Below, in pieces: positions 1 to 64,000 of a DNA stretch of 64,000 nucleotides (positions are counted from its first letter, which is position 1; each line of letters starts with the position of its first letter). A program made the position numbers and the translations under genes. The notes beneath the pieces were generated by a model. That model worked only from the letters and a program-made list of their open reading frames with translations, had not been told where the DNA came from and made no database searches. The stretch is from Alphaproteobacteria bacterium (GTDB lineage: Bacteria > Pseudomonadota > Alphaproteobacteria > Caulobacterales > Aquidulcibacteraceae): positions 1 through 64,000 of the forward strand of contig JAGWZE010000002.1 in NCBI GenBank assembly GCA_018969015.1, read 5' to 3'.

Positions 1-726
1 ATGATGCTGGAGATCATGGGCAAGAAGGGCGGCCTCTGCAACGGCAAGGGCGGCTCGATGCACATCGCCGACCTCACCAAGGGCATGCTTGGCGCGAACG
101 CGATCGTTGGCGGTTCGCCGCCGATCGCGGTGGGCGCCGCGCTCAGCGCCAAGGCCAAGCGTAAGGGCCGCGTTTCGGTGGCGTTCTCCGGCGACGGCGC
201 CTCCAACCAGGGCACGACGTTCGAGGCGCTGAACATGGCCGTCGTCCTCAAGGTGCCGGCAATCTTCGTGTTCGAGAACAACGGCTATGGCGAGCATACG
301 GCGGCGAGCTATTCCGTAGGTGGCGGTTCGATCGCGCGGCGCGCGGCGAGCTTCGGCCTGCCCGCGGAGGAGGTCGACGGCAGCGATTTCTTCGCCGTCG
401 TCGACGCCATGCGCCGTGCGCTGGAGCGGGGCCGCAAGGACGGGCTGCCCTCTGTGATCGAGACGCGCTGCGTGCGCCATCTCGGCCATTTCATCGGCGA
501 TCCGCAGCCTTACCGCACGGCCGAGGAGCTGGCGGCCGCGCGCGCGATCGACTGCATTGCGGCGTTTCGTGCGCGCGTCACGGAAGTGCGGCTGCTCGAC
601 ACGGCGGAGCTGGACGCGATCGACGCCGACATCGCACGCGAGATCGAAGACGCCGTACAAGTCGCGCTCGCCGCGCCGGCGCCGGACCTGTCGTCACTCG
701 AGAAGGACGTCTACGTACGTTATTGA
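1..726 (+). CDS. Thiamine-diphosphate dehydrogenase E1 alpha subunit (5' end outside window)
   Basis: The alpha half of a 2-oxoacid or acetoin dehydrogenase E1 heterotetramer, which decarboxylates or cleaves its substrate using thiamine diphosphate. The visible 241 residues carry the TPP-binding motif starting GDGASNQG at residues 64-71 and ending FENN at 91-94, the standard GDG-x(25)-NN signature. Family members are about 320-360 residues, so roughly 80-100 N-terminal residues lie upstream and the ATG at base 1 is probably internal. The stop is 8 bases before the beta subunit. No E2 (lipoyl acyltransferase) or E3 gene follows in the window, so the physiological partner is unknown; an acetoin dehydrogenase-like or pyruvate dehydrogenase-like role are both possible. 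Confidence 0.85.
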   Translation: MMLEIMGKKGGLCNGKGGSMHIADLTKGMLGANAIVGGSPPIAVGAALSAKAKRKGRVSVAFSGDGASNQGTTFEALNMAVVLKVPAIFVFENNGYGEHTAASYSVGGGSIARRAASFGLPAEEVDGSDFFAVVDAMRRALERGRKDGLPSVIETRCVRHLGHFIGDPQPYRTAEELAAARAIDCIAAFRARVTEVRLLDTAELDAIDADIAREIEDAVQVALAAPAPDLSSLEKDVYVRY

Positions 727-733
727 GGGCCCC

Positions 734-1738
734 ATGCCGAAGAAAAGCTACAGGCAAGCGATCAATGAAGCCATCCGCATGGAGATGCGGCGCGATCCCT
801 CGGTGATCGTCCTCGGCGAGGACGTCGCGGGCGGGCAGGGCGGCACCGGAGGGGTCGGAAAGGTCGGAAACATCTTCGGCGTTCTGGCCGGACTGTATGA
901 CGAGTTCGGGCCGGAGCGCGTGCTCGACACGCCGATCTCGGAAAGCGCCATCATCGGCGCGGCCGGCGGGGCGGCGATGACGGGTCTGCGTCCGGTCGCG
1001 GAGATCATGTTCGCCGATTTCGTCGGCGTCTGCTTCGATCAGATCTACAATCAGGCGGCGAAGTTCCGCTACATGTTCGGCGGCAAGGCCAAGACGCCGC
1101 TTGTCATTCGCACCACGATCGGCGCGGGCTTTCGCGCGGGCGCGCAGCACTCGCAGACGCTGCATCCGCTCTTCACCATGGTGCCGGGGCTGAAGGTCGT
1201 GATGCCGACCAACGCCTATGACGCCAAGGGCCTGATGATCGAGGCGATCCGCGATGATGATCCCGTAATCTACATGGAATCGAAGCTGCTCTACGACGCC
1301 GAGGACGAGGTGCCGGACGAGGCCTACCGCGTGCCATTTGGCGAGGCCAACATCGTGCGCACGGGCAAGCACGTCACCGTCGTCGGGATGGGCCTGATGC
1401 TCACGCGCGCCAAGGCGGTGGCGGGTGAGCTTGCGAAGGCCGGGATCGATTGCGAGGTGATCGATCCACGCACGACGTCGCCTTTCGACGAGGACACCAT
1501 CATCGAGTCCGTCGAGAAGACCGGTCGGCTCGTCATCGTTGATGAGTCGCCGCCGCGCTGCAGCCTGGCTTCGGACATCAGCTCGATCGTCGTCGAAAAG
1601 GCGTTCAAAGCGCTGAAGGCGCCAATCCGCAAGGTCACGTGCCCGCACACGCCGGTGCCGTTCGCGCCCAATCTCGAAGACGAGTTCATGCCCAACCCAC
1701 GACGGATCGAAGAGGCGATCCGGGAGGTCCTGGCCTAA
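734..1738 (+). CDS. Thiamine-diphosphate dehydrogenase E1 beta subunit
   Basis: A 334-residue transketolase-type beta subunit (pyrimidine-binding domain first, transketolase C-terminal domain second) that completes the E1 enzyme with the gene before it. Recognisable stretches include VIVLGEDVAGGQGGTGG near residue 24, the DTPISE motif near 62-67 that holds the catalytic Glu activating thiamine, and a C-terminal domain with VVIDPRTTSPFD-like character (EVIDPRTTSPFD). The ATG at 734 is chosen because it gives the conserved start MPKKSYRQAINEAI and lies 8 bases after the alpha stop. The stop TAA overlaps the ATG of the Rieske gene (TAATG), so the genes are translationally coupled. Confidence 0.9.
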   Translation: MPKKSYRQAINEAIRMEMRRDPSVIVLGEDVAGGQGGTGGVGKVGNIFGVLAGLYDEFGPERVLDTPISESAIIGAAGGAAMTGLRPVAEIMFADFVGVCFDQIYNQAAKFRYMFGGKAKTPLVIRTTIGAGFRAGAQHSQTLHPLFTMVPGLKVVMPTNAYDAKGLMIEAIRDDDPVIYMESKLLYDAEDEVPDEAYRVPFGEANIVRTGKHVTVVGMGLMLTRAKAVAGELAKAGIDCEVIDPRTTSPFDEDTIIESVEKTGRLVIVDESPPRCSLASDISSIVVEKAFKALKAPIRKVTCPHTPVPFAPNLEDEFMPNPRRIEEAIREVLA

Positions 1739-2967
1739 TGACCGAGCTTGCAGACCGCCCCGCTGGCGAAAGCCAGATGTCGCACGCGGCGCGGCTTCGC
1801 GCTGATCGGCTCGACTACATGCGCCGTCTCGCTGCGGCGCTGCGCGACGGCGACGGCGGGGATCAGGCCGACGCGGCGATGCGGCTGCCGATCTCGGCCT
1901 ACACCGATCCGGAGCGCCACGCGGTCGAGCGGCGCGTACTGTTCCGCGAGACGCCGGTGCTGGTGTGCCTCTCCTGCGATCTCGCCGAGCCGGGCGCGTT
2001 CCGCCTGTTCGACGAGACGGGCGTGCCGATCCTCGTCACGCGGGCGGCGGACGGGCGGGTGCGCGCGTTCTTGAACGTCTGCATGCACCGAGGGGCAGCG
2101 CTCACGCATGCGCGAGAAGGCAAGGCGACGCGCTTCACCTGCTGGTTCCACGGCTGGACCTACGCCAATGACGGCAAGCTCATCGGCGCGCCGCAGGCGG
2201 AGGGTTTCGCCGACGGCGGGCTGGACGGGCGCGACCATCTCGTCGAGTTCGCCTGCGAGGAGCGCTACGGGCTCGTCTTCGTGCTGGCGACGCCGGGCAA
2301 GCAAATTGATCTCGACACGCATCTCGGCGCTTTCGGCGACGTCCTGGCCAATCTCGGTCTCGAGCGTGCAGAGCGCGTGAAGACCGGCGAGCTGCCGGTG
2401 AAGGCCAATTGGAAATACGCCCTCGACACGTATGGGGAGGGGTATCACTTCCAGACGCTGCACAAGGAGACGCTGGCGCCGTACTTCCGCAACGACATCA
2501 CGATCTACGACCGGTTCGGCCGGCACCATCGTGTCGGGTTCGCCGAGCGCGCGGCCGTGAAGCTCGTGGACACGCCGGAAGCCGAATGGGACATTCCCAC
2601 GGATCCGGCCGGCATCCATTATTTGTTCCCGAACACGATCATTTTTTGCGGATCTGTCTCGCCCGGGAAGTCGTATCTTACGACCTTCCGGCACTTCCCT
2701 GGGGAGACGCCAGGCGAGACGATCACCTACAAGACGATCTACGCCTTCAACGGCGTGCGCTCGCCCGAGCACCGCGCCGAAGTCGAGGCGGCGTTCGACG
2801 CCACCGCGCACGTCGTCGCGACCGAAGACTACATCGTCGCAGCGGAAGGCTGGCGCAATCTCGGCGCACTGCCGGCTGGCGCCTCGGTCGTGTTCGGGCG
2901 CCAGGAGATCGCGCTGCAGAACGTCCATCGCGCCATTGCCGACGCCATCGGGTCGCCGCTGCCATGA
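1738..2967 (+). CDS. Rieske [2Fe-2S] ring-hydroxylating oxygenase, large subunit
   Basis: A 409-residue oxygenase alpha subunit that would hydroxylate or dealkylate an aromatic or cyclic substrate using electrons from a separate reductase. The Rieske cluster ligands are C115-x-H117 and C135-x2-H138 (spacing CMH then 17 residues then CWFH). The mononuclear iron site is in the C-terminal catalytic domain: D230 bridging, H237 and H242 in DTYGEGYHFQTLH. The start at 1738 is the ATG in TAATG, coupling it to the E1 beta gene. No ferredoxin reductase or small subunit is adjacent, which points to a homo-oligomeric oxygenase that borrows a reductase encoded elsewhere. Substrate not predictable from sequence alone. 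Confidence 0.88.
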   Translation: MTELADRPAGESQMSHAARLRADRLDYMRRLAAALRDGDGGDQADAAMRLPISAYTDPERHAVERRVLFRETPVLVCLSCDLAEPGAFRLFDETGVPILVTRAADGRVRAFLNVCMHRGAALTHAREGKATRFTCWFHGWTYANDGKLIGAPQAEGFADGGLDGRDHLVEFACEERYGLVFVLATPGKQIDLDTHLGAFGDVLANLGLERAERVKTGELPVKANWKYALDTYGEGYHFQTLHKETLAPYFRNDITIYDRFGRHHRVGFAERAAVKLVDTPEAEWDIPTDPAGIHYLFPNTIIFCGSVSPGKSYLTTFRHFPGETPGETITYKTIYAFNGVRSPEHRAEVEAAFDATAHVVATEDYIVAAEGWRNLGALPAGASVVFGRQEIALQNVHRAIADAIGSPLP

Positions 2968-3488
2968 CGACGATCGCGCGGCTGGGGCCGATCATGCAGA
3001 ACGCCTTCGTGCCGGCTGATTTCGACGCGGCATTGTCGTTCTGGACGCGTACGATGGGCGTGGGGCCGTTCTTTCTGCTGGAGAACGTCACGCTCGAAGA
3101 CGTGCGCTATCTGGGCCATCCGAGCGACGTGAAGTTCTCGATCGCACTCGGCTATTGGGGCGATATGCAGATCGAGCTCATCCGCCAGCTCAACGACGCG
3201 CCGTCGATCTACAAGGCGTGGCGCGAGGCGGGAAAAAGCGGGCTGCACCATGTGTGTCAGCTCACGGACGACATGGGCGCGGCCCGCGCGGCGACGGCGG
3301 GCATGACCGTGCTCCAGTCCGCGCGCGTGCCGGGCGGCGGCGAGGTCATCTATGTCGACACTGGCGGCGGCGACGGCACGATGCTGGAGATCCTCAAGCC
3401 GGCGCCGGGAACGGACGGCCTGTTCGCGATGATGAAGGATGCGGCGCGCACGTGGGACGGGCGCGATCCCGTCCGCACGCTCGGCTGA
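2964..3488 (+). CDS. VOC (glyoxalase/dioxygenase) family protein
   Basis: A 174-residue protein of the vicinal-oxygen-chelate fold, with two beta-alpha-beta-beta-beta modules: the first around IMQNAFVPADFDAALSFWT (residues 9-27), the second around GLHHVCQLTDDM (about 94-105) ending in a Glu in GTMLEILKP (about 139-147). H96 or H97 and that Glu are the probable metal ligands. Its ATG overlaps the stop of the Rieske gene (ATGA at 2964-2967). VOC proteins of this size in catabolic operons act as lyases, epimerases or extradiol-type dioxygenases; which of these applies here cannot be read from the sequence. Confidence 0.8.
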   Translation: MTTIARLGPIMQNAFVPADFDAALSFWTRTMGVGPFFLLENVTLEDVRYLGHPSDVKFSIALGYWGDMQIELIRQLNDAPSIYKAWREAGKSGLHHVCQLTDDMGAARAATAGMTVLQSARVPGGGEVIYVDTGGGDGTMLEILKPAPGTDGLFAMMKDAARTWDGRDPVRTLG

Positions 3489-3509
3489 CGTCGACGAGGG
3501 AGAACGCCG

Positions 3510-4286
3510 ATGGGCCGGCTGACTGGAAAGGTCGCGATCGTCACGGGGGGGGCATCCGGTATCGGCGCGGCGACCGTGCGCGCGATGGCGCACGAGGGCG
3601 CCCGCGTCGTGCTGACCGACGTGCAGGACGCGCTTGGCGAGGTCGTTGCGCGCGAGACCGGCAGCACGTTTCGTCATCAGGACGTGGCGAGCGAGGCCGG
3701 CTGGATCGAGCTCGTCGATGCAGTCGTGAAGCAGCACGGCCGCCTCGATATCCTCGTCAACAATGCGGGCATCTTTCGCGGCGCCTCGATCGAGGACACC
3801 GATCTCGATCTGTGGCGCGCCGTGCTCGACGTGAACCTGACGGGCGTGATGCTCGGGTGCAAGCACGCCATTCGCGCCATGAAGGACAATCCCGGCGGCG
3901 CGTGCGGCTCGATCGTGAACGTGTCGTCCATCACGGGGTTCGTCGGGCTCGCCAACGGCGCGGCCTATACGGCCTCGAAGGGCGGCGTGCGCCTGCTCAC
4001 CAAGTCGGTCGCGGTGCATTGCGCCCGCGCCTACGGCAAGGTTCGATGCAACTCCGTGCATCCCGGCGCGATCGACACGCCCATGAACCAGGCCGCGTTC
4101 GACGCCTCGCCCGATCCTGCAGCGATCCGCGCCATGTTCGCCGGCCTGCAGCCGATCGGGCGGATGACCCTTCCCGAGGAAGTGGCGCAGGCGATCGTGT
4201 TCCTTGCGTCGGACGATGCGAGCTCCGTCAACGGGACCGAACTGCTCGTCGATGGCGGCTGGCTCGCGGCGCCGAACCCGCTCTGA
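3510..4286 (+). CDS. Short-chain dehydrogenase/reductase (classical SDR)
   Basis: A 258-residue NAD(P)-dependent oxidoreductase. The Rossmann nucleotide motif is TGGASGIG at about residues 12-19, NNAG follows near 86-89, the catalytic Ser is in NVSSITG (about 140) and Tyr/Lys in YTASKGG (about 154-158), with PGAIDTPM after it, all canonical for the classical family. An Asp (VLTDVQ) at the end of the second strand favours NAD over NADP. A GGGAGA ribosome binding site lies just upstream of the ATG, 21 bases after the VOC gene. It probably oxidises a hydroxyl made by the upstream oxygenase; the substrate is not known. Confidence 0.85.
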   Translation: MGRLTGKVAIVTGGASGIGAATVRAMAHEGARVVLTDVQDALGEVVARETGSTFRHQDVASEAGWIELVDAVVKQHGRLDILVNNAGIFRGASIEDTDLDLWRAVLDVNLTGVMLGCKHAIRAMKDNPGGACGSIVNVSSITGFVGLANGAAYTASKGGVRLLTKSVAVHCARAYGKVRCNSVHPGAIDTPMNQAAFDASPDPAAIRAMFAGLQPIGRMTLPEEVAQAIVFLASDDASSVNGTELLVDGGWLAAPNPL

Positions 4287-4296
4287 GGAGGATTGG

Positions 4297-5295
4297 ATGA
4301 AGAACCGTCAATGGCTGATCGCCGCACGCCCGCTCGGCCGCGCGCTCAAGGACGACGATTTCACCTTCGTCGAGGGCGAGGCCCGGCAACCTGGCGACGG
4401 CGAGGTTCTCATCCGTGCGCTCTATCTGGGCTTCGATCCGGCGCAGAAGGGCTGGATGGAAAACATCGGCGGCTATGTCGCCCCCACCGAGATCGGCGAC
4501 GTCATGCGCGGCTCCGGGATCGGCGAGGTGGTCGCATCGCGGCATCCCGATTTCAAGGCAGGCGACAAAGTCTCTGGCATGCTCTGCTGGCAGGACTACG
4601 CGACGATCGCCGGCCGCGATCTGGTGAAGCTTGAGGACGACGAACTTCTCACCGCCAACCTCGGCGCGCTCGGCACCACTGGAATGACGGCCTATTTCGG
4701 CTTCCTCAAGCACGGTCGTCCACAGCCCGGCGACACCGTGATCGTTTCGGGCGCAGCGGGCGCCACGGGCTCGATGGTGGGCCAGATCGCCAAGATCATG
4801 GGATGCCGCGTCATCGGCATCGCCGGCGGCGCAGAGAAATGCCGATGGCTGGTGGACGAACTCGGGTTCGACGCTGCGATCGACTACAAGGCGGAGAAGA
4901 AGCTCCGCTCCCGCATCCACGAGATGGCGCCACGGGGTGTCGACGTCATCTATGACAATGTCGGCGGCGCCATCCTGAACGACATGCTCGGCGCCATGGC
5001 GATGCACGCGCGCGTCGTAATCTGCGGCGGCATCTCGCGCTACGAAACGGGCCAGCTGCCCGCTGGGCCGGAGAACTATTTCAATCTGATCTTCATGCGC
5101 GGCACGATGGAGGGCTTTATCGTGCTCGACTACATGGGCGAGTATCCCAAGGCGCGGGCGCGCATGCGGCAATGGATCCGCGAAGGAAAGATCCACTTCA
5201 AGGAAGACGTCCAGAGCGGCCTCGAGAATGCGCCGCGCACGCTGATGCGCCTCTTCCAGGGCCAGAATTTCGGCAAGCAGATCCTGAAAGTGTGA
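4297..5295 (+). CDS. NADP-dependent MDR oxidoreductase (PTGR/CurA-like)
   Basis: A 332-residue medium-chain reductase without the structural zinc site, resembling the NADP-dependent leukotriene B4 12-hydroxydehydrogenase/prostaglandin reductase group (also bacterial CurA). It opens MKNRQWLIAARPLGR, has the group hallmark LGFDPAQKGWM near residue 46, and a nucleotide-binding motif VSGAAGATGSMVGQIAK near 150-166. Such enzymes reduce alpha,beta-unsaturated ketones or aldehydes. The ATG at 4297 has a strong GGAGGA site five bases upstream. It is followed one base after its stop by the ThuA gene. Confidence 0.87.
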   Translation: MKNRQWLIAARPLGRALKDDDFTFVEGEARQPGDGEVLIRALYLGFDPAQKGWMENIGGYVAPTEIGDVMRGSGIGEVVASRHPDFKAGDKVSGMLCWQDYATIAGRDLVKLEDDELLTANLGALGTTGMTAYFGFLKHGRPQPGDTVIVSGAAGATGSMVGQIAKIMGCRVIGIAGGAEKCRWLVDELGFDAAIDYKAEKKLRSRIHEMAPRGVDVIYDNVGGAILNDMLGAMAMHARVVICGGISRYETGQLPAGPENYFNLIFMRGTMEGFIVLDYMGEYPKARARMRQWIREGKIHFKEDVQSGLENAPRTLMRLFQGQNFGKQILKV

Positions 5296-5296
5296 C

Positions 5297-6166
5297 ATGC
5301 CGATCCTGCGCTACGACGCCGCGCTGCGCGTGCTCGTCGCCGCGAAAGGCCATCCCTATGTGCGGGATGCGCTGATGGCGCCGTTCGACGCGTTCGAGGG
5401 GGTCGCCGCAACACTGGTGGAACAGCCGGTCGCGAGCCTGCTCATGCGGCCGGATTTCCTCGAAGCGTTCGACGCGCTCGTGCTCTACGACATGCCGGGG
5501 CTCGATTTCACAGCGCCGGGCGGCGTGAGGGCAGTGGCGCCCGATGAGCCGTTGAAGGCGGGGCTGCGCGCCGTTCTCGACGCCGGCAAAGGCGTCGTCG
5601 CGCTGCACCACGCCATCGCGGGCTGGCCGGCTTGGTCGGAGTATGGCGATCTGCTCGGCGGGCGTTTCCTGTATACGCCGCAGACGGTGCGCGGAAAGGC
5701 TTTGCTGGACTCCGGATACCGGCACGACGTTACACACCGTATCGACGTCGTCGCGCCGGATCATCCGGTCATGAAGGACGTACCGTCTTCGTTCGAGCTG
5801 ACGGACGAATGCTATCTGTTCGAGGTGTTCGAGGCGGACGTGACGCCGCTGCTGCGCTCCCGCGCGCGCTTCACGAAGGACGAATTCTACTCCGCCGCAC
5901 ATGCCGTCGCCGGGCGGATGTACACGAACGACGGCTGGGATCACCCGGAGGGTTCGAACCTCGTCGGCTGGGTGAAGCGGGCGCGCCGCGCGCCGCTCGT
6001 CTATCTTCAGTTCGGCGATGGGCCAGCGACGTTTGCCGATCCGGTGATGCGCCGGCTGCTGGAGAACGCCGTGCGCTGGGTGGCGTCGCCGGAGGCGCGG
6101 GCCTGGGCCGCGGGCGAGGGCGTCGACACTGGGGCCGGGGCCGCGCCGGCGGCGGGTGGCCGATGA
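5297..6166 (+). CDS. ThuA-like domain protein
   Basis: A 289-residue protein of the ThuA (trehalose utilisation) family, a class I glutamine-amidotransferase-like fold without the catalytic triad. Diagnostic stretches are ALVLYDMPG (about residues 61-69) and GKGVVALHHAIAGWPAWSEYG (around 95-115), followed by GGRF and, near the C terminus, VYLQFGDGPATFADPVMRRLLENAVRW, matching the usual ThuA ending in which the protein closes with a strand and a helix that precede a conserved Trp. The ATG is one base after the MDR stop. It closes the operon; the family is often found with sugar or secondary-metabolite catabolic genes, and the biochemical role is unknown. Confidence 0.8.
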   Translation: MPILRYDAALRVLVAAKGHPYVRDALMAPFDAFEGVAATLVEQPVASLLMRPDFLEAFDALVLYDMPGLDFTAPGGVRAVAPDEPLKAGLRAVLDAGKGVVALHHAIAGWPAWSEYGDLLGGRFLYTPQTVRGKALLDSGYRHDVTHRIDVVAPDHPVMKDVPSSFELTDECYLFEVFEADVTPLLRSRARFTKDEFYSAAHAVAGRMYTNDGWDHPEGSNLVGWVKRARRAPLVYLQFGDGPATFADPVMRRLLENAVRWVASPEARAWAAGEGVDTGAGAAPAAGGR

Positions 6167-6201
6167 GGTGCGTCACCGCGCCTGCGAAGATTTCGCGCCG
6201 G

Positions 6202-6768
6202 CTAGCCCTCGCGCGCGGCGTCGAGATCGGCGCGGGTGTTGACGTTCAAGAACGCGCGCGCGTCGGGAAACCAGGCCGGCGCGGCGTCGAGTGTGCGCAA
6301 TACGGCGTGCATTGGCGGATGGTCCTGCGCACGCGCGGCGGCTGCGACGACCGGTTCGGCGTCGATGCGATAGATGGCGCACAGCGGCTCGTCGCCTGCG
6401 GGGTGGCGTGCGAACGCGGCGCGTCGGTTCTTGGCTGCAGCATACAGCGTCTGCGCGACGTCGACGGGCAGAAGCGGGGTGTCGCAGGGCGCGACTGCGA
6501 GCCAGGCGACGTTGTGCATCCGCGCCCAGGCGAGACCTGCGGCGAGGCCTGCGAGGGGGCCGGGCGTGGCGAAGGGCGGGTCCTGCAGGCGCGCGTCGGC
6601 GCCGGCGGCGACGGCCATGTCTTCCGGCCCGGCCACGGCCAGCGGCGACACGCCCAGTCGCTGCGCCACGTGTGCGATGACGGGGCGTCCGAACAGGTCG
6701 GCCAGCGCCTTGGGCGCGCCGAACCGGGACGATTTTCCGCCCGCAAGAATGAGCGCGCCGATCGTCAT
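6202..6768 (-). CDS. mobA: Molybdenum cofactor guanylyltransferase
   Basis: MobA joins GMP to Mo-molybdopterin to give the guanine dinucleotide cofactor used by DMSO-reductase-family enzymes such as the one at 11549-13753. The protein starts [17 protein letters not shown], holding the LAGGxSSRxG nucleotide-binding motif at residues 7-16, followed by the K of PKAL and VAPCDTPLL (about 92-100, the metal-binding Asp). The start at 6768 gives 188 residues; an alternative ATG at 6792 adds eight residues but pushes into the short divergent gap with moaA, and neither has a clear Shine-Dalgarno. It is convergent with thuA (35 bases apart) and divergent from moaA. Confidence 0.88.
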
Positions 6769-6821
6769 GGGCGCCCGATCGTCATAGCCCATCGTGGGGC
6801 CGGGTGCGGGGAGGCGTGGTC

Positions 6822-7859
6822 GTGACAGCGCAGGCGTCGCATCCGCCCACCATGCCTCAAGAGGCCAGGCCCCTGGTAGATTCCTTTGGTCGGGCGATCA
6901 CCTATCTGCGCGTCTCCGTGACCGATCGATGCGACCTGCGCTGCACCTACTGCATGCCCGAGCGCATGACGTTCCTGCCGAAACCCGACGTGCTGACGTT
7001 CGAGGAGCTGGACGCGATCTGCACGGCGTTCATTGCGCGCGGTGTCCGGCGGCTGCGGCTCACGGGCGGCGAGCCGCTGGGCCGGCGCGGCCTGCTCGGG
7101 TTCGTCGAGGGGCTGTCGCGGCATTTGCGTTCAGGCGCGCTGGAGGAAATGACCCTCACGACCAATGGCGTCGCGCTGGCGCGCCATGCGGAGGCGCTCT
7201 TCGCTGCGGGCGTCCGCCGCGTCAACGTCTCGCTCGACACGCTCGACCCCGCGGTGTTTGCGCGCATCACGCGACGCAACAAGCTCCCCGAGGTTTTGGC
7301 CGGGATCGAGGCGGCGCGGGCCGCGGGCCTCGCCGTCAAGATCAACACGGTTGCGCTGGCGCAGGACAATGCGGACGAGCTGCCGCGCCTCATCCAATGG
7401 GCGCACGGGCAGGGCATGGACATCACGCTGATCGAAGCGATGCCCATGGGCGACGTCGACGCCGATCGCCCGGAGCAGCATCTTTCGCTGAAAGATGTGC
7501 GCGCCACGCTCACGTCGTTCTGGACGCTGACGGACACGGATGATCGCACCGGCGGGCCGGCGCGCTACGTTCGCGTGCGCGAGACCGGCGGCCGCATCGG
7601 GTTCATCACGCCGCTGAGCCACAATTTCTGCGAAAGCTGCAACCGCGTTCGGCTGACCTGCACGGGGATGCTCTACACCTGCCTCGGCCGCGAGGACCGC
7701 ATGGATCTGCGCGCTGTGTTGCGCGCAGGCGGCGGCGCGCCCGCGGTGCATGCGGCGATCGATGCGGCGCTTGCGGCCAAGCCTGCGGGCCATGACTTCC
7801 GTATCGAGCGTCTCGCCACGCCCGCATCGCCCCGACAAATGTCCGTAACCGGAGGCTAG
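6822..7859 (+). CDS. moaA: GTP 3',8-cyclase (radical SAM), molybdenum cofactor step 1
   Basis: MoaA, with MoaC, converts GTP to cyclic pyranopterin monophosphate. The radical-SAM cluster motif is CDLRCTYC (CxxxCxxC), the SAM-binding LTGGEP follows, and the second 4Fe-4S cluster uses [12 protein letters not shown]...YTCLG near the C terminus. The protein ends MSVTGG, matching the conserved C-terminal GG tail essential for GTP binding. The GTG at 6822 is chosen because GGGGAGG sits seven bases upstream; GTG 6804 and ATG 6852 are alternatives. It heads a tightly packed moa operon. Confidence 0.93.
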
Positions 7860-7861
7860 GC

Positions 7862-8119
7862 GTGACGCGCACGATCCTCTTCTTCGGCCGGATTGCCGAT
7901 CGGGCCGTTCTGCGCAGCCTCGACTGCGCGCCGCCGGTCGACATCCGCACGGTCCAGGACCTGGTGACCTGGCTGTGCGCCACGCGGCCTGACCTCGCCG
8001 CCGCGCTCGCCGAACCGGGCATGCGCGTGGCCCTTGATCAGACGATGACGCCCGATCTCGACGCCCCGCTCGGCGCGGCCCGGGAGATCGCGTTCATGTC
8101 TCCGTTGAGCGGTGGCTGA
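7862..8119 (+). CDS. moaD: Molybdopterin synthase sulfur carrier subunit
   Basis: An 85-residue ubiquitin-fold sulfur carrier. The C terminus is SPLSGG, the Gly-Gly tail that is adenylated and thiocarboxylated before donating sulfur to the pterin with MoaE. It begins with GTG two bases after the moaA stop, using the GGAGG embedded in the last codons of moaA. The N-terminal ILFFGRIADRA strand also matches the MoaD pattern (LFFAxLRE). Confidence 0.88.
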   Translation: MTRTILFFGRIADRAVLRSLDCAPPVDIRTVQDLVTWLCATRPDLAAALAEPGMRVALDQTMTPDLDAPLGAAREIAFMSPLSGG

Positions 8120-8120
8120 C

Positions 8121-8855
8121 ATGAGCCAGGAAACGGCGCTTCTGGCCGTCTGCATGGGACTCGTGGCGGTGTTGTATGCCTCGGTCGGGCATGGCGGGGC
8201 GTCGGCCTATCTTGCGCTGATGGCGATCGCCGACGTGCCGCAAAAGGACATGCGCACGATCGCGCTGGCGCTGAACATCTTCGTCGCGGGGCTCGGCGCT
8301 GTGCGCTACGTGCGCGCCGGTCGCTTCGATGCGCAGGTTTTTTGGCCGTTTGCGGTCACCGCCATACCCGTCGCGTTCTTCGCGGGCCGGATCGAGCTGC
8401 CGGATGCGGTGTATCGCCCGCTGCTGGCGACCGTGCTCGCCGCCGCCGCGATCAGGTATCTGGCGTTTCCGACACTGGATGCGACGCGCCCGGTCAAGCG
8501 GCCAGCGACCGCGCTCGCGGCGGTGGCGGGGGCGGCGCTCGGCGCGCTGGCGGGCCTGACGGGCACGGGCGGGGGAATTTTCCTGTCGCCGCTGCTCGTC
8601 TTCACTGGTTGGGCGCGCGCCGCCGAGACGACGGGCATCGCCGCCTGCTTCATCGTCGCGAACTCCGCGGCTGGCCTCGCGGGCCGGTTCTCGACATTGC
8701 ACGCGCCGCCTGAACTGCCGATCTTTCTGGCCTGCGCGGTCATCGGCGGATTGGTTGGGAGCACGCTCAGTCTGCGCTTTTTCACGCCCGTGATCCTTTT
8801 GCGCGCGCTCGGCTGCGTGCTCGCGATCGCGGCGGCGGGGCTGTTGTTCGCATGA
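8121..8855 (+). CDS. TauE/SafE-family sulfite exporter-like permease
   Basis: A 244-residue polytopic membrane protein of the TauE/SafE (DUF81) family, with about eight hydrophobic segments. The two repeated glycine-rich family signatures are visible: SVGHGGASAYLALM near residues 22-35 and LTGTGGGIFLSPLL near 150-163. Members export sulfite, sulfoacetate or other organosulfur anions. It is embedded between moaD and moaE: its ATG is two bases after moaD and its stop overlaps the moaE ATG (ATGA), so it is co-translated with cofactor genes. Whether it serves the sulfur transfer side of molybdopterin synthesis or sulfite detoxification is not known. A GTG nine bases earlier is an alternative start. 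Confidence 0.85.
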   Translation: MSQETALLAVCMGLVAVLYASVGHGGASAYLALMAIADVPQKDMRTIALALNIFVAGLGAVRYVRAGRFDAQVFWPFAVTAIPVAFFAGRIELPDAVYRPLLATVLAAAAIRYLAFPTLDATRPVKRPATALAAVAGAALGALAGLTGTGGGIFLSPLLVFTGWARAAETTGIAACFIVANSAAGLAGRFSTLHAPPELPIFLACAVIGGLVGSTLSLRFFTPVILLRALGCVLAIAAAGLLFA

Positions 8856-9313
8856 TCCGGGTCGAGGTCACCGAGCGGCGGCTGGATGTGGCGTCCGAGA
8901 TCGCCGCGTTGCAGGCCGAGGGCGCGGACGGCGCGCTCGCGGTGTTCGCAGGCGCCTGCAGGCCGACGGGGGCGAATGGCGCGCCTGTGCGGGAACTGGC
9001 GCTGGAGCATTATCCGGGGTTCACGGAGAAGGAGATCGCGCGGATCGCCGGCGCGATCGTGGCCGGGCTGCCGCCGGTGCGTCTGGTTATCCGTCACCGT
9101 GTAGGGGCGATCGCGCCGGGCGAGACGATCGTGATCGTTGCGGCGACCAGCGCGCATCGCGCGGCCGCGTTTGCCTGCGTCGAGCAGGTCATGGACTATC
9201 TCAAATCCGACGCACCCTTCTGGAAACGCGAGCGGCGCACTGACGGCGATCACTGGATCGAGCCGACGGCGGAGGATCTCGCCCGGCGCGCGCAGTGGGA
9301 GGACACGATATGA
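8852..9313 (+). CDS. moaE: Molybdopterin synthase catalytic subunit
   Basis: MoaE uses the MoaD thiocarboxylate to insert the dithiolene sulfurs into cPMP. At 153 residues it has the usual length. Family stretches visible are GALAVFAGACRP (residues 27-38), LALEHYPG (48-55), LVIRHRVGAIAPGE (77-90) and KSDAPFWKRE (113-122), the last containing the conserved active-site Lys. Coupled on both sides: ATGA overlap with the TauE gene before it and ATATGA overlap with moaB after it. Confidence 0.93.
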   Translation: MIRVEVTERRLDVASEIAALQAEGADGALAVFAGACRPTGANGAPVRELALEHYPGFTEKEIARIAGAIVAGLPPVRLVIRHRVGAIAPGETIVIVAATSAHRAAAFACVEQVMDYLKSDAPFWKRERRTDGDHWIEPTAEDLARRAQWEDTI

Positions 9314-9861
9314 CGGATACGCCCCCGCCCGGCGGACGCCTCGATCCGGCGCTGGCGTTCTTGCCGGTTCGGATCGCGATCCTGACGATCTCGGACACGC
9401 GCGATGCCGAAAGTGACACGTCGGGCGCTGTTCTCGAACGTCTGACGACGCGCGACGGGCACGTCTGCGCCGGGCGCGCGTTCGTGCCCGACGACGTCGA
9501 GGCGATCCGGCGGCAGGCGCGCGCCTGGATCGCCGATCCACAGATCGACGCGATCATTTCGACGGGCGGGACCGGCCTGACCGGGCGCGACGTCACGCCT
9601 GAAGCGCTAAGGCCGCTGTTCGACAAGGAGATCGACGGCTTTTCGGCCGTCTGGCATGCCGTCAGCTACCAGAGCGTCGGTCTCTCGACGTTGCAGTCGC
9701 GAGCGCTTGCGGGCTTGGCGCAAGGCACGTTCATTTTCGCGCTGCCGGGTTCGAACGGCGCGTGTCGCGATGGGTGGGAGAAGATCATCCGCTGGCAGCT
9801 CGATAGCCGTCACAAGCCGTGCAACATGGTCGAGCTGATGCCGCGCCTGATGGAGCGCTAG
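9310..9861 (+). CDS. moaB: MoaB/MogA-type molybdopterin adenylyltransferase
   Basis: A 183-residue single-domain MoCF-fold protein. It has RIAILTISDTRDAESDTSG near the N terminus and DAIISTGGTGLTGRDVTPEAL in the middle, the TGGTG and DVTPE motifs that bind molybdopterin; members adenylate the pterin before molybdate insertion, although proteobacterial MoaB itself can be inactive in that role. Start 9310 is the ATG overlapping the moaE stop. The C-terminal HKPCNMVELMPRL is also family-typical. MoaC begins immediately after its stop codon. Confidence 0.9.
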   Translation: MTDTPPPGGRLDPALAFLPVRIAILTISDTRDAESDTSGAVLERLTTRDGHVCAGRAFVPDDVEAIRRQARAWIADPQIDAIISTGGTGLTGRDVTPEALRPLFDKEIDGFSAVWHAVSYQSVGLSTLQSRALAGLAQGTFIFALPGSNGACRDGWEKIIRWQLDSRHKPCNMVELMPRLMER

Positions 9862-10350
9862 ATGAGCGATAACCTGACGCATCTGGACGAGGCCGGACGC
9901 GCGCGGATGGTCGACGTGGGCGAGAAGCCGGCGACGAAACGGCGCGCTGTCGCCTGCGGCCGCGTGCGGATGTCGGCGGCGACGTTCACCCGCGCGAGCG
10001 CTGGCGATGCGCCGAAAGGGGACGTGCGCGCGGTCGCCGAGATCGCGGGCGTGATGGCGGGAAAGCGCACGGCCGAGCTCATCCCGATGTGCCACCCGCT
10101 CGCCCTTACGCGGCTGGTCGTTGAGGTGCGTCCGGACCCGGACCTTCCAGGATTCCGCGTCCTGGCGACGGGGGAGACCGTGGGGCAGACGGGCGTCGAA
10201 ATGGAGGCGCTGACGGCGGCCTCAATCGCGTGCCTGACGATCTACGACATGCTGAAGGCGATCGAGCCGGCGATGATCGTGGAGGACATCCGTCTCGTGT
10301 CGAAATCCGGAGGCGCCCGCGGACCTTACGGCGAGGCGAACGCGCCGTGA
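9862..10350 (+). CDS. moaC: Cyclic pyranopterin monophosphate synthase
   Basis: MoaC rearranges the MoaA product 3',8-cH2GTP into cPMP. The 162-residue protein carries [15 protein letters not shown] at the N terminus, [18 protein letters not shown] in the centre (the ELIPMCHP signature with the catalytic His) and [22 protein letters not shown], with KSGG near the end; catalytic Lys and Asp residues are present (DMLKA and KSGG). It follows moaB with no gap and overlaps the GTG of moeA. Confidence 0.95.
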
Positions 10351-11552
10351 TCGGCGTTGCGCAAGCCCGCGCCGCGATCCTCGCCGCCGCGCCGCGCCTC
10401 GGCGAGACGACGGTGGCGCTGGCGCAGGCGGATGGCCGGGTTCTGGCGCGCCCGATCATTGCGCCGCGCGCGCAGCCGCCGTTCGCGGCGTCCGCGATGG
10501 ATGGCTACGCGCTGCGCGCGGTCGAGACGCCGGGGCGTCTGCGGATCGCGGGGGAGTCGGCTGCGGGGCGGGCATTCGAGGGCGCGATTCCGCCCGGGAG
10601 CTGCGTGCGGATCTCCACCGGCGGGCCCGTTCCCGCCGACGCCGACGCCATCGTCATTCAAGAAGACGTTCGCCGCGACGGCGACGTGATCGAGACGCCG
10701 CTGGCGAAAGCAGGGCGGCATATCCGGCCGGCCGGTGGCGATTTCCAGGCTGGCGAGCAGTTGCTCGCAGCGGGCGCGGTGCTGACGCCGGCGGCGTTGA
10801 CGCTCGCGGCTGCGGCCGGCGCGCCGACGCTATCGGTCTTCGAACGGCCGCGCGTCACGCTTTTGTCCGGTGGCGACGAGGTCGTCGCGCCGGGCATGGA
10901 GGCGCTGCCGCACCAGATCTATGATTCCGCGCGCTACGGCGTAGCGGGCCTTGCGCGCGCAACCGGCGCGGACGTGCGGCACGCGGCGCCGCTTCCCGAC
11001 GACCGCGAGGCCGTGCGCGCGGCGCTTGCCGCGGCGCTCGAGCAGGCAGACGTCGTCGTAATGATCGGCGGTGCATCGGTGGGCGATCACGACCACGCGC
11101 GTCCAGCCGCGCGCGCGCTCGGCGCCGAAGTCCTGTTCGACAAGGTCGCGGTGCGGCCCGGCAAGCCGACCTGGTTTGCGCGGTTGGGCGACGGCTTGAT
11201 CCTTGGTCTGCCCGGCAATCCGGCGTCCGCGCTTGTGACGGCGCGCCTGTTCCTCGCGCCATTGCTCGCGCAGATTCAGGGGGTCGACGCTGCGCCGCTG
11301 TGCGCCACAGTCGCGGCGCGGCTCGTGCGCGATCTTCCGGAGAACGGGCCGCGTGAGCATTATCTGCGCGCCCGGCTGTCGAGCGCGGCCGATGGGGGCG
11401 CCGAGATCGCGCCGTTCGAGGATCAGGACTCGTCGCTGATGACGATCGCGGCGGCCGCCAACGCCCTGCTGGTGCGCGCTAGCGACGATCCCGCACAGCG
11501 CGCCGGCACGCTGGTGCGCGCCCTGCGTTTCGACGTGACGCTCGCTGGCTAG
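10347..11552 (+). CDS. moeA: Molybdopterin molybdenumtransferase
   Basis: MoeA inserts molybdate into adenylated molybdopterin. The 401-residue protein shows the order of domains expected: an N-terminal helical region, [15 protein letters not shown] (near residue 45-59, the SAMDGYA motif), a domain with [18 protein letters not shown], and a MoCF domain with [10 protein letters not shown] (the GGxSxGxxD motif) and GLPGNPASA. The GTG at 10347 is selected because GTGA overlaps the moaC stop. It ends the operon; its TAG lies in a CTAG palindrome whose other strand is the TAG of the opposing oxidoreductase, so the two genes overlap by three bases. Confidence 0.93.
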
Positions 11553-13753
11553 GCCGTCTGCAGCGGCGCGGTCTTCGATACGATGCGAAGGCGCACCGGG
11601 ATCGCGCTCATGATCGGGATACCCGTGTACGGATCGAAGTCGCGGTCGTTGTACGAGAGGCGGCCTGTATTGCCGCCGTCGACGTGCGGGTCTTCCTTCT
11701 CGTCGGGGTTCGCGCCCCAGGCATGGGTGATGGCGACGCAGCCTGCGCGGACGTCGGGCGCGGCTTCGGCGACGCAGCGGATGGAGGCGCGCGCGGACTC
11801 CACTTCGACGACGTCGCCGTGCGCGACGCCGAGGGCGGCCATGTCGTCGGGGTTCATGAACGCGGGATTGTACGGGCGTCGGCGGCGCAAGCCGGGCGCC
11901 TCGTGCCAGTTCGAATTGTGAGCGTCCTGCAGGCGCCGGCTGATGACGCGGAACGGGAATACGGCGTCGGCGTCGGGCAGGGGCAGGGCGGCGATGTCGG
12001 CGAGTTCGCGCATCATCGTCGGTGCGCCGATCTGCAGCTTGCCGACCCAGCCTTCCGGCTTCGGGCGCACGGGGACGGCCTGGACGTCGAACACGTGGCC
12101 GTTCGGGTGCTTGCGGACCTCGTCATACGGAATGGGCGCGCCATTGAGCACCATGCGCCACACGTCCGTCTCGGTGGGCTTGCGCGTCATGTCGACGTTC
12201 GTGGCGAACTCCTTCGCACGCACCGGATCGAGGATGGAGAAGGTCTTGACGCGCAACGGCAAGCCGAGGCGCTGCGCCATGGCGTAGAACGTCTCCCATT
12301 CCTCGACGAGGTCGGAGCCGGGCGGTGTCGGCATCAAGGGCGGCGTCGCCTGGGCGTAGGGCAGGTCGAAGCCCCAGCCGGGGCCGAAATTACCGAGGAA
12401 TTCGTTGAGCGCTGTGTTGCCCTCGGTCTCGATCGGCAGCTTCACCGCGATCGTGTAGTGCCCGATGCGGCCCGTCGCCGAATGTCGCGGATCGAAGCAG
12501 ACGATCAGGTCGAGCGCCTTCATCGCCTCGTGCGTTTTCAACTGATCGGGCCAGGCGAGCATCGGATTGCCGCCGAGGCAGATCAGCGCCTTGATCTGGC
12601 CCTCGCCCGGCGTGAGGATTTCGTCCGCGAGTGCGCCCGTCGGCAGGCCGGCCATGGTTTCGGTAAGGCCGCGCACGCGCAGTTTCTCGCCGAAACCCCA
12701 GGCCGGCATCGGACCCGGCGAGGCCGCGATCGCGGGCGCCGGCTCGATCAGCACCCCCGCGTTGCGCTTCATGGCGCCCTCGCGCAGCCACCAGCCGCGC
12801 AGCGTCGTCAGCGACTTGACGAAATACTCCACCAGATTGCCGCGGCCGGACATATTGGCCCCGGTGCCCGCCGAGATCGCGCCGGTTTTTGCGACACCGA
12901 GAATGCGCGCGGCTTCCAGGAACTTCGCGCGGTCGACGCCGGCGCGCGCGGCGACCACATCTGGCGTGAACGGCGCAACGGCCGCCTTGAGCGCCTCGAA
13001 CCCATCGGCGTTGTCTGCGATGAAGGCGGTGTCGATCAGGCCTTCCTCGATCCAGACACGCGCGAACCCGGCGAGGATCGCCGGATCTTCGCCCGGACGC
13101 GCCTGGAGGTGGATGTCAGCCTCGCGGGCGCAATCGGTCACGCGCGGATCGACCACGACGAGCTTCATGCCGCGCTTCTGCGCCTCGTAGAGCCGGCGCG
13201 CGGGGTTCATGCCGAGCCCGCCATTCATCGACACGATCGGATTGGTGCCGACGAGCAGCAAGGCGTCCCATTCGTCGACCATCGGCACGCCGGCGAGCCA
13301 TGGGCCGTGCAGGCCCGTCGCCACCGCTTTTCCCGGTTGGTCGATGGTCACGCTCGTGAAGACCATCTTCGAGCCGATCGCTTCCATGAAGGCGAGCGCA
13401 AAGGCCTGGGCGCCGAAATTGTTGTAGCCGAACGTGCCGATATAAAGCGCAACGCTGCGCGGGCCGTGTTCGTCGATGATCGCCCTGATCCGGTCTGCGA
13501 TTTCGAGCGCGGCCTGATCCGATGCGATGGGCGCGTACGAGCCGTCGTCCTGGCGCTTCAGCGAGTGGCGCAGGCGCGAAGGCAGATAGGGCAAATCGGC
13601 GATCTGCCGGCCCTTGATGCACGAATAACCGTGATAGGCGGGATTCGTCTTGTCGCCATGGACGGCGCCGGGTTGGCCGTCCTCGAAATCGACCAGCAGC
13701 GCACACTGCGCATGACAGACTCGGCACACGATCGGTTTGCGATCCTGCGTCAT
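11549..13753 (-). CDS. Molybdopterin-dependent oxidoreductase with N-terminal 4Fe-4S cluster (DMSO reductase family)
   Basis: A 734-residue cytoplasmic enzyme (no Tat signal visible) of the bis-MGD family. The iron-sulfur ligands are C10, C13, C17 and C45, followed by IKGRQ. Nucleotide-binding segments VGTNPIVSMN, VVVDPRVTDCA and a C-terminal molydopterin-dinucleotide-binding domain (from about residue 610, FPFRVISRRLQDAHNSN) are present. At the position where formate dehydrogenases carry Sec/Cys, the sequence reads VTIDQPGK, suggesting D138 as molybdenum ligand. The ATG at 13753 has AGGAG upstream. Substrate unknown; relatives are annotated as formate dehydrogenase-, thiosulfate- or nitrate reductase-like. 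It lies tail to tail with the cofactor operon that would supply it. Confidence 0.88.
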   Translation of the reverse strand: MTQDRKPIVCRVCHAQCALLVDFEDGQPGAVHGDKTNPAYHGYSCIKGRQIADLPYLPSRLRHSLKRQDDGSYAPIASDQAALEIADRIRAIIDEHGPRSVALYIGTFGYNNFGAQAFALAFMEAIGSKMVFTSVTIDQPGKAVATGLHGPWLAGVPMVDEWDALLLVGTNPIVSMNGGLGMNPARRLYEAQKRGMKLVVVDPRVTDCAREADIHLQARPGEDPAILAGFARVWIEEGLIDTAFIADNADGFEALKAAVAPFTPDVVAARAGVDRAKFLEAARILGVAKTGAISAGTGANMSGRGNLVEYFVKSLTTLRGWWLREGAMKRNAGVLIEPAPAIAASPGPMPAWGFGEKLRVRGLTETMAGLPTGALADEILTPGEGQIKALICLGGNPMLAWPDQLKTHEAMKALDLIVCFDPRHSATGRIGHYTIAVKLPIETEGNTALNEFLGNFGPGWGFDLPYAQATPPLMPTPPGSDLVEEWETFYAMAQRLGLPLRVKTFSILDPVRAKEFATNVDMTRKPTETDVWRMVLNGAPIPYDEVRKHPNGHVFDVQAVPVRPKPEGWVGKLQIGAPTMMRELADIAALPLPDADAVFPFRVISRRLQDAHNSNWHEAPGLRRRRPYNPAFMNPDDMAALGVAHGDVVEVESARASIRCVAEAAPDVRAGCVAITHAWGANPDEKEDPHVDGGNTGRLSYNDRDFDPYTGIPIMSAIPVRLRIVSKTAPLQTA

Positions 13754-14069
13754 GCGCGCACTCCTGATCCGTCGCCCGGAGTCAAAAGAGACACCACTGT
13801 CGTAAACCGTCAAGCGCGACGGTTTTTGTGCGGCGCGGCAATATCGAAGGCGGAGTCAGCCCGGCCGTTCGGGCGCCTGACGACCGTGACGGGGGGGGGA
13901 CGGGTAGCCCGGCGAAGATCGCGCGGTCGTGATGTCGCCGTCGAAACCACGCGCGTTTCGGGCGCGTTTCGCATCGCACAAAAACAAAACGGCTTGTCGG
14001 TTTTTTTTCTACAGTGTTACGCTGAACTGCGATACCGATCGCGCCCGCAGGATCCCGGAGGCGTTTAAG
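13754..14069. promoter_or_regulatory. 316 bp divergent intergenic region, oxidoreductase / carotenoid oxygenase
   Basis: No gene is seen here. It must hold the promoters of both divergent genes. On the plus strand TTGTCG (13994-13999), an eight-T run at 14001-14008 and TACGCT (14018-14023) form a weak -35/-10 pair with an 18-base spacer; a GGAGG at 14057-14061 is the ribosome binding site of the carotenoid oxygenase. On the minus strand AGGAG precedes the oxidoreductase ATG. The A/T-rich stretch 13976-14020 stands out from the GC-rich surroundings. A seven-to-eight G run lies near 13890-13900. Confidence 0.4.
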
Positions 14070-15473
14070 ATGGCGGCCCCGTTCCCGAAGCATCCGTTTC
14101 TCACCGGCCACGCCGCGCCGTTCGGCGCCGAACTCGATGCGCCGGATCTCATCGTCACTGGCGCGCTGCCGGCGGATCTCCAAGGCACGTTCTATCGCAA
14201 CGGGCCCGATCCGCTTTACCCGCCGCATCCCGACGACAAGTATCACCCGTTTGACGGCGACGGGATGATCTACGCCTTCAAGATCGCCGACGGACGCGTG
14301 TCGCTGCGCAATCGCTGGGTCCGCACGCCGAAGTTCCGCGCAGAACGAGCCGCCGGTCGCCGGCTGTTCGGCGTGCTCGGCAACCCGCGGTTCAACGATC
14401 CCTCCGTCAGTCCCGCGGAGTATGACACCGCGAACACCCACATCTGGCCACACGCCGGCAGGCTATTCGCGCTCATGGAAGGCTGCCCGCCGACCGAGCT
14501 CGATCCCGAAACACTCGACACGATCGGCTACGAAACGTTCGACGGCGCGACAGCAGGGCCGTTCACCGCCCATCCCAAGCTCGATCCGGCGACGGGCGAA
14601 TTGTTCGCGTTCGGATGGAGCGCGAAAGGACCGGGGTCCACGGCGCTGCGCTACAACGTCATTGATGCAGCCGGGGAGTCGGCGTCGACGCAATGGCTCG
14701 ATCAGCCCTATTGCTCGATGATGCACGACATGGCGCTCACCGAGAATTTTGCGGTGTTCCCTTGCCTACCGCTGGCGTTCAGCCTGGAGCGGGCGATGCG
14801 CGGTCAGTCGCCGACCGCTTGGGAGGAGGAGCGCTCGGCATTTTTCGGGGTGATGCCGCGGTACGGAACGGCGACCGATCTGCGCTGGATCGAAGCCGAC
14901 CCGACTTTCGCCTATCACATCGCCAATGCGTTCGAGCGCGGAAGCGAGATCGTGATCGACGTCGCCGGTTCGCGCAAAGCGCCGCTCATGCCCGATTCCA
15001 GTGGTCGTCAGCCCGCCTGGGCCGACGCCCGCATGACGTTGAAGCGATGGGTGATCGATTTGGCCGCCGGCCGCATGCGCGAAGAGTCGATCGACGACCA
15101 GAGCCTGCAGTTCCCGCGGATCGACGATCGGGTCAACGGGCGCACCAATCGGTTCATCTATTTCAACGGCGCCGCCAAGGAGGCGAATTCCCGGATCGAA
15201 GGCTTCGATTCCGTCAGCGCTTTCGATCTGGAGGGCGGTGTGCGGCGGAGCTACACGGTCGACGGGTCGTTCTTCGGAGAGCCGGTGTTCGCGCCGCGCG
15301 CGGGCGGCCGTGAAGGCGAGGGCTATCTGATGGCGCTGGAATGGCGGCCCTCGACGCACACGAGCGCGCTCGTGATCCTCGATGCCCGCAATGTGGCGGA
15401 TGGCCCGATCGCCGAGATCGTCGCGCCGGCGCGCGTCCCCGCCGGATTTCATTGCCATTGGCGGCCGGCTTAA
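14070..15473 (+). CDS. Carotenoid oxygenase (RPE65/lignostilbene dioxygenase family)
   Basis: A 467-residue non-heme iron dioxygenase that cleaves a carbon-carbon double bond of a carotenoid, apocarotenoid or stilbene. The family opening LQGTFYRNGPDPLYPP (the FxRNGPN-like motif) and HPFDGDGMI are near residues 40-70. The four iron-binding His are expected at TAHPKLD, MMHDMAL, FAYHIANAFE and the C-terminal GFHCHW, all present. ATG 14070 follows a GGAGG site by eight bases. It stands alone between the molybdenum block and mmsA. No carotenoid synthesis gene is in view, so lignin-derived stilbenes are as plausible a substrate as carotenoids. Confidence 0.9.
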   Translation: MAAPFPKHPFLTGHAAPFGAELDAPDLIVTGALPADLQGTFYRNGPDPLYPPHPDDKYHPFDGDGMIYAFKIADGRVSLRNRWVRTPKFRAERAAGRRLFGVLGNPRFNDPSVSPAEYDTANTHIWPHAGRLFALMEGCPPTELDPETLDTIGYETFDGATAGPFTAHPKLDPATGELFAFGWSAKGPGSTALRYNVIDAAGESASTQWLDQPYCSMMHDMALTENFAVFPCLPLAFSLERAMRGQSPTAWEEERSAFFGVMPRYGTATDLRWIEADPTFAYHIANAFERGSEIVIDVAGSRKAPLMPDSSGRQPAWADARMTLKRWVIDLAAGRMREESIDDQSLQFPRIDDRVNGRTNRFIYFNGAAKEANSRIEGFDSVSAFDLEGGVRRSYTVDGSFFGEPVFAPRAGGREGEGYLMALEWRPSTHTSALVILDARNVADGPIAEIVAPARVPAGFHCHWRPA

Positions 15474-15594
15474 GAGCGGCGTGTCGGGTTGCGGCTTCGC
15501 GCCTGCGCGCGGGCGCGACGTCGTCCGAACGAACGCGGTTCGGACTTGAATTTCGGCCATAGAGCCCTTGCGCGGGGCATGGTATGCGGCGGCC

Positions 15595-17106
15595 ATGAAG
15601 ACGATCACTCATTTCATCGGCGGCAAGGCCGTCGCGGGCGTGTCGGGCCGGCAGGCCGACGTGTTCGATCCCAACACCGGCCTGGTCCAGGCCAAGGTCG
15701 ATCTGGCGACGGCGGACGAGGTCGCCGCAGCGGTCGCCAACGCCGCGGCCGCGCAGGTCGGTTGGGCGGCGGTCAATCCGCAGCGGCGCGCGCGGGTGAT
15801 GTTCGAGTTCAAGCGGCTGGTCGAGAGCCGGATGGGCGAGCTGGCCGAACTGCTCTCGAGCGAGCACGGCAAGGTGATCGCCGACGCCAAGGGCGACATC
15901 CAGCGCGGGCTCGAGGTCGTCGAGTTCGCCTGCGGCATTCCGCACGCGCTGAAAGGCGAGTTCACGGAAGGCGCGGGGCCGGGGATCGACGTCTATTCGA
16001 TGCGCCAGCCGCTCGGCGTCGTTGCCGGCATCACGCCCTTCAACTTCCCGGCGATGATCCCGATGTGGATGTTCGGCGTGGCGATCGCGTGCGGCAACAC
16101 ATTCGTGCTGAAGCCGTCGGAGCGCGATCCGTCCGTGCCCGTTCGTCTCGCCGAGCTGATGATGGAGGCGGGCGCCGCAATCGGCGTCGACATGGCGGGC
16201 GTGCTCAACGTCGTGCATGGCGACAAGGTCGCGGTCGATGCGATCCTGACGCATCCGGACATTCGCGCGGTGAGCTTCGTCGGTTCGTCCGACATCGCGC
16301 ACTACGTCTATTCGACGGGCACGGCGCACGGGAAGCGCGTGCAGGCGATGGGCGGCGCGAAGAACCATGGCATCGTGCTGCCGGACGCGGACCTCGATCA
16401 GACGGTGAAGGACCTCGTCGGCGCGGCTTATGGCTCGGCGGGCGAGCGCTGCATGGCGCTGCCGGTGGTCGTGCCGGTGGGCGCCAAGACGGCCGACGCA
16501 ATCCGTGAGCGGGTGGCGGCGGAATTGGAGACGCTGAAGGTCGGCGTGTCGACGGACGCGGCCGCGCAGTATGGCCCCGTCGTCACGGCGGCGCACAAGG
16601 CAAAGATCGAGAGCTATATCCAGATGGGCGTCGACGAGGGCGCCGAGCTCGTCGTCGACGGCCGCGGCTTCAAGCTGCAAGGCTACGAGAAGGGCTTCTT
16701 CGTCGGGCCGTCGCTGTTCGATCGCGTGACGCCGGCGATGCGCTCCTACCAGGAGGAGATTTTCGGGCCGGTGCTGCAGATCGTCCGGGCCGAGACGTTC
16801 GAGGAGGCGCTGGCTCTGCCTTCGCAGCACCAGTACGGGAATGGCGTTGCGATCTTCACGCGCAACGGCCGCGCGGCGCGCGAGTTCGCGAGCCGGGTGA
16901 ATGTCGGGATGGTGGGCATCAACGTGCCGATCCCGGTGCCGGTGGCGTACCACACCTTCGGCGGCTGGAAGCGCTCGGCGTTCGGCGACGTCAACCAGCA
17001 CGGCATGGAGGGCGTGCGCTTCTACACCAAGGTGAAGACCGTGACGGCGCGCTGGCCCGAAGGCATGACGGACGACAGCGCGTTCGTGATCCCGACGATG
17101 AAGTGA
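15595..17106 (+). CDS. mmsA: Methylmalonate-semialdehyde dehydrogenase (CoA-acylating)
   Basis: MmsA oxidises methylmalonate semialdehyde (from valine) to propionyl-CoA, or malonate semialdehyde to acetyl-CoA, with NAD and CoA. The 503-residue aldehyde dehydrogenase starts [13 protein letters not shown], contains [15 protein letters not shown] (about 142-156), [12 protein letters not shown] and the catalytic Cys in [12 protein letters not shown] (about 287), where the MMSDH-specific GERCMA replaces the GQxC of ordinary aldehyde dehydrogenases. ATG 15595 is preferred to one 27 bases upstream because it gives the family's N terminus. It works with the genes at 17949-20767, although mazEF separates it from them. 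Confidence 0.92.
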
Positions 17107-17172
17107 GGGGTGCGCGACACCGTCCGTATTGGCGCGACCCGGACCTCCATCGATGCGGCGTTGGGCACGGTT

Positions 17173-17272
17173 CCCCTCCCCAGCGGGGAGGGGCCAGGGG
17201 TGGGGAGAGCGGGCGCGACGTCACAAAGGGGTGTTGGTCTCCCCCTCCCAACCCTCCCCCGCTGGGGGAGGG
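17173..17272. repeat. Paired GC-rich hairpins (CCCCTCCCC/GGGGAGGGG)
   Basis: Two perfect 9 bp stems with 3-base loops stand 70 bases apart downstream of mmsA: CCCCTCCCC-AGC-GGGGAGGGG (17173-17193) and CCCTCCCCC-GCT-GGGGGAGGG (17252-17272). Between them lie GGGGTGGGGAGAG-type purine tracts and CACAAAGG, partly mirrored by CTTTGT after the second stem. Such boxes are dispersed through many alphaproteobacterial genomes. They may end transcription of mmsA, although no U-run follows. Confidence 0.6.
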
Positions 17273-17320
17273 CTTTGTCCGGGGGCGGAGGATCGCAAGC
17301 GGGGGAAGAGCGGCGCCTCC

Positions 17321-17641
17321 CTACGGCGCGAACATCTCGGCCAGGCGCGCCAGCACCCGCTCGGATTCCTCCTCGGAGAGCGTGCCGATCATGCGAGTCA
17401 GGCGCGCTTTGTCGACGGCCCGCATCTGGTCGAGGGCGATGTCGCCGTCGATGCCGGCGACTGAAACCGGAACCCGCGTCGGCCAAGCGCGCCTTTTGCT
17501 CGTCAGCGGCGCCATGATCACCGTGCGCAGCGCGGAATTGGCCTCGTCGGGAGAGAGTACGACTGCCGGCCGGGTCTTGCCGATCTCGGCGCCGAGCGTG
17601 GGGGCCAGACGGACGACGTGGACTTCGAACCGGCGTGGCAT
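17321..17641 (-). CDS. mazF: MazF/PemK-family mRNA interferase toxin
   Basis: A 106-residue toxin expected to cleave single-stranded mRNA at a short recognition sequence. The family core is clear: [26 protein letters not shown] (R of KTRP is a catalytic-site residue), VIMAPLTSK, and [15 protein letters not shown] near residue 69-83 (typical QIRxVDxxRL). The N-terminal strand reads VVRLxPT, where many MazF have VW.V.L.PT. Its start is one base after the stop of the antitoxin gene, which precedes it in transcription, the standard order. It sits inside the valine catabolic region on the opposite strand. Confidence 0.88.
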
Positions 17642-17878
17642 TCAGGGCGCGGACTCAAGATCGGCGTCGAGCCAATCGCGGTCTTCATCGTCAAGATCGG
17701 CAGCCTCCGCGGCAGCGAAGGCGCCGCGCCAGCCCGCGCGCGGGGCGACGGGCGTGAGCACGAGGCGACCGTCCTCGACTGTGAGTTCGGCGGCGTCGCC
17801 GAACCGGCACTGCTCCAGCAACGCCTTGGGCAGGCGCACGCCGCGTGAGTTACCGATGGCGACGATATCGACTTTCAT
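17642..17878 (-). CDS. mazE: MazE-type antitoxin (SpoVT/AbrB DNA-binding)
   Basis: A 78-residue antitoxin with an N-terminal swapped-hairpin AbrB domain, [24 protein letters not shown] (residues 1-24; the [10 protein letters not shown] core is diagnostic), and an acidic tail ([18 protein letters not shown]) that would wrap around the toxin. The ATG lies 13 bases downstream of a TACAAT -10-like hexamer with no Shine-Dalgarno, so the message may be nearly leaderless. The palindrome TTACATTGTAA just upstream is a probable autorepression site. Confidence 0.88.
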
Positions 17879-17887
17879 GCCGCGTGT

Positions 17888-17898
17888 TTACATTGTAA
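17888..17898 (-). promoter_or_regulatory. mazE promoter/operator palindrome
   Basis: TTACA-T-TGTAA is a perfect 11 bp palindrome ten bases upstream of the mazE ATG. On the minus strand it contains TACAAT (17892-17897), one mismatch from a consensus -10 box, so MazE or MazEF binding here would block polymerase. No convincing -35 was found. Confidence 0.5.
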
Positions 17899-17948
17899 TC
17901 ACAGGGCGCTCAAGCGGGTGGACGGACGGCCCGCTCAGGACTTCGGCA

Positions 17949-18725
17949 ATGACTTTCGAAACGCTCCTCCTCGAGATCGCTGACGACCGCGTCGCCACGA
18001 TCACGCTCAACCGGCCGCAGGCGCTCAATGCGCTCAATCGGCAGGTGCTGGCCGACATCTCCGCCGCGCTCGATGCGCTGGAGGCGGACGACCGCGTCGG
18101 CGCGGTGCTGTTGACTGGTTCGGCCAAGGCGTTCGCGGCGGGCGCCGACATCAAGGAGATGGCGACGGCGAGCTATGCGGACGTCTCCGGCGGCGATCTC
18201 TTCGCCGGCTGGGACCGGCTGACGCGCTTCCGCAAGCCGATCGTGGCGGCGGTTTCGGGCTTCGCGCTCGGCGGCGGCTGCGAGCTGGCGATGATGTGCG
18301 ACCTCATCATCGCGGCGGACACCGCGAAGTTCGGCCAGCCCGAGATCAAGCTCGGCGTGATGCCGGGCATGGGCGGTTCGCAGCGCATGGTGCGTGCGAT
18401 CGGCAAGGCCAAGGCGATGGACATGTGCCTCACGGGGCGGATGATGGATGCGGCCGAGGCGGAGCGCTCCGGTCTCGTCGCGCGTGTCGTTCCGGCCGAT
18501 CAGCTGCTCGCCGAGGCGCACGACGTCGCGAAGACGATCGCGAATTTCTCGGCGCCGGCCGTGCGCGCCTGCAAGGAGGCGATCGATCGCGCCTTCGAAT
18601 CGAGCCTCGCCGAAGGCGTGCTGTTCGAGCGGCGCACGTTCCACGCGCTGTTCGCCACCATGGACCAGAAGGAAGGCATGGCGGCCTTCATCGAAAAGCG
18701 CCCCGCCAAGTTCACGCACCGCTGA
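17949..18725 (+). CDS. Enoyl-CoA hydratase (crotonase family)
   Basis: A 258-residue hydratase that adds water to an unsaturated acyl-CoA, here probably methacrylyl-CoA in valine degradation. The oxyanion-hole loops ([11 protein letters not shown] and [14 protein letters not shown]) and both catalytic Glu (in GGGCELAM and [14 protein letters not shown]) are present, so it should be a hydratase rather than only an isomerase or hydrolase. ATG 17949 gives [10 protein letters not shown]. It is followed ten bases later by the acyl-CoA dehydrogenase gene. 3-Hydroxyisobutyryl-CoA hydrolases share this fold, but the two-Glu pattern and length favour hydratase. Confidence 0.9.
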
Positions 18726-18735
18726 GCCCCGAACG

Positions 18736-19872
18736 ATGCACGAGACCGAACACCTTGCCTTGATCCGCGACACGGCGCGCGGCTTCGCCCAGGACAGGCT
18801 GCGCCCGAACGCCGGCGCGTGGGATGAAGGCCATGTTTTCTCGAAAGAGACGATCCGCGAGGCGGCGGCGCTGGGCTTTGCCGGCATTTATGTGCGCGAC
18901 GACGTCGGCGGCGCGGGGCTTTCGCGCCTCGACGCGGCGGTGATCTTCGAAGAGCTGGCGCGCGGCTGCATCACCACCGCCGCGTTCATCTCGATCCACA
19001 ACATGGCGGCGTGGATGATCGACACGTTCGGCAATGAGGAGCAGCGCGCGCGCTTCCTGCCGAAGCTCACGTCCATGGAGATGATGGCGAGCTATTGCCT
19101 GACCGAGCCGGGTTCGGGCTCGGACGCTTCGGCGCTGCGCACGACCGCGCGCAAGGACGGCAACAGCCACTACGTGCTGAACGGCTCGAAGGCGTTCATT
19201 TCCGGCGCGCCGGAGAATGATCTTTACGTCTGCATGGTGCGCACGGGCGAGCCGGGGCCGAAAGGGATCTCCACCGTGCTCGTCGAGAAGGGCACGCCGG
19301 GCCTCTCCTTCGGCAAGCAGGAACGCAAGATGGGCTGGAACGCGCAGCCCACGGCGCAGGTGATTTTCGAGGACTGCCGCGTGCCCGCGGAGAACCTGAT
19401 CGCGACCGAGGGCTTCGGCTTCAAGATCGCGATGGCGGGGCTCGACGGCGGGCGGCTCAACATCGCGGCCACCTCGCTCGGCGGCGCGTCGGACGCGTTC
19501 GAGCGCGCGCTGGCCTATGCGAAGGACCGCCAGGCCTTCGGCAAGGCGATCGCCGACTTCCAGGCGACGCAGTTCAAGCTCGCCGACATGGCGACGGATC
19601 TCGAGACCGCGCGCGTGTTCCTCTACGAGGCCGCGCGCCGGCTCGACGCGAAGGATCCGGAGGCGACAAAGTTCTGCGCGATGGCCAAGCGCTACGTGAC
19701 GGATGCGGGCTTCCGCGTCGCCAACGACGCGCTGCAGATTCATGGCGGCTACGGCTACCTGAAGGACTACGAGGTGGAGCGGATCGTGCGCGATCTGCGC
19801 GTCAACCAGATCCTCGAAGGCACGAACGAGATCATGCGGGTGATCATTTCCCGCGAGCTTCTGAAAGGCTGA
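18736..19872 (+). CDS. Acyl-CoA dehydrogenase, likely isobutyryl-CoA dehydrogenase
   Basis: A 378-residue FAD flavoenzyme. Motifs in order: YCLTEPGSGSDASALRT (about residues 117-133, FAD and substrate contacts), KAFISGAP, the RQAFGK segment near 262, QIHGGYGYLKDYEVERIVRDLR and the catalytic Glu in ILEGTNEIMR (about 361). Placement between an enoyl-CoA hydratase and mmsB strongly suggests isobutyryl-CoA to methacrylyl-CoA in valine breakdown, although substrate choice within this family is not decided by these motifs. Genes on both sides are within ten bases, so one operon. Confidence 0.9.
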   Translation: MHETEHLALIRDTARGFAQDRLRPNAGAWDEGHVFSKETIREAAALGFAGIYVRDDVGGAGLSRLDAAVIFEELARGCITTAAFISIHNMAAWMIDTFGNEEQRARFLPKLTSMEMMASYCLTEPGSGSDASALRTTARKDGNSHYVLNGSKAFISGAPENDLYVCMVRTGEPGPKGISTVLVEKGTPGLSFGKQERKMGWNAQPTAQVIFEDCRVPAENLIATEGFGFKIAMAGLDGGRLNIAATSLGGASDAFERALAYAKDRQAFGKAIADFQATQFKLADMATDLETARVFLYEAARRLDAKDPEATKFCAMAKRYVTDAGFRVANDALQIHGGYGYLKDYEVERIVRDLRVNQILEGTNEIMRVIISRELLKG

Positions 19873-19876
19873 TCCC

Positions 19877-20767
19877 ATGACAGTCGTGGCGTTCATCGGC
19901 GTCGGCGCGATGGGCGCCGGCATGGCGGCCAATCAGGCCAAGGCCGGGCGCACCGTGCGCGCGTTCGATCTCAGCGCGGCGGCGCTGGCGCGGGCAGTGG
20001 AGGCCGGCTGCGTCGCGGCGGGATCGATCGCCGAGGCCGTCGCGGGCGCGGACGTCGTGATCACCATGCTGCCGGCGGGGCCGCACGTGCGCGCGGTCTA
20101 TGCCGAGCACATCCTGCCGCATGCGCCGAAGTCCGCGCTGCTGCTCGATTGCTCGACGATTGACGTGGACAGCGCACGCGCCGTTGCGGCGCAGGCGAAG
20201 GCGGCGGGCTTCGTTGCGGCCGATGCGCCCGTCTCCGGCGGCACCGCCGCGGCGGACGCGGGCACGCTCGCCTTCATGGTGGGCTGCGAGGAGGCGGCGT
20301 TCACGCGCATCGAAGAGGCGCTGGCGCCGATGTCGCGCGTGACGATCCGCGCCGGCGAGAGCGGGGCGGGGCAGGCGGCGAAGATCTGCAACAACATGCT
20401 GCTCGGCATCTCGATGATCGGCACGTGCGAGGCGTTTGCGCTCGCCGAGAAACTGGGCCTTGCGCCGGATCGGTTCTTCGAGATCGCGTCGAAAAGCTCG
20501 GGCCAGTGCTGGTCGCTCACGAGCTATTCGCCGTGGCCGGGCGTGGGGCCGCAGACGGCTTCGGATCGCGGCTACGAGGGCGGGTTCGCAACCGCCATGA
20601 TGCTCAAGGATCTGAAGCTCGCGCAGGACGCGGCCGCGCAGGCGGGCGCCTCCACGCCGCTCGGCGCGCAGGCCGAAGCGCTCTATGCGCTGCTCGCCCG
20701 GCATGGCTACGGCCCGAAGGATTTTTCGATCATGCTGCAGTTCCTGCGCGGGGCGGCGGCGCCATGA
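19877..20767 (+). CDS. mmsB: 3-Hydroxyisobutyrate dehydrogenase
   Basis: MmsB oxidises 3-hydroxyisobutyrate to methylmalonate semialdehyde, the substrate of MmsA. The 296-residue protein has the N-terminal NAD motif VAFIGVGAMGAGMAANQAKAG, DAPVSGGTAAADAGTLAFMVG in the middle (the DAPVSGG signature) and the catalytic Lys in QAAKICNNMLLG (about 170). It begins four bases after the acyl-CoA dehydrogenase stop and its TGA overlaps the ATG of the next, uncharacterised gene. Confidence 0.93.
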   Translation: MTVVAFIGVGAMGAGMAANQAKAGRTVRAFDLSAAALARAVEAGCVAAGSIAEAVAGADVVITMLPAGPHVRAVYAEHILPHAPKSALLLDCSTIDVDSARAVAAQAKAAGFVAADAPVSGGTAAADAGTLAFMVGCEEAAFTRIEEALAPMSRVTIRAGESGAGQAAKICNNMLLGISMIGTCEAFALAEKLGLAPDRFFEIASKSSGQCWSLTSYSPWPGVGPQTASDRGYEGGFATAMMLKDLKLAQDAAAQAGASTPLGAQAEALYALLARHGYGPKDFSIMLQFLRGAAAP

Positions 20768-21543
20768 ACGGCGCGCGGTTGCGGGACATGGCGGTGATCG
20801 GCGCGGCCAATCGCGCCCTCGCCGGCGCGGACGTGTCGGGGTTCTGGCCGCACGCGGACGCGTTCGGCTGGCTGCGCGCGTACCGCTTCGTCGACGAGGC
20901 GGGCGCGGCGATCGCGGACGATCCGCTCGCGTGGTTCGAATGGCTGGCGCGCGCCTTCGTGCGCGGCGTGCGGGTGTCGATCGGTCCGGCGGAGCCGCTG
21001 GCCGGCGCGCCTGACATTCCGGAGCATCAGCTTTCGGGCTTCCTTGGCGGCGGGCCGGTGTGGCGGTTCGAAACCGTCGGCGCGGCGAAGCCGACGCTAT
21101 GGCGCGCGCTCGACGAGATGTTCGACGATCCGCCGACGGACAAACCTCATGGAGTCTGTTGCGTCCGGCTCGACGGGGACGCGCCGGGGCGGACGCCGGA
21201 GATGCAGGCGGCGATCGCCGAACTGCGCGCGGCGTTGCCGCCGATGATCGCGATCGCCGATCAGGGGCTGGAGAATTTCGCCGACCTGTTTCGCACAGCG
21301 CAGCGCTTCCTCGACGACGAGACGGCGACGTGGCCGCGTGAGGGCTACTACCTGGATTTCGAGCGCTGGGCCGGGTTCGACGCGGCGCGCATGCGCGTGC
21401 TGGCGGCGGTGACGCACGCGTGGGTGTTCGGCGGCATGGGCAGCTGGAACGATGTCGGTCCGGATGGGCCGGAGACCGAGAGATTGTTCGCCGCGCTGCA
21501 GGACGTGTGCGCCGGATTGGCCAATTCGACGTTCGCGCCCTGA
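20764..21543 (+). CDS. Uncharacterised protein coupled to mmsB
   Basis: A 259-residue soluble-looking protein I do not recognise; there is no signal peptide, membrane segment or obvious nucleotide motif. It starts MNGARLRDMAVIGAANRAL, is rich in Trp (FWPHADAFGWLRAY, WFEWLARAF, VWRFETV, HAWVFGGMGSWND) and has a paired Cys in GVCCVRL near residue 135. The ATG overlaps the mmsB stop (ATGA), so it is translationally coupled to valine catabolism. Codon use matches the neighbours, so it is probably a real gene and not a shadow. It ends 17 bases from a convergent gene. Confidence 0.7.
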   Translation: MNGARLRDMAVIGAANRALAGADVSGFWPHADAFGWLRAYRFVDEAGAAIADDPLAWFEWLARAFVRGVRVSIGPAEPLAGAPDIPEHQLSGFLGGGPVWRFETVGAAKPTLWRALDEMFDDPPTDKPHGVCCVRLDGDAPGRTPEMQAAIAELRAALPPMIAIADQGLENFADLFRTAQRFLDDETATWPREGYYLDFERWAGFDAARMRVLAAVTHAWVFGGMGSWNDVGPDGPETERLFAALQDVCAGLANSTFAP

Positions 21544-21560
21544 CGCGGCGGGCGCGGGCC

Positions 21561-22652
21561 TCAGCCCGCCCAGTCCTCGGCCCCGTGATCGAAAATCAGA
21601 TCCACCGCGCCGTTCAGCATCTTGAAGAACATGTCGTCGCCGCGGGGTGTCTGGGTCACGACCATCGCGGCGAAGAAGGCCGTCAGGAAGTGCTGATAGG
21701 CGCCGGCGACGTAGTGCCTGCGAAATGCATCGGCGTCGTAGGCGCCCGCGCCTTCCCGCGCCAGCGCCTCGAGATAGACGGCCTGCAACGCGTGCTCGTT
21801 GGCCCGGCGCAGCGCGGGATCGACGGCGCCGGCGATGAAATAGCCGACGTCGCTGGCGGGCGGGCCGTAGGCGAAGGACTGCCAGTCCACGACGGTGACG
21901 CGGCGCGGCGTGTCGTGGCCTTCGAAGAGCATGTTGTCGGGCCGGAAGTCACAGTGGACGAGGCCGCGCGGGCCGGCGCGCAGGGCGTCGTAGCGGGACA
22001 TGTCGCCCGCCATTGCGGCCCCGATCCGTTTCGCCCGCGGCGTCACGCGGTCGCCATAGCGGAGGAGGAAGCCCTGCCACAGCTGCGCCACGAGTTCGGG
22101 CGTGACGGGGTTCGGGGCGTCGGGCGTGCCGCTGACCCAGGAATAGCCGTTCAGCACGTCGTCTTTCCAGTAGGCCGCGTGCAGCTTCGCGGCTTCGACG
22201 AGCACGAGCTTCGCCGCCTCGAGCGTCACGCCGACGAGCTGATCGCCCTGCTCGGCCGGTGAAAGGTCGCTCATCATCAGCACGAAATCGTGCGTCTCTT
22301 CATTGACGTCGGTGAACCAGCAGCGCGGCGTGGCGATGCGCGCCCGCTTCTGGAGGACCTGGTAGAATTTCACTTCGCGGTGGTAGTTGCCGAGCGCGCG
22401 GCCCGTCGCGCGGCTTTCCGCGCCCGATGACGGGAATTTGCCGACGAGCGTTTTCGGCGCGTCGGGCTGGGCGGCGCCGGCATAGTCGAGCGTGAAGCGC
22501 ACGCAGTCGCCGATCTGTCCGGTGCCGACCTTCTTGGCCGCGAAGCCGGCAAGGCGCGCCTCGACGCCGCCTGCGGCCAGCACGGCTTCGAGCCATGTGG
22601 TGTCGACATCGCCGGGTTCGCGGATGTCGGGTTTGCGCAGGGTGGTCGTCAT
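21561..22652 (-). CDS. Phosphotransferase family protein (APH/EcKinase-like)
   Basis: A 363-residue protein with the aminoglycoside-phosphotransferase/ecdysteroid-kinase-like fold. The Brenner motif is LVHCDFRPDNMLFE with H233, catalytic D235 and N240, and the metal-binding D256 is in VVDWQSF. It also has the family sequence DVGYFIAGAVDP. Members phosphorylate small molecules (steroids, homoserine, choline) or are of unknown substrate. The ATG at 22652 overlaps the stop of the upstream SnoaL gene (ATGA). It ends a four-gene operon headed by the acyl-CoA ligase or by the FAD monooxygenase. Confidence 0.83.
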   Translation of the reverse strand: MTTTLRKPDIREPGDVDTTWLEAVLAAGGVEARLAGFAAKKVGTGQIGDCVRFTLDYAGAAQPDAPKTLVGKFPSSGAESRATGRALGNYHREVKFYQVLQKRARIATPRCWFTDVNEETHDFVLMMSDLSPAEQGDQLVGVTLEAAKLVLVEAAKLHAAYWKDDVLNGYSWVSGTPDAPNPVTPELVAQLWQGFLLRYGDRVTPRAKRIGAAMAGDMSRYDALRAGPRGLVHCDFRPDNMLFEGHDTPRRVTVVDWQSFAYGPPASDVGYFIAGAVDPALRRANEHALQAVYLEALAREGAGAYDADAFRRHYVAGAYQHFLTAFFAAMVVTQTPRGDDMFFKMLNGAVDLIFDHGAEDWAG

Positions 22653-23017
22653 GACGCCGCCGGCAGCTGATGGACGTAGACCTCGTTGTAGACGATGCGG
22701 TCGCCGCGCAGCAGCACGAGATCGAATCCGCGAAGGCGCCCGCCTTCGCCGTTCTCGCCGATCGTGCAGAACCAGCGGCCGCAAAAGCCGCCCTCGATCG
22801 CCCAGACCGTCTCGGGCTCGTAGCGCATGGGCGGCGTCGCGCCGAAGAGCCCGGTGAGGTAGGCGCGCAGGGCCGCGTGGCCGGTGATCCCGGCGGCGGT
22901 CTGGGGATCCTTGTACACGGTATCCTCGGCATAGAAGCCGAGCAGCCCGTCGACGTCCTTGCGCGTCCAGGCGGCGAGCCAGTCTGCGTTGTAGCGGGTG
23001 ATGTCGAGCGTGCTCAT
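22649..23017 (-). CDS. SnoaL-like (NTF2 fold) protein
   Basis: A 122-residue single-domain cone-shaped alpha+beta barrel protein. It begins with an amphipathic helix (ITRYNADWLAAWTRKDVDGLLGFYAEDTVYKDP in part), then GHAALRAYL and a beta sheet ending LRGDRIVYNEVYVHQLP. The W..AW...D......Y..D....DP pattern is typical of polyketide cyclase, limonene-epoxide hydrolase and steroid-isomerase relatives. It overlaps the genes on both sides by four bases, so it is co-translated with the FAD monooxygenase and the phosphotransferase; a catalytic role on the same intermediate is plausible. Confidence 0.8.
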   Translation of the reverse strand: MSTLDITRYNADWLAAWTRKDVDGLLGFYAEDTVYKDPQTAAGITGHAALRAYLTGLFGATPPMRYEPETVWAIEGGFCGRWFCTIGENGEGGRLRGFDLVLLRGDRIVYNEVYVHQLPAAS

Positions 23018-24243
23018 CCGGCGAGGACCCTTTCGCGGTGCGCTTGCGTGAAGATGTCGGCGGGCGCCGCTTCCGGCCCGGCGAGAATGGCCACGCCGTG
23101 CAGGCCGAGCGTCGGATCGGCGGCGGATCGCGCGTGGTAGCTGCGGCGGCGGGCGCTGGCTGCGGCGCCGAACTCCATGTCGAGCGCGGCCTGCAGCTGG
23201 CCGGCGAAGCGCAGGCGGCGCATGCGCTCGGCCCGTTCCTCCGCATACGGACGGAAATCGGGCGCGGCGCCCGCGGCGGTGGCCTTGAGGATGTCGCTGA
23301 CGATGCGCACGTCGCGGTAGGTGATCGACAGGCCGAGGCCGTTGATCGGATCGTTCCAGCCGGCCGCGTCGCCGATCAGGACGGCGCCGGGGGCGAAGGG
23401 CTCGTCCGTCCAGCTGTCGTTGTTGAAGTAGGAGAAGAGCGGGCCGGCGGGCGCGCCGGCGGCGATCGCCTCGTTGGCGGGCGCGCTGCGCATCCGGAAC
23501 GCGTCGAGGAAGCGGCGGGCGCCGTCCGGACCGGTGAAGCGGCCTTTTTCGGCGAGCGCGTAGCCGCCATAGACGCGCACGCGATCGCCACCCTGGGGGA
23601 AGGCGAGAAAGCCGAAATCGCCTTCGGTGCCGATCGCCTGACGCGAGACGTCCCAGCCGGTGACGCCGTCGACGAGCAGGCCGGCGAACCAGTGGTGCGG
23701 CGCGTCCTGATGCAGAGCGACGCCCGCGGCGTCGCGCACGAGCGACTGGCGGCCTTCGGCGCCGATGACGAGGCGGGCCTCGACGGTGCGGCGCACGCCG
23801 GCGTGGGTGAAGGTCACGCGCGGACGGGCGCCGAGTTCGACGGCCTCCACCTCGACGCCGCGCAGGGCCTCGGCGCCGGCGGCGACGGCGGCGTCGAACA
23901 AGAGCTGGCAGTGGCGCGGATGGCCAAGGCACAGCGGGCCGGGCACGCCGGGCGCGAACATGTCGAGCGGCATCGTCCGGGCTTCGGAGTCTGCGGGGTC
24001 GCGGCTCTCGTCATAGGTGGTGTGGCTGGCGAGGTGGTGGCCGCCGGCGGCGCGCAGGAGATCGTAAATGCCGAGGCGCTGCGTTTCGGTGACGCCCCAG
24101 GGCGCGATCCATTCGCCGCGGACGCGGTCCTCGTAGGCCGTGGACTTTTCCAGAAGCAGGACGTGCGCGCCGGCGCGCGCCATCGTCAAGGCGAGCGCCG
24201 CACCGCCGATGCCGCCGCCCACGATCGCCAGATCGGTGCTCAT
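23014..24243 (-). CDS. FAD-dependent monooxygenase
   Basis: A 409-residue class A flavoprotein monooxygenase-like enzyme. The FAD-binding GGGIGGAA is at residues 9-16 after MSTDLAIV, the second motif FAPGAVLIGDAAGWNDPINGLG (a GD motif variant with Trp-Asn in place of His) lies near 290-311, and a central sheet gives the substrate domain. The GEWIAPWG motif near 44-51 resembles geranylgeranyl-reductase-like and hydroxylase subgroups. The start at 24243 gives the dinucleotide fold at the very N terminus. Substrate unknown; the SnoaL and kinase-like partners downstream suggest an aromatic or terpenoid compound. Confidence 0.82.
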   Translation of the reverse strand: MSTDLAIVGGGIGGAALALTMARAGAHVLLLEKSTAYEDRVRGEWIAPWGVTETQRLGIYDLLRAAGGHHLASHTTYDESRDPADSEARTMPLDMFAPGVPGPLCLGHPRHCQLLFDAAVAAGAEALRGVEVEAVELGARPRVTFTHAGVRRTVEARLVIGAEGRQSLVRDAAGVALHQDAPHHWFAGLLVDGVTGWDVSRQAIGTEGDFGFLAFPQGGDRVRVYGGYALAEKGRFTGPDGARRFLDAFRMRSAPANEAIAAGAPAGPLFSYFNNDSWTDEPFAPGAVLIGDAAGWNDPINGLGLSITYRDVRIVSDILKATAAGAAPDFRPYAEERAERMRRLRFAGQLQAALDMEFGAAASARRRSYHARSAADPTLGLHGVAILAGPEAAPADIFTQAHRERVLAG

Positions 24244-24372
24244 GCCTCTCCTCCCGCGCGGTCTTTGCTCCGCGTCAGGGGGCGGCGCGTCGAGGGACGA
24301 GGGTAAGCCCAAATACGCGCAGGCGTCCACGGCGCCGCTACGGCGCCGCGTCGCCAAGGTCAGCGCGGCGTC

Positions 24373-25839
24373 TCAGCCTGTGGCGCGCGCTGCGATGCGC
24401 TCGGCGCGCAAGGCGGCGCGGCGCACCTTGCCAGCGTCGTCGCGCAGCGGCTCGGACACGAATTCGAACGAGCGCGGGATCTTGTAGCGCACGAGGCGCT
24501 CGGCGAGATGGGCGATGAGCGCGGCCTGATCCGGCGGGCCGTCCGGGCGATCGACGATGGCGTGAATCGCATTGCCCATGTCGTCGTCCGGCAGGCCGAT
24601 GACGGCGGAGGAACGCACGCCGGGGAAGGCGTCGAGCGCGGCTTCCACTTCGGCGGGATAGATGTTGGCGCCGCCGCAGAGGATCATGTCGGCGAGGCGA
24701 TCCGTGAGATAGAGATAGCCGTCGGCGTCCATCCAGCCCATGTCGCCGAGGCTCTCCCAGCCGCCGTCGATCGCCTTGGCGGTGGCGCCGAGATACTTGT
24801 ACGTCGAGCCGGGGCCAGTGAGCGGGCGCATGAACACCTCGCCGACTTCGCCTGGCGGCAGCGTCTCGCAGTTTTCGCCGACGATCTTCATCTCGCAGGT
24901 CGGCACCGGACGCCCGACGGAGCCGCGATGCGTGAGCCACTCCGTACCCTGAATGATCGTCGAGCCCTGGCCCTCGGTGCCGCCGTAAAGCTCCCAGATC
25001 GTCTCCGGCCCGAGCCACTCGATGAAGCGCTCCTTCAGCCAGGCGGGGCAGGGCGCGGCGAGGTGCCAGAGCGTTTTCAGGCTGGAGAGATCGTAGCGGG
25101 CGCGCGTCTCTTCCGGCAGGGCCCACATGCGGCGCATCATCGTCGGCACGGTGTAGATCGTGTCGACGCGCAGGCGCTCGATCACGGCGAGCGTTTCTTC
25201 CGCATCGAAGCGCGTCGTGACGCCGACGGTGCAGCCCTTGAACAGCGCGATCATCGCCCAGAGGAACGGGCCGTTGTGGTAGAGCGGGCCGGGGATCAGC
25301 ATCACGCCCTGCTGAGGGATTTCGAGAAAGGGCGTGTCCGGATCCCAGAGCGCGGGTGTGGCCGAGACGATGAGCTTCGGGCGGCCTGTGGAGCCGCCGG
25401 ACGTCATCGCCTTGAACGACGTCGCGGTGCGCTCGGGCAGCGGCGCATCGGAGAGGGCGGCGTCGGGCGTGAAGCCTTCGGGAACGCAGGCGCACGCCGT
25501 GTACTCGCCGGGCGCACAGCCGACGACGAGCGACGGGCGCCCGAGTTCGACGATCTGGTCGCGCTCGAGCTTGGGTAGGCGGGCGGAGATCGGCTGCGGC
25601 GTCGCGCCCGCTTTCCAGGCCGCGAAGGTCGCCTCGAAAAACTCGACGCCGTTCGGCAGCGCGATGGTCACGAAGCTGTCCGGCGTCACGCCCATCGCCT
25701 CGTAGGCGCGCGCGAGGCGGTTGGTGCGCGCGTCGAGCTCACGCCACGTGACCGCGTGGCCGTGATGGTCGAGCGCGACGCGATCGGGCTGCTGCGCGGC
25801 CCAGTGCGCAAGAATGCGGGAAAGCGGAATCGGAGCCAT
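24373..25839 (-). CDS. AMP-dependent acyl-CoA synthetase
   Basis: A 488-residue ANL-superfamily ligase that activates a carboxylic acid to its CoA thioester through an acyl-AMP. The phosphate loop TSGGSTGRPKL spans 146-156, ELYGGTEGQG is the A5 motif, SLGDMGWMDADGYLYLTDR the A7/A8 hinge with the conserved Asp and Arg, and the C-terminal domain ends GKVRRAALR with the catalytic Lys. The start 25839 has GGAGGA nine bases upstream. It is 129 bases upstream of the FAD monooxygenase in the same direction; probably the first step for a xenobiotic or lipid acid. Confidence 0.9.
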   Translation of the reverse strand: MAPIPLSRILAHWAAQQPDRVALDHHGHAVTWRELDARTNRLARAYEAMGVTPDSFVTIALPNGVEFFEATFAAWKAGATPQPISARLPKLERDQIVELGRPSLVVGCAPGEYTACACVPEGFTPDAALSDAPLPERTATSFKAMTSGGSTGRPKLIVSATPALWDPDTPFLEIPQQGVMLIPGPLYHNGPFLWAMIALFKGCTVGVTTRFDAEETLAVIERLRVDTIYTVPTMMRRMWALPEETRARYDLSSLKTLWHLAAPCPAWLKERFIEWLGPETIWELYGGTEGQGSTIIQGTEWLTHRGSVGRPVPTCEMKIVGENCETLPPGEVGEVFMRPLTGPGSTYKYLGATAKAIDGGWESLGDMGWMDADGYLYLTDRLADMILCGGANIYPAEVEAALDAFPGVRSSAVIGLPDDDMGNAIHAIVDRPDGPPDQAALIAHLAERLVRYKIPRSFEFVSEPLRDDAGKVRRAALRAERIAARATG

Positions 25840-25989
25840 GCGGGCGTGTCCTCCGGCGCGTCTGGCGCGCGCTCGGCGTGACTGTCCACGCGGCGTGTGG
25901 GTGTGGTCAATGGCCGAGGGGCTGCTGTCGCGTCGTTCGGCGTGTACGTCTCCCAAGCTGCGAACCACCTGCGAAAGGAACACGTGCGC

Positions 25990-26113
25990 CGTCATTCCGG
26001 GGCGGCCGCAGGCCGAACCCGGAACCCAGGGGGCAGAAGCACAGGTCCGGGGAAAGGGCTCGCCCGATCTCCTGGGTTCCGGGTTCGCGCGTTTCGCGCG
26101 CCCCGGAATGACG
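25990..26113. repeat. 124 bp nested palindrome, CGTCATTCCGGGGCG ends
   Basis: Perfect 15 bp terminal inverted repeats, CGTCATTCCGGGGCG (25990-26004) and its complement (26099-26113), enclose a second perfect 16 bp inverted pair (26015-26030 with 26071-26086). The element lies alone between the acyl-CoA synthetase start and the citrate synthase stop. It encodes nothing. Its architecture matches the elements at 29945-30040 and 57055-57146, so all three are members of a dispersed intergenic palindrome family. Confidence 0.85.
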
Positions 26114-26131
26114 CATGGTTTAGGCGCCGTC

Positions 26132-27244
26132 TCAGGCCGCAGCCGCCGCCCGCGGACCGACATAGCGCGACTGCGGCCGGATCAGGCGGCCGGTCAGGCG
26201 CTGTTCGCGGGCGTGGGCGAGCCATCCGGCCATGCGGCCCGCGGCGAAGACGGCGGTGAAGGCCTCGGGCGGGAAGCCCAACGCTTCGAGCAGGAGCGCG
26301 GTGTAGAACTCGACATTGACGTCGAGCGGGCGATCCGGCTTGCGGCGGCGCAGGATGTCGAGCGCGGCGCGTTCCACGGCCTCGGCAAGGGCGAGGCGGC
26401 CCGCGGCGTCGCCATCCGGGGCGCTGCGCGCGGCGGCGAGGCGCTGGACGGCGGCTTTCAGCGCGTCGGCGCGCGGGTCGCGCACCTTGTAGATGCGGTG
26501 GCCGAAGCCCATCAGCCGATCGCCGTGGTCGAGCGCGGCTTCGATCCAGGCCGCCGCGCGCTCGGGCGCGCCGATGCCGTCCAGCATCTCGATCACCGGC
26601 CCCGGCGCGCCGCCATGCAGCGGGCCTTTGAGCGCCGAGAGTCCTGCGATCGCCGACGAGCCGAGCCCGGCCCAGGTCGACGCGACGACGCGCGCGGCGA
26701 AGGTCGATGCGTTGAGGCCGTGGTCGCTGACGGTCACGAGATAGACATCGAGCGCCGCGGCGGCGTCGGCGCGGTCGCTGCCCGTGAGCATGCGCGCCAT
26801 GTCGGCGGCGTGGCCGAGATCGGCGCGTGGCGCGATCGGCGGCAGGTCGCGGCGCAGGCGCACCAGCGCGGGCGTCATGACCGCAGGGGCGGCGAGCAGG
26901 CTCAGCGCGGTGTCGAGATCGTCGCCGTCGGCGAGGCGAGCGACGAGGGCGCGCAGGGCGTCCATCGGCGGCATCGCGGCGACGCCGCGCGCGGCGGTGG
27001 CGAGCGCGCGATAGGCGTCCACCCGGGCGGCGCCGAGACGGCGGGCAAAGGCGTCGGGCGGGAGGTCGGTGTCGAACAGCCCCTTGAAGAGGCGGGCGGC
27101 GACCGCTTCGAACGGCGCCTTGCCGGCCAGGTCCTCCAGTCGGGCCCCGGCGATGATCAACTCCCCGCGCTGGCCGTCGACGGCGGACAGGCGCGTCTCC
27201 GCCGCGATCACGTCGTCCAAACCGCTCATGCCGTCATGGGCCAT
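26132..27244 (-). CDS. Citrate synthase family protein (catalytic-type)
   Basis: A 370-residue citrate synthase/2-methylcitrate synthase-family enzyme that would condense an acyl-CoA with oxaloacetate. It has VSDHGLNASTFAARVVAST (the catalytic His segment), LKGPLHGGAPGPV (second catalytic His), FGHRIYKVRDPRA and NVEFYTALLLEALG (in place of the Asp/Phe-rich VDFYSG segment), ending GRLIRPQSRYVGP. A perfect AAGGAGG precedes the ATG at 27244. It is divergent from another member of the family that carries a DNA-binding domain. Which acyl-CoA it uses is unknown; it is shorter than hexameric type citrate synthase. Confidence 0.87.
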   Translation of the reverse strand: MAHDGMSGLDDVIAAETRLSAVDGQRGELIIAGARLEDLAGKAPFEAVAARLFKGLFDTDLPPDAFARRLGAARVDAYRALATAARGVAAMPPMDALRALVARLADGDDLDTALSLLAAPAVMTPALVRLRRDLPPIAPRADLGHAADMARMLTGSDRADAAAALDVYLVTVSDHGLNASTFAARVVASTWAGLGSSAIAGLSALKGPLHGGAPGPVIEMLDGIGAPERAAAWIEAALDHGDRLMGFGHRIYKVRDPRADALKAAVQRLAAARSAPDGDAAGRLALAEAVERAALDILRRRKPDRPLDVNVEFYTALLLEALGFPPEAFTAVFAAGRMAGWLAHAREQRLTGRLIRPQSRYVGPRAAAAA

Positions 27245-27302
27245 GGGAGCCTCCTTCTCGAAACGCGCTTGAGGCCACCGCAGATCGGTCGTAACGTAAA
27301 TC

Positions 27303-27319
27303 TTGATCAATATGATCAA
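27303..27319. promoter_or_regulatory. 17 bp palindromic operator candidate between two citrate synthase genes
   Basis: TTGATCA-ATA-TGATCAA is a perfect 7+3+7 inverted repeat in an AT-rich patch (27290-27325) of an otherwise GC-rich region. It begins 59 bases upstream of the 27244 start and ends 12 bases before the ATG of the helix-turn-helix protein, so a factor bound here could control both divergent genes. The neighbouring HTH protein is the obvious candidate. Confidence 0.6.
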
Positions 27320-27330
27320 TGTGAGGACGC

Positions 27331-28488
27331 ATGGCGTGGCTGACGGCGGACGAGGCGATGGCGCGGCTCGGGGTGCGGGCGCAGACGCTCTACGCCTATG
27401 TGAGCCGCGGGCGGCTGGAGGCGCGGCCTGATCCGGCGGACCCGCGGCGCTCGCTCTATGACGCCGACGGCGTGGCGCGGCTGGCGGCCCGGCGCGCGGG
27501 GCCGCGGCGCGCGGCGGAGGTGGCGACGGGCTCGATGGACTGGGGCGAGCCGGTCCTGGCCTCGGCGCTGAGCTGCGTGGCGCACGGGCGTCTCTTCTAT
27601 CGGGGGCGCGACGCCGCGGGGCTGGCCGAGACGGCGAGCCTCGAAGCGGCGGCGGCGTGGTTCTGGAACGCGCCGGAGGCGGGCGCCCCGTCCGAATCGG
27701 CGGCGCGCGACGCGCCGGCGCTTGCGCCGGGCGATACGGCGCGCGCGCGGTTGTTTGCGGTCCTGGCGGCGCGGGCGGGCACGGATCCGTTCGCGCGGGG
27801 GAGGGCGCGCGGCGCGCTCGCGGCCGAGGCGGCGGATCTGCTCGGCCTGATGGCCGACGCAGCCGCGGGCGCGGCCTCTCCCGGCCCGATCCATAAGCGG
27901 CTCGCGGCGGCCTGGGGGCTCGAAGCGGCGCAGGCCGATCTCGTGCGGCGGGCGATGGTTCTTTTGCTGGACCACGAGCTCAACCCGTCGACGTTTGCGG
28001 TGCGGGTGGCGGCCTCGACGGGCGGTTCGCTGGCGGCGGCGGCGCTGGCGGGGCTTTCGGCCTTGTCGGGGCCCCTGCATGGGGCGGCGGTCGAGGGCGT
28101 TGCGGCCTTTCTCGCGGAGGCTCAGCGGCTTGGCCCCGAAGCGGCGGTCCGGGCGCGGCTGGACGAGGGGCGCCGGATCCCCGGATTCGGTCATCCGCTC
28201 TATCCGGGCGGCGACCCGCGGGCGGCCGCGCTGCTGGCGGCGCTCGATACGCCCGCGCCGATCGCGGAGGTTCGCGCCGTGGTGGCGCGGGAGACGGGGG
28301 AGGCGGCGAACATCGATTTCGCGATCGCGGCGATCGCCGCGCAGGCCGGCCTCCCTGCGGACGCGCCGTTCGCCATTTTCGCGGTTGCGCGGGCGGTCGG
28401 CTGGCTGGGCCACGCCATCGAGCAGATCGAGACCGGGCGGCTCATCCGGCCGCGCGCCCGCTATGTCGGGCCGCCGCTGGAGGCCTGA
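27331..28488 (+). CDS. Helix-turn-helix-citrate synthase fusion protein
   Basis: A 385-residue protein joining an N-terminal MerR/excisionase-like winged helix (residues about 1-55: WLTADEAMARLGVRAQTLYAYVSRGRLEARPDP in part, with LYDADGVARL) to a citrate synthase-like domain. The synthase part keeps DHELNPSTFAVRVAAST, LSGPLHGAAVEGV, IPGFGHPLYPGGDPRA and IDFAIAAIA, with the C-terminal GRLIRPRARYVGPP shared with the neighbour. Central and terminal His are present, so catalysis is possible, but the fusion suggests a regulator that senses a CoA ester or oxaloacetate. It is divergent from a full-length family member 86 bases away. Confidence 0.85.
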   Translation: MAWLTADEAMARLGVRAQTLYAYVSRGRLEARPDPADPRRSLYDADGVARLAARRAGPRRAAEVATGSMDWGEPVLASALSCVAHGRLFYRGRDAAGLAETASLEAAAAWFWNAPEAGAPSESAARDAPALAPGDTARARLFAVLAARAGTDPFARGRARGALAAEAADLLGLMADAAAGAASPGPIHKRLAAAWGLEAAQADLVRRAMVLLLDHELNPSTFAVRVAASTGGSLAAAALAGLSALSGPLHGAAVEGVAAFLAEAQRLGPEAAVRARLDEGRRIPGFGHPLYPGGDPRAAALLAALDTPAPIAEVRAVVARETGEAANIDFAIAAIAAQAGLPADAPFAIFAVARAVGWLGHAIEQIETGRLIRPRARYVGPPLEA

Positions 28489-28687
28489 CGGCCAAAGCGC
28501 GAACGTGGCCGCCGCGCCGCGCTCCGGGGCCGAGTTCGCCCGCGGATCGGGCGGGCCTTGACCTCGCGCGCGCAAGTGATAACAGGCGCGACTTTCCGCA
28601 GGCAGCGCAGGGGATCGCGATCGTCGCGAGCCATCGTGCGCACAACATCAATGGCCCTTCCGAACGAAGGCCCGAACGAGGACGACG
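28489..28687. promoter_or_regulatory. tuf upstream region
   Basis: 199 bases without a gene. TTGACC at 28558-28563 and GATAAC at 28578-28583 look like promoter boxes but are separated by only 14 bases, so the assignment is weak. GAGGA-type purines (28674-28684, CGAGGACGACG) precede the tuf ATG. A near-palindrome CCTTCCGAACGAAGGCC lies in the leader and could be a small hairpin. Confidence 0.3.
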
Positions 28688-29878
<1,191 letters not shown>

Positions 29879-29903
29879 TCTGATCCGGAAACGGATGAGG
29901 AAG

Positions 29904-29939
29904 AGGCCCGGGGGGATGCTCCCGGGCCTTTTGCTTTTC
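29904..29939 (+). terminator. Rho-independent terminator of tuf
   Basis: AGGCCCGGG (29904-29912), an 8-base loop and CCCGGGCCT (29921-29929) form a perfect 9 bp stem, followed by TTTGCTTTT, a broken U-tract. It lies 25 bases after the tuf stop. Confidence 0.88.
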
Positions 29940-29944
29940 GGCGC

Positions 29945-30040
29945 CGTCATCCTCGGCGCGCCGCAGGCGTGGCGGGGATCCAGCGACGCCGCATGGCCCC
30001 TGGATCCCCGGCTCGCGCGGGGCGCGAGCCGAGGATGACG
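29945..30040. repeat. 96 bp nested palindrome, CGTCATCCTCGG ends
   Basis: Terminal inverted repeats CGTCATCCTCGG (29945-29956) and CCGAGGATGACG (30029-30040) are perfect, as is an internal pair GGGGATCCA (29974-29982)/TGGATCCCC (30001-30009). It follows the tuf terminator and precedes the ion channel. Same family as 25990-26113 and 57055-57146. Confidence 0.85.
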
Positions 30041-30163
30041 CTGGGGGGAGGTGGGGGGCGCGCGGCGGACGCCGCCGGGTTTGCATCGGCGCGGCGGTTT
30101 ATTTACCGTCCCGACCGCGCGGTTTTCGGGGATGGAGACGGCGTCATCGGGGGAGAGAGCAGC

Positions 30164-31051
30164 ATGGCGAGCATGGCGCAGAGCGTCGGGGCCGCGGAAA
30201 CGCCGCGCAAAGGCGGCATCCGGTTCCTGCAGGTGATCACCGAGAGCTGGCTGTTCAAGAACTTCATCCTGCTCTGCATCATCATCAACGCCATCGCGCT
30301 CGGCGTCGATGCGCATTTCGGCGAGTCCAACCCCTGGCACTACATCATCGAAGAGCTCGATACGGTTTTCCTCGCGATCTTCACCGCGGAGCTGCTGCTG
30401 GAGTTCCTCGCGCAGGGGCCGCGGCGTTATGTGCGCGATGGCTGGAACCTGTTCGACTGCGTGATCGTCGGCGTGTGCTACGTGTCGATGGCGCCGGCGA
30501 TTTCGGCCCTGCGGACGTTGCGGGTCCTGCGGGTGCTGCGCCTGGTCTCGAACGTGCCGCAGATGCGCCGCGTCGTGGAGGCGCTGATCGGCGCGACGCC
30601 GGGCATCCTCGCGACGACGATGGTCATGGCGGTCGTCTTCTATATCGGCTCGGTGATGGCGACGACGCTGTTCGGCCAGCACTTTCCCAACGAGTTCGGC
30701 GATCTCGGCAAATCGTCGCTCAAGCTGTTCCAGCTGACACTGTTCGACGACTGGGGCGCAACGGTCGCCGAGCTGAACGGCGTGTATCCGTGGGCGTGGG
30801 TCTTCATTCTCGGCTTCACGATCCTCTCGGCCTTCGCCGTGCTCAACCTCTTCATCGGCGTCATCGTCGACGCCGTGCAGGAGACGCGCACCAACGAACA
30901 GACCGCGGCGATCAAGAAGGAAGTCGACGAGATCGACGTCAGCGTCGAGGAGCTCTCGGAAGCGCAGTCCGAAGCCAATCAGGAGCTGCGGGTGATCCTG
31001 AAAGAGCTCAAGACGATGCGCGCCGAACTCGCGGCGATGCGCGGGCGCTAG
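30164..31051 (+). CDS. Voltage-gated ion channel, NaChBac/NavBac-like single-domain subunit
   Basis: A 295-residue six-helix channel subunit that would assemble as a tetramer. Segments in order: S1 FKNFILLCIIINAIALGVDA, S2 IIEELDTVFLAIFTAELLLEFL, S3 WNLFDCVIVGVCYVSM, S4 ALRTLRVLRVLRLV (Arg every third residue), S5, pore helix, and S6 WVFILGFTILSAFAVLN with the conserved Asn, then a C-terminal coiled coil (VEELSEAQSEANQELRVILKELKTMRAELAAMR). The selectivity filter reads LTLFDDWGA, with D195 and D196 where NavBac channels have Glu-Ser (TLESW). The double Asp resembles the calcium-selective CavAb filter. ATG 30164 chosen because it gives a normal cytoplasmic N terminus; a hairpin at 31068 follows. 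Confidence 0.87.
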   Translation: MASMAQSVGAAETPRKGGIRFLQVITESWLFKNFILLCIIINAIALGVDAHFGESNPWHYIIEELDTVFLAIFTAELLLEFLAQGPRRYVRDGWNLFDCVIVGVCYVSMAPAISALRTLRVLRVLRLVSNVPQMRRVVEALIGATPGILATTMVMAVVFYIGSVMATTLFGQHFPNEFGDLGKSSLKLFQLTLFDDWGATVAELNGVYPWAWVFILGFTILSAFAVLNLFIGVIVDAVQETRTNEQTAAIKKEVDEIDVSVEELSEAQSEANQELRVILKELKTMRAELAAMRGR

Positions 31052-31067
31052 GCGCGGGGGGCGCGAG

Positions 31068-31101
31068 ATCCCGGACGGGCGCGTGCTGCGCCGTCCGGGA
31101 T
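31068..31101. repeat. Hairpin ATCCCGGACGG/CCGTCCGGGAT
   Basis: A perfect 11 bp stem with a 12-base loop (31079-31090), followed by GACGCGAC, so its GGGATGAC end matches the dispersed palindrome family in decayed form. It separates the convergent channel and fasciclin genes and may act as a bidirectional terminator; no T-run is present on either side. Confidence 0.55.
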
Positions 31102-31114
31102 GACGCGACAGCGA

Positions 31115-31648
31115 TCAGCGCTTCGGCAGCAGCACGCGATCGATGACGTGAATGACGCCGTTGTCGGCGCCGACATCGGCGGTGATGACGCGCGCGTTGT
31201 CGACGCTGACGCCCTGGCGACCATCGACCGACACGCTCTGGCCCTGCAGCGTCTTGGCGTGGGTGACCTTGCCGGCGAGATCCTTCGCGGCGATGCGGCC
31301 TGGCACGACGTGGTAGGTCAGCACCTTCACCAGTTCGGCCTTGTTCTCCGGCTTCAGCAGGGTGTCGACCGTGCCCGGCGGCAGAGCGGCGAAGGCGGCG
31401 TCGGTGGGCGCGAAGACGGTGAAGGGGCCGTCGGCCTTGAGCGCGTCGACGAGGCCGGCCGCCTGCAGCGCGGCGGCGAGCGTCTTGAACGACCCGGCGC
31501 CAACGGCGACGTCGACGATGTCGCCGCGGCTCGACGGCGCGGCGGCCGAGGCTGCCGCGTGCTTGGCCGCGCGCGGCGGTTCATGCGCGCCGGCCGGGCC
31601 GGCGACGAGGGCGAGGGCCGACAGGGCAAGAAGGGTCGAGCGGATCAT
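31115..31648 (-). CDS. Secreted fasciclin (FAS1) domain protein
   Basis: A 177-residue exported protein. An N-terminal signal peptide ([21 protein letters not shown], cleavage about residue 21) is followed by a short Ala/Pro-rich linker and one FAS1 domain from about residue 42: [37 protein letters not shown] (the conserved FAPTDxAF motif near 78-86), TYHVVPG and the C-terminal [16 protein letters not shown]1 domains mediate cell adhesion and envelope interactions. A GGAGAT ribosome binding site lies upstream of the ATG, and an imperfect 10 bp inverted repeat at 31666-31693 sits at the promoter position. Confidence 0.9.
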
Positions 31649-31665
31649 GGGACATCTCCAGACGC

Positions 31666-31693
31666 ATTCTGTATCTCGAATGCGATAGAGAAT
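31666..31693. promoter_or_regulatory. Inverted repeat upstream of the fasciclin gene
   Basis: ATTCTGTATC (31666-31675) and GATAGAGAAT (31684-31693) are complementary at 9 of 10 positions around an 8-base centre. The site is 18 bases upstream of the fasciclin ATG (start at 31648) and could be a regulator binding site overlapping the promoter. No characterised consensus was matched. Confidence 0.35.
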
Positions 31694-31783
31694 ACGGCTG
31701 GCGTTCGGCGCTGGATCGGCGCATGACGAAACATTCATGCGGGCGCCCACAAGCTGCCGCGCTCGCCGAGGTATGATCCTGCG

Positions 31784-32482
31784 ATGTCTGTGTGGTCGAA
31801 AATCGTCGAGGCCGCGGCGCGGGCCTTCGAGCCGGAGGCCGAGCCCTTGGCCCCGATGGGCGAGTGCGCGCCGGATCCCGGCGACGTCGGCTTCACGGCC
31901 GCCGTCATCGGGCTTGCGGCCAAGATGGCGCGCGTCGACGGGACCGTGAGCGAGTCCGAGGTCGAGGCGGCGGCCCAGGTGTTCCGGCCGCCCCCGGGGG
32001 AGGAGGCCGCGTTCCGGCGCGCCTTCGCGATCGCCAAGCAGAGCGTGCACGGCTACGACTCCTACGCCCGGCGGATCGGCAAGCGCTATCGCGCCCGGCC
32101 GTGCCTGCTCGAAGACGTGCTGGACGGTCTGTTCCACATCGCCGCCGCGGACGGCCGGATCACGGGCCAGGAACTGGCCTATCTGGAATCCGTGGCCGAA
32201 CATCTCGGCATCACGCCGATGGAGTTCCGCCGCATCAAGGCGACCAATCTCGGCCCGGACATGGGCGACCCCTACGCGGTGCTCGGGCTTCTCCCGGGCG
32301 CGACGCCGGACGAGGTGCGCCACGCCTGGCGCCGGCTGGCGGCCGAGAACCACCCCGATCGCATGGCGTCGCGCGGCGCGCCTGCCGAATTCGTGCGCAT
32401 CGCCGAGATCAAGACCGCCGCAATCAACGCCGCCTACGCCCAAATCCGCGCGGAAGCGCCGCAGCCTGCGATGGCGGATTGA
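31784..32482 (+). CDS. TerB-DnaJ domain protein (DjlA-like, soluble)
   Basis: A 232-residue protein with an N-terminal TerB-like helical domain (residues about 30-150: [25 protein letters not shown] and [22 protein letters not shown], the two repeated Asp-rich helical motifs) and a C-terminal J domain (about 165-220: [23 protein letters not shown] and NHPDRM, the HPD motif). This is the arrangement of DjlA without its N-terminal membrane anchor. It would stimulate DnaK; the TerB part may bind a metal or membrane. The ATG at 31784 has no clear Shine-Dalgarno. Transcribed divergently from the fasciclin gene. Confidence 0.85.
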
Positions 32483-32577
32483 CGCGCCCGCCCGCCGCAC
32501 CAACATCGAGGTACGGCGTTCGGGATCTGTAGGCAGCGATGTCAGGTGATGGACGCCTTTCGGGCAGGAGGCCTGGG

Positions 32578-32874
32578 ATGAGTGCAGACGCATCGAAGTC
32601 CGGTAGCGCGTTGCCAGCGGCCCATGGCCCGGCCACCAGCGCTCGCCCTGCGGGCGGCTCTTCGGTCCTGCGTCTCCTGGTGACGGGCGTCGCCGCCTTG
32701 GTGGGGCTGGCCGCATTCGTGTTCGTCGCCGCTGCCGCCCTGGCCGTGGCGCTTGTCGGCGCAGTCGTCGCTGCGATCGCCCTGATCGGGCGCAGCTCGC
32801 GCCGCACGTCCACGCCGGGCCTGCTCGAAGGCCGTCGCACCGCCGACGGCTGGACCGTCGAGCCCGCACGCTAG
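32578..32874 (+). CDS. Small membrane protein, function unknown
   Basis: A 98-residue protein with one or two hydrophobic segments ([38 protein letters not shown], residues about 31-70), a Ser/Pro/Ala-rich N terminus and a basic region ([11 protein letters not shown]) after it. ATG 32578 is chosen over one at 32539 because a perfect AGGAGG is six bases before it. No homology recognised. It lies between TerB-DnaJ and the EamA gene in the same direction. Confidence 0.65.
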
Positions 32875-32925
32875 AGCGACGCGGCTTTTCCATCCGCGCC
32901 AGGGCTGCTTTAGTGGCGCGGCAGG

Positions 32926-33816
32926 ATGCGTCTCTCCGATTTCCTTTTGCTTTCCCTGATCTGTCTGGTGTGGGGGCTCAACCTCGTCGCGACGCGATGG
33001 GTGGTCGCCGACGTGCCGCCGCTCGCCTATGCGTTCCTGCGCTTCGCGCTGATCGCCGTCGTGCTCGCGCCGTTCCTGTTTCCGGCGCCGCGCAATCTGG
33101 GGCTCGTGGCGCTCGTCGGCCTGTGCATCGGCGGGTTGAATTTCGCGTTTCTTTTCATCGCGCTGAAGAACGGTACGGCGTCCTCGGTGGCGATTGCGGG
33201 CCAGCTCGGGCTGCCGTTCTCCACGATCCTGTCGATGGCGTTTCTGGGTGAGACGGTCGGATGGCGCCGCGGGCTCGGCATGGGGCTCGCCTTCGCGGGC
33301 GTGGTGCTGATCGCCTATGATCCCAACACGTTCGGGCTTTCGCTCGGGGTGGCGTTCGCGGTGCTCGCGGCGCTCGTCGGCTCCGTCGGCGGCATCATCA
33401 TGAAGCGCATGGAGCCGATCGGGCCCTTCCAGCTGCAGGCCTGGGTGGCGATGGTGTCGTGGCCGATCCTGCTGCCGCTGACGCTGGCGACGGAGACGGG
33501 GCAGATCGCGGCCGTGCAGGCGGGCGGCTGGGGCTTCCTCGCGGCGCTGGCGTTCTCGGTCTTTGCCGTGTCGATCTTCGGCCACGGGATGTTCTACGAG
33601 ATCGTCAAGAAGTACGAGGTGACGCTCGTCTCGCCGCTGACGCTGATGACGCCGGTGTGGGCCGTCGTGTTCGGCGTGCTGCTGCTGCACGAAACGCTGA
33701 CGCCCCAACTCGCCGGCGGCGCGGCGCTCGCGCTCACCGGCGTGGGCATGATCGCCGCGCGCCCGAACGCGGCGCTGCGCAAACTCTCCGCGTTGTTCCG
33801 GGAGTGGACCTCGTGA
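32926..33816 (+). CDS. EamA-family (DMT superfamily) transporter
   Basis: A 296-residue integral membrane protein with ten hydrophobic segments forming two EamA repeats. It opens [26 protein letters not shown] (residue 16 Trp-Gly in the VWGxN motif) and has the inter-repeat loop [21 protein letters not shown]-like ([20 protein letters not shown]). Family members export or import small metabolites such as amino acids, nucleotide sugars or drugs; substrate not predictable. Its stop TGA overlaps the GTG of the amidase gene (GTGA). Confidence 0.85.
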
Positions 33817-34631
33817 CGCCGCCCGCCCTCACGCTCCTCGAGCGCCCGTCGCCGAACTTCGACGCGCGAACGCGACCGGTCGATCTCGTGGTGCTGCACT
33901 ATACCGGCATGCAGGACGCCGAGACGGCGCTGGCGCGTCTCACGGACCCGGCGCCGAAAGCCGGCCGCTATCCGGGGCCGTGGCAGCCGGCCGAGACGCC
34001 GCCGGACCAGGACCTGGGGCGCGTGTCGGCGCACTATGTGGTGGCGGAGGACGGCCGCGTGTTCCGCCTCGTCGACGAGGCGCAGCGCGCCTGGCACGCC
34101 GGCGTGGCGCGCTGGGACGGTGAGAGCGACGTGAACGCCCGCTCGATCGGGATCGAGATCGTCAATGGCGGGCACGATTTCGGATTGCCGCCTTTCGCGG
34201 ACGCCCAGATCGCCGCGGTCGAGGCGCTGCTTGCGGACATTCTCGGGCGGCATCGGCTCGGGCCGCATCGGGTCGTGGGACATTCCGACGTTGCGCCCGA
34301 GCGCAAGCTCGATCCGGGCGAGCATTTTCCCTGGGCGCGTCTGGCGGCGCGGGGGCTTGCCTTGTGGCCGCTGAGCCGGCCCGCAGAGGGCGGCGCGGTG
34401 GTGACGCAAGGCGATGTCGTCGTCGCGGTCCAGGAGGCGCTCTGCGCCTTCGGCTACGGCGCGCCGGTGACGGGCGAAGTCGACGCAGCGACGCAGGCCG
34501 TCCTCGCGGCCTTCCAGCGCCGCTTTCGCACCCGGCGGATCGACGGGCGCCTTGACGAGGAGACAGCGGCGATCCTCGCCGATGTCGGCGCGCAGGCCGC
34601 GACGCTCCGAATCGCGCGCCTGCGTTCGTAA
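33813..34631 (+). CDS. N-acetylmuramoyl-L-alanine amidase (AmpD family) with peptidoglycan-binding domain
   Basis: A 272-residue amidase_2 enzyme that cuts the amide between muramic acid and the stem peptide. Zn ligands are expected at LHYTG (His about residue 27) and VVGHSDVAPERKLDPG (His and Asp near 154 and 160-164). Residues 195-265 form a peptidoglycan-binding_1 domain (DVVVAVQEALCAFGYGAPVTGEVDAATQAVLAAFQRRF in part). No signal peptide, so it is more like cytoplasmic AmpD (recycling) than an exported lysin. The GTG at 33813 overlaps the EamA stop. Confidence 0.88.
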   Translation: MTPPALTLLERPSPNFDARTRPVDLVVLHYTGMQDAETALARLTDPAPKAGRYPGPWQPAETPPDQDLGRVSAHYVVAEDGRVFRLVDEAQRAWHAGVARWDGESDVNARSIGIEIVNGGHDFGLPPFADAQIAAVEALLADILGRHRLGPHRVVGHSDVAPERKLDPGEHFPWARLAARGLALWPLSRPAEGGAVVTQGDVVVAVQEALCAFGYGAPVTGEVDAATQAVLAAFQRRFRTRRIDGRLDEETAAILADVGAQAATLRIARLRS

Positions 34632-34654
34632 AGGCGCGCGTCAGCCGCGACGGA

Positions 34655-35569
34655 TCACGCCCGATCCGATGCGGCGCCCGCGGGCTCGACGACGCGGCGC
34701 AGGTGGTCGAGCTTCTCCGGATTGCGCACGAGGTATATGGCGCTGATGTGTGCGCCGTCGGTCTCGAACAGAAGCGTCTGGTCGAGGCGGTCGTCGAAAA
34801 ACGTGGCGAGCCCGGTCGCGCCGTTGATGTCGAGTGGCCGCAGTTCCAAACCGGGGCCGACATTCTTGCGGGCGAGCCCGAGAAACAGGCGCGCTACGCG
34901 ATCTGCGCCGCGGATCGGATTGAGCGCTGCGCGGGCGTGTCCGCCGCCGTCCGAGATTGCAACCACGTCCTCACGCAGCAGCGTTTTCAACCGGTCGAGG
35001 TCGCCACTGGCGACCGCGCCCAGGAACGCGCCGACGAGCCGTTGATGGGCTGGCGCGTCGACGGTCTTGCGCCGCCCCGCGCGCACGGCTTTGCGGGCGC
35101 GGGACGCCAGCTGCCGGCTGTTCGCCTCGCTGACGTCGAGCACGCTGGCAATCTCGGTGAACGGCAGATCGAACACGTCGTGCAGCAGGAAGGCGGCGCG
35201 CTCGGCCGGGGAAAGAGTCTCCAGCGCCAGGAGCAGGCCAAACGAGAGATCGTCGCCGAGCTCGGTCATGAGATCCGGGCGAAGCGAATCGTCGTCGATG
35301 ATGGGCTCCGGCAGCCACGGTCCGACATAGCTCTCCCGCTTGAGGCGCGCGGCCTTCAACCGATCGAGGCAGAGGCGCGTGACGATGCGCGTCAGGAAGG
35401 CGCGCGGGTTCTCCACCGTGTCGCCATCGACGCCAGCCCAGCGCAGCCATGCATCCTGCGCCACGTCCTCCGCTTCGCTGCGCGAGCCGAGCATCCGGTA
35501 GGCGAGGCCAAGGAGATGCGGGCGCAAAGCGACGAAGGCGGAAAGATCAGGCGGCTTTGGACGCGACAT
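34655..35569 (-). CDS. ECF41-family RNA polymerase sigma factor
   Basis: A 304-residue extracytoplasmic-function sigma factor with an extra C-terminal SnoaL-like domain. Region 2 begins RPHLLGLAYRMLGSRSEAEDVAQDAWLRW; sigma 4 is LSPAERAAFLLHDVFDLPFTEIASVLDVSEANSRQLASRARK. The three ECF41 landmarks are WLPEP (residues 85-89), DGGG (207-210) and NPEKL near the C terminus (283-287). In ECF41 the C-terminal domain, not an anti-sigma factor, controls activity, and a carboxymuconolactone-decarboxylase-family gene is co-encoded; that partner is the next gene. ATG 35569 preferred over an upstream ATG 35596. Confidence 0.92.
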   Translation of the reverse strand: MSRPKPPDLSAFVALRPHLLGLAYRMLGSRSEAEDVAQDAWLRWAGVDGDTVENPRAFLTRIVTRLCLDRLKAARLKRESYVGPWLPEPIIDDDSLRPDLMTELGDDLSFGLLLALETLSPAERAAFLLHDVFDLPFTEIASVLDVSEANSRQLASRARKAVRAGRRKTVDAPAHQRLVGAFLGAVASGDLDRLKTLLREDVVAISDGGGHARAALNPIRGADRVARLFLGLARKNVGPGLELRPLDINGATGLATFFDDRLDQTLLFETDGAHISAIYLVRNPEKLDHLRRVVEPAGAASDRA

Positions 35570-36092
35570 CGATGCGCTGCGCTCCGACGAAAACACGCTG
35601 GCAGCTGCGGGCGTACCCCAAACCGGCCTTGACCATAGGGAACACCCGGCCGAAGGCGACCGCGAACGTCAGATCGATGACGGCCTTTTCGCCCCATCGC
35701 GCCTGGACGGCCGCGCGCGCTGCGTCCGCATCGGGAGAGCGGTCGACGGTCGAGCGTGCGAAGTCATAGCCCAAACGCGTCTCCGGACGCATCCGCGCGA
35801 CGTCGCCCTCGAGCACCGCAACGATCTCCCCGTCGTCGAGGCCCGCCTGCCGCGCCATGGTGACGACCAGTTGCGCGCAAGGCCCGCAATCCTCCGTGAC
35901 CGCGCCGATCAGTTTCGCAGCGTAATAGGCGTACGCATCGGCCGCCGCCCGGTGCTGAGCAGGGCTCATGATCTTCTGGAACTTGAAGAACGCCGCTGGA
36001 GAGACATCGAGCATGTGCTCCATATAGCCGATCTCGTAGTCGAAGCGTTTCGCCCAGGCCCGCAGCGCCGCGCGTGCAATCGTCCTGATCAT
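35547..36092 (-). CDS. CMD/AhpD-like protein of the ECF41 operon
   Basis: A 181-residue carboxymuconolactone-decarboxylase-like helical protein with the redox motif EDCGPCAQL (C69 and C72), the ExxCxxC of AhpD but without its following His. It is the standard ECF41 partner (COE protein), transcribed just before the sigma gene, which it overlaps by 23 bases. N-terminal MIRTIARAALRAWAKRFDYEIGYMEHML is helical. It may respond to oxidants or catalyse an unknown redox reaction. Its ATG overlaps the stop of the preceding membrane gene (ATGA). Confidence 0.85.
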   Translation of the reverse strand: MIRTIARAALRAWAKRFDYEIGYMEHMLDVSPAAFFKFQKIMSPAQHRAAADAYAYYAAKLIGAVTEDCGPCAQLVVTMARQAGLDDGEIVAVLEGDVARMRPETRLGYDFARSTVDRSPDADAARAAVQARWGEKAVIDLTFAVAFGRVFPMVKAGLGYARSCQRVFVGAQRIDVASKAA

Positions 36093-36466
36093 GGCGCGCG
36101 CCCCGGCCATGGCCAACAGATCAGAACCCCTGCCAGCGCGGGGGCGATGATCGTCGCGAGCTCGAGGCCGGCATGGGCGCTGCGCCCGTGCAGCATCTCC
36201 GCGACATGCAGCCCCGCATGGAGCGCTGGAAAAGCCGCCGCGACGATCCCTGCCAGCCGCGCCTCGCCGCGCGCCGCGAAGATCGCAAACCCGATCGCCG
36301 ACGCCAGGAACGCGAGACCGACATCGGCGACGAAGTGCGAATTGAAGGGGCCGGTGTCGGTCACGCCCGGCACGCGCACCCACCATTCATGTGGCGCGAT
36401 GACCATGAACGCGCCGTTCGCTCCGTGAAGAAGCGCCAGCGCGCCGGCGCCAACCCTGACGATCAT
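36089..36466 (-). CDS. Small membrane protein, first gene of the ECF41 operon
   Basis: A 125-residue protein with four hydrophobic segments (LALLHGANGAFMVIAP, FVADVGLAFLASAIGFAIFAA, GIVAAAFPALHAGLHVAEML and ATIIAPALAGVLICWPW). No family name is certain, though proteins of this shape are often near ECF41. GGGAGG precedes the ATG at 36466 and a matching ECF41 promoter lies at 36489-36515. It heads a three-gene operon with the CMD-like gene and the sigma gene. Confidence 0.75.
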   Translation of the reverse strand: MIVRVGAGALALLHGANGAFMVIAPHEWWVRVPGVTDTGPFNSHFVADVGLAFLASAIGFAIFAARGEARLAGIVAAAFPALHAGLHVAEMLHGRSAHAGLELATIIAPALAGVLICWPWPGRAP

Positions 36467-36488
36467 GTTCGCCTCCCTTTCGGATCAA

Positions 36489-36515
36489 GACGAGGCGGCG
36501 AACGGAAACGTGACA
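36489..36515 (-). promoter_or_regulatory. Predicted ECF41-type promoter (autoregulatory)
   Basis: Read on the minus strand: TGTCACG (36515-36509, -35), a 16-base spacer and CGTC (36492-36489, -10). ECF41 sigma factors are known to recognise TGTCACA and CGTC with about this spacing. The -10 is 22 bases from the ATG of the operon's first gene, so the sigma factor is predicted to activate its own operon. Confidence 0.65.
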
Positions 36516-36557
36516 GCGCCGTGGCGTGTCAGCGCGAAGACCGCTATCCATGGCGCG

Positions 36558-36966
36558 CCAGACGGCCGGGCGGCCGCGCGTGCAGGTCCCGAAAGGGCGC
36601 ACGGGAGGAAAGTCCGGGCTCCATGCAGATACGGCGGCGGGTAACGCCCGCCGAGGGTGACCTCAGGGACAGCGCCACAGAGAACAGACCGCCCTGATGC
36701 GCGACGCCGCGTGCGACGTGTTCAAGGGTAAGGGTGAAACGGTGGGGTAAGAGCCCACCGCCCCGACCGCAAGGAAGGGGGCACGGCAAGCCCCGCCGGG
36801 AGCAAGACCGAATAGGGACGCAGACCTTCGGGTCGGGCCCATCTGCGGGCCGCGTCCGGGTAGGTCGCGCGAACCGCCGAGCGATCGGCGGTCCAGATGA
36901 ATGGCCGCCCCGCCGGGCCCTGGCGACAGGGTCAGGCGGACAGAACCCGGCTTACAGGCCGTCTGG
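36558..36966 (+). ncRNA. rnpB: RNase P RNA, class A
   Basis: The catalytic RNA of RNase P, about 409 nt. The P1 ends CCAGACGGCC (36558-36567) and GGCCGTCTGG (36957-36966) pair perfectly. The conserved 5' core GAGGAAAGTCCGGGC (36605-36619) and the 3' core ACAGAACCCGGCTTACAGG (36940-36958) are intact, and GAGAACAGACC-type J motifs occur between them. A short tail CATTTTGCTTT after P1 completes a terminator. No protein gene in this segment is real. The gene lies divergent from the ECF41 operon, 90 bases from its start. Confidence 0.96.
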
Positions 36967-37172
36967 CATTTTGCTTTCTCCCGGCACTCGGGCGCCCCCA
37001 GGCCCGCCGGGAGGCGGTTCGCCTGCGGCGTCAGGGAACCGAACCTTGGCTCGAACCTTGCACACCCCAGAACCGAACGATCGAGGCCGGTGACGCCAAA
37101 GGTGCGGCGTCCCGTCCCGAAACGGCCCGCGGGCGTGGCCCCGGGGGCGGATTTTGAGGAAAGGGCGTGTCC

Positions 37173-37820
37173 ATGCGGATGTTCTGCCTGCGCGTTGCGG
37201 CGGTGCTCGGCTTGCTGACGACGATGGGGTGCGCGGCGATGGGCGCTTCGGCGCAGACGCCGCTGTCGCAGTTGGGCGGCCCGCCGCCCGTGACGACGCC
37301 GGCGTCGCCCGGCCCGGCGACGCCTGCGCCCGTCCCCGTGGCCGGCCCCGGCGGGGTGAGCCCGGAATATCGCGTCGGCGCGGGCGACCGGCTGCGCATC
37401 ATCGTGTTCGGCCAGCAGGATCTGGGCGGCGAATTCCAGCTCGACGGCTCGGGCGTGGTGTCGCTGCCGCTGATCGGCCAGGTGGTCGTCAAGGACAAGA
37501 CCGTGCGCGAGCTGGAGATGGCGATCGCCGATCGCCTGCGCGACGGTTATCTCTCCGACCCGCGCGTGAGCGCGGAAGTGCTGAACTTCCGCCCGTTCTA
37601 CATCCTGGGCGAGGTCAACCGTCCCGGCGAGTATCCGTACACGGACGGCCTGACCGTCATGAAGGCGGTCGCGACGGCGCAGGGCTACACGTACCGCGCC
37701 AACCAAAAGCGCGTGTTCATCAAGCGCGCGCACGAAACCGAAGAAAAAGCCTATCCGCTGCAGGCGGCCACCACCGTCGGCCCGGGCGACACCATCCGCA
37801 TTCCGGAACGCTTCTTCTGA
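37173..37820 (+). CDS. Polysaccharide export outer-membrane protein (Wza-like, short form)
   Basis: A 215-residue exported protein with a signal peptide (MRMFCLRVAAVLGLLTTMGCAA; TMGC is an imperfect lipobox, Cys near residue 20), then a Pro/Ala-rich linker, an N-terminal poly_export domain (YRVGAGDRLRIIVFGQQDLGGEFQLDGSG in part, residues about 67-95) and a SLBB domain (FYILGEVNRPGEYPYTDGLTVMKAVATAQG in part). It forms the periplasmic ring of a capsule or exopolysaccharide exporter but lacks long C-terminal segments of full Wza. AGGAAAGG lies upstream. The rest of an export operon is not visible here, so it may be an orphan. Confidence 0.88.
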   Translation: MRMFCLRVAAVLGLLTTMGCAAMGASAQTPLSQLGGPPPVTTPASPGPATPAPVPVAGPGGVSPEYRVGAGDRLRIIVFGQQDLGGEFQLDGSGVVSLPLIGQVVVKDKTVRELEMAIADRLRDGYLSDPRVSAEVLNFRPFYILGEVNRPGEYPYTDGLTVMKAVATAQGYTYRANQKRVFIKRAHETEEKAYPLQAATTVGPGDTIRIPERFF

Positions 37821-37867
37821 GGCTCCGGCCGGAGGGCGGCGCGGCGTTGCCGCGCTTGCCTTTCCCT

Positions 37868-37898
37868 TCGATCAGGCGTTTGTGCGTCGCCTGATCGA
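37868..37898. promoter_or_regulatory. Stem-loop in front of the second EamA gene
   Basis: TCGATCAGGCG (37868-37878) and CGCCTGATCGA (37888-37898) form a perfect 11 bp stem with a 9-base loop, ending four bases before the GGGGGC in front of the ATG at 37907. It has no T-run, so an intrinsic terminator is unlikely on the plus strand; it may insulate the gene or control access to its ribosome binding site. Confidence 0.4.
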
Positions 37899-37906
37899 GG
37901 GGGCAA

Positions 37907-38782
37907 ATGTCCGAAAACAAGACGGGACCGTCGCCGATGGGCGCCGTTGCGGCCGTCGCGCTGGGCGCGGCGGTCATCGGCTTTGCGCCGATCGGGCTGC
38001 GGCTGTCCGAACTCGGGCCGATGGCGACGGCGTTCTGGCGCTTCGTGTTCGCGCTCCCGGGACTGTTCGTCCTCGCCGCGATGGCGCCGCGCGAGGGGCG
38101 GCCGCAAAAGCTCGGGCCGCTGGTTGCGGCGGGCGTGTGCTTCGGCCTCGACCTGACCTTGTGGCACGCGGCGCTCACGCACACGACCGTGCTCAACGCG
38201 ACGATGCTCTCCAACATGACGCCCGTGCTCGCGGCTGCGGGCGGCTGGCTGTTCCTGCGCGAGCGGGTGTCCTGGGGGTTTGCGCTGGGCGCCGCGATCG
38301 CGCTCGGCGGCGCGGCCGTGCTGACGACGTCGCGCATCGGCGCCGGGGCCGGCGGCGGCGTCACGGGGGACGCGCTCGCGCTGTTCTCAGCGGTTTGGTA
38401 CGCGGCCTATCTCGTGATCCTGCGCGTGGGGCGGCGCGGCGTGGACGTGCGCGTGGCGATGCTCGTGACGACGCTCGCTTCGCTGCCGGTGGCGGTGATC
38501 GCAACGCTCGCGACGGGTGAAGCCTGGCTGCCGCACACGGCGCAGGGCTGGCTCGTGCTGATCGGGCTCGGCGTCATCGTGCACATGGGTGGGCAAGGGC
38601 TGATCGCCTATGGCGTGGGGCGTTTGCCGATCGCGCTCTCCACGGTGATCTTGTGGGTGCAGCCGGTGGCGGCCGCGGCGCTGGGATGGGTGTTGTTCGG
38701 CGAAGCGCTGGGCCCGCTCGCGTTCGTGGGCGCGGCGTTGATCCTTGCGGGCGTCTGGGTGGTGCAGCGCGAGCGGCGGTAG
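37907..38782 (+). CDS. EamA-family (DMT superfamily) transporter
   Basis: A second EamA protein, 291 residues and ten hydrophobic segments. It opens MSENKTGPSPMGAVAAVALGAAVIGFAPIGLRLSELGPMATAFWR and carries the family's repeat junction (LFLRERVSWGFALGAAIALGGAAVLTTSR in part). Substrate unknown. It lies after the export lipoprotein in the same direction, 86 bases away. It converges on the ecm gene, 24 bases after its stop. Confidence 0.84.
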   Translation: MSENKTGPSPMGAVAAVALGAAVIGFAPIGLRLSELGPMATAFWRFVFALPGLFVLAAMAPREGRPQKLGPLVAAGVCFGLDLTLWHAALTHTTVLNATMLSNMTPVLAAAGGWLFLRERVSWGFALGAAIALGGAAVLTTSRIGAGAGGGVTGDALALFSAVWYAAYLVILRVGRRGVDVRVAMLVTTLASLPVAVIATLATGEAWLPHTAQGWLVLIGLGVIVHMGGQGLIAYGVGRLPIALSTVILWVQPVAAAALGWVLFGEALGPLAFVGAALILAGVWVVQRERR

Positions 38783-38805
38783 AGCGCCGCGCGCGCCGCG
38801 CGCCG

Positions 38806-40809
38806 TCAGGCCTTGCCGTTGGCGTCGGCCACGAGCTTGACGACGTCGCCCATGATCTCGGTGATCTTGAAGTCCTTCGGCGTGTAGACTCCGCGCACGC
38901 CCATCTGGCGCAGCACGAGCGCATCGTCCGGCGGGATGATGCCGCCGACGACCACGGGCACGTGATCGAGGCCTTCCGCGCGCATCAGGCGCACGACTTC
39001 CTGCACGAGATCGAGATGCGATCCGGAGAGGATCGACAAACCCACGGCGTGCGCCTTCTTCTCTTTCGCGGCGGCGACGATTTCGGCCGGCGTGAGGCGG
39101 ATGCCTTCGTAGACGACGTTCATGCCGACGGCGCGGGCGCGCGTGGCGATCTGCTCGGCGCCGTTGGAGTGGCCGTCGAGGCCCGGCTTGCCGACGAGGA
39201 AGGTGAGCGTGCGGCCGAGCTTTTCGGACAGCGCCTCGACGTCCTTCTTCACGGCCTCGATGTCCTCGGCGCCGCCCGTGTCGACGACGAGCGCGACGCC
39301 CGTCGGCGGGCGGTACTCGCCGTACACGGCGCGCAGCGCATCGGCCCATTCGCCGGTCGTAACGCCGGCCTTCGCGGCCTCGATGGAGGCCGGCATGACG
39401 TTGCGGTTTTCCTGCGCGGCCTCTTTCAACGCGGCGAGGGCGGCGGCGACCGCCTTGCCGTCGCGCGCGCCGCGCCAGGCTTTGAGGCGTTCGATCTGCT
39501 CGTACTCGACGCGCTGATCGACCTTCTGGATCGCGCCGTCGCCGGCAGACAGAGGCGAGGGTTCTGCGGCGGTGAATTTATTGACGCCGACGACCGTCAT
39601 GGCGCCGGTCTCGATGCCGGCGACGCGCTTGCGGTTGCTCTCGACCAGCGCGGATTTCATGTAGCCGGTTTCGACCGCGGCGATCGCGCCGCCTTCCTTT
39701 TCGATCGTCGCAAGCTCGGCCAGCGCGCCGGCCTTCAGTTCGCGGACCTTGGCGGCGACGACGTGCGAGCCGTCGAACAGGTCTTCGAACTCGAGCAGGT
39801 CGGTTTCGAACGCGAGGATCTGCTGCATGCGCAGCGACCATTGCTGATCCCACGGGCGCGGCAGGCCGAGCGCCTCGTTCCAGGCCGGCAGCTGCACGGC
39901 GCGTGCGCGCGCGCCTTTGGAGAGCGTGACGGCGAGCATCTCGAGCAGGATGCGATAGACGTTGTTCTCGGCCTGCGGCTCGGTGAGGCCGAGCGAGTTG
40001 ACCTGCACGCCATAGCGGAAGCGCCGCAGCTTCTCGTCCGTCACGCCGTAGCGCGATTGTCCGAGTTCGTCCCAAAGCTCGGTGAACGCGCGCATCTTGC
40101 ACAGCTCGGTGACGAAGCGAATGCCGGCGTTCACGAAGAAGGAGATGCGCGAGAAGACGAGCGGGAAGTCCTTTTCGCTCACTTCGCCGCTGGCCTTCAC
40201 CGTGTCGAGCACCGCGACGGCGGTGGCGAGCGCAAAGGCGAGCTCCTGCTCGGGCGTCGCGCCGGCTTCCTGCAGATGGTAGCTGCAGACGTTCGTGGCG
40301 TTCCATTTGGGCGTCTCTTTCAACGCCCAGGAGATCGTGTCGGCGGTGAGCTTCAGGCTCGGCTTCGGTGGGAAGATGTAGGTCCCGCGGGAGAGATATT
40401 CTTTCACGACGTCGTTCTGCGTCGTGCCCTGGAGGGCGCTGCGCGCCGCGCCCTGCTCGTCGGCGAGGGCCACGTAAAGCGCGAGCAGCCAGGCGGCCGG
40501 CGCGTTGATCGTCATCGACGTGTTCATCCGGTCGAGCGGGATGGCGTCGAACAAGGCGCGCATGTCGCCGAGATGGCCGATCGGGACGCCGACCTTGCCG
40601 ACTTCGCCGCGCGCCAGGACGTGGTCGCTGTCGTAGCCCGTCTGGGTTGGCAGATCGAACGCGACGGAGAGGCCCGTCTGCCCCTTGGCGAGGTTCTGGC
40701 GGTAGAGCTTGTTGCTCTCGGCGGGCGTGGAGTGGCCGGCATAGGTCCGGAAGATCCAAGGCTGGTCCGGCGCGTGCTGGAACGCGGGGCCGCCACTCTG
40801 GTCCGCCAT
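38806..40809 (-). CDS. ecm: Ethylmalonyl-CoA mutase (coenzyme B12-dependent)
   Basis: Ecm (also called MeaA) isomerises (2R)-ethylmalonyl-CoA to methylsuccinyl-CoA in the ethylmalonyl-CoA pathway. The 667-residue protein has a mutase TIM barrel (PWIFRTYAGHSTPAESN and GQTGLSVAFDLPTQTGYDSDH near the N terminus) and a C-terminal B12-binding domain with KPGLDGHSNGAEQ (D545 and H547 of the DxHxxG-type motif). RTYAGHSTPAESN and the single-chain length fit Ecm rather than the methylmalonyl-CoA mutase large subunit; the partner Ccr is the neighbouring gene. ATG 40809 has AGAGGTGGAG upstream; a GTG four codons earlier is an alternative. Confidence 0.9.
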   Translation of the reverse strand: MADQSGGPAFQHAPDQPWIFRTYAGHSTPAESNKLYRQNLAKGQTGLSVAFDLPTQTGYDSDHVLARGEVGKVGVPIGHLGDMRALFDAIPLDRMNTSMTINAPAAWLLALYVALADEQGAARSALQGTTQNDVVKEYLSRGTYIFPPKPSLKLTADTISWALKETPKWNATNVCSYHLQEAGATPEQELAFALATAVAVLDTVKASGEVSEKDFPLVFSRISFFVNAGIRFVTELCKMRAFTELWDELGQSRYGVTDEKLRRFRYGVQVNSLGLTEPQAENNVYRILLEMLAVTLSKGARARAVQLPAWNEALGLPRPWDQQWSLRMQQILAFETDLLEFEDLFDGSHVVAAKVRELKAGALAELATIEKEGGAIAAVETGYMKSALVESNRKRVAGIETGAMTVVGVNKFTAAEPSPLSAGDGAIQKVDQRVEYEQIERLKAWRGARDGKAVAAALAALKEAAQENRNVMPASIEAAKAGVTTGEWADALRAVYGEYRPPTGVALVVDTGGAEDIEAVKKDVEALSEKLGRTLTFLVGKPGLDGHSNGAEQIATRARAVGMNVVYEGIRLTPAEIVAAAKEKKAHAVGLSILSGSHLDLVQEVVRLMRAEGLDHVPVVVGGIIPPDDALVLRQMGVRGVYTPKDFKITEIMGDVVKLVADANGKA

Positions 40810-40984
40810 GATCGTCTCCACCTCTTTTGCGTGTGCGAAGGCTTAGCGGTTCGACGCCGCAAATCAACGCTTCCCTTTACGAAGCGGCAGGCGCGCGCGA
40901 TCGCGGCCCATGGTGGGCGACGTCATATAAACACGTTCACGCACCCTTAATCACGCATCGACACTGTCGTAATCAGGTTTACTG

Positions 40985-41521
40985 ATGAGCGATAGCACTC
41001 CTGCGCCCGATTTCGATCCGCTTCGCGTTCTCGTGGCGAACTCGAATGCGCACAGCCGGTCAATCCTGCGGATCTCGCTGCGCGCCGTGGGCGTGCGGGA
41101 CGTCGTTGACGCCGGCGACGCCGACGCCGCGGTCGTTGCGGCGGAGACCGGTCGTCTCGACGCCGCCTTGATCGAGCAAGACAGCCTGGGACTAGATGGC
41201 GCCGCGGTCGTGCGCCGCATTCGCCGAACCGCTTCGCAGGAGGTGTCACGTCTGCCGATCGTGATGGTGGCCGCGCAGGCCAGCGCCGTGTCGGTCGCCG
41301 CAGCACGCGACTGTGGGGTCAATGCGTTTCTGCTGCGCCCCGTTTCGTCGGCGTTGATCAAGGTGCGGCTCGTCACGGCGCTGACGGATGCGCGGCCGTT
41401 CATCCGCACGCAGGTCTATGTCGGCCCCGACCGTCGCTTCCGGTTGGCCACTCATGGTTTTCCACCGCGTCGTTTCGGCGACGACACGCCTCCGCTGGCC
41501 GGATGGCCCGGTCGCAGGTGA
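40985..41521 (+). CDS. Degenerate response-regulator receiver protein
   Basis: A 178-residue single receiver domain with no output domain, plus a C-terminal extension carrying VGPDRRFR (about 145-152), a feature of alphaproteobacterial receivers. The fold is clear, but every key residue is changed: the acidic pair is N19/S20, the phosphoryl-accepting position (seven residues before DG at 71) is E64 instead of Asp, the Thr after strand 4 is A96, and the Lys is R118. It is therefore a pseudo-receiver that cannot be phosphorylated in the usual way, and Glu may mimic the phosphorylated state. It lies between ecm and ccr. Confidence 0.85.
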   Translation: MSDSTPAPDFDPLRVLVANSNAHSRSILRISLRAVGVRDVVDAGDADAAVVAAETGRLDAALIEQDSLGLDGAAVVRRIRRTASQEVSRLPIVMVAAQASAVSVAAARDCGVNAFLLRPVSSALIKVRLVTALTDARPFIRTQVYVGPDRRFRLATHGFPPRRFGDDTPPLAGWPGRR

Positions 41522-41721
41522 CCGCAAGGCGGAATTTCTGAGCGCATTTAGCAGCGGTCAATGGTCGTTGGACGTGGTCAGTGAACGCCTCGCGTCCTAG
41601 GTGCGGTGCAGCATAGCCGCGCTGCGGTGGGCGTCGTTCAAGAGATTCGCACGTTGCGCACTGCAGCATGTTCGTTGCATCCTCGCGCGCGCGGCGCGGC
41701 GGCGCCTGTTAGGAGTGCGGG

Positions 41722-42999
41722 ATGTCGACCCAGAAGAAGCCGGCCCTGAGCGCCGTGAAGGACCTGTACGCCGTCGGCGAGATCCCGCCGGCTTATCACG
41801 TGCCCGCGACGATGTGGGCCTGGGCGATCCGCAAGGAGCGGCACGGCCGTCCGAGCCAGGCCATGCAACTCGAGGTGGTGCCCACGCCGACGATCGGCGA
41901 AGACGAGGTGCTGCTGCTCGTGATGGCGGGCGGGGTGAACTACAACGGCGTCTGGGCGGCGCTCGGCGAGCCCGTCTCCGTGCTCGACATGCACAAGCAG
42001 CCCTACCACATCACCGGTTCGGACGCGGCCGGGGTCGTCTGGGCGGTCGGCTCGAAGGTGAAGCGCTGGAAGCCGGGCGACGAGGTCGTCGTCCACTGCA
42101 ACCAGGACGACGGCGACGACGAAGAGTGCAATGGCGGCGATCCGATGCTGTCGCCGTCGCAGCGCATCTGGGGCTACGAGACGCCGGACGGCGCGTTTGC
42201 CCAGTTCGCGCGCGTGCAGGCCCGCCAGCTCATGCACCGTCCGAAGCACCTCACCTGGGAAGAGTGCGCCTGCTACACGCTCACGCTCGCCACGGCCTAT
42301 CGCATGCTGTTCGGCTTCCGGCCGAACGTGCTGAAGCCCGGCCAGAACGTGCTGGTCTGGGGCGCCTCGGGCGGTCTGGGCGTGTTCGCCATTCAGCTGT
42401 GCGCGGTCTCCGGCGCGAACGCGATCGGCGTCGTCTCGGACGATGCGAAAGCGGAATACGTGCTGTCGATGGGCGCCAAGGGCGTCATCAACCGCAACAA
42501 TTTCCGATGCTGGGGCCAGCTGCCGAAGGTCAATGGCCCCGACTATGCCGACTACATGAAAGAGACGCGCAAGTTCGGCAAAGCGATCTACGAGTTCACC
42601 GGCGGCAAGGAAGTCGACATCGTGTTCGAGCACCCGGGGGAATCGACGTTCCCGGTCTCGGTGTTCGTCACCAAGCGCGGCGGCATGATCGTGATCTGCG
42701 CCGGCACGACGGGCTTCAACCTGACGATGGACGCCCGCTTCCTGTGGATGCGCCAGAAGCGCGTGCAGGGCAGCCACTTCGCCAACCTGATGCAGGCGAG
42801 CGCGGCCAACCAGCTCGTGATCGACCGCCGCATCGATCCGTGCATGTCGGAAGTGTTCGCCTGGGACCAGATCCCGATCGCGCACGAGAAGATGCTCGAC
42901 AACAAGCACCTGCCCGGAAACATGGCGGTGCTGGTGAGTTCGCCGCGTCCGGGCCTGCGCAGCTTCGAGGACGTGCTCGAGGCGAGCGGGCAGGGGTGA
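41722..42999 (+). CDS. ccr: Crotonyl-CoA carboxylase/reductase
   Basis: Ccr reductively carboxylates crotonyl-CoA to (2S)-ethylmalonyl-CoA with NADPH and CO2, the key step of the ethylmalonyl-CoA pathway. The 425-residue MDR protein starts MSTQKKPALSAVKDLYAVGEIPPAYHVPATMWAW, has GGVNYNGVWAALGEPVSV (residues about 70-87), the NADPH-binding WGASGGLGVFAIQL (about 213-226), and VFEHPGESTFPVSVF near 300, and the large family insert (NQDDGDDEECNGGDPML). GVNYNGVW, with its Asn that helps bind CO2, distinguishes Ccr from simple enoyl-CoA reductases. Ecm on the other side of the pseudo-receiver completes the pair. Confidence 0.95.
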   Translation: MSTQKKPALSAVKDLYAVGEIPPAYHVPATMWAWAIRKERHGRPSQAMQLEVVPTPTIGEDEVLLLVMAGGVNYNGVWAALGEPVSVLDMHKQPYHITGSDAAGVVWAVGSKVKRWKPGDEVVVHCNQDDGDDEECNGGDPMLSPSQRIWGYETPDGAFAQFARVQARQLMHRPKHLTWEECACYTLTLATAYRMLFGFRPNVLKPGQNVLVWGASGGLGVFAIQLCAVSGANAIGVVSDDAKAEYVLSMGAKGVINRNNFRCWGQLPKVNGPDYADYMKETRKFGKAIYEFTGGKEVDIVFEHPGESTFPVSVFVTKRGGMIVICAGTTGFNLTMDARFLWMRQKRVQGSHFANLMQASAANQLVIDRRIDPCMSEVFAWDQIPIAHEKMLDNKHLPGNMAVLVSSPRPGLRSFEDVLEASGQG

Positions 43000-43116
43000 G
43001 GGGCGGGGCGCCAACCATCGCCACCGCGTGACGAGGGTCGCTGATCCTCGACTGGTGGTGCGCCGCGCGGTTTTGGGCGATGGCGCATTTCACGCGGCAG
43101 CGGGGCTCGTGGTAAC

Positions 43117-43341
43117 ATGTCGCCCGTGACCAAGCTTGACCACCTCATCGAACGCCTTCGCGCGCTGCCCGGTCCCGAGCAGGACCGCATCGTCGCCGAG
43201 ATCGAGGCGGCGCTGGATGGGGCGAGCGCGCTCACCGACGCGCAATGGCGCGAAATCGAGTCGGCGATCGACAGCGATGGAGATGAAGGGGGGCTCGCGC
43301 ACGACGATGTCGTCGCCGCGTGGCGTGCGCGTCGGGTGTGA
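43117..43341 (+). CDS. Antitoxin candidate paired with ParE/RelE-type toxin
   Basis: A 74-residue small acidic protein, MSPVTKLDHLIERLRALPGPEQDRIV followed by an acidic C-terminal half (ESAIDSDGDEGGLAHDDVV). The short helical start and acidic tail fit an antitoxin. It is immediately upstream of a RelE/ParE-type toxin gene whose GTG overlaps its stop (GTGA), the usual antitoxin-toxin arrangement. I do not recognise the exact family (it resembles the short addiction-module antitoxins of ParD/RelB type). Confidence 0.7.
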   Translation: MSPVTKLDHLIERLRALPGPEQDRIVAEIEAALDGASALTDAQWREIESAIDSDGDEGGLAHDDVVAAWRARRV

Positions 43342-43610
43342 AGGTCGTCTGGCGCGCATCGGCGCTCCGAGACTTTGACGCCATCGTTGCACTGATCGCA
43401 CGGGACAGCTCCCGCGCGTCGGTTGCGTTTGGCGACGAGGTGGTCCGCAGAGTAGGCCAACTCGCAGACTTTCCTTGGCTCGGCCCCGCGCCGCGTAGGC
43501 CCGACGTGCGCGAGCTTCTGCTTGGCGTTGCGCCCTACGTCGTCGTCTATCAGGTGCGCGACGAGGCCGTGCACATCATGCGTATCGTGCACGGGCGACG
43601 ACGGCGGTGA
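43338..43610 (+). CDS. RelE/ParE-superfamily toxin
   Basis: A 90-residue compact toxin starting MKVVWRASALRDFDAIVALIARDS, the VxWxxxAxxDLxxIxxYI pattern of ParE, followed by LADFPWLGPAPRRPDVRELLLG (the GxxRPxxR(E) segment) and a C-terminal sheet VYQVRDEAVHIMRIVHGRR. ParE poisons gyrase and RelE cuts ribosome-bound mRNA; the sequence does not decide which. Start 43338 is the GTG overlapping the antitoxin stop; a further upstream ATG would invade that gene. A second TA module in the window besides mazEF. Confidence 0.85.
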   Translation: MKVVWRASALRDFDAIVALIARDSSRASVAFGDEVVRRVGQLADFPWLGPAPRRPDVRELLLGVAPYVVVYQVRDEAVHIMRIVHGRRRR

Positions 43611-43645
43611 GTGCGCCTTGGCCATTCGACCGCGTTCCCTGCTTC

Positions 43646-44134
43646 TCAGGTCACGCGATCCCCTGGGGCTGCTCGACGAAAAAAAACGATCTCGGCGTCT
43701 GCGCTGACGACGAGCGTATCTGCGCCATCGCACGACGTCACCGCCCCGCCGAGCCGATAGAAGTAACCTTTGAGCTTCGCGTTCCAAGTGCAGTCGCGCA
43801 CGACCCACATCATTTGATAGGGCGTGTCCGGATAAATTGGCCGCAGGAATTTGATCGTCATCTGCGCGCCGACCATCGGCCCGTACTTGGTGAACTCCGT
43901 TGGGATCATCGCGGTGAACAGGCCGGTCACATGACTTCCGTTCGCGATCACACCCCCCATCTTTCGCGTGTGCGCATTCAGGGGATCGCGATGAAGGGGG
44001 TTCGCATCGCCGACTTGCGCCGCCCCCGCGACAATCTCCGCCGCGGTTAGTGACAAGGCCCGGGAAAACGCGTGCCCAACGGCCGGTCGGTTCGAGTCTG
44101 GCCCCACAGCGTCCAAAGGCCACCTCGTTTCCAC
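43646..44134 (-). CDS. MaoC-like acyl-CoA dehydratase (hotdog fold)
   Basis: A 162-residue R-specific enoyl-CoA hydratase-family protein. The hydratase motif GDANPLHRDP carries D43 and H48, the catalytic pair of MaoC enzymes. Other features are NGSHVTGLFTAMI and KFLRPIYPDTPY. It would hydrate or dehydrate an acyl-CoA and could serve the same acyl-CoA network as ccr and the hydratase at 17949. Several Met could start it; 44134 gives full length, whereas residues 1-19 are not conserved. It converges on the toxin gene (35 bases apart). Confidence 0.85.
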   Translation of the reverse strand: METRWPLDAVGPDSNRPAVGHAFSRALSLTAAEIVAGAAQVGDANPLHRDPLNAHTRKMGGVIANGSHVTGLFTAMIPTEFTKYGPMVGAQMTIKFLRPIYPDTPYQMMWVVRDCTWNAKLKGYFYRLGGAVTSCDGADTLVVSADAEIVFFRRAAPGDRVT

Positions 44135-44222
44135 TGCATCGAGAGCGTGACGTCTACATGTTCACGCAATCGACGCGGCCGTGTCACGTGAACGCTCTGT
44201 AAACGAACGAGGCAGCCGAGCT

Positions 44223-44885
44223 TCAGTCCCGGTCCGGCGCGCCGAGCGGGAAGTTCGGACGATACGGACGGGCCTCGTCGACGGCGCGGGCGAACGAGGG
44301 GCGCGCGAGGAGGCGCGCACGGTAGGCGCGGAGCGTGGCGAGATCGTCCGGGATCGGATGAACCCAGTCGGCGTAGAAGAGCGCGGGCGCGGCGGCGCAG
44401 TCGGCCAGCGTGAAGGTCTCGCAGGCGGCCCAGGTTCGGCCGGCGAGCTCGGTGTCCAGCCAGCCATAGACACGGTCGAGTCTGGCGCGCGCCAGCGCAA
44501 GGCCTTCCTCGAGGCGGGCGCGATCGCCGGTGAGCGCGGCGCCGACGGCGTTCTGCATCGCGCTCATGACGTGCATGTCGAAAACGCGGTCCAAGAAACG
44601 CACGGCGAGCGCTTCGCCCGGTGCGTCGGGGAGCAGGCGCACGGGTCCCGGATGCCGGAGGTGCAGGTGCTCGATGATGATGCTGGACTCCGCGATCGTC
44701 TCCCCGTCGTCGACGAGAACGGGAAACTGCGCCATCGGCCAGCGCGCGAGCCAGTCCTGCGCGATCGCCGGAAACTCTGGCGCGATCGTCCTGAAGTCGA
44801 AGGGCGTGGCGTTCTCGTAGAGCGCGATCAGAACCTTCTGTGTGTAGGACGAGAAGGGGTGTCCGTAGAGCGATAGCGTGGGCAT
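44223..44885 (-). CDS. Glutathione S-transferase family protein
   Basis: A 220-residue GST. N-terminal thioredoxin fold starts MPTLSLYGHPFSSYTQKVLIALYEN with Ser12/Ser13 in the catalytic-region motif, PQFPVLVDDG-like MAQFPVLVDDGETIAESSIIIEHL (the Pro-Val before the cis-Pro loop and ES at the glutathione-binding site), then an all-helical C-terminal domain with FTLADCAAAPALFYADWV. ATG 44885 is preferred over one 66 bases upstream because it gives the canonical N terminus. It probably conjugates or dehalogenates electrophiles; substrate unknown. Confidence 0.88.
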   Translation of the reverse strand: MPTLSLYGHPFSSYTQKVLIALYENATPFDFRTIAPEFPAIAQDWLARWPMAQFPVLVDDGETIAESSIIIEHLHLRHPGPVRLLPDAPGEALAVRFLDRVFDMHVMSAMQNAVGAALTGDRARLEEGLALARARLDRVYGWLDTELAGRTWAACETFTLADCAAAPALFYADWVHPIPDDLATLRAYRARLLARPSFARAVDEARPYRPNFPLGAPDRD

Positions 44886-45150
44886 GGCCCCGTGTGTGGC
44901 GCCGGAGGAGCCGCGTGTCGCGCCTCCACCGCAGTTTGCGGACTCCCCCAAATTCGAGCGGGCATGTGCGGTCGGTTCGCAGACGCAACCGATAATCCAA
45001 GACCCCTATGGGGTTTTCTGTCTGGGGTTTCGGTTTCCAACCCCAGAATTCCGGATCAAACCCCAGAATCTGGGACTACGGGTTGCCGGCGCGCCGGGCA
45101 TCTGGACGCGTGACGCATAAAAGTTCAAATCAGGGCCCAAGCGAGGGATC
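44886..45150. other. 265 bp intergenic stretch with repeated AACCCCAGAAT boxes
   Basis: No gene is confidently present. AACCCCAGAAT occurs twice in tandem with a 20-base period (45039-45049 and 45059-45069), and CTGGGGTT/AACCCCAG (45022-45029, 45039-45046) forms an 8 bp stem with a 9-base loop. Base composition from here to about 46080 is visibly less GC-rich than the neighbourhood. A short reading frame at 44964 begins MCGRFADA, the N terminus typical of SRAP proteins. Confidence 0.4.
44964..45110 (+). pseudogene. Possible remnant of an SRAP (YedK/HMCES) gene
   Basis: The frame starts MCGRFADATDNPRPLWGF and ends about 48 codons later without any further SRAP motif. MCGRF with a catalytic Cys2 is diagnostic of SRAP proteins that bind abasic DNA, but so short a match could be chance. 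Nothing downstream continues the family. Read as a possible truncated copy only. Confidence 0.25.
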
Positions 45151-45483
45151 GTGACGGACTTCAAAGAACTTTCGCGGCAACGAATGGCCGAAGCAGCATC
45201 CCGAATGTTGGCGGGGACGCTGACGTTCCTTGAGGGTGCCCGTCAAATCAGTGCACTTCGATTTGACGCGGGGCTCTCTGACGATCCAGACGTGCTCGCC
45301 TTTGTCGGCATCGATTCTGAGACCGACGACCTACCCGTGACCGGCAAAATACGAGAACTCTGGGACCCCGGTGCGCTGGAGAGGCTGCAACCGAGAATTG
45401 ACGAGGCAGAAGCTTGGGCGCGCGAGGTAGGAACTACCCGCTGCGAGAACCTGATCGTGCGTTTCGAAGCGCCAAAGCATTGA
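45151..45483 (+). CDS. Uncharacterised small protein
   Basis: A 110-residue protein, MTDFKELSRQRMAEAASRMLAGTLTFLEGARQISALRFDAG, with no signal peptide or membrane segment. It is acidic and helical, with an RxRxxE-type ending (NLIVRFEAPKH). GTG 45151 follows AGGGA by four bases. The base composition is lower in GC than neighbouring genes, which suggests recent acquisition. I do not recognise the family. Confidence 0.55.
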   Translation: MTDFKELSRQRMAEAASRMLAGTLTFLEGARQISALRFDAGLSDDPDVLAFVGIDSETDDLPVTGKIRELWDPGALERLQPRIDEAEAWAREVGTTRCENLIVRFEAPKH

Positions 45484-45616
45484 CGCCGAAGGACCGAGTT
45501 CGGCATCGCGCCTCGGCGCGCTTGGTAGGACGTCCGCTACGCTGCGCTCTCTGGACCCATAAAGCGGTCGATCACGCGATTTTTTCAGGCTTCATACCGG
45601 GGGCGACCCGTGATTT

Positions 45617-45627
45617 GGGGGGGGGGG
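45617..45627. repeat. Poly-G tract of 11
   Basis: Eleven consecutive G residues lie three bases beyond the stop of the TonB-like gene. Such homopolymers slip during replication and in sequencing, so its exact length is uncertain. Confidence 0.6.
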
Positions 45628-45630
45628 CAT

Positions 45631-46059
45631 TTAGTTCGCGCCGGTGGCCGATGTCGTCGCTGAACGCGAACTCTTGTCCGTGGCGGATGGAGCAAAACGC
45701 TTGAATGATAGCGGAACACTCAACCGCACGCCCTCGATTGCAATGCTCTGCCTCATCCTTGGCATGACGCGCCACTTTCGCGACATGTCGATGGCCGCGG
45801 CGCCAAATCCGTAGCCCTTTGGCTCTTCGGCCGCGACCGTGCAATCGAGCGTGGTGTCAATGTTGATCAGGCAGTCTAGCGTGACTGCGCCAGCAACGTT
45901 GTCCGCCGCTGCGCGTTCGGGGTAGTAGGCGTTCCAATTGAGGTCGTGGGGCCGGACGATCCACTTTGGCAGCGAGGGTTCGGAAGACGAGGGAGCCGCC
46001 GCTTTGGAAGCGCACGACGCGATAACCGTAGCGACCGCGAGAACTACAAATTTCCGCAT
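45631..46059 (-). CDS. Lipoprotein with TonB C-terminal-like domain
   Basis: A 142-residue exported protein. The signal peptide ends with a lipobox (VIASC, Cys16), then a TonB-C-like domain: YPERAAADNVAGAVTLDCLINIDTTLDC in part (residues about 46-73), with EEPKGYGFGAAAIDMSRKWRVMP (the characteristic GYGFG...A segment). Such domains contact outer-membrane receptors or peptidoglycan. The protein lacks the TonB transmembrane anchor; it may be a stand-alone accessory protein. GC content is lower than neighbours. Confidence 0.75.
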   Translation of the reverse strand: MRKFVVLAVATVIASCASKAAAPSSSEPSLPKWIVRPHDLNWNAYYPERAAADNVAGAVTLDCLINIDTTLDCTVAAEEPKGYGFGAAAIDMSRKWRVMPRMRQSIAIEGVRLSVPLSFKRFAPSATDKSSRSATTSATGAN

Positions 46060-46085
46060 GTTGCCCCCGAGCTATCTGTCGAGAT

Positions 46086-48416
46086 TTACGCCGCGCTGGC
46101 GGGAATGACGAAGCTGTCGATGACGCGCTTCTCGCCGGCCTTCTCGAAATCGACGGTGAGTTTCGACCCTTCGACGGTGCGAACTTTGCCGTAGCCGAAC
46201 TTCTGGTGGAACACGCGTTCGCCCGGCTTGTAGGTGGCGTCGCCCTCGCCGCTCTTGGCGATGAGGCGGGCGTCGCCTTCGATCGGCGGACGCGAGAACG
46301 CCCGCTGCTGGCCCATGCGATCCTGCGCGCGTTTCCAGCCGGGGCTCTCATAGCCGGAATTGAAACCGGCGCCGGGCGCGTAGTCGAAGCGCGAGCCGCC
46401 GTCGGAGAGGCCCGGCGCGCGACCGTAGCCCGTTTCGCTGATCGCATCGACGTGGGCTTCGGGCAGTTCGTCGATGAACCGCGAGGGCAGAACGCTCTGC
46501 CAGCGGCCATAGATCTGGCGATTGGCGGCGAAGGAGATCCGCGCGCTTTCGCGGGCGCGTGTGAGGCCGACATAGGCGAGCCGGCGCTCTTCCTCGAGAC
46601 CCTTGAGACCGGTTTCGTCGATCGCGCGCTGCGAGGGGAACACGCCTTCCTCCCAGCCCGGCAGGAACACCAGAGGCCATTCGAGGCCCTTCGCCGCGTG
46701 CAGCGTGGAGAGATGGACTTCGTCGCCGTCGCCGCCCTGGTCGATGTCGAGCACGAGTTCGACGTGTTCGAGATAGGCGGAGAGGCTGTCGAACTGGCCC
46801 ATCGCCTGGACGAGTTCTTTCAGGTTTTCCAGCCGCGTCTGCGCCGTCGGCGATTTGTCCGCCTTCAGCATGTCGGTGTAGCCGCTCTCGTCGAGGATCG
46901 TTTCGGCGAGGTCGACATGGCTCACGTCGCGCGACAAGGCGCGCCAGCGGTCAAGGTCGTTCATGAAGGCGATGAGGCCGGTGCGCGCGGCGCCGCGGAT
47001 TTCGTCCGTGGCCGTCACGTCGCGCGCGGCCCGCGCCAGCGAGACGCCCATGGCCCGCGCGATCGCCTGGAGCTTCGAGACGGAGCTGTCGCCGATGCCG
47101 CGCTTGGGCTGGTTGACGACGCGCTCGAACGCGAGGTCGTCGTCCTCCGAGCGCACGAGGCGCAGATAGGCGTGGGCGTCGCGCACTTCGGCGCGTTCGA
47201 AGAAGCGCGGGCCGCCGATCACCTTGTAGGGGATCTTCAGCATCAGGAAGCGCTCTTCGAAGCTGCGCATCTGCCACGCCGCGCGCACGAGCACCGCGAC
47301 GTCGGCGTGACGGCGGCCGCGCGAGACCCAGGATTCGATGTCGTCCGCGACGAGGCGGGCTTCGGCCTCGCCGTCCCAGATGCCGCGCACGCGCACGCGT
47401 TCGCCGTCGTCGTCCTCGGTCCAAAGCGTCTTGCCGAGGCGGCCCTGGTTCTTTGCGATCAGCTGCGAGGCGGCGGCGAGGATCGAGCCCTTGGAGCGGT
47501 AGTTGCGTTCGAGCCGGACGACCTGCGCGCCGGGAAAGTCGCGCTCGAAGCGGAGGATGTTGTCCACTTCGGCGCCGCGCCAGCCATAGATGGACTGGTC
47601 GTCGTCGCCGACGACGCAGATGTTCTGGCCGCCCTGCGCGAGAAGACGCAGCCACAGATACTGCGCGACGTTGGTGTCCTGGTACTCGTCGACGAGCAGA
47701 TAGGTGAGCTTGCGGTGATACTCCTGCAGAAGATCGGGATGCTTCTGGAAGATCGCGATCATGTGCAGGAGGAGATCGCCGAAATCGCAGGCGTTCAGCA
47801 CGGACAGGCGCGCCTGATAGGCGGCGTAGAGCTTCACGCCCTTGCCGTCGGCGTAGGCGTAGCCGTCTTCGGGCGGCACGCGATCGGGCGTCAGTGCGCG
47901 GTTCTTCCAGGCGTCGATCAGGCCGGCGAGCGCACGCGCAGGCCAGCGCTTCTCGTCGACGTCCTCGGCCTCGATCAACTGCTTGAGCAGGCGGATCTGG
48001 TCGTCGGTGTCGAGGATCGTGAAGTTCGATTTCAGGCCGGCGAGCTCGGCGTGGCGGCGCAGCATCTGCGCGCTGATCGAGTGGAACGTGCCGAGCCAGG
48101 GGATGCCGCCGGCGCCGGGGCCGAGCAGGCGTTCGACGCGCTCGCGCATCTCGCGCGCGGCCTTGTTCGTGAAGGTGACGGCCAGGATCTGCCACGGCTT
48201 GGCGCGGCCTGTGGCGAGCACGTGCGCCAGCCGCGTGGTGAGCACGCGCGTCTTGCCGGTGCCGGCGCCCGCCAGCACGAGCACGGGCCCGTCCAGGGCT
48301 TCGACCGCCGCGCGCTGTTCGGGATTCAGGCCGTCCAGATAGGGCGGCGCGGCCATTGCGCGCTGCGAGATCGATCCGGGCGAGATCGGCAGGTTCTCCG
48401 CCATAAGGGACGCCAT
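46086..48416 (-). CDS. UvrD/PcrA-family ATP-dependent DNA helicase
   Basis: A 776-residue superfamily 1A 3'-5' helicase for DNA repair and fork clearance. Motifs in order: LNPEQRAAV (Q motif, about residue 31), AGAGTGKTRV (Walker A, about 49-58), TFTNKAAREMRERV (Ia), LVDEYQDTN (Walker B), GDDDQSIYGWRGA (III), LERNYRS (IV), STLHAAKGLEWPLVFLPG (V) and ERRLAYVGLTRAR (VI). The C-terminal tail has the tudor-like PcrA segment HQKFGYGKVRTVEGSKLTVDFE. ATG 48416 starts MASLMAEN; an ATG at 48404 is close, and neither has a good Shine-Dalgarno. Single gene, convergent with the TonB-like lipoprotein. Confidence 0.95.
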   Translation of the reverse strand: MASLMAENLPISPGSISQRAMAAPPYLDGLNPEQRAAVEALDGPVLVLAGAGTGKTRVLTTRLAHVLATGRAKPWQILAVTFTNKAAREMRERVERLLGPGAGGIPWLGTFHSISAQMLRRHAELAGLKSNFTILDTDDQIRLLKQLIEAEDVDEKRWPARALAGLIDAWKNRALTPDRVPPEDGYAYADGKGVKLYAAYQARLSVLNACDFGDLLLHMIAIFQKHPDLLQEYHRKLTYLLVDEYQDTNVAQYLWLRLLAQGGQNICVVGDDDQSIYGWRGAEVDNILRFERDFPGAQVVRLERNYRSKGSILAAASQLIAKNQGRLGKTLWTEDDDGERVRVRGIWDGEAEARLVADDIESWVSRGRRHADVAVLVRAAWQMRSFEERFLMLKIPYKVIGGPRFFERAEVRDAHAYLRLVRSEDDDLAFERVVNQPKRGIGDSSVSKLQAIARAMGVSLARAARDVTATDEIRGAARTGLIAFMNDLDRWRALSRDVSHVDLAETILDESGYTDMLKADKSPTAQTRLENLKELVQAMGQFDSLSAYLEHVELVLDIDQGGDGDEVHLSTLHAAKGLEWPLVFLPGWEEGVFPSQRAIDETGLKGLEEERRLAYVGLTRARESARISFAANRQIYGRWQSVLPSRFIDELPEAHVDAISETGYGRAPGLSDGGSRFDYAPGAGFNSGYESPGWKRAQDRMGQQRAFSRPPIEGDARLIAKSGEGDATYKPGERVFHQKFGYGKVRTVEGSKLTVDFEKAGEKRVIDSFVIPASAA

Positions 48417-48519
48417 CGTTGATTCGGGCTCAACTTGTAGCACAGATCGGGAACGCGTCACCGCACGCGGCGCCTCGATCCACAGCCGCGTCGAAGCGGT
48501 CGCCACAAGGAGAACCCCG

Positions 48520-49029
48520 ATGACGTTTCCCGATCTTCCCTTGCTCGATGAGCTGCGGGCTGCGGCGCGCGCGCGGCGCAAGGATGCAGCGGCCGCGGCC
48601 GCGGCGGCTGCGGCGATGAATGCGGGTGTGTCCTTCGGCGATCGCGCAGCGGACGCCGTAGCGGCGGTGGTCGGCTCCTGGCGGTTCGTGCTGATCCAGA
48701 GTTCGCTGCTTGCGGCGTGGCTCGTCTGGAACACGATCGGCGGCCGGCCCTTCGACCCGTTTCCCTTCATCCTGTTGAATCTGATGCTTTCGTTCCAGGC
48801 GGCCTACACCGCGCCGATCATCATGATGAGCCAGAACCGGCAGTCTGACGTCGACCGCAAGCGCGCGATCGCGGATTTCGACGTGAACACCAAGGCCGAA
48901 CTCGAGATCGAGCTTCTGCACCACAAGCTCGACCTGCTGCGGGAGCAGGAGATCGCGCGGCTGAGCGACGCCGTGGACCGGTTGTCGCGGATTCTCGAGG
49001 GTCAGACGGGGCCGGCGCGCAACGCGTAG
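48520..49029 (+). CDS. DUF1003 membrane protein
   Basis: A 169-residue protein with a helical Ala-rich N terminus, two membrane segments (SWRFVLIQSSLLAAWLVWNTIGG and the LLNLMLSFQAAYTAPIIMMSQ region, about 54-105) and a C-terminal cytoplasmic helical domain (RKRAIADFDVNTKAELEIELLHHKLD in part). DPFPFILLNLMLS and NRQSDVDRKRA are the DUF1003 hallmarks. Function unknown. AAGGAG is seven bases before the ATG. The 3' end overlaps the RHH gene on the opposite strand by 28 bases. Confidence 0.85.
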   Translation: MTFPDLPLLDELRAAARARRKDAAAAAAAAAAMNAGVSFGDRAADAVAAVVGSWRFVLIQSSLLAAWLVWNTIGGRPFDPFPFILLNLMLSFQAAYTAPIIMMSQNRQSDVDRKRAIADFDVNTKAELEIELLHHKLDLLREQEIARLSDAVDRLSRILEGQTGPARNA

Positions 49030-49223
49030 ACGCGGCAGGCGGAGGCGAGCGGGCGCTCGGGCGTGCTTTCGGAGCGGGTCTGATCGATCCACGCGATCAG
49101 CTGGGGGACCGTGACGGCGTTGCGGGCGGCGGCGGCCTCGAGTGCGGCCCAGAATTCCGGCTCGAGCGCCAGGGATGTCCGATGCCCGGCGATGGCCACG
49201 GATCGCTTTTCCAGTGAACTCAT
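49002..49223 (-). CDS. Ribbon-helix-helix (RHH_4) protein
   Basis: A 73-residue protein of the RHH_4 (PF13467-like) type: VAIAGHRTSLALEPEFWAALEAAAARNAVTVPQLIAWID, with the central helix-turn-helix pair. Often located beside the small DUF4169 gene in alphaproteobacteria, as here (two bases away). Probably a DNA- or RNA-binding regulator. The start MSSLEKRSV at 49223 is chosen because it matches family N termini. Confidence 0.8.
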   Translation of the reverse strand: MSSLEKRSVAIAGHRTSLALEPEFWAALEAAAARNAVTVPQLIAWIDQTRSESTPERPLASACRVYALRAGPV

Positions 49224-49224
49224 T

Positions 49225-49401
49225 TCACTCTTCGAGTTTGGCGCCGTCCAGATCGCGGGACTGCTTTTCCCGCTCGGCTTGCATGCGCTCGCGCTCGCTC
49301 TTGGTGCGGCCGAAGAACGCCCGGTTCTCGGCGGAACGCCGAGCGGCTTCATCGCGCGCGCGGGCCTTCCGCGCCTGATTGAGATTGATGACTTCGCCCA
49401 T
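49225..49401 (-). CDS. DUF4169 small protein
   Basis: A 58-residue highly charged, helical protein: MGEVINLNQARKARARDEAARRSAENRAFFGRTKSER in part. MGEVINLNxxRKxRAR and NRxxFGRTKxER are the DUF4169 hallmarks. It lies directly upstream of the RHH gene on the same strand, in the conserved order. Function unknown; possibly nucleic-acid binding given the Arg/Lys-rich helix. Confidence 0.8.
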   Translation of the reverse strand: MGEVINLNQARKARARDEAARRSAENRAFFGRTKSERERMQAEREKQSRDLDGAKLEE

Positions 49402-49478
49402 GACGCACCTATGCACAACGTCATGCCACAAACTCGCGCCGGACTCCAGGCGCGCGGGCGCCCCGCGGGCGGCCGGCG

Positions 49479-50672
49479 TCATCTCTTCCGCGTGATCCAG
49501 CCGCCGCCGGTGGGGGTGAGATCGCCACGCGCCTCGTCGAGATTGGGCGCCGGCGGGCGTGTCGGCGTGTCGGGGTAGCCGGAGATCTTGAACACCGAGC
49601 CCGGCACTTTGAGCACGCCGAGCTCGTCGTCCTCGATCGTCACGACCATGCCGCGTGCGGCGATCTGGGGATCCTCGGCGATGTCGGCGACGGTGTGGAT
49701 CGGCGCGCACGGCACGCCCGCGGCGCCCAGGCGCGCGAGCCACGCCGCGGCGGTGTCGCCCGCGAGCGCGGTCTCGATCTCGGCTTTCAGCTCCTTCTCG
49801 GTGGCGAAGCGGCCGAACATCGTCGCGAAGCGGGCGTCGGTGGTCCAGGAGGGGCGGCCGAGCGCTGCGGCGAGGAGCCCGAACAGGCGATCATTGCCGC
49901 AGGCGATCGCGATGGGGCCGTCCTTGGCGTTGAACACGTCGAACGGCGTGATCATCGGATGGCGCGAGCCGGCCGGCTTGGGGACGTCGCCGGCGGCCAG
50001 ATAGCGCACCAGCGCCTGCTCGAGCAGGACGAACTGGCTGTCGAGCATCGCGATGTCGATGACGCGGCCCGGCGCGGCGGGGTTGGCCTTGCGCTCGACC
50101 AGCGCCGCGGAGATGGCGGTCGAGGCGAACATGCCCGCCGCCATGTCGCCGATGGAGATCCCCATGCGCACGCCGGCGCCGCCTTCGGGCCCGTTGATCG
50201 ACATCATGCCGGACAGCGCCTGCACGATGAGATCATAGGCGGGGAGATCGCGCATCGGGCCGGTTTGTCCGAACCCGGAGATGCGCGCATAGATGAGGCC
50301 TGGATTGAGCGCGAGCAGGCGTTCGTTCGCATAGCCGAGCTTTTCCATCGTGCCGGGACGGAAGTTCTCGACGAGCACGTCGGCGCCGGTCACGAGATCG
50401 TCGAAGACAGCGCGGTCCGCCTCGCGCGTGAGATCGAGGGCGAGCGAGCGTTTGCCCCGGTTCAGCGTGGCGAAGAACACGCTCTCGCCGCCCTGGAAGG
50501 GCGGGAAGGTGCGCATGTCGTCGCCGAGGCCGGGCGCCTCGATCTTCAGCACCTCCGCGCCAAGCTCCCAGAGCAGCATCGTGCAGTACGGCCCGGCGAG
50601 CACGCGCGTCAGATCGAGAATGCGCACGCCGGCGAGGGGGCCGCGCGGCGGTGGGGAAGCGGCGTCGGACAT
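49479..50672 (-). CDS. CaiB/BaiF (class III) CoA-transferase
   Basis: A 397-residue class III CoA-transferase that moves CoA from a donor acyl-CoA to a carboxylic acid. It opens GPLAGVRILDLTRVLAGPYCTMLL, has the FRPGTMEKLG segment, an Asp in MGISIGDMAAG (the catalytic Asp position of the family) and a C-terminal domain ending near NLDEARGDLTPTGG. AGGAG lies upstream of the ATG at 50672. It may activate the same kinds of acids as the ligase at 24373, or an intermediate such as mesaconate or succinate. Confidence 0.9.
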   Translation of the reverse strand: MSDAASPPPRGPLAGVRILDLTRVLAGPYCTMLLWELGAEVLKIEAPGLGDDMRTFPPFQGGESVFFATLNRGKRSLALDLTREADRAVFDDLVTGADVLVENFRPGTMEKLGYANERLLALNPGLIYARISGFGQTGPMRDLPAYDLIVQALSGMMSINGPEGGAGVRMGISIGDMAAGMFASTAISAALVERKANPAAPGRVIDIAMLDSQFVLLEQALVRYLAAGDVPKPAGSRHPMITPFDVFNAKDGPIAIACGNDRLFGLLAAALGRPSWTTDARFATMFGRFATEKELKAEIETALAGDTAAAWLARLGAAGVPCAPIHTVADIAEDPQIAARGMVVTIEDDELGVLKVPGSVFKISGYPDTPTRPPAPNLDEARGDLTPTGGGWITRKR

Positions 50673-50923
50673 CGTTAACTCCTGCGGGCGATGAGCCTAC
50701 AGCGCCCAACGGGCGGATGCGACGCGGCGATACGCCAAGCGGCGGCATGGTTGACGGTTTGGTGAGCCCGTGAGTTTTCACCTGCATGAGTTTTGCAGGG
50801 CCTTAAGCTGTTTGGGCGAAACCCTGATCGAGCCGCCCGAATCATCGGCGCCACACGTGGGCGCCGTGCGTTCCGGCTTCGGCGCCGCGCGGTGCGTGGT
50901 CGGGCCTCGGTTGGGGAGTGGCG
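50673..50923. promoter_or_regulatory. Intergenic region in front of the DPA-like operon
   Basis: 251 bases between divergent genes. No coding region is seen. The operon start is 5' of the ATG at 50924. A small run GAGTTTTCACCTGCATGAGTTTTGC (in part) near 50771-50797 repeats GAGTTTT twice, 17 bases apart. No convincing -35/-10 pair was found. It may contain the promoters of both CaiB and the HAD-UbiA gene. Confidence 0.25.
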
Positions 50924-52393
50924 ATGAGCGGGGACGGCGACGTGCAGGCGGCAGTGACGATGGAGAGCGCGACCGCAGCGGGCACGCCGCTGGTGGTCGA
51001 CATGGACGGCACGCTTCTGCGCACCGACGTGCTTTACGAGGGCATGGCGGCTGCGTTCGCCAAGCGCCCGCTGGCGGCGCTCGCGGCGCTCCCGCTGCTG
51101 CTGCGCGGCCGGGCGCCCTTCAAGCGTCGGATCGCCGAGATCGCGCCGCTCGACGTGACCGGGCTGCCGGCCCGGGACGATTTCGTCGGCTGGCTGCAAA
51201 CGGAAAAAGCCCGCGGCCGCGAAGTGCATCTCGTCAGCGCGGGCGAAGAGAGCGTCGTGCAGGCGGTGGCGGCGCGCTTCGGCGTGTTCGATACGGCGCA
51301 GGGCAGCGACGGAACCCGCAATCTCAAGGGCTCACGCAAGGCGGAAGAGCTCCGCCGCCGGTTTCCAGGCGGGTACGTGTATGCCGGCGACAGCCATGCC
51401 GATCTGGCGGTGTGGCGCACGGCGTCGGCCGCGGTGCTGACGGGGGCTTCGCCGGCCGTCGCCGCGCAGGCCGCGCGGCTCACGACGATCGAGAAGCGCT
51501 TCGACAATCCGCCCTCCGGTTTCCGCGTGTGGCGCAAGGCGCTGCGGCTGCAGCAATGGGCGAAGAACCTGCTGCTGTTCGCGCCGCTGTTCCTCGCGGG
51601 CGCGTTCGACGACGCGCACGCCATTCTCATGGCGATGATCGGGTTCGTGCTCGTGGGCCTGACGGCGTCCGGCACGTACGTGCTGAACGATCTCGCCGAT
51701 CTGCAGGCGGATCGCCGGCATCGCACGAAGCGCAACCGGCCGTTCGCATCCGGCGCGCTCGGCGTCGAGAAGGGCATGATCGCCGCGCCGGTATTCATCC
51801 TCGGCGGGTTGGCGGCGGCCTTCGCGCTCGACGTCCGGTTCGGGGCGGTGCTGCTGATCTATCTGATCACGACCTTGTCCTATTCGTTCCGGTTGAAGAC
51901 CGTCCCGTTTCTGGACGTTTCGGTGCTCGCCGGCCTTTACACGTTGCGCCTGATCATGGGCGCGGTGCTCATCGGCGCGCCGGTCTCGGCCTGGTTGCTG
52001 ACGTTCTCGGCCGCGTTCTTCCTGTCGCTTTCGCTGGCGAAGCGGCACGTCGAGGTGGCGCACGCCACGGGCTCGGGGAAGGTGATGGGCCGGGGCTACC
52101 GCGTCGAGGACGCTCCGCTCACGCTGGCGTTCGGCGTCGCGAGCGGGCTGGCCTCGATCCAGATCCTCGTGACCTATCTCATGGAAGAGGCATTCCCCTC
52201 GGGCGTCTATGCCGTGCCGGCGTTCCTGTGGGCGGCGCCGGTGCTCATCGCCCTGTGGGTGATGCGCATCTGGCTGCTCGCCCATCGCGGCGAGCTCGAT
52301 GACGATCCCGTCGCCTTCGCGGTCCGGGACCGGATCAGCTACGCGCTGGGCGCCGGGCTCGCGGTCGCGTTCGGGATGGCCGTGTTCGCATGA
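50924..52393 (+). CDS. HAD phosphatase-UbiA prenyltransferase fusion (DPPR-synthase-like)
   Basis: A 489-residue protein with an N-terminal HAD phosphatase domain (VDMDGTLLRTDVLYEG near residues 26-41; catalytic DxD) and a C-terminal UbiA-fold polyprenyltransferase with about nine membrane helices. Diagnostic motifs are YVLNDLADLQADRRHRTKRNRP (N255, D256, D259, D263) and YSFRLKTVPFLDVSVLAGLYTLR (second Asp-rich motif). The NDxxDxxxDxxHxTKxxRP pattern matches decaprenylphosphoryl-5-phosphoribose synthase (Rv3806c type), which joins PRPP to a polyprenyl phosphate; the fused phosphatase would remove the 5-phosphate. It is followed by DprE1- and DprE2-like genes overlapping by ATGA. ATG 50924 chosen over GTG 50918. 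Confidence 0.88.
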   Translation: MSGDGDVQAAVTMESATAAGTPLVVDMDGTLLRTDVLYEGMAAAFAKRPLAALAALPLLLRGRAPFKRRIAEIAPLDVTGLPARDDFVGWLQTEKARGREVHLVSAGEESVVQAVAARFGVFDTAQGSDGTRNLKGSRKAEELRRRFPGGYVYAGDSHADLAVWRTASAAVLTGASPAVAAQAARLTTIEKRFDNPPSGFRVWRKALRLQQWAKNLLLFAPLFLAGAFDDAHAILMAMIGFVLVGLTASGTYVLNDLADLQADRRHRTKRNRPFASGALGVEKGMIAAPVFILGGLAAAFALDVRFGAVLLIYLITTLSYSFRLKTVPFLDVSVLAGLYTLRLIMGAVLIGAPVSAWLLTFSAAFFLSLSLAKRHVEVAHATGSGKVMGRGYRVEDAPLTLAFGVASGLASIQILVTYLMEEAFPSGVYAVPAFLWAAPVLIALWVMRIWLLAHRGELDDDPVAFAVRDRISYALGAGLAVAFGMAVFA

Positions 52394-53709
52394 TCCTGCC
52401 TGCGCCAGGTCCGGCGGAATCGTGGGGGCGCGTCGTGCGCGCCTCCAGCCGGCGTCTTGCGCCGCAGTTCCGGGACGAGGTGGCGCGCGGATTGGCGGCG
52501 GCGCGCGATGCGGGCGTGTCGACGCTCGGCGTCGGCCTCGGCCGCTCCTATGGCGACAGCGGGCTGAATTCCGATCAGGCCGTGATCGATGCGCGTCATC
52601 TCGATCGCTTGATCTCGTTCGATCCGGACGCCGGCGTCCTGCGGGCCGAGGCGGGGGCGTCGCTCGGCGCGCTGGCCCAGGTCCTGGCGCCGCGCGGCTT
52701 CTTCCTGCCGACCGTTCCCGGCACACGCTTCGTCACGCTCGGCGGCGCGGTGGCCAATGACGTGCACGGAAAGAACCACGAACGCGCCGGCACGTTCGGC
52801 GCGAATGTCCGCCGGATCGGGCTGCGGCGCAGCGACGGCGTCGTCGAGATCGCGCCGGGCGACGACCTGTTCGCCGCGACGATCGGCGGCCTCGGTCTCA
52901 CCGGGTTCATCGAGTGGGTCGAGATCGGCGTCACGCGCATCCCGTCCACGCTGATCGACCAGGAGACGATCCCGTTCGACGATCTCGACGCGTTCTTCGC
53001 CATCGCGGCCGAGAGCAAGGCGAGGTTCGAGCACACCGTTGCCTGGGTTGATTGCACGCAAGGCGGCAAAAGCATCGGCCGCGGCGTGTTCACACGCGGC
53101 GTCTGGGCTCCGGACGGTGGATTTGCGCCGCATACGGATCGTGCGCTGCCGGTCCCCATCGAGGCGCCGTCCTTCGCGCTCAATCCGCTGACGCTGAAGG
53201 CCTTCAACGTCGCCTACGATGCGGCGCAGCGGCTGAAGGCCGGGACGGCGCGCGTGCACTATACGGGGCATTTCTGGCCGCTGGATTCGCTGTTCGGCTG
53301 GAACAAGCTCTACGGGCCGAAAGGCTTCTACCAGTACCAATGCGTGCTGCCCTGGGCGACGGGCCGCGACGGCGTCGCCGAGATGCTGCGGCGCATCGCG
53401 CGCTCGGGCGAGGGCTCGTTCCTCGCCGTGCTCAAGACCTTCGGCGACAGGCCCTCGCCGGGCATGCTGTCGTTCCCGATGCCCGGCACGACGCTGGCGC
53501 TCGATTTCCGCAATCGCGGCGCGGCGACGATGAAGCTTCTCGCCGCCCTGGACGACATCGTGCGCGAGGCCGGCGGGCGGCTCTATCCCGCAAAGGACGG
53601 ACGCATGCCGGCGGCGATGTTCCGCGCCGGCTATCCCGCGCTCGACCGGTTCGCCACGTTCGTCGATCCCGCTTTTTCGTCCGATTTCTGGAGACGCATC
53701 ACCGCATGA
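52390..53709 (+). CDS. DprE1-like FAD-dependent epimerase subunit
   Basis: A 439-residue VAO/PCMH-fold flavoprotein. It has VGLGRSYGDSGLN (near residue 48-60), LGGAVANDVHGKNHERAGTFG (about 117-137, FAD and substrate binding), FYQYQCVLPW and a C-terminal RLYPAKDGRM. With DprE2 it would oxidise the 2'-OH of a polyprenylphosphoryl-ribose. The mycobacterial benzothiazinone-target Cys (in NICVDF) is Ala370 here (TTLALDF), while the catalytic Lys is K402 (YPAKDGR). ATGA overlap with the UbiA gene before and the SDR after it. Confidence 0.88.
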   Translation: MILPAPGPAESWGRVVRASSRRLAPQFRDEVARGLAAARDAGVSTLGVGLGRSYGDSGLNSDQAVIDARHLDRLISFDPDAGVLRAEAGASLGALAQVLAPRGFFLPTVPGTRFVTLGGAVANDVHGKNHERAGTFGANVRRIGLRRSDGVVEIAPGDDLFAATIGGLGLTGFIEWVEIGVTRIPSTLIDQETIPFDDLDAFFAIAAESKARFEHTVAWVDCTQGGKSIGRGVFTRGVWAPDGGFAPHTDRALPVPIEAPSFALNPLTLKAFNVAYDAAQRLKAGTARVHYTGHFWPLDSLFGWNKLYGPKGFYQYQCVLPWATGRDGVAEMLRRIARSGEGSFLAVLKTFGDRPSPGMLSFPMPGTTLALDFRNRGAATMKLLAALDDIVREAGGRLYPAKDGRMPAAMFRAGYPALDRFATFVDPAFSSDFWRRITA

Positions 53710-54479
53710 CGACGCCTGTCGCCCTATCGCCCCGTCGTGTCGTCGTGCTCGGCGCGGCCTCCGCCATCGCCGAAGCGACCTGCCGCGTGCTTGCGGCGCA
53801 GGGCGCGTCCTTCGCGCTGCTCGGGCGCGACGCTGCGCGTCTCGACGCCATCGCCGCGGATCTCTCGGCGCGCGGCGCGGCAAAGGCCGTCGCGGTCGCC
53901 AAGGACCTCGCCGACGCCCGCGACGCCGAGGCGGTGCTTGCGGCGTGCGCGCGCGACATCGGCCCCATCGACACCGTGATGATCTTCTACGGCGTGCTGG
54001 GCGATCAGGCGCAGGCGGAAGCCGATCTCGCCGAGGCCGCGCGGCTCTTGCAGGTGAACTTCACGAGCGCGGCGCTGTGGGCGCTCGCGGCGGCGCCGCA
54101 TGTCGAGCAGGCGGGCGCGCGCGGCGTGATCCTCGCGGTGTCGAGCGTGGCGGGCGACCGCGGCCGGCGCTCGAACTTCATCTATGGCGCGGCGAAGGGC
54201 GGGCTCGCGCTGATCATGCAGGGGCTCGCGCACAAGTTCGGCGCCAAGCCCGGCGGGCCGCGCGCGGTGGCGCTCAAACTCGGCTTCGTGGACACGCCGA
54301 TGACGGCGCACGTGAAGAAGGGCGGGCCGCTTTGGGCGACGCCAGCGGGCGTGGCGCCCGTGATCGCGCGCGCGCTCGAGCGCGGCGGGCCGATGGTTTA
54401 TGCGCCGTGGTTCTGGCGCTTCGTCATGCTGGCGATCCGCGTGACGCCGCAGGCCATCTTCAACCGCGTGAACCTCTAA
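53706..54479 (+). CDS. DprE2-like SDR, keto-sugar reductase
   Basis: A 257-residue atypical SDR. It starts MTTPVALSPRRVVVLGAASAIAEATCRVLA (nucleotide motif GAASAIAEA), has FYGVLGDQAQAEAD, SSVAGDRGRRSNFIYGAAKGGLALIMQGLAHK (Ser, Tyr and Lys of the active site) and LKLGFVDTPMTAHVKKG. This resembles Rv3791 (DprE2), which reduces the ketone to the arabinose isomer with NADH. It overlaps the DprE1 gene by four bases and ends the operon 17 bases from a convergent gene. Confidence 0.87.
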   Translation: MTTPVALSPRRVVVLGAASAIAEATCRVLAAQGASFALLGRDAARLDAIAADLSARGAAKAVAVAKDLADARDAEAVLAACARDIGPIDTVMIFYGVLGDQAQAEADLAEAARLLQVNFTSAALWALAAAPHVEQAGARGVILAVSSVAGDRGRRSNFIYGAAKGGLALIMQGLAHKFGAKPGGPRAVALKLGFVDTPMTAHVKKGGPLWATPAGVAPVIARALERGGPMVYAPWFWRFVMLAIRVTPQAIFNRVNL

Positions 54480-54495
54480 GGGCGCGGGGCGCCCG

Positions 54496-55050
54496 TCAGC
54501 CCACGGAACGGTTGGCCATCGCCTCGAAGCAGGCCTCGATCGACGACGCCGAGAGCATCGCCGCGCTGAACGTGGCGGGCGTGAGCTTGGCCGCGATCGT
54601 GTGGTCGATCAGGTGGAAGAACGGATCCCAGAAGCCGTCCTCGGCGAGGAACACCACCGGCTTGGCGTGCAGATCGAGGCGGCGCCAGGACAGCGTTTCG
54701 ACGACTTCCTCCAGCGTGCCGATGCCGCCGGGGAGCACGACGAAGGCGTCGCTCTCGTCGAACATGATGCGTTTGCGCTCGTGCATGGTGTCGACCATGC
54801 GGTGCGGGACGGCTTCGTAGGTGATTTCGCGCCGGGCCAGGAAATGCGGCATCACGCCGAGCACCTGGCCGCCGTTCTCGTGGGCGGCGCGGGCGACGCG
54901 GCCCATCAGGCCGACGCGACCGCCGCCATAGACGAGCCGCATGCCGCGCTGCGCCAGGGCGGTTCCAAAACGCGTAGCCAAATCAAGGTATTGGGGGTCT
55001 GCGGCGTCGGACGAGCCGCAATAGACGCAAACGGAGGCGAGTGGTTTCAT
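54496..55050 (-). CDS. LOG-family (TIGR00730) nucleoside 5'-monophosphate phosphoribohydrolase
   Basis: A 184-residue Rossmann-like enzyme of the LONELY GUY family (often mislabelled lysine decarboxylase). It starts MKPLASVCVYCGSSDAADPQYL, then LVYGGGRVGLMG, HERKRIMFDESDAFVVLPGGIGTLEE (the PGGxGTxxE signature, about 113-121). It hydrolyses N6-modified AMP to a free base, or other nucleoside monophosphates. Upstream there is CGGAGGC-like sequence. Convergent with the DprE2-like gene. Confidence 0.93.
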   Translation of the reverse strand: MKPLASVCVYCGSSDAADPQYLDLATRFGTALAQRGMRLVYGGGRVGLMGRVARAAHENGGQVLGVMPHFLARREITYEAVPHRMVDTMHERKRIMFDESDAFVVLPGGIGTLEEVVETLSWRRLDLHAKPVVFLAEDGFWDPFFHLIDHTIAAKLTPATFSAAMLSASSIEACFEAMANRSVG

Positions 55051-55158
55051 GAGGCCTCCATAGCAGGTTCGCCGCCGCCGCGCCTGCCCTCGCGACGAGC
55101 TCGCACCGTGGCCGTCGGGCGCATTGCCGGGGCCGCCCTGGACCCCTAGGTACGACGG

Positions 55159-57021
55159 ATGAAGACCGCCTCCGTTCCGGCGCCGCACGCGCCGGCCTCG
55201 CCGCATGCCGGCCGCGCCGCCCCCGAAGCTCCCGACGCCAGCGTGCCGGTGACGGTCGCCATCCGCCGCATCATGACCCTGATCGGCGGGCTGAAGGGAT
55301 CGGGCGTGCGGACGCGGCTGTGGGTGTCGCTGGCGCTTACGCTCGCGGGCAAGGTGCTCGCGGTGCTGTCGCCGCTCGTGCTGGCGGACGGGATCAACAA
55401 GCTCGCCAAAGGCGATCCGTCCGGCACGGCCTGGATGTTCGCCGGGCTCGTCGGGTTCTGGGCCGCGCTCCGGTTCGCCTCGACGGCCGGCCCGCAGGTG
55501 CGCGACGCCATCTTCGCGCCGGTCTCGGAAGAGGCGCAGCGCCGGGCGGGCACGGCCGTGTTCGCGCACGTGCATGCGCTGTCGGTGCGTTTCCACCAGT
55601 CCAAGCGCACGGGGGGCCTGCACCGCACGATCGAGCGCGGCGTGCGCGCGATCGACTTCCTGCTGCGCTTCCTCGCCTTCAACATTGCGCCCACCGTGAT
55701 GGAGCTCGCGCTCGCGGCCGGCGTGCTGGCCTTCAAGTACGGCCCGGCCTTCGCGGCGATCGCGGCGGGCACCGTCGTGCTCTATGCCTGGATGACGTTC
55801 GGCATCACCGAATGGCGGCTCTCGCACCGGCGCGAGATGAACGAGCGCGACACCGAGGCGTCGGGCCGCGTCGTCGACAGTCTGTTGAACTTCGAAACCG
55901 TGAAGGCGTTCGCCGCCGAGAAGCGGGAAGTGGAGCGCTACGACCGGGCGCTGGCGCAGTACGCGCGCGCTGCGGTGCGTTCGAACACGTCGCTCGTCGC
56001 GCTCAACGTGGCGCAGGCGGCGGTGATGAACGTGGGCCTCGCCGCGATGGTGGCGTGGGCCGGCTGGCGCGTGACCGGCGGCGCGATGGGCCCCGGCGAC
56101 ATCACCGCCGTGATGCTCATCATGCTGAACATCTACACGCCGCTGAACATTCTCGGCTTCGCCTACCGCGAGATCAAACAGAGCTCCATCGACATGGAGA
56201 AGATGTTCGCGCTGCTCGACGAGAAGCCCGACGTCGCCGAGGCGCCGGGCGCGGCGACGCTCGTCGCCCGCGGGGGCGAGGTGGCCTTCGAGAACGTCGG
56301 TTTCGCCCACGAAGGCCGCGACGCCGGCCTTGCCGGCGTGAGCTTCGTGGCGCCGGCCGGCAAGACGACGGCCGTGGTCGGCCCGAGCGGCGCCGGCAAA
56401 TCCACGGTGCTGAAGCTGCTGTTCCGCTTCTACGATCCGAGCGCGGGGCGCGTGTTGATCGACGGCCAGGACATCAAGGGCGTGACGCAGGCGAGCCTGC
56501 GCGCGCAGCTGGGGCTGGTGCCGCAGGACGTCGTGCTGTTCAACGACACGATCCGCTACAACATCGCCTATGGCCGGCCCGACGCGCCGCTCGAGGAGAT
56601 CGAGGAGGCCGCGCGGCGCGCGCAGCTTCTCGAGTTCATTCGCGCATTGCCGCAGGGCTGGGACACGCGGGTGGGCGAGCGCGGGCTGAAGCTTTCAGGC
56701 GGGGAGCGCCAGCGCGTCGGCATAGCGCGCGTGGTGCTCAGGGACCCGAAGATCCTGGTGCTCGACGAGGCCACGTCCTCGCTCGACAGCCGCACCGAGG
56801 CGGAGGTGCAGTCCGCGCTCGAGGAGGCCGCCAAGGGCCGTACGACGATCGTGGTGGCGCACCGCCTCTCGACGATCGCCGGCGCCGATCAGATCGTGGT
56901 GTTGAAGGACGGCCGCATCGTCGAACGCGGCACGCACGCGGACCTCGTGGCGCGCGGCGGCGAGTATGCGGAGCTGTGGAAACGCCAGGCGCTGGAGCGG
57001 GCGCAGGCGGAGGTGGCGTAG
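55159..57021 (+). CDS. ABC transporter, Atm1/HMT1-type half exporter
   Basis: A 620-residue half transporter: six transmembrane helices (residues about 50-330, e.g. LWVSLALTLAGKVLAVLSPLVL) and an ATP-binding domain. Walker A GPSGAGKST is 408-416, Q-loop GLVPQDVVLFNDT, signature LSGGERQR, Walker B LVLDEATSSLD and H-loop VAHRLST. In the membrane part LHRTIERGVRAIDFLLRFLAFNIAPTVMEL matches the Atm1/HMT1 (ABCB6/7) pattern, so it probably exports glutathione conjugates, metal or sulfur compounds. The ATG at 55159 lies shortly after CCTAGG; a 620-residue length is normal. A dispersed palindrome follows at 57055. Confidence 0.95.
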   Translation: MKTASVPAPHAPASPHAGRAAPEAPDASVPVTVAIRRIMTLIGGLKGSGVRTRLWVSLALTLAGKVLAVLSPLVLADGINKLAKGDPSGTAWMFAGLVGFWAALRFASTAGPQVRDAIFAPVSEEAQRRAGTAVFAHVHALSVRFHQSKRTGGLHRTIERGVRAIDFLLRFLAFNIAPTVMELALAAGVLAFKYGPAFAAIAAGTVVLYAWMTFGITEWRLSHRREMNERDTEASGRVVDSLLNFETVKAFAAEKREVERYDRALAQYARAAVRSNTSLVALNVAQAAVMNVGLAAMVAWAGWRVTGGAMGPGDITAVMLIMLNIYTPLNILGFAYREIKQSSIDMEKMFALLDEKPDVAEAPGAATLVARGGEVAFENVGFAHEGRDAGLAGVSFVAPAGKTTAVVGPSGAGKSTVLKLLFRFYDPSAGRVLIDGQDIKGVTQASLRAQLGLVPQDVVLFNDTIRYNIAYGRPDAPLEEIEEAARRAQLLEFIRALPQGWDTRVGERGLKLSGGERQRVGIARVVLRDPKILVLDEATSSLDSRTEAEVQSALEEAAKGRTTIVVAHRLSTIAGADQIVVLKDGRIVERGTHADLVARGGEYAELWKRQALERAQAEVA

Positions 57022-57054
57022 GCGGCGCGATCCGCATGACGTCGACGCGCGCCG

Positions 57055-57146
57055 CCGTCATCCTCGCCCGAGCGTCGCGAGGGCGGGGATCCAGGCGAGG
57101 CGGACCGGGGCTGGATCCCCGTCGCCTGCGGCGACGAGGATGACGG
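57055..57146. repeat. 92 bp nested palindrome, CCGTCATCCTCG ends
   Basis: Perfect 12 bp terminal inverted repeats CCGTCATCCTCG (57055-57066) and CGAGGATGACGG (57135-57146), with an internal perfect pair GGGGATCCAG (57085-57094)/CTGGATCCCC (57111-57120). The internal pair is the same as in 29945-30040. It lies between the convergent ABC transporter and SDR genes. Confidence 0.88.
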
Positions 57147-57164
57147 AAGCAAGCGCAGTCGCGC

Positions 57165-58070
57165 TCAGCCGCCCGAGAGCTTGCGCATGAACTTCTGCGT
57201 CTGCCCGCCGCCTTGCTCGTAGTGCTGCTGGCCCGTCGGATCGGAGATCTTGGTCCAGTTCGCCGCCACGTCTTCGGCGGTGAAGCCGCCATGGCCGAGG
57301 AACACGCCCTCGGTTTCGTACAGGCGGGCGAGCGCGAACACGCCGGCGCCGGCGGTGAGGATCGCGCCCGTCGGCGCGTCTTCGCTGACGAGATAGATCA
57401 CGCCCGGCGTGACGTATTCCGGCTTCAGCGCGTCCAGCATTTGCGGCGGCATCAGGTTTTCCGTCATGCGCGTGGCGGCGACCGGGCTGATGGCGTTGAT
57501 GCGGATGTTGTTCTTGCCGCCTTCGATCTTCATCGTGTTCATGAAGCCGACGAGGGAGAGCTTGGCCGCGCCATAATTGGCCTGGCCGAAATTGCCGTAG
57601 AGGCCGGTCGACGACGTCGTCACGACGATGCGGCCGTAGTTCTGGGCCTTCATGATTTCCCAGACGGCCTTGGTCGGCTTCACGGTGCCCATGAGGTGCA
57701 CGGCCATGACGGCGTCGAAGTCGGCGATCTCCATCTTGGAGAACGACTTGTCGCGCAGGATGCCGGCGTTCGCGATCAGGATGTCGATGCGGCCCCAGGT
57801 GTCCATGGTCTGCTTGACCATGTTGGCGACGCCGACGTCGTCGGTGACGGACGCGCCATTGGCGATCGCCTCGCCCCCGAACGCCTTGATTTCGGCCACG
57901 ACGGCCTCGGCCGCGGCGGAATTGCCGCCCGAGCCGTCCATCGCCCCGCCGAGATCGTTGATCACGACCTTCGCGCCGCGGCGGGCGAGCTCGAGCGCGT
58001 GCTGCTTGCCGAGGCCGCCGCCGGCGCCCGTGACGATCGCGACTTTGCCGTCGAAGCGGAGGTCGGACAT
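57165..58070 (-). CDS. SDR, 3-hydroxyacyl-CoA dehydrogenase-like (MFE-2 type)
   Basis: A 301-residue SDR related to the dehydrogenase part of peroxisomal multifunctional enzyme 2 and bacterial steroid/fatty acyl-CoA enzymes. Motifs are TGAGGGLGKQHALELARRGAKVVINDLGG (nucleotide-binding GxxxGxG, then NDLGG near 38-43), GGNSAAAEAVVAEIKAFGG in part, NAGI and YGAAK(LSLVGFMN) with catalytic Ser in VTTSSTGLYGN, Tyr and Lys about 165-169. The extended C-terminal third (residues 255-301) is unusual. It may act on steroid or branched-chain acyl-CoA. The start 58070 gives MSDLRFDGKVAIVTG. Confidence 0.87.
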   Translation of the reverse strand: MSDLRFDGKVAIVTGAGGGLGKQHALELARRGAKVVINDLGGAMDGSGGNSAAAEAVVAEIKAFGGEAIANGASVTDDVGVANMVKQTMDTWGRIDILIANAGILRDKSFSKMEIADFDAVMAVHLMGTVKPTKAVWEIMKAQNYGRIVVTTSSTGLYGNFGQANYGAAKLSLVGFMNTMKIEGGKNNIRINAISPVAATRMTENLMPPQMLDALKPEYVTPGVIYLVSEDAPTGAILTAGAGVFALARLYETEGVFLGHGGFTAEDVAANWTKISDPTGQQHYEQGGGQTQKFMRKLSGG

Positions 58071-58116
58071 GATGCAGATCCTTCTTGAGAACGGGTCCAA
58101 TTCGGCGGGTGTGATG

Positions 58117-58148
58117 GCGTCCGGCCGCAAGGGCGTCAAGCCGGACGC
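58117..58148. promoter_or_regulatory. Inverted repeat in the SDR/flavodoxin divergent region
   Basis: GCGTCCGGC (58117-58125) and GCCGGACGC (58140-58148) form a perfect 9 bp inverted repeat with a 14-base centre, inside the 108 bp between divergent genes. Candidate operator for both. No known consensus matched. Confidence 0.3.
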
Positions 58149-58178
58149 GAGGTGAAGGCAGCCTGAGGAGAGACAACC

Positions 58179-58709
58179 ATGGCGCGGATCCTGGTCTGCT
58201 ACGCGACCACCCAGGGCCATACCGGCGCCCTCGCGGCGCGGGCCGCGGCCCGTCTGACGGCCGGCGGCCACGCCGTCGAGCTCTGGAACGCGGCCGATCC
58301 GCCGCCCTCGACGCAGCCCCCCGAAGCGGTCCTGCTCATGGGCTCGCTGCATCTGGGCAAGCACCAGGACGCGCTTGCCCGGGCCGCCAAAGCGGGGGCG
58401 CCGCTCTGGGCCGGCAAGCCGGTGGCGTTCGTCTCGGTGTCGCTCGCCGCGGGATCGCGCGATCCGCGCGAGGTGGCCGCCGCGCGGGCGATCGCGACGG
58501 ACTTTCTCGCCGACGCGGGGATCAAGGGGGCGGCGCTCCACCTTGCCGCCGGGGCCGTCCACGAGCGCGAGCTGAACTGGATCACCCGCTGGATGATGCG
58601 CGAGATCCTCGCCAAGCACGACGCGACGCCGGACCCGAGCGGTGACACCGTGTTTACCGATTACGCCGCGCTGGACGGGTTCATCGACGCCTTCGCCGCG
58701 GGGCTTTGA
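58179..58709 (+). CDS. Flavodoxin-like protein (HemG-type protoporphyrinogen oxidase family)
   Basis: A 176-residue flavodoxin-fold protein. It has the FMN phosphate loop in ILVCYATTQGHTGALAARAAARL (TTQGHTGAL near residues 9-17), GSLHLGKHQDAL and the C-terminal helix with WITRWMMREILAKH. These features match the HemG and flavodoxin-domain families, which use FMN to oxidise protoporphyrinogen or shuttle electrons. GAGGAGAG lies upstream. Divergent from the SDR gene. Confidence 0.8.
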   Translation: MARILVCYATTQGHTGALAARAAARLTAGGHAVELWNAADPPPSTQPPEAVLLMGSLHLGKHQDALARAAKAGAPLWAGKPVAFVSVSLAAGSRDPREVAAARAIATDFLADAGIKGAALHLAAGAVHERELNWITRWMMREILAKHDATPDPSGDTVFTDYAALDGFIDAFAAGL

Positions 58710-58770
58710 GCCGCGCGCCGGCTTCGCTCAAATTGTGCGGGCGTGCTAGGACGGCGGCGAGGGGTTCGCC

Positions 58771-59859
58771 ATGTCCGACATTTTCATCTCCTACAAGAAG
58801 GAGGACGCCGGGCGCGTCGTGCGCATCGTCGAGGCGCTGCGCGCCGAGGGATTCTCCGTGTGGTGGGATCACGGGATCACGCCGGGCGCGCAATGGGACC
58901 AGACGATCCAGCAGCAGCTCGACGCGGCCAAGGCGGTGGTGGCGGTGTGGTCGACGCTGTCGCGGGACGCGCCGTGGGTCAAAGAGGAGAGCGGCGTCGG
59001 CAAGAGCCGGGGCATCCTCGTGCCCGTGCGGATCGACGACGTGGAGCCGCCGCTCGGGTTCGGGCTGATCCAGGCGGTGGACTTGATCGGCTGGTCCGGC
59101 GACGTAAAGGACGCCCGGTGGGCGCATTTCACCGCGGCGCTGCGGGCGGTGCTCTCCGGGCAACGGCCCGCTCAGCTGGATGCGCCGTTGACGCGCAAGG
59201 CCCGTCGCGGGCCGCCGGCGTGGGCGTTCGCATTGGGGGCGGTCTTCGTTCTCGCGCTGGTCGCCGCCGGCGTACTGGCCGGGCTGCAGACGCTCTCCGT
59301 GAAAGCGACGAAGTCCGACGGCGCGACCTATGAAGTGACCACGGGGCGCGGCGCGCCCGGTCCTGGAACGGCGCCGTCTGCCTCAGGCGGCGCGCCGGCG
59401 ACCGCGGCCGACGCCACGGAGCAGAAGCTCTGGGATCAGGCGATGGCGTCGAAAAAGAAGTCCGATTTCCAGTCCTACCTTTTGGCCTACCCCAACGGCG
59501 CCTACACGGCGCGCGCGCGGGACGTTCTGCTCACTTGCCGAATGGAGACGCGCGAAACCTGGAAGGAATCGCCGTTTCCATCGAACCAGGCCGTGCGCGG
59601 CGTCGGCTCGGTTCCCGACGACGGCAAGACGAAAGAGCAGGCCTGTGCGGCGGCCAAATCGATGGCGCGCAAGCAGGCCGAGCGGAACTGTACGGCCATC
59701 GCCACGGGCGGCGGCTATCGCAACCCGCAATGGACCTATGACGACCGCGACTGCTCCTGCGACCAGACGAGCCCCGTCGTGACGGTGTGCATCGTGGATG
59801 CGCCGGCGACGTGCAGCTGGGAGGCGAAGATCCCTGAGCAGGTCGAAATCTGCGGCTGA
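58771..59859 (+). CDS. Membrane-anchored TIR-domain protein with a cysteine-rich outer domain
   Basis: A 362-residue protein in three parts: an N-terminal TIR domain (about 1-125; MSDIFISYKKEDAGRVVRIVEAL, then LSRDAPWVKEESGVGKSRGILVPV, where E73 is the probable NAD-hydrolase Glu in the SxWVxxE pattern), a transmembrane helix at about 149-172 (PAWAFALGAVFVLALVAAGVL in part) and an extracytoplasmic region of about 190 residues with eight Cys in its last 115 residues (TCR, QAC, RNC, DCSC, VCI, TCS and ICG). Such TIR proteins may function in signalling, cell death or defence. No nearby partner gene of a known defence system was recognised. A GGCGAGG site precedes the ATG. Confidence 0.85.
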   Translation: MSDIFISYKKEDAGRVVRIVEALRAEGFSVWWDHGITPGAQWDQTIQQQLDAAKAVVAVWSTLSRDAPWVKEESGVGKSRGILVPVRIDDVEPPLGFGLIQAVDLIGWSGDVKDARWAHFTAALRAVLSGQRPAQLDAPLTRKARRGPPAWAFALGAVFVLALVAAGVLAGLQTLSVKATKSDGATYEVTTGRGAPGPGTAPSASGGAPATAADATEQKLWDQAMASKKKSDFQSYLLAYPNGAYTARARDVLLTCRMETRETWKESPFPSNQAVRGVGSVPDDGKTKEQACAAAKSMARKQAERNCTAIATGGGYRNPQWTYDDRDCSCDQTSPVVTVCIVDAPATCSWEAKIPEQVEICG

Positions 59860-59943
59860 ATCCGGCGCCCGGGGGCGTCCGGGACCGGGGGCCGTTGCGC
59901 CGAGGCGGGCGGTTCTCTAGCGTCCGCGACCGGAGGGCCGGCC

Positions 59944-61254
59944 TTGACCTATTCACTCGACAACGCGCGCAGCCTTTTGGGCGTGCTCGCGATTCTGTTC
60001 ATCGCGTGGGTTCTGTCCGAGGACAAGAAGCGCTTCCCCTGGGCGATGACGATCGGGGCGGTGGGCGTGCAGGCGGCGCTGGTGGCGGCGCTGTTCGCGT
60101 TTCCGGAGGCCCAGCCCGTCGTGACGGGGATCAATGGCGCGCTCGACGGCCTGGCGGCCGCCACGCAGCAAGGCACGAACTTCGTCTTCAGCTACCTCTC
60201 CGGCCTGCCCGACGCGCAGCCCTATGTGATGAAGCCGGCGCCGGACGGCTCGAACGGGGCGCCGCCCTTCATCTTCGCCTTTCAGGTCTTGCCGCTGATC
60301 CTCGTGATTTCCGCCCTCTCGGCCGTCCTGTGGCATTGGGGCATCCTGAAGATCGTGATCCGCGCGTTCGGGTTCATCTTCCAGAAGTCGATGGGCATCG
60401 GCGGCGCCTCCGCCACCGCGACGGCCGCAAACATCTTCATGGGCATGGTGGAGAGCCCGATCGTCATCCGCGGCTATCTCGACAAGCTGACGCGGTCCGA
60501 GATCTTCATGATGATGGTCGTCGGGCTCGGCACGGTCGCGGGCTCGACGATGGTCGCCTACGCGCTGATGCTCGCGCCGACCCTGCCGAATGCGGGCGCG
60601 CACGTGCTCGTGGCGTCGATCATCTCGGCGCCGGCGGCGGTGCTCCTGGCGCGGATCATCATTCCCGAGACGCCGGGGCAGGGCGGCAAGGTGGCCGACT
60701 ACACCTCCTCGCTCAAATACGACTCGACGATGGACGCCATCACGCGCGGCACGCAGGACGGGCTGTCCGTCGTGCTGAACATCGCCGCGACGCTGCTGGT
60801 GTTCGTGGCGCTCGTGGCGATCGTGAACTCCATGCTGGCCGCGATTCCGCCCGTCGGCGGCGCCCCGTTGACGCTCGAGCGCATCTTCGGCTTCGCGTTC
60901 GCGCCGGCGGCCTATCTCATCGGCGTGCCCTGGAACGAGGCGCAGAAGGCGGGCGATCTGCTCGGCGCCAAGCTCTTCCTCACCGAGTTCGTCGCCTATC
61001 TGAAGCTCGGCGCGATCCCGGCCGGGGAGATGACCGAGCGCACGCGCATGATCATGACCTACGCGCTGTGCGGGTTCGCCAATGTCGGCTCGGTGGGGAT
61101 CATGGTGTCGGGCATGACGCTGCTGTTCCCGCCGGAAAAGCGGGGCGAGATTCTCGATCTCGCGTGGAAATCGCTGTTGCCCGGCGTGATGACCACGATG
61201 ATGACGGCCGCCATCGTCGCGGCCATGCCGGAGGCGATGTTCGCCGGACGTTGA
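59944..61254 (+). CDS. CNT-family nucleoside transporter (NupC-like)
   Basis: A 436-residue concentrative nucleoside transporter, using a proton or sodium gradient to import nucleosides. It has about eleven hydrophobic segments. Family motifs GIGGASATATAANIFMGMVESPIVIRGYL in part (about 155-183, the nucleoside-binding segment) and FVAYLKLG with ALCGFANVGSVGIM (about 368-381) are present. It starts with TTG at 59944, with GGAGGG nine bases upstream; there is no earlier in-frame ATG nearby. It is followed by a GST gene 64 bases later. Confidence 0.9.
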   Translation: MTYSLDNARSLLGVLAILFIAWVLSEDKKRFPWAMTIGAVGVQAALVAALFAFPEAQPVVTGINGALDGLAAATQQGTNFVFSYLSGLPDAQPYVMKPAPDGSNGAPPFIFAFQVLPLILVISALSAVLWHWGILKIVIRAFGFIFQKSMGIGGASATATAANIFMGMVESPIVIRGYLDKLTRSEIFMMMVVGLGTVAGSTMVAYALMLAPTLPNAGAHVLVASIISAPAAVLLARIIIPETPGQGGKVADYTSSLKYDSTMDAITRGTQDGLSVVLNIAATLLVFVALVAIVNSMLAAIPPVGGAPLTLERIFGFAFAPAAYLIGVPWNEAQKAGDLLGAKLFLTEFVAYLKLGAIPAGEMTERTRMIMTYALCGFANVGSVGIMVSGMTLLFPPEKRGEILDLAWKSLLPGVMTTMMTAAIVAAMPEAMFAGR

Positions 61255-61318
61255 GGACACAGGCCTTAGGACAAACGGGAACGCCGCAGCCAAGACGGCG
61301 ACCCCCGAGGAGGATGCC

Positions 61319-61939
61319 ATGAAACTCTATTCGGCGCCCTACGCGCCCAACCCGCGCCGCGTGACGATGTTCCTCGCCGAGAAGGGCGTGAGCGACATCG
61401 AGATCATCAACGTCAACCTGCAGAGCGGCGAGCATCGCGGGCCGGACTTCCGCGAGATGTCGCCGCTGGCGCAGGTGCCGACGCTCGCGCTCGATGACGG
61501 CCGCACGCTGACCGAGAGCCGCGCAATCTGCACCTATCTCGAAAGCGTCTATCCCGAGCCGAACCTGATGGGGCGCGACGGCTACGAGCGCGGCTTCATC
61601 GAGATGTGGGACCGGCGCGCGGAGCTGATGTTCACGCTGCCGCTGATGATGTGGGTGCGCCATCTGAGCCCGGTGCTCGCCGCCGTCGAGAAGAACCAGA
61701 ACGCCGAGATCGGCGCCTACAACCAGGCCACGGCCATGAAGCTCGCGAAGTTCTTCGACCAGCGCCTGGCGGAGAGCGAGTTCCTGGCCGGCGACCGGCT
61801 CACGATCGCCGACATCACCGCGCTCGCCGGGATGGATTTCGCGAAGATGATGAAGTGGCGCCCGGGCGACGATCTGCCGAACCTTCGGCGCTGGCGGCTT
61901 GCTTTGGCGGAGCGCCCGTGCGGGAAGACCGCGCCGTGA
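61319..61939 (+). CDS. Glutathione S-transferase family protein
   Basis: A 206-residue GST. N-terminal thioredoxin fold MKLYSAPYAPNPRRVTMFLAEKG with the catalytic Ser/Pro-Asn-Pro region in APYAPNPRR, MSPLAQVPTLALDDGRTLTESRAICTYLE (VPTL and ES glutathione-binding motifs), and a helical C-terminal domain with LTIADITALAGMDFAKM. GGAGGA precedes the ATG at 61319. The stop overlaps the GTG of the DUF885 gene. Confidence 0.92.
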   Translation: MKLYSAPYAPNPRRVTMFLAEKGVSDIEIINVNLQSGEHRGPDFREMSPLAQVPTLALDDGRTLTESRAICTYLESVYPEPNLMGRDGYERGFIEMWDRRAELMFTLPLMMWVRHLSPVLAAVEKNQNAEIGAYNQATAMKLAKFFDQRLAESEFLAGDRLTIADITALAGMDFAKMMKWRPGDDLPNLRRWRLALAERPCGKTAP

Positions 61940-63225
61940 CGCGGTTAGCAGGGCTTTTGATGGCGCTGCTCCTGGCTGGGTGCGCCACGCTCGGCGGCGG
62001 CAAGCCGGTGACGCTCGACCCGTATGCAGAGCGGTTCGTCAAACTGACGCTCGAGATCGGCGAGATCGAGCCGGGCTATGTCGACGCCTATCACGGGCCG
62101 CCGGCCTGGGCCGAGGCCGTCAAAGGCAAGGCGCGCGCGATCGACGTGGTGGCCGCCGACGTCGCGGCCCTGAAGGCGGAGATCGATGCGCTGCCGGCGA
62201 GCCGGCTCGATGCGGATCAGGCGAAGCGGCGCGCGTACCTCTCGGCGCATCTGCGCGCGGCGGCCTTCCGCCTGCGCATGGCCAAGGGCGAACGCGCCGC
62301 GTTCGCGGACGAGGCGGAGGCGTTGTTCGGCGTGCGCCCGAACATCCGTCCGCTGACTGACTTCGATCCCGCGCTGGCGCGCATCGAGGCGCTCGCGCCG
62401 GGCGAGGGCCCGCTGTCGGAGCGCGTCGCGGCGTTGCGCAAACGCTACGAGATCCCGGCCGACAAGCTCGACGCGGTGATGCGCGCGGCGATCGCCGAGT
62501 GCCGCACCCGGACGATCCGCCACATCGCCATGCCCGCGGGCGAGGCGTTCACGCTGGAGTTCGTCACCAACAAGCCGTGGGGCGGGTACAACTGGTACCA
62601 GGGCGGCGCCCAAAGCCTCATCCAGGTGAATGTGGATCAGCCGGTCTTCATCGATCGCGCCGTCGATCTCGGCTGCCACGAAGGCTATCCGGGCCACCAT
62701 GTGCACAACTCGCTGCTGGACGTGCGCCTCGCGCGCGGCAAGGGGTGGGTGGAGTTCTCCGTGTTCCCGCTGTTCGCGCCGATCGGGTTCATCGCCGAGG
62801 GCACGGCAAACGCGGGGATCAAGCTCGCGTTCCCGGGCGGGGAGCAGCTCGCGTTCGAGCAGGCCGTTCTGTATCCGCTGGCCGGGCTCGATCCGGCGAC
62901 GGCGCCCAAGCTTGCCGAACTGACGGCGGCGACGGCGGCGCTCTCGGGCGCGCAGTACGCGGTGGCCGATCAGTACCTCTCCGGGAAGATCGACAAGGCC
63001 GAAGCCGTCGCACTCCTGCAGAAGTATCAGCTCACGAACAAGGCGCGCGCCGAGCGCAGCCTGCGCTTCATCGAGACCTATCGCAGCTACATCATCAACT
63101 ACGGCCTGGGCCGCGAGATGGCGGCGGCCTACATCGACAAGGCCGGCGCGAGCCAGTCCGCGCGCTGGGCGGCGATGGAGACGATCCTCTCCACGCCGTT
63201 CCTGCCGGCCGACTACACGAAGTGA
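61936..63225 (+). CDS. DUF885 lipoprotein, putative metallopeptidase
   Basis: A 429-residue exported protein of the DUF885 (M32-like) family. The signal peptide MTRLAGLLMALLLAGC ends in a lipobox (LAGC, Cys16). Zinc-binding HEGYPGHH lies at 248-255 (H248, E249, H254), typical of the family, followed by VHNSLLD. Downstream IGFIAEGTANAGIKLAFPGGEQLAF supplies the third ligand region. It may hydrolyse peptides in the periplasm; function not established. The GTG at 61936 overlaps the GST stop (GTGA). Confidence 0.88.
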   Translation: MTRLAGLLMALLLAGCATLGGGKPVTLDPYAERFVKLTLEIGEIEPGYVDAYHGPPAWAEAVKGKARAIDVVAADVAALKAEIDALPASRLDADQAKRRAYLSAHLRAAAFRLRMAKGERAAFADEAEALFGVRPNIRPLTDFDPALARIEALAPGEGPLSERVAALRKRYEIPADKLDAVMRAAIAECRTRTIRHIAMPAGEAFTLEFVTNKPWGGYNWYQGGAQSLIQVNVDQPVFIDRAVDLGCHEGYPGHHVHNSLLDVRLARGKGWVEFSVFPLFAPIGFIAEGTANAGIKLAFPGGEQLAFEQAVLYPLAGLDPATAPKLAELTAATAALSGAQYAVADQYLSGKIDKAEAVALLQKYQLTNKARAERSLRFIETYRSYIINYGLGREMAAAYIDKAGASQSARWAAMETILSTPFLPADYTK

Positions 63226-63229
63226 GCCC

Positions 63230-64000
63230 ATGAACTTCGCGTCCGACAACGCCGCGCCTGCGCACCCGGCGATCCTGGAGGCGATGGCGCGCGCGAACGC
63301 CGGCGCGCTGGCGAGCTATGGCGGCGACGCGCTGACGGCGCGGGCGGTCGAGGCGGTGCGCACCGTGTTCGAGCGGGACTGCGACGTCCTGTTCGTCGCC
63401 ACGGGCACCGCGGCGAACGCGATCGCGCTCGCCGCGCTCACGCCGGCGTGGGGCGCGGTATTCTGCCATCGCCACGCCCACGTGGCCGAGGACGAGGCAG
63501 GCGCGCCGGAGTTCTATACCGGCGGGGCCAAGCTGCTTCTGCTCGACGGCCCGCATGGCAAGATCGCGCCGGACACGCTGCGCACGGCCGCAGCCGGCTA
63601 TTCACGCGGCAACGTGCACGGCGCGCAGCCCTTCGCGGTGACGATCACGCAGGCGACCGAGTCCGGCGCGAGTTGGACGCCCGCGGAGGTCGGCGGTCTT
63701 TGCGAAGCGGCGCGTGGCGCGGGCCTCAAGGTCCACATGGACGGCGCGCGGTTCGCCAATGCGCTGGCCTTCACGGGCGCCTCGCCGGCGGACGTCACGT
63801 GGCGGGCCGGGGTGGACGTGGTCTCGTTCGGCGCGACGAAGAATGGCGCGCTGGCGGCCGAAGCGATCGTGAGCTTCGATCCCGCGGTCTCGGCCGTTCT
63901 GCCGCATCTGCGCAAGCGCGCGGGGCATCTCGTATCCAAGCACAGGCTGCTCGCCGCACAGATGGCGGCCTATCTCGACGACGGCCTCTGGATGAGGCTC
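63230..64000 (+). CDS. Threonine aldolase family, low-specificity type (3' end outside window)
   Basis: A PLP enzyme cleaving beta-hydroxy-alpha-amino acids such as L-threonine or L-allo-threonine to glycine and an aldehyde. The visible 257 residues begin MNFASDNAAPAHPAILEAM, the family N terminus (FASDNxxPxHPxIL), and contain VHMDGARFANALAF (the HMDGAR motif) and the PLP Lys in FGATKNGALAAE (about 204). It continues beyond base 64000; about 90 more residues are expected. ATG 63230 is four bases after the DUF885 stop. Confidence 0.92.
   Translation, partial: MNFASDNAAPAHPAILEAMARANAGALASYGGDALTARAVEAVRTVFERDCDVLFVATGTAANAIALAALTPAWGAVFCHRHAHVAEDEAGAPEFYTGGAKLLLLDGPHGKIAPDTLRTAAAGYSRGNVHGAQPFAVTITQATESGASWTPAEVGGLCEAARGAGLKVHMDGARFANALAFTGASPADVTWRAGVDVVSFGATKNGALAAEAIVSFDPAVSAVLPHLRKRAGHLVSKHRLLAAQMAAYLDDGLWMRL

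Follow-up and report, generated by a model that had tools for sequence, protein, structure and literature searches.

A predicted donor-synthesis operon for a polyprenyl-phosphate-linked pentofuranose, with a HAD-UbiA fusion and DprE1- and DprE2-like genes, in an alphaproteobacterium

A HAD-UbiA fusion from Citrobacter youngae O1, ORF15, was proven by Kelly et al. 2024 to be a polyprenyl phosphoribofuranose synthase (PMC11127046). ORF15 needs the N, D, D and D of its NDxxDxxxD motif, and the nucleophilic Asp of the HAD domain is needed for dephosphorylation (PMC11127046). The Citrobacter O1 system serves Ribf and that of O2 serves Xylf through another SDR, and both clusters include a MATE flippase and a GT136 GT-C glycosyltransferase; DprE1/E2 homologues are assigned in the same article to Araf-containing glycans (PMC11127046). 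In Mycobacterium tuberculosis, the pathway runs through Rv3806c, Rv3807c, DprE1 and DprE2 on a decaprenyl lipid. The mycobacterial 5'-phosphatase is described as separate and unrelated (PMC11127046). In the Gram-negative Pseudomonas paraeruginosa, D-Araf donor synthesis for pilin glycosylation maps to PSPA7_6245-6251, which includes a ubiA gene, and the donor reaches type IV pilin via TfpW (PMC12369383). The P. paraeruginosa PPPRS is reported without a HAD domain, and a homologue from P. syringae reportedly has one at its C-terminal end (PMC11127046). In Azorhizobium caulinodans, the noeCHOP genes lie inside a nod operon and act in Nod factor arabinosylation; noeC, noeH and noeO were proposed, by similarity to mycobacterial genes, to make the D-arabinose precursor (PMC2443382).

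We analyzed a 64,000-nucleotide stretch of DNA from an alphaproteobacterium (the window), in which three + strand open reading frames at positions 50924-54479 form an operon. A preliminary description had called these genes translationally overlapping, and each junction indeed consists of a 4-bp ATGA overlap. The features are as follows:

50924..52393, + strand, HAD-UbiA fusion (gene 1), 489 aa, ATG start with an alternative GTG 6 bp upstream
Gene 1, about residues 20-196, N-terminal half, HAD-IB-type phosphatase domain
Gene 1, about residues 199-489, C-terminal half, DPPR-synthase-like UbiA domain
52390..53709, + strand, DprE1-like FAD oxidase (gene 2), 439 aa, predicted polyprenyl-P-ribose 2'-oxidase
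53706..54479, + strand, DprE2-like SDR reductase (gene 3), 257 aa, predicted to convert the 2-keto intermediate to arabinose

The three genes very probably constitute an operon for synthesizing a pentofuranose donor linked to polyprenyl phosphate, with D-arabinofuranose as the most likely sugar. By analogy with characterized relatives, and given the gene order, domains and catalytic residues observed here and the predicted fold of gene 1, four reactions can be proposed. (i) The UbiA half would transfer ribose-5-phosphate from PRPP to polyprenyl phosphate, presumably undecaprenyl phosphate. (ii) The HAD half would remove the 5'-phosphate from polyprenyl-P-ribose-5-P, giving polyprenyl-P-ribose. 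(iii) The DprE1-like protein would oxidize C2' of the ribose to a keto group. (iv) The DprE2-like protein would reduce this group from the opposite face, giving polyprenyl-P-D-Araf, which a flippase and a GT-C glycosyltransferase from other loci would use outside the cytoplasm. The expected reaction order is that of M. tuberculosis, but the phosphatase is fused here, and undecaprenyl phosphate is a more likely carrier than decaprenyl phosphate, as in the systems of Kelly et al. (PMC11127046). Compared by published motifs, gene 1 and ORF15 share an N-terminal HAD phosphatase, a DPPRS-like UbiA domain and the same catalytic motifs, whereas the Citrobacter clusters differ in that the window pairs its fusion with DprE1/E2 homologues and has neither a flippase nor a GT-C gene adjoining (PMC11127046). 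The operon is therefore not new in kind, since Kelly et al. characterized the fusion and linked DprE1/E2 to Araf (PMC11127046). The parallel with the noe genes of Azorhizobium nodulation, also raised in the preliminary description, was likewise already in print (PMC2443382; compared by description).

Several lines of evidence support the assignment of gene 1 as a HAD(PRP)-UbiA polyprenyl phosphoribosyl synthase (ORF15-type PPPRS) with predicted catalytic activity. Pfam places the HAD domain at residues 24-163 and the UbiA domain at residues 222-463, and NF006088, the NCBIfam model of the fusion, scores 571 bits, over its cut-off of 351. Three decaprenyl-phosphate phosphoribosyltransferase models match residues 191-488 at 99-145 bits, all under their cut-offs. 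The best PDB match by sequence is DPPRS (8j8j, E 6e-25, residues 204-487), and the DPPR-synthase signature claimed for the fusion from the outset is confirmed by alignment, with NDLADLQADRRHRTKRNRP pairing with NDVRDVEADREHPTKRFRP of the solved enzyme. The NDxxDxxxD motif consists of N255, D256, D259 and D263, followed later by R374 and E377, and the HAD motifs are intact (D26, D28, K139 and D160); all ten residues are invariant in 9/9 and 31/31 aligned proteins. Across the aligned loci, in which one place (L034/L089) was entered twice, N/D/D/D is found in 89/89, the Arg in 89/89 and the Glu in 88/89, and the HAD nucleophile Asp in 92 of 93, the remaining one being an alignment gap. The residues essential in ORF15 are thus present in gene 1, which argues for the donor-operon reading (PMC11127046).

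UbiA folds serve many acceptors, and gene 1 weakly matches other UbiA models, so that its UbiA half might act on a quinone precursor or another lipid, with the HAD domain and redox genes belonging to a different lipid pathway. This is very improbable: the other models reach 43 bits at most, against 99-145 for the DPPR-synthase models, and the next two genes are DprE1 and DprE2 homologues. The predicted structure of gene 1 (pLDDT 92.7) points the same way, as a fold search with its UbiA half placed DPPRS on top (Z 28.2 for 8j8j, and 26.4), ahead of the next UbiA at 20.9, and this clear margin is a further reason to read the genes as a donor operon. For the HAD half, the fold matches are a functionally uncharacterized Bordetella protein at Z 16.7 and phosphatases of the SerB type, which reach at most Z 15.7.

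The role proposed for the HAD half, a built-in replacement for the separate 5'-phosphatase, has a proven precedent in Citrobacter ORF15, where the fused domain takes off the 5'-phosphate and the D18A variant accumulates phosphorylated product with some activity left (PMC11127046). Set against this is the possibility, which we consider unlikely, that the domain is an independent phosphatase, fused by chance and not dedicated to the arabinose-donor pathway. Of 45 family genomes, 11 have a HAD-only homologue with no match to UbiA at E <= 1e-30, and in genus g12 seven HAD-only loci have flanking genes in common with the fusion locus of G051; such genes may also be remnants or co-opted copies.

Gene 2 carries a FAD_binding_4 domain (PF01565), and its best PDB match by sequence is DprE1 (E 1e-64). 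It scores 324 bits (E 2e-96) with the NCBIfam DprE1 model NF053785, missing the equivalog cut-off of 500, and we therefore call it DprE1-like rather than DprE1. Gene 3 is an SDR whose best PDB match is DprE2 (chain 21gq_C, E 2e-28); both best-match chains are presumably from Mycobacterium tuberculosis. Gene 3 is likewise named DprE2-like, since it reaches 154 bits with the DprE2 model NF053786 and misses the equivalog cut-off of 250. Another SDR model, PRK07102, scores higher on it (226 bits, cut-off 267), which, together with the missed cut-offs, counts against the donor-operon reading. The tested relatives also fall short, two at 381 and 357 bits with the DprE1 model and one at 156 bits with the DprE2 model, and the NCBI models may therefore simply be narrow. 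The equivalents of DprE1 H132, K134, Q334, Q336, K367 and K418 are conserved in 50/50 aligned relatives of gene 2, and the YxxxK of gene 3 (Y160, K164) in 48/48. For each of the three proteins, the top solved-structure match by sequence is the corresponding pathway enzyme, which favors a donor operon. The route first suggested, a DPPR-synthase-type UbiA with a fused 5'-phosphatase, followed by DprE1- and DprE2-type enzymes, agrees with homology, motifs, gene order and fold, genes 2 and 3 being under their equivalog cut-offs.

The gene set is widespread rather than unusual: among the best 80 named loci carrying the fusion, 44 have the full triad of fusion, DprE1 and DprE2. A DprE1 homologue is found in 46 of these 80 (in 45 it lies 3' of the fusion and shares its strand), and a DprE2 homologue in 44, following DprE1 in 44/44; at L089, one of the 44, the DprE1-DprE2 pair lies ahead of the fusion. 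Because this order recurs among the best 80 named loci, the three-gene set is not a chance arrangement, and the recurrence supports a donor operon. So does the neighborhood in relatives, where flippase-like genes and genes for large multi-TM proteins are found close to the fusion and DprE genes; in one relative, G049, the island is fuller than in the window.

The product could, with low probability, be a lipid-linked pentose other than D-arabinose, such as ribose or xylose, the DprE1/DprE2-like pair acting at another carbon or in a partial epimerization. Consistent with this, the fusion is without a DprE1 neighbor in 34 of the best 80 named loci (4 of the 34 break off no more than 2.5 kb from the fusion), and in three g12 relatives, G011, G017 and G022, DprE1 matches do not exceed 62 bits; ribose-only systems therefore probably exist. 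Genes 2 and 3 fall under the equivalog cut-offs, and Citrobacter O2 makes Xylf via a different SDR (PMC11127046). Against it, the equivalents of H132, K134, K367 and K418 are kept throughout the 50 relatives, and Kelly et al. tie DprE1/E2 homologues to Araf glycans and Xylf to another enzyme (PMC11127046).

The flanking genes were assigned by Pfam as CoA_transf_3, UvrD helicase, Lysine_decarbox (LOG type), ABC transporter, SDR, TIR and nucleoside transporter, and no flippase of known glycan type or GT-C was found among those tested. We therefore claim only a donor-synthesis module, not a complete three-component pentofuranose system. As neither a flippase nor an arabinosyltransferase could be assigned, the D-arabinose-like glycan that the preliminary description held plausible for this organism is a hypothesis. 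The absence of these genes from the flanks, of a GtrA-type flippase from the organism's own genome and of a GT-C that tracks the operon cleanly counts against the donor-operon reading. The G+C content of the operon (0.705) resembles that of the window (0.689), in favor of that reading, and this comparison of base composition gave no sign of horizontal acquisition.

A search for arabinosyltransferase genes elsewhere in the genome, as the preliminary description had suggested, returned four PMT_2 genes, along with one Polysacc_synt gene, none of which could be linked to the operon (a GT-C of a type that Pfam does not model could have escaped detection). Two EamA genes (window 32926-33816 and 37907-38782), 12-18 kb upstream, are also not tied to it. 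The PMT_2 genes at about 49 kb and 104 kb of contig C29 each lie beside a Glycos_transf_2 gene and therefore more likely use another lipid sugar, and the PMT_2 gene at 22.6 kb is present in 1 of 41 genomes, its own, at E <= 1e-10. Across 45 family genomes, the fourth PMT_2 gene, on C14 and encoding a 533-aa GT-C, at first looked linked to the HAD domain (28 HAD-positive, 28 with the GT-C at >=400 bits, 27 combining the two; the fusion stands alone in G001 and the GT-C in G055, and the GT-C match of G002 is weak, at 130 bits). This candidate was set aside, as the distribution of GT-C and HAD alike follows genus, the GT-C is present without a synthase in the 11 HAD-only genomes, and it also occurs without the fusion in other families of the order. 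The Polysacc_synt gene, on C67, was rejected as the flippase: its neighborhood holds Flp pilin and T2SSE genes, just one further genome among the 41 carries a relative (E <= 1e-20), and it shares 21% identity with a Polysacc_synt located next to a triad. The large membrane protein of locus L071 had no match in the organism's own genome in a search run without a positive control. For a 523-aa membrane protein of L171, guessed to be AftB-like, Pfam gave nothing at E <= 0.1, and its PDB matches were only nanobody chains (E 0.09 or worse).

A tentative and rather doubtful picture of the lineage is that the D-Araf donor operon has been split from its export and transfer genes, with a carrier other than GtrA and an arabinosyltransferase of unrecognized type acting on some surface glycan or protein, and with an independent HAD half kept at the same locus upon loss of the synthase. 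The donor-operon reading would add one further Gram-negative lineage to those with an arabinose donor pathway like that of mycobacteria, here as a compact three-gene cassette for polyprenyl-P-arabinose synthesis. Since the fusion/DprE1/DprE2 set is frequent among proteobacteria, there may be further glycans with D-arabinose (or ribose) still to be discovered.

One position sets gene 2 apart from mycobacterial DprE1. Cys387 of DprE1 is the target of benzothiazinones; its equivalent in gene 2 is Ala370, and Ala is also found in 49/50 aligned relatives (one locus counted twice). Covalent benzothiazinones are therefore predicted to miss such DprE1-like enzymes.

The preliminary description had placed a HAD-UbiA fusion gene, a DprE1-like gene and a DprE2-like gene in tandem, and its coordinates and domain calls proved correct, with ORFs, 4-bp ATGA overlaps and domain matches all in agreement:

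50924-54479, + strand: three-gene operon, adjacent ORFs sharing 4 bp (ATGA) at each junction
Gene 1, 489 aa: HAD + UbiA
Gene 2, 52390-53709, 439 aa: FAD_binding_4 protein
Gene 3, 257 aa: SDR
54499-57021, 3' of the operon: LOG-type (Lysine_decarbox) gene (- strand) and ABC transporter gene (+ strand)

The operon has a G+C content of 0.705, near the window value of 0.689, and its 5' neighbor is a CoA-transferase family III gene on the opposite strand. The LOG-type and ABC transporter genes are also found near the fusion gene of the related genome G011 (L036:12961-15427), with 74% and 76% identity to those of the window; because they lie near both, the window operon and the G011 fusion occupy a common place, and no DprE1 or DprE2 gene was found near the latter. 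Further 3' of the operon, 58771-59859 (+ strand) encodes a TIR-domain protein predicted to have a single membrane segment, and two EamA transporter genes (32926-33816 and 37907-38782, + strand) are located 12-18 kb 5' of it.

Gene 1 scored 571 bits against NCBIfam NF006088 (cut-off 351), while three decaprenyl-phosphate phosphoribosyltransferase models gave 99-145 bits, each under its own cut-off. By sequence it matched 8j8j and 8j8k, both chains of DPPR synthase, and no other solved structure at E <= 0.001. A structure model built from 31 sequences (pLDDT 92.7, pTM 0.87) superimposes on 8j8j and 8j8k with Z-scores of 28.2 and 26.4, followed by the next UbiA protein at 20.9, and Foldseek also ranked 8j8j first. 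The HAD half of this model is most similar to a Bordetella protein without assigned function (Z = 16.7) and to SerB-type phosphatases (Z up to 15.7). The top solved-structure matches of genes 2 and 3 are DprE1 (E = 1e-64) and DprE2 (E = 2e-28), respectively. Both proteins miss the NCBI equivalog cut-offs (324 of 500 bits for DprE1; 154 of 250 bits for DprE2), and another SDR model outscores the DprE2 model on gene 3; hence, we name them DprE1-like and DprE2-like. Relatives checked likewise, namely both L071 proteins and the DprE1 of L139, also fall under the equivalog cut-offs.

A direct biochemical precedent for gene 1 is ORF15 of Citrobacter youngae, a HAD-UbiA fusion of the same type; mass spectrometry and NMR reportedly showed it to make farnesyl-P-Ribf from PRPP (Kelly et al. 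2024, PMC11127046). According to the same report, a variant of the ORF15 HAD nucleophile yields the 5-phosphate form, not exclusively, and DprE1/E2 homologues are present in candidate systems for Araf-containing glycans (PMC11127046). Modeling the reaction order on characterized relatives, the UbiA half would convert PRPP and polyprenyl-P to polyprenyl-P-ribose-5-P, the HAD half would dephosphorylate this product, gene 2 would oxidize the lipid-linked ribose at the 2' position, and gene 3 would reduce it to the arabino epimer. Sequence and fold matches, together with the characterized relatives, indicate that the pathway very probably runs as earlier proposed, by a DPPR-synthase-type fusion and a DprE1/DprE2-like pair.

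Candidate catalytic residues are strongly conserved. HAD residues D26, D28, K139, and D160, and UbiA-half residues N255, D256, D259, D263, R374, and E377, are invariant in alignments of 9 and of 31 fusion proteins. In a larger survey of 93 loci (80 named loci and 13 from relatives, with L034 and L089 being one place counted twice), the HAD nucleophile is Asp in 92 (one gap), the second HAD Asp is kept in 91 (one gap, one Asn), and K139 and D160 are each present in all 93; the UbiA N/D/D/D positions are kept in 89/89. Reading equivalences off an alignment of gene 2 with the DprE1 solved structure, counterparts of DprE1 H132, G133, K134, Q334, Q336, K367, D389, and K418 are kept in 50/50 proteins. 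The DprE2 Tyr and Lys are kept in 48/48. Cys387 of mycobacterial DprE1, to which benzothiazinones attach covalently (PMC6015584), is replaced by Ala in 49 and Thr in 1 of the 50 DprE1-like proteins (48 and 1 of 49 distinct places), Ala370 being the equivalent in gene 2. M. avium, with Ala at this position, is termed naturally protected from benzothiazinones in the same source (PMC6015584). The Asn385 position is Thr in 38, Ser in 11, and Cys in 1 of the 50 aligned DprE1-like proteins (from L034-L150).

Relatives of gene 1 were sought in one genome per species, which gave at least 512 stretches, and the best 80, the most query-like, were kept. Record titles assign most of these 80 to the Alpha-, Beta-, and Gammaproteobacteria and a small number to Myxococcota, Nitrospira, Verrucomicrobia, Acidobacteria, and further groups. 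DprE1 adjoins the fusion in 46 of these best 80 of at least 512, and both DprE1 and DprE2 do so in 44; among the 34 loci without DprE1, the stretch ends within 2.5 kb of the fusion in four. Gene order is fusion, DprE1, DprE2 throughout, except in L089, where DprE1 and DprE2 precede the fusion. At E <= 1e-40, relatives also occur in plasmid records, 81 of them for gene 1 and 63 for gene 2. Counting the window's own genome, a full-length fusion over the cut-off was found in 10/41 genomes and in 17/45 family genomes (>= 90% complete), and a DprE1 above 200 bits in 6/41. A proteobacterial-type triad in a record titled Streptomyces sp. AcH 505 (L081), where the contig stretch has a G+C content of 55%, is probably contamination. 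The fusion and the principle are already in the literature, and the trio of genes is common, so this is no new kind of system; the main interest lies in the transferase and flippase not found with the operon, and in the free-standing HAD.

In other lineages, several flippase-like families recur near triads or fusions, as counted over the best 80 of at least 512 stretches: GtrA in one cluster of seven named loci plus, outside these 80, L042, and also in L071 (confirmed by Pfam in L042, L071, and L141); SMR/EamA near fusions in nine named loci, the majority without DprE1 (confirmed in L132 and L150); and Polysacc_synt_3 in six loci (confirmed in L076). In the same set, large multi-TM proteins form clusters of seven and four loci, those of L083, L120, and L139 having no Pfam match, and a pair of genes for an NAD-dependent epimerase and an FAD amine-oxidase-like protein recurs near triads in 16/80 named loci, as well as at L171:2345-4564. 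Neither gene of this pair was found in the window or in seven own-genome stretches. The window operon is solitary, whereas the island of G049, from the same family, is fuller: it contains the epimerase, amine oxidase, GtrA, fusion, DprE1, and DprE2 genes, a methyltransferase gene on the opposite strand, and a gene for a 523-aa membrane protein without Pfam match. A GtrA gene also directly follows the G051 fusion on the opposite strand (L174:6477-7049, - strand), with no DprE1/E2 nearby. The own genome yielded no GtrA, one Polysacc_synt protein and four PMT_2 proteins, for which no tie to the operon was established. Because flippase and transferase candidates are not tied to the operon, we file the triad as a donor-synthesis module, not a complete three-component system. 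Elsewhere in the own genome (C67, L157), a flippase-like gene of the Polysacc_synt_3 type has a Flp-pilus cluster nearby, in which Pfam identifies Flp pilin and T2SSE genes and which also includes several short Flp-like ORFs.

The HAD half occurs on its own in 11/45 family genomes (L043-L046, L164-L170), where UbiA matches at E <= 1e-30 are absent; five of these have one stop codon inside the profile match. These HAD-only genes are partly at the same locus as the fusion of relatives, a pattern that would arise if the synthase had been lost and the phosphatase kept, and also if the fusion had formed onto a resident phosphatase. Seven HAD-only genes of genus g12 have flanking genes, including an enoyl-CoA hydratase gene, in common with the G051 fusion. 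In two genomes of g9 (L043, L046), the HAD-only gene adjoins genes for a PTS EIIA protein and an S30AE protein of the ribosome-hibernation type, both of which also occur close to the G021 and G007 triads.
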